This document shows positions 1 through 6,558 of a stretch of DNA of 6,558 bases, one piece after another (the first letter of the stretch is position 1; each line of letters starts with the position of its first letter). The stretch comes from Patescibacteria group bacterium (GTDB lineage Bacteria; Patescibacteriota; UBA1384; XYA2-FULL-43-10; CAINNR01). The notes beneath the pieces are model-generated. The model was not told where the DNA came from. It worked only from the letters and a program-made list of their open reading frames with translations, and made no database searches. The position numbers and the translations under genes are program-made. The DNA lies in NCBI GenBank assembly GCA_028690755.1, contig JAQVAO010000035.1:1-6558 (forward strand), read 5' to 3'.

Positions 1-617
1 AGTTTGTTCCTGGTGTCTCAATTAAGAGGGGTCCTGGCTATATTTATTTAGTTTTCTTAAACGATGTTGATGCCCGTGGCTATGAATATTTTCATGGCAA
101 GCTTCAGATAGAAGGTGCAAAGATAATCAAAGCAATAAATGGTGCTCACAGATTTTCGAGTTTGTCGCCATTTTATATTGCTGGGCCATTTGAATCTCAA
201 GGTGATAATATCGCTGATTCTACTGGTACTAATTCTCTGCAAGACGAGTTTACTGTGTACAGTGATGATCGCGACAACTATGTTGAAATTACTACCACAA
301 CCGGAAGCGGCTCTGACTCCGTATATATTTACTATGATTATGCTGATGAAGTTATCGGCGGTTGCCAGTGTCAGGATGGGATAGACAACGATGGTGACGG
401 TTTTGTTGATTACCCAAATGACCCCGGATGTACTTCGCCTGAGGATAATGATGAAGTAAACACAATAGCCGCTCTTATTAGCCAGCCGGCTAAGATTTTG
501 CCATCGCTTGTATCTTCAGGCCCTGGATTTTGGATTTTAATCGTTACTGTGCTTGTTATCTCGGGGATAGTGATATTTATAATCATTAAATCTGATAAAA
601 ATAAACCGATTAACTAA
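1..617 (+). CDS. Secreted, C-terminally anchored surface protein with a DGIDNDGDG motif (5' partial)
   Basis: The reading frame is open from base 3 to the TAA at 615-617 (204 residues visible); the start lies upstream of the window. The first ~120 residues are rich in Gly, Asp, Thr and Tyr and look like a beta-rich extracellular domain that I do not recognise. Residues ~121-152 carry CQC followed by DGIDNDGDGFVDYPNDPGC and an acidic tail. This Cys-framed, Asp-rich loop is common in secreted proteins of candidate phyla and resembles calcium-binding (dockerin/thrombospondin-3-like) loops; calcium binding is inferred. After a Pro/Ser linker come SSGP (513-524), about 22 hydrophobic residues (WILIVTVLVISGIVIFIII) and the basic tail KSDKNKPIN, the layout of a cell-wall sorting signal without a canonical LPXTG. 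The sortase gene begins 19 bases after the stop. Function is unknown beyond surface display; the membrane anchor is clear. Confidence 0.8.
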   Translation, partial: FVPGVSIKRGPGYIYLVFLNDVDARGYEYFHGKLQIEGAKIIKAINGAHRFSSLSPFYIAGPFESQGDNIADSTGTNSLQDEFTVYSDDRDNYVEITTTTGSGSDSVYIYYDYADEVIGGCQCQDGIDNDGDGFVDYPNDPGCTSPEDNDEVNTIAALISQPAKILPSLVSSGPGFWILIVTVLVISGIVIFIIIKSDKNKPIN

Positions 618-636
618 AAAAATATTCAAGATTGTT

Positions 637-1242
637 GTGGCTCTGGCGATAGTTTTTGTCGCAGTGTATTTAGCGCTCAATGCTACTGCCACCTATAATT
701 CAGCTAAGTTTTCTTTGGATCCGGAGTCATTTAAAGATGACAAATTACTCGAGGCAGTAAACGCTTTAGCGGACCAACATAATTTTAGTTCGAAACAAGG
801 TCAAGCTATCGAGAACAATTTACCGGATAACTGGCTATCGTATCCAAGGTTTGGGATAAAAGCGCCAATATTTTGGGATGTGCCAACAGAAATTGCGACG
901 GAAAAATTAGCCGATGGTCTTGTCCATATTGCAAATACCTCTAAACCAGGCGATGGAGGTGAGAGTTTGATTTCCGGCCATAGTTCATATTATTGGTGGC
1001 AAGAGGGTGGTTATAAAGAAGTTTTTGTTAATTTACCAAAAGCAGAGATCGGCGACAAAATTATAATCCGACGAGGCAGTACTTATATTTATTCAGTTAT
1101 CAACAAATATCATGTTGGTGGTGGGGAAGGACTTACTTTTGAAACTGCTGGCGAAGAGAAATTAAGCCTTATGACTTGCGTTCCACTCGGGACCAATCTT
1201 CGTCGCTTGATAGTTGAGGCCAAATTAGAAAGTAGTTTTTAG
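637..1242 (+). CDS. Sortase family transpeptidase
   Basis: Sortases are membrane-bound cysteine transpeptidases that cut a C-terminal sorting motif and join the surface protein to the envelope. From the GTG at 637 the product is 201 residues. It has an N-terminal hydrophobic segment (residues 2-14), then an extracytoplasmic domain with WLSYPRFGIKAPIFW (like the IPKIGVxAPI start of the sortase barrel), His115 in SLISGHSSYYWW, Cys181 in LSLMTCVPLG, and Arg190 nine residues after the Cys. Together these give the expected His/Cys/Arg triad in a TLxTC-type context. The exact sortase class cannot be decided by eye. The start is doubtful. GTG 637 has no clear Shine-Dalgarno site and leaves a very short, uncharged membrane anchor. 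The frame is open back to base 583, and upstream residues KKIFKIVV would complete a typical Lys-flanked anchor, but no ATG, GTG or TTG precedes them in frame. The genes on both sides encode likely substrates. Confidence 0.88.
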   Translation: MALAIVFVAVYLALNATATYNSAKFSLDPESFKDDKLLEAVNALADQHNFSSKQGQAIENNLPDNWLSYPRFGIKAPIFWDVPTEIATEKLADGLVHIANTSKPGDGGESLISGHSSYYWWQEGGYKEVFVNLPKAEIGDKIIIRRGSTYIYSVINKYHVGGGEGLTFETAGEEKLSLMTCVPLGTNLRRLIVEAKLESSF

Positions 1243-1284
1243 CCCAGTCGGTTTTCATTTCGATGGAATTTATTATGCTGTGTA

Positions 1285-1302
1285 TACCAAAATAAATTGG
1301 TA
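1285..1302. repeat. Inverted repeat TACCAA-N6-TTGGTA
   Basis: A perfect 6-bp inverted repeat with a 6-base AT spacer lies in the 87-bp gap between the sortase and the ELWxxDGT gene, 27 bases before the latter's start codon. It could be an operator or a weak hairpin. The U-tract needed for a terminator is missing (the right arm is followed by AAAA). The function is unknown. Confidence 0.35.
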
Positions 1303-1329
1303 AAAATATGTTTGATTTTAGGATAAATA

Positions 1330-3012
1330 ATGGCTAAGAATAAAACAAAATTTAATCTAAGGAATTTTTTATTGGGAGGATTTGTTCTTTCGCTGTTTCT
1401 TTGTTTTTTCCCTAATTTTGTAAAATCAGCCGACCCAGAACCGGTATTAGTTAAAGAAATTAATAATGATTATTATCCATATTTGGAATACTTGAAAATT
1501 ATGGGGAATTCTTTATATTTCTTCTATATCGCAAATACTGAAAATTGGAATCCAATTTATGAGCTTTGGAAATCTGATGGTACCACAGGGAGCACAACGT
1601 TAGTTAAAGATATAAATGAGAGAAGAGATCACACTGACAACGTTGATTATCTTGTAGCCATTGGCGGCACTCTTTTTTTTGGTGCCAATGATGGCACAAA
1701 TGGTAAGGAGCTTTGGAAATCTGATGGCACTCCAGCTGGAACTGTTATGATTAAGGATATCAACCCCGGTGTGAATGGTAGCAGCCCGGAGCAGTCAGTG
1801 GATTTTAATGGAGTTCTATATTTTTCGGCCAATGATGGTGTTAATGGAGAGGAGCTTTGGAAATCTGATGGTACTGCTGATGGGACAGCAATGATTAAAG
1901 ACATCAATCCCGGTGCTGCTTATAGTAGTCCGACAAACCTCTATATTATAGGTAGCACGCTATATTTTGAAGCAGATAATGGTGTGAATGGAAGAGAGCT
2001 GTGGAAATCTGATGGTACTGAGGGGGGAACAAAAATAATTAAAGATATTAATCCTGCTGGCAATGCTCAGACATCAACTTTTGTTGAGTATAATTCAACA
2101 TTGTTTTTTGGTGCCAACGATGGTATCCATGGCAAAGAGCTGTGGAAATCTGATGGTACTGCCGATGGTACGGTTATAGTAAGGGACATAAATTCAGGTG
2201 GTGGGAATGGCAATCCTGCTCATCCTGTAGTTTATAATAACGAGCTTTATTTTTCAGCAGCTGATGAAGTGGATAATAATGAACTTTGGAAAACAGATGG
2301 TACGGAGGCAAAAACTGTAAAAGTCAAAGAAATTAATCCGTCTGGGACCAGCAATCCGACTGGTCCGATGGCTGAATTTAGCGGCGAACTGTATTTCTCG
2401 GCTTGTGATCAAGGAACGATTTATTGTTATGATAATGAACTTTGGAAAACAGATGGTACTGAAGCGGGGACAGTCCAGGTGGCAGAAATAAGATCTGACT
2501 GTGAGACATATCCTTGCAGTAATTTTGGTAGCATCCCTGCATATTTAACAGTTTCAGGAGATTCTTTATATTTTTCGGCTAATGATGGTACTCATGGCAA
2601 GGAGCTGTGGAAAACCGATGGCACCGAGGTGGGAACTGAAATAGTAAAAGATGTAAATTTATGTGGAGATTTTCAGCCGAATAATCTCACTGATTTCAAT
2701 AACAGTTTGTATTTTTTTGCCATAGATAATTGTGAAGATGATAGAACTCAGCTTTGGACATTGACAACGGGGACTGATGATGATGTTGATGATAGTAGTG
2801 AAAACGATTTAGATGATGCGGGAGAAGGTGATTTAAACGTTGAAGAAGAAGACAATAATCCTGTATCTGACTATACTTCAGTGGAAGTTGTTTTAACGTC
2901 TATCCCTTCTGGACCCAAAATTGAAATTTTAATGTTTTTTTCTTTATCCTTGTTATTTTTTTTGATATTAAATAATATTAGATTTTTTAAAAACAGAAAT
3001 CCAAAAGTGTAG
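1330..3012 (+). CDS. Secreted ELWxxDGT-repeat protein with C-terminal sorting-type anchor
   Basis: This 560-residue protein starts at ATG 1330, preceded by AGGAT (1320-1324). Residues 1-34 form a signal peptide: the basic stretch MAKNKTKFNLRN, a hydrophobic core, and a likely cut after VKSA. Residues ~40-480 hold nine units of ~48 residues of the type VKDINP...LYFSANDG.NG.ELWKSDGT. ELW[KT]xDGT begins at residues 78, 127, 175, 223, 270, 318, 370 and 425, with a decayed copy QLWTLTTGT at 474. The name ELWxxDGT repeat is established; a beta-propeller fold is my inference from the ~48-residue period and the strand-like LYF/ELW segments. An acidic linker (residues 483-510) precedes SIPSGPK (524-530), a ~20-residue hydrophobic segment and the basic tail RFFKNRNPKV. 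This matches the end of the first gene in the window and fits anchoring by the adjacent sortase. The ligand or role (adhesion, cell contact) is unknown. Confidence 0.88.
   Translation: MAKNKTKFNLRNFLLGGFVLSLFLCFFPNFVKSADPEPVLVKEINNDYYPYLEYLKIMGNSLYFFYIANTENWNPIYELWKSDGTTGSTTLVKDINERRDHTDNVDYLVAIGGTLFFGANDGTNGKELWKSDGTPAGTVMIKDINPGVNGSSPEQSVDFNGVLYFSANDGVNGEELWKSDGTADGTAMIKDINPGAAYSSPTNLYIIGSTLYFEADNGVNGRELWKSDGTEGGTKIIKDINPAGNAQTSTFVEYNSTLFFGANDGIHGKELWKSDGTADGTVIVRDINSGGGNGNPAHPVVYNNELYFSAADEVDNNELWKTDGTEAKTVKVKEINPSGTSNPTGPMAEFSGELYFSACDQGTIYCYDNELWKTDGTEAGTVQVAEIRSDCETYPCSNFGSIPAYLTVSGDSLYFSANDGTHGKELWKTDGTEVGTEIVKDVNLCGDFQPNNLTDFNNSLYFFAIDNCEDDRTQLWTLTTGTDDDVDDSSENDLDDAGEGDLNVEEEDNNPVSDYTSVEVVLTSIPSGPKIEILMFFSLSLLFFLILNNIRFFKNRNPKV
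1447..2769 (+). repeat. Nine ~144-bp coding repeats (ELWxxDGT units)
   Basis: The repeat is visible at DNA level. The block GAGCTTTGGAAATCTGATGG and close variants recur at the end of units 1-5. Units 6-8 carry GAACTTTGGAAAACAGATGG or similar, encoding KTDG instead of KSDG. Unit spacing is 47-49 codons except for units 7 and 8 (52 and 55 codons), which hold short Cys-containing insertions. The ninth unit is degenerate. Confidence 0.85.
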
Positions 3013-3069
3013 GGTGCAAAAACAGTTTTTAAATAATCATTTACCTTAATGTAATAACTGGTTTCCAGA

Positions 3070-3098
3070 TTGACTGATTATCTAATTTGTAGTACAAT
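3070..3098 (+). promoter_or_regulatory. Promoter of tRNA-Ala (TTGACT-N17-TACAAT)
   Basis: The -35 hexamer TTGACT (3070-3075) and the -10 hexamer TACAAT (3093-3098) each differ from the sigma70 consensus by one base and are separated by exactly 17 bases. The predicted transcription start is around 3105, only a few bases before the mature tRNA 5' end, so a very short leader would be removed by RNase P. Confidence 0.8.
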
Positions 3099-3108
3099 TT
3101 ATCGAGTT

Positions 3109-3184
3109 GGGCCTGTAGCTTAGCTGGTAGAGCGCCACATTTGCACTGTGGAGGTCGCTGGTTCGAATCCAGTCAGGTCCACCA
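3109..3184 (+). tRNA. tRNA-Ala, anticodon TGC
   Basis: This 76-base sequence folds as a full cloverleaf. The acceptor stem GGGCCTG pairs with CAGGTCC and contains a G3:U70 wobble pair, the known alanine identity element. The anticodon stem CCACA/TGTGG frames the loop TTTGCAC with anticodon TGC, which reads GCA and other GCN codons. The T arm has TTCGAAT in the loop, and the discriminator A is followed by an encoded CCA (3182-3184). The gene has its own promoter and terminator. In many bacteria this isoacceptor sits in the 16S-23S spacer; here it lies ~1.4 kb upstream of the 23S gene with a protein gene in between. Confidence 0.97.
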
Positions 3185-3190
3185 CCAAAT

Positions 3191-3215
3191 AAAAATCCGC
3201 GGAAGCGGTTTTTTT
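3191..3215 (+). terminator. Intrinsic terminator after tRNA-Ala
   Basis: CCGC (3197-3200), loop GGAA and GCGG (3205-3208) form a GC stem followed by seven T (3209-3215). A run of five A upstream (3191-3195) can pair with part of the T run after one T:T mismatch. It lies 6 bases after the encoded CCA and ends the tRNA unit. Confidence 0.8.
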
Positions 3216-3223
3216 GTTATACT
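3215..3223 (+). promoter_or_regulatory. Extended -10 promoter for the SDR gene (TG-T-TATACT)
   Basis: TGT followed by TATACT (3218-3223) matches an extended -10 element, which can work without a good -35; none is seen at the expected distance. The predicted start near 3230 gives a leader of about 22 bases. The element abuts the T run of the tRNA terminator, so the two units are packed end to end. Confidence 0.5.
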
Positions 3224-3251
3224 AGTCTATAGATAGTTTTTTGGAGGTTAT

Positions 3252-4043
3252 ATGGAATTAAAAAATAAAAATGTAATTGTAACCGGTGCCGGAAGTGGGA
3301 TTGGGAGAGAGTTGGTTTTGGCTTTGCTAAAAAAAGACGCCAAAGTTATTGCTGCTGATTTGCGCAGGGAATCATTAGATATATTGAAAAAAGAAGTTGG
3401 GGAAAATAAAAACTTAATAACCCAATCATTAGATATTTCTGATAAAGCTGCTGTCGAGAAATTAGCTGAAGAGAGAAATGAAATTGATGTTCTTATTAAT
3501 AATGCCGGTATTATCCAGCCTTTTAAAAAAGTAAATGATTTAGAATATGTTGAGATTGAAAAAGTAATGAGTGTAAACTTTTTTGGTACACTTTTTATGA
3601 CAAAGGCGTTTTTGCCCAATTTATTAAAGCGACCAGAGGCTTATATCGCCAATGTTTCTTCGATGGGCGGATTTTTGCCGGTACCGGGTCAAAGTATTTA
3701 TGGTGCTTCCAAAGCGGCGGTCAAGCTATTTACCGAAGGACTCTACGCTGAATTACTTGATACCAATGTTGGTGTATCGGTCGTTTTCCCCGGTGCGACG
3801 GCAACAAATATCACCAAGAATTCAGAAGTCCAAGCGCCAAAAGTTAGCGACGAACAAATGAAAAAATTTAAGGCTTTGCCGGCCGACGAAGCTGCCCGTT
3901 TGATTATTGAAGGTATCGAAAACAACAAACCACAGATATTCTTAGGATCCGATTGTAAGAGTATGAATGTTTTCTATCGTTTGAGTCCTCTTCGAGCGAT
4001 TAAGTTAATCTCTAATCAGATGAAATCACTTCTGCCAAAATAA
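3252..4043 (+). CDS. Short-chain dehydrogenase/reductase (SDR), classical type
   Basis: This is a 263-residue NAD(P)-dependent oxidoreductase of the usual classical-SDR length (~250). The Rossmann motif TGAGSGIG is at residues 11-18. An Asp at the end of the second strand (AAD36LRR) favours NAD, although the nearby Arg residues leave NADP possible. D61 in LDISD contacts adenine, and NNAG is at 83-86. The catalytic tetrad is complete: N109, S137 in NVSSMGG, Y150 and K154 in YGASK, followed by the PG motif (180-181). Residues ~185-263 form the variable substrate region and end in a basic, hydrophobic C-terminus that might associate with membrane. The start ATG is supported by GGAGG at 3243-3247, 4 bases upstream, which is short spacing but a strong match. 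The gene stands alone between a tRNA and the 23S promoter, so context gives no clue to the substrate. No terminator is visible before the rRNA promoter, which begins 20 bases after the stop. Confidence 0.92.
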   Translation: MELKNKNVIVTGAGSGIGRELVLALLKKDAKVIAADLRRESLDILKKEVGENKNLITQSLDISDKAAVEKLAEERNEIDVLINNAGIIQPFKKVNDLEYVEIEKVMSVNFFGTLFMTKAFLPNLLKRPEAYIANVSSMGGFLPVPGQSIYGASKAAVKLFTEGLYAELLDTNVGVSVVFPGATATNITKNSEVQAPKVSDEQMKKFKALPADEAARLIIEGIENNKPQIFLGSDCKSMNVFYRLSPLRAIKLISNQMKSLLPK

Positions 4044-4063
4044 ATAAATCGTTTAAGAAATAG

Positions 4064-4092
4064 TTGACAACAAATAAAGCTTTTGTTAAGAT
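4064..4092 (+). promoter_or_regulatory. Strong promoter upstream of 23S rRNA (TTGACA-N17-TAAGAT)
   Basis: The -35 is a perfect TTGACA (4064-4069), the spacer is 17 bases and the -10 is TAAGAT (4087-4092). AT-rich sequence just upstream (about 4036-4063) could act as an UP element, as is typical of rRNA promoters. The predicted start is about 4099. The spacer contains an inverted repeat AACAAA-N7-TTTGTT (4069-4074/4082-4087) that overlaps both hexamer edges and could be an operator. No 16S gene lies between this promoter and the 23S gene. Confidence 0.75.
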
Positions 4093-4276
4093 CAGTCTAC
4101 ACTACTATGCCACTTGTACAGCTTTGGGCCAAACGCCCACTGGACTTCAGTGGATACCACCACGTTCGCTTGAGTTAGCGAACCAAGTTAATGAGGTATT
4201 AACAAATGTTAGATTTCCGACAATTGAGAGAGGGGGAGGCAGGATAAGAAACAGGCAATTTTGTGTTAATTGCCAC

Positions 4277-4296
4277 CCGCCTCTGGCGGCGTTTTT
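4277..4296 (+). terminator. Terminator-like hairpin inside the 23S leader
   Basis: CCGCC (4277-4281), loop TCT, GGCGG (4285-4289), then CG and five T (4292-4296). The stem is only 5 bp and the T run is short, so termination would be partial. Placed ~200 bases after the 23S promoter, it could act as an attenuator or end a small RNA. An alternative helix between 4236-4243 and 4276-4283 would block it. Confidence 0.35.
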
Positions 4297-4513
4297 GTTC
4301 CACAAGGATGGTAATTATAAGATGGGGACTTATATGTTGAAATCCTTGTCATGAACCTTAACAACTAAATATAGTAATTAAATGTAATTTCATTTGATAA
4401 GTCTTACTGAATTCGCCGAGAATGAAGTATGGACTATAAATTTATTCTTCCGATAAACAAAAAATTGTGATTATTATCTTGTCGAAAGATGAGGTCAGTA
4501 ATTGCTAGTCAAA

Positions 4514-4554
4514 TGTCCCGCGTTGTCCCGCTATTAGCGGGACCATGAGGGACA
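4514..4554 (+). other. Nested hairpin immediately before the 23S 5' end
   Basis: The outer stem TGTCCC (4514-4519)/GGGACA (4549-4554) encloses the inner stem GTCCCGC (4525-4531)/GCGGGAC (4537-4543) with loop TATTA. The two 5' arms are near-tandem copies of TGTCCCGC. The structure ends four bases before the predicted start of mature 23S rRNA, a position suited to a processing signal or insulating helix. That role is inferred. Confidence 0.6.
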
Positions 4555-4830
4555 AAAAGTTAATTCAATACAAGGGTATATGGTGGATGCCTAGGGAAAA
4601 GTGGCCGAAGAAGGACGTAGTAGGTTGCGATAAGCCTCGGGGAGTTGCCAAACAAACTTTGATCCGAGGATCTCCGAATTGAGAAATCTTTCTGGTTTTG
4701 AAGACCAGAAATCCTCCGCCGTGAGGCGGATGGAAGGGTACCTGCTGAACTGAAACATCTTAGTAAGCAGAGGAAAATAAATCGTAAGAGATTCCCTTAG
4801 TAGTGGCGAGCGAACAGGGAAAAGCCCAAA

Positions 4831-4976
4831 CCGCTTGTGCGAAGCACAAGCAAGTTAAAAGTTATAAAGTCCATAAAGTTAAAAGTATCAGGAATTAACT
4901 AAAATAGTTTAAATCCGAAAACTTTCGACTTTCGACTTTCGACTTTATTGACTTGTTTGCGCTTTGCGCAAACGGG
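4831..4976 (+). other. Expanded helix-25 region of 23S rRNA
   Basis: Between the conserved flanks GCCCAAACC and GGGGTTGTGGGACC, where Bacillus-type 23S has a short hairpin, there are ~145 bases. They begin with hairpin CTTGTGC-GAA-GCACAAG (4834-4850) and end with GTTTGCGC-TTT-GCGCAAAC (4955-4973). Between these lies an AT-rich stretch whose AAAGTTAAAAGTTATAAAGT part can pair loosely with the downstream ACTTTCG repeats. The region would form a branched surface arm. Confidence 0.65.
4921..4946 (+). repeat. Heptanucleotide tandem repeat (ACTTTCG)x3.7 within 23S rRNA
   Basis: Three perfect copies of ACTTTCG followed by a partial copy ACTTT lie in the expanded helix-25 arm. The unit length (7) and perfect identity suggest recent slippage growth. 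The arm is a known variable region of 23S, so it can tolerate such changes. Confidence 0.85.
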
Positions 4977-5165
4977 GTTGTGGGACCCATATAATCTTTT
5001 GTGAAAGGATAGGAGAACGACCCTGGAAAGGGCGACCATAGAACGTGAAAGTCGTGTATCTTAAATCCTAGTAGCTGAAGAGTTGGTGTTCCCGAGTACC
5101 ACGAGACACGTGAAACCTTGTGGGAATCTGGGGTGATCACACTCCAAGGCTAAATACCACTTTTC

Positions 5166-5198
<33 letters not shown>

Positions 5199-5772
5199 TA
5201 AAAGAACCCCGCAAGGGGAGTGAAATAGAACCTGAAACCATATACTTACAAAAAGTCGGAGCCCCGCAAGGGGTGACGGCGTGCCTTTTGTAGAATGAGC
5301 CAACGAGTTAGCTGTATGCGGCAAGCTTAAGGGATATTCCCGTAGGCGTAGTGAAAGCGAGCCTGAATAGGGCGAATAGTCGTATGCACTAGACCCGAAA
5401 CCGAGTGATCTATCCATGGCCAGGGTGAATCCGCCCTAAACGGCGTGAGGAGGCCCGAACCAGTTCACGTTACAAAGTGTTTGGATGAGCTGTGGATAGT
5501 GGTGAAATGCTAATCGAACTCGGAAATATCTGGTTCTCCTCGAAATATATTTAGGTATAGCCTCTGTGGAATGACGCAAGAGGTAGAGCACTGAATGGGT
5601 TCCGGCGGGCTTGCCTGTCGGCCCCAAACAAACTCCGAATTCTTGCGTTTATTAGCAGGGAGTCAGACTGTGGGGGCTAAGCTCCATGGTCAAGAGGGAA
5701 ACAGCCCGGACCATCGTCTAAGGTCCCTAAATTCTAGCTAAGTGGAAAAGGAAGTGAGATCTCCTAAACAAT

Positions 5773-5829
<57 letters not shown>

Positions 5830-6513
5830 TAACAGAGATCTTGCGCCGAAAATGTAACGGGGCTCAAGCTAGGTACCGAAGACATGGACTCGCGCTTGCG
5901 CGAGTGGTAGAGGAGCGTTCTTCGTGCGATGAAGATGAACCGTGAGGTTTGTTGGAGCGCGTAGAAGTGAGAATGTTGGCATGAGTAACGAATTAGCCAA
6001 GCGAGAAACTTGGCCACCGAATATCCAAGGTTTCCTGGGCAACGGTAATCGTCCCAGGGTTAGTCGGCCCTAAGCCGAGGCGTTAAAGCGTAGGCGATGG
6101 CCAGCAGGTTTATATTCCTGCACTTCGTGTACTTGTTTCTAGGTGCGCATTGTAAGGATCTGTAGAGAATTATGATTTATCTCTGCAGGGAGTAGCAGTG
6201 ACAGGAAAAGCCAAGAAGCTTATGGTGCACGGAACCGTACCGCAAACCGACTCAGGTGGATGAGGCGAGAAGCCTCAGGTGATCGGAAGAACCCTCGTTA
6301 AGGAACTCGGCAAATAAGCGTCCGTAACTTTGGAATAAGGACTGCCCTCGAGCAATCGAGGGCCGCAGCGAAAGAGCCCAGGCGACTGTTTATCAAAAAC
6401 ACAGGCCTCTGCTAAAGCGAAAGCTGATGTATAGGGGCTGACGCCTGCCCAATGCTGGAAGGTCAAATCGGTTGGTGATCTCTGGTGCTTGCACCAGAAT
6501 GAGCCGATCGGCT

Positions 6514-6544
<31 letters not shown>

Positions 6545-6558
6545 CGGTCCTATGGTAG

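Follow-up and report, generated by a model that had tools for sequence, protein, structure and literature searches.

A sortase gene flanked by [VI]xSGP-tailed genes in a patescibacterial genome, and a related pairing in Berkelbacteria

Here we describe a sortase gene that lies between two genes with [VI]xSGP tails in a 6,558-nucleotide stretch of patescibacterial DNA (the window). The sortase is probably a dedicated transpeptidase that cuts the tail at Ser–Gly and joins both proteins to the cell wall. We also consider a wider reading, in which the clade of this sortase has its own natural signal that lacks Pro at P3 and Thr at P1, cuts between Ser and Gly in [VI]xSG(P), avoids cross-talk with TG-cutting sortases of the same cell and displays propellers and glycosidases; we regard its prospects as evenly balanced. 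Most of the sortase signals described are those of Firmicutes and Actinobacteria, and the LPXTG_anchor model misses the window tails. If our reading is correct, [VI]xSG(P) together with the sortase clade would find surface proteins of this lineage, and nature would have provided in this enzyme a Ser–Gly ligase orthogonal to LPXTG sortases.

The window sortase and its neighbours

The window is one contig (C75) of a 568-kb host genome in 95 contigs that is 82% complete. The end of a tail-bearing gene, the sortase gene and a propeller gene all lie on one strand. Gene 1 (3–617, forward strand), the 5′ end of which is open and off the contig, encodes the C-terminal part of a predicted secreted protein and predicted sortase substrate, in which an acidic double-disulfide-like repeat (NF033662, acidic disulfide repeat; 21.7 bits, under the cut-off of 41) is followed by SSGP, a transmembrane (TM) segment and a basic tail. 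Its end reads ...KILPSLVSSGP-GFWILIVTVLVISGIVIFIII-KSDKNKPIN, and the codons place the SSGP of its sorting signal, L-V-S-S-G-P, at 513–524 (forward strand). Gene 3 (1330–3012, forward strand) encodes an ELWxxDGT beta-propeller (TIGR04534, E = 6.3e-143, 8 stretches), likewise a predicted sortase substrate, with an N-terminal signal-like segment recognized by eye, an acidic linker and an SGP tail. This tail, ...VVLTSIPSGP-KIEILMFFSLSLLFFLILNNI-RFFKNRNPKV, has its IPSGP codons at 2902–2916 and its hydrophobic segment and basic end, RFFKNRNPKV, at 2917–3009 as read from the sequence (both forward strand).

The codons agree exactly with the preliminary description, according to which the genes on either side of the sortase end in SGP followed by a hydrophobic stretch and a short basic tail. 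The general architecture of a sorting signal (short motif, hydrophobic segment and basic end) is present in both tails and, as also described there, LPXTG is lacking: the LPXTG anchor model TIGR01167 found an LPATG tail on contig C61 of the same genome and missed both window tails at E ≤ 5. This model is noisy, with matches in 14 of 14 control genomes, 9 of them over the cut-off.

The structural model of gene 3 (mean pLDDT of 72) has repeated beta blades at approximately residues 35–480 and a linker of very low confidence; the best Foldseek matches include propellers (sortilin Vps10p and designed 8-bladed proteins) with TM-scores of about 0.4–0.6. We scored 7,975 candidate ELWxxDGT homologues. 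In 118 of the best 120, some of which may be fragments, no strongly hydrophobic window lies within the last 45 residues; the two exceptions are the query and P0160, a copy that shares its tail. Propeller homologues among these 120 thus mostly lack a C-terminal hydrophobic segment and, therefore, a common propeller type appears here to have been fitted with a sorting tail. Homologues that keep the anchor and lose SGP, named beforehand as evidence against a sorting signal, were not seen for the propeller among these best 120 of 7,975. The listed homologues of gene 1 say nothing about retention of SGP, because they match mostly its repeat and none of them keeps the SGP tail.

The sortase itself (P0001; 637–1242, forward strand) matches PF04203 with E = 1.2e-18 (67.4 bits, cut-off of 26.6). 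Its model (mean pLDDT of 85) and its PDB matches have the sortase fold, the best structural match being the class E sortase 5go5; there is a hydrophobic N-terminal helix and no C-terminal TM segment in sequence or model. The catalytic His (H122; 979–981), Cys (C188; 1177–1179) and Arg (R197; 1204–1206), all on the forward strand, are each present in 25 of 25 rows of the sortase clade defined below. In the other rows, from which a second L037 frame (a spurious long-branch row) was excluded, His is present in 146 of 146, Cys in all 145 with a letter at that position and Arg in 144 of 145, the remaining one being an X. Judged by its sequence, P0001 is a true PF04203 sortase with predicted transpeptidase activity. 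All matches to NCBIfam class models were under their cut-offs: class C (48.9 bits, cut-off of 160), D (32.8, 165), E (33.0, 160), F (14.8, 166), GN (15.4, 158.25), SrtD-LPxTATN (37.2, 140) and the general model TIGR01076 (36.6, 39.35); models of classes A and B gave no match at E ≤ 5. Residues enriched in the clade are Y76, L/F79, I81, V89 and L102.

The sortase frame is open from 583 to 1242, with no ATG, GTG or TTG before the GTG at 637. This GTG falls within the membrane helix, and several relatives start with Met some residues earlier; the true start may be an unusual codon upstream of 637 that overlaps the end or stop of gene 1. The host genome has other sortases: a murA-adjacent enzyme (C69) and one beside the LPATG tail (C61). 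The latter (L003; C61, 1303–1833) is broken off by the contig end, and the start of contig C30 (L004) may hold its other end. The remainder of the window contains, on the same strand, a tRNA-Ala gene (3109–3184), a short-chain dehydrogenase gene (3252–4043; PF00106, 171.3 bits) and the initial 2.0 kb of a 23S rRNA gene. Within the latter, an A/T-rich stretch at 4830–4980 with inverted AAAGT/ACTTT repeats, noted by eye, is possibly an insertion in a variable 23S rRNA helix.

A second genome and the sortase clade

A sortase scan (A1) of a genome collection of 84,980 species returned 38 loci, the best of which (L012) is from Candidatus Berkelbacteria bacterium isolate 4_1_July_SF_Bin64. The core of its sortase is 100% that of G048, a Berkelbacteria metagenome-assembled genome with a sortase 40% identical to that of the window; G048 and G030 (Berkelbacteria; sortase of L017) belong to the same class as the window’s small genome, which on this basis we place as a relative of Berkelbacteria. 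Directly upstream of the L012 sortase is the gene for a 326-amino-acid protein that has a Pro-rich stalk and terminates in SGIKSGP-SFIVLIVLVATIGGFIVYRIAKS; this protein, with its GIKSGP, TM segment and basic end, differs from both window passengers. A second, unlinked G048 protein, from a 1162-codon open frame on another contig, ends AGIKSG-ISTIYIAAVAGILAVLTLITIIVWKKRKGAKNKHNETPAI (GIKSG-I, TM segment and KKRK). It came from the LPXTG_anchor family search (E = 0.163, under the cut-off), and matches GH123_N (33.2 bits, cut-off of 27) and, under the cut-off, CBM_4_9 (25.1 bits, cut-off of 25.9). GIKSG is common to both G048 proteins, followed by Pro in the sortase-linked one and by Ile in the unlinked one, which could be served by another sortase.

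It had been suggested at the outset that the window sortase recognizes [IV]xSGP. The pairing with a non-LPXTG signal has held, as it recurs in an independent genome of the same sortase clade. The Pro, however, is not obligatory, given the GIKSG-I end of the other G048 protein, and [VI]xSG(P) is the better description. The signal is best written in this form, with Ser in place of Thr at P1, Val or Ile in place of Pro at P3 and a Pro that is common after Gly.

To count neighbours, we took genes on the same strand as a GHSS-bearing sortase open reading frame (ORF), with a gap of −80 to 150 bases, at least 100 amino acids and a closed 3′ end, in which a 17-residue window of more than 1.8 (Kyte–Doolittle) within the last 45 residues is followed by ≤20 residues with at least one Lys or Arg. 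This rule was written after an earlier, similar look at the loci and counts related loci as independent. Loci with 59 distinct sortase ORFs gave 14 tails. All 3 tails beside clade sortases have SGP (two in the window and one in L012), as against 0 of the 11 beside other sortases, 9 of which have TG (LPATG, LIATG, LVSTG twice, IKTG, LTG, AETG twice and ADTG). Some of these nine may not be true sorting signals; the L019 product looks like a small polytopic protein. The other two have LPSG (L053) and neither TG nor SG (L045). The LPSG tail was rejected as a sorting signal, as it belongs to a polytopic branched-chain amino acid permease (PF02653), and was kept among the 11. By simple arithmetic, 3 of 3 against 0 of 11 is a 1 in 364 event if the loci are independent, which they are not wholly. 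The tails of L072 (AETG, gap of 735), L135 (ATGP) and L136 (STGP) are too distant from a sortase for the rule.

In a tree of 172 sortase cores and 135 columns (rooted at the midpoint for display, with bootstrap values that had not fully settled), the window and L012 sortases fall in one 25-row clade with support of 100/99, the former in its 12-row half and the latter in its 13-row half. Absent from the tree, as duplicate cores or for failing the core pattern, are L022, L039, P0018, P0053, P0093, P0100 and P0118. Enzymes adjacent to AETG or ADTG tails are sister to a 29-row group of which the clade is part; enzymes adjacent to LVSTG or LIATG lie further out. Genomic context covers 2 of the 25 clade rows, so that the link between sortase and signal comprises two genomes and four tails; parsimony from these two loci would date the SG signal to the base of the clade. 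Only the sortases of the window and G048 match the clade best among all 71 loci L005–L075 and in a class sample of 55 genomes (13 with A1 matches at E ≤ 1e-45), and only they are of the clade among the 4 A1 matches at E ≤ 1e-50 in a phylum sample of 379 genomes. The three phylum samples appear to overlap heavily and were not counted as independent.

We also searched with a tail profile (A2) made from three SGP tails, two of them the window’s own. Its leave-one-out recovery was weak: after training on two tails, it missed the gene 3 tail and placed that of L012 level with a TM-only tail. In the host genome, A2 found the two window tails and one weak TM-only match (E = 0.0078). Genomes that keep the motif without this sortase, which the preliminary description had named as contrary evidence, did not appear: no SGP tail beyond the training ones was found in the 379 phylum genomes at E ≤ 0.001, and none apart from L101 among the 30 of 37 class matches examined. 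As A2 recovers held-out tails poorly, this lack of further SGP tails is soft evidence. The SGP-bearing ORF of L101 was rejected as spurious, being antisense to a 218-amino-acid ORF. In viral contigs, 77 pattern stretches included no relative.

Proposed mechanism and alternatives

Both proteins would be exported by Sec; a signal-like N terminus is visible by eye in gene 3, and that of gene 1 is off the contig. The hydrophobic segment and basic end, in the architecture seen in both tails, would then hold the precursor in the membrane. There, the membrane-bound sortase would attack after the Ser of SG, which takes the position of the Thr of TG, the point of attack for canonical sortases, and the amine of a peptidoglycan precursor would resolve the acyl-enzyme. 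We infer the cleavage site, the acceptor and the surface location from the well-known sortase mechanism. Ser in place of Thr at P1 would separate the substrates of the clade from TG-tagged substrates of sortases in the same cell. G048 also encodes an AETG-group sortase, followed directly by a 104-amino-acid protein with DDAETG (L134); as a TG-tail sortase is thus present in G048 (AETG) and in the window’s genome (LPATG), each cell would run two sortase–signal pairs. L134 (G048, 2296–3393) is one case of a pair that recurs in the class (also L066, L070 and L072), in which a sortase is accompanied by a protein of 104–128 amino acids whose tail has DxAETG or DNADTG, making this a second sorting signal specific to the lineage.

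The tails might instead be plain C-terminal membrane anchors, with Ser-Gly-Pro as a helix cap and the adjacent sortase acting on other proteins. Ser, Gly and Pro are common at helix starts, and L012 encodes a polytopic Nramp protein in which SGP precedes the last TM segment. Given the residue composition ahead of 99 C-terminal TM tails from these loci, however, SGP near the TM start is expected in 0.0024 of tails, yet it occurs in both window neighbours and in the single same-strand neighbour with a tail in L012, and in none of the 11 neighbours of other sortases. Plain anchors also fit poorly with the GIKSG common to two otherwise different G048 proteins, and we consider this explanation unlikely.

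It is more doubtful still that the SGP proteins are substrates of the C69 or C61 enzyme, with the window sortase acting as a ligase of the pilin type or of an unrelated kind. The host genome does have those further sortases, and the best NCBIfam match of the window enzyme, although under the cut-off, is to class C. Class C sortases usually have a C-terminal TM segment, however, which P0001 lacks; the C61 enzyme adjoins LPATG; and C69-type enzymes are also present in G001–G003, where the tail profile, itself weak, detected no SGP tail. It is very improbable that the signal is processed like PEF/PEP-CTERM tails, by a system of exosortase-like or rhomboid type: the gene 1 tail matches PEF-CTERM (8.7 and 10 bits) under the cut-off of 23, but exosortase PF09721 was found in 0 of 3 genomes (G000, the window’s genome, at 82% completeness, G048 and G049), and both the window and G048 have a sortase directly beside an SGP tail.

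The signal among other sorting signals

In titles, abstract openings and passages of the literature, we found no mention of a [VI]xSG(P) signal. Several of its features occur elsewhere; what is new is their combination, tied to one sortase clade. In six loci of the same class or of Berkelbacteria (L015, L017, L037, L066, L070 and L113), a same-strand tail gene adjoins the sortase, as in the window, but the tails have a TG core (LVSTG, LIATG, AETG/ADTG) and the sortases lie outside the 25-row clade. The LVSTG of these relatives is one residue apart from the LVSSG of gene 1. Relatives with TG signals can likewise have Val or Ile ahead of the core (LVSTG, LIATG), so that the mark of the clade is Ser for Thr at P1. 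Pro after Gly is also shared with TGP tails in G047 (ASTGPEE in L136, AETGPIL in L066) and G049 (AATGPED in L135).

An Ile of P0001 aligns with a Tyr of 5go6 (HI versus HY), at a position that we take to be that of Tyr229 of Streptomyces SrtE1. The LAXTG signals of SrtE1, a class E sortase, are tied to its conserved S3 Tyr, Tyr229, in passages of PMC5148588. The window system resembles class E in its sortase fold, its His, Cys and Arg and a dedicated signal without Pro at P3; unlike the window signal, LAXTG keeps TG, and P0001 reaches 33.0 bits with the class E model, under its cut-off of 160. We rejected the class E Tyr position as a predictor of the signal, as the LPATG sortase of the host genome has HY there while P0001 has Ile.

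In oral streptococci, a passage of PMC4974636 describes AbpA and SrtB, in which a sortase is encoded with its own substrate and the substrate has a distinct sorting signal, as in the window. That signal differs, being LPKTS with a short tail (AVK) and no hydrophobic domain, and its cleavage between Thr and Ser was shown experimentally. A described precedent for Ser at P1 in a predicted natural signal is the LPKSG anchor of Enterococcus faecium PrpA, given as predicted LPxTG-type in the part of PMC4682149 that covers it; LPKSG keeps Leu-Pro, unlike the window signal, and is there linked to no sortase clade. Sortases of family fam000526, which like P0001 are from bacteria of the candidate phyla radiation (CPR), were reported in more than half of CPR, in a passage of PMC6744442 that gives no sorting signal.

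Two further kinds of tail were noted. In L135 (G049, 1877–2895) and L136 (G047, 2119–3116), a secreted-looking protein ends in AATGPED or ASTGPEE, a TM segment and a basic tail, and directly after it comes a small protein that combines a hydrophobic segment at the N terminus with a type I dockerin domain (PF00404; 53.2 bits in L135 and 42.7 in L136); these are possibly cohesin–dockerin-like surface pairs with a TGP sorting signal, with no cohesin match seen. In L052 (G007, 272–1417), a 381-amino-acid protein beside a sortase, with weak, sub-cut-off Ig-like matches, ends in RQLTG, a TM segment and RPKETK, possibly another TG signal without Leu-Pro.
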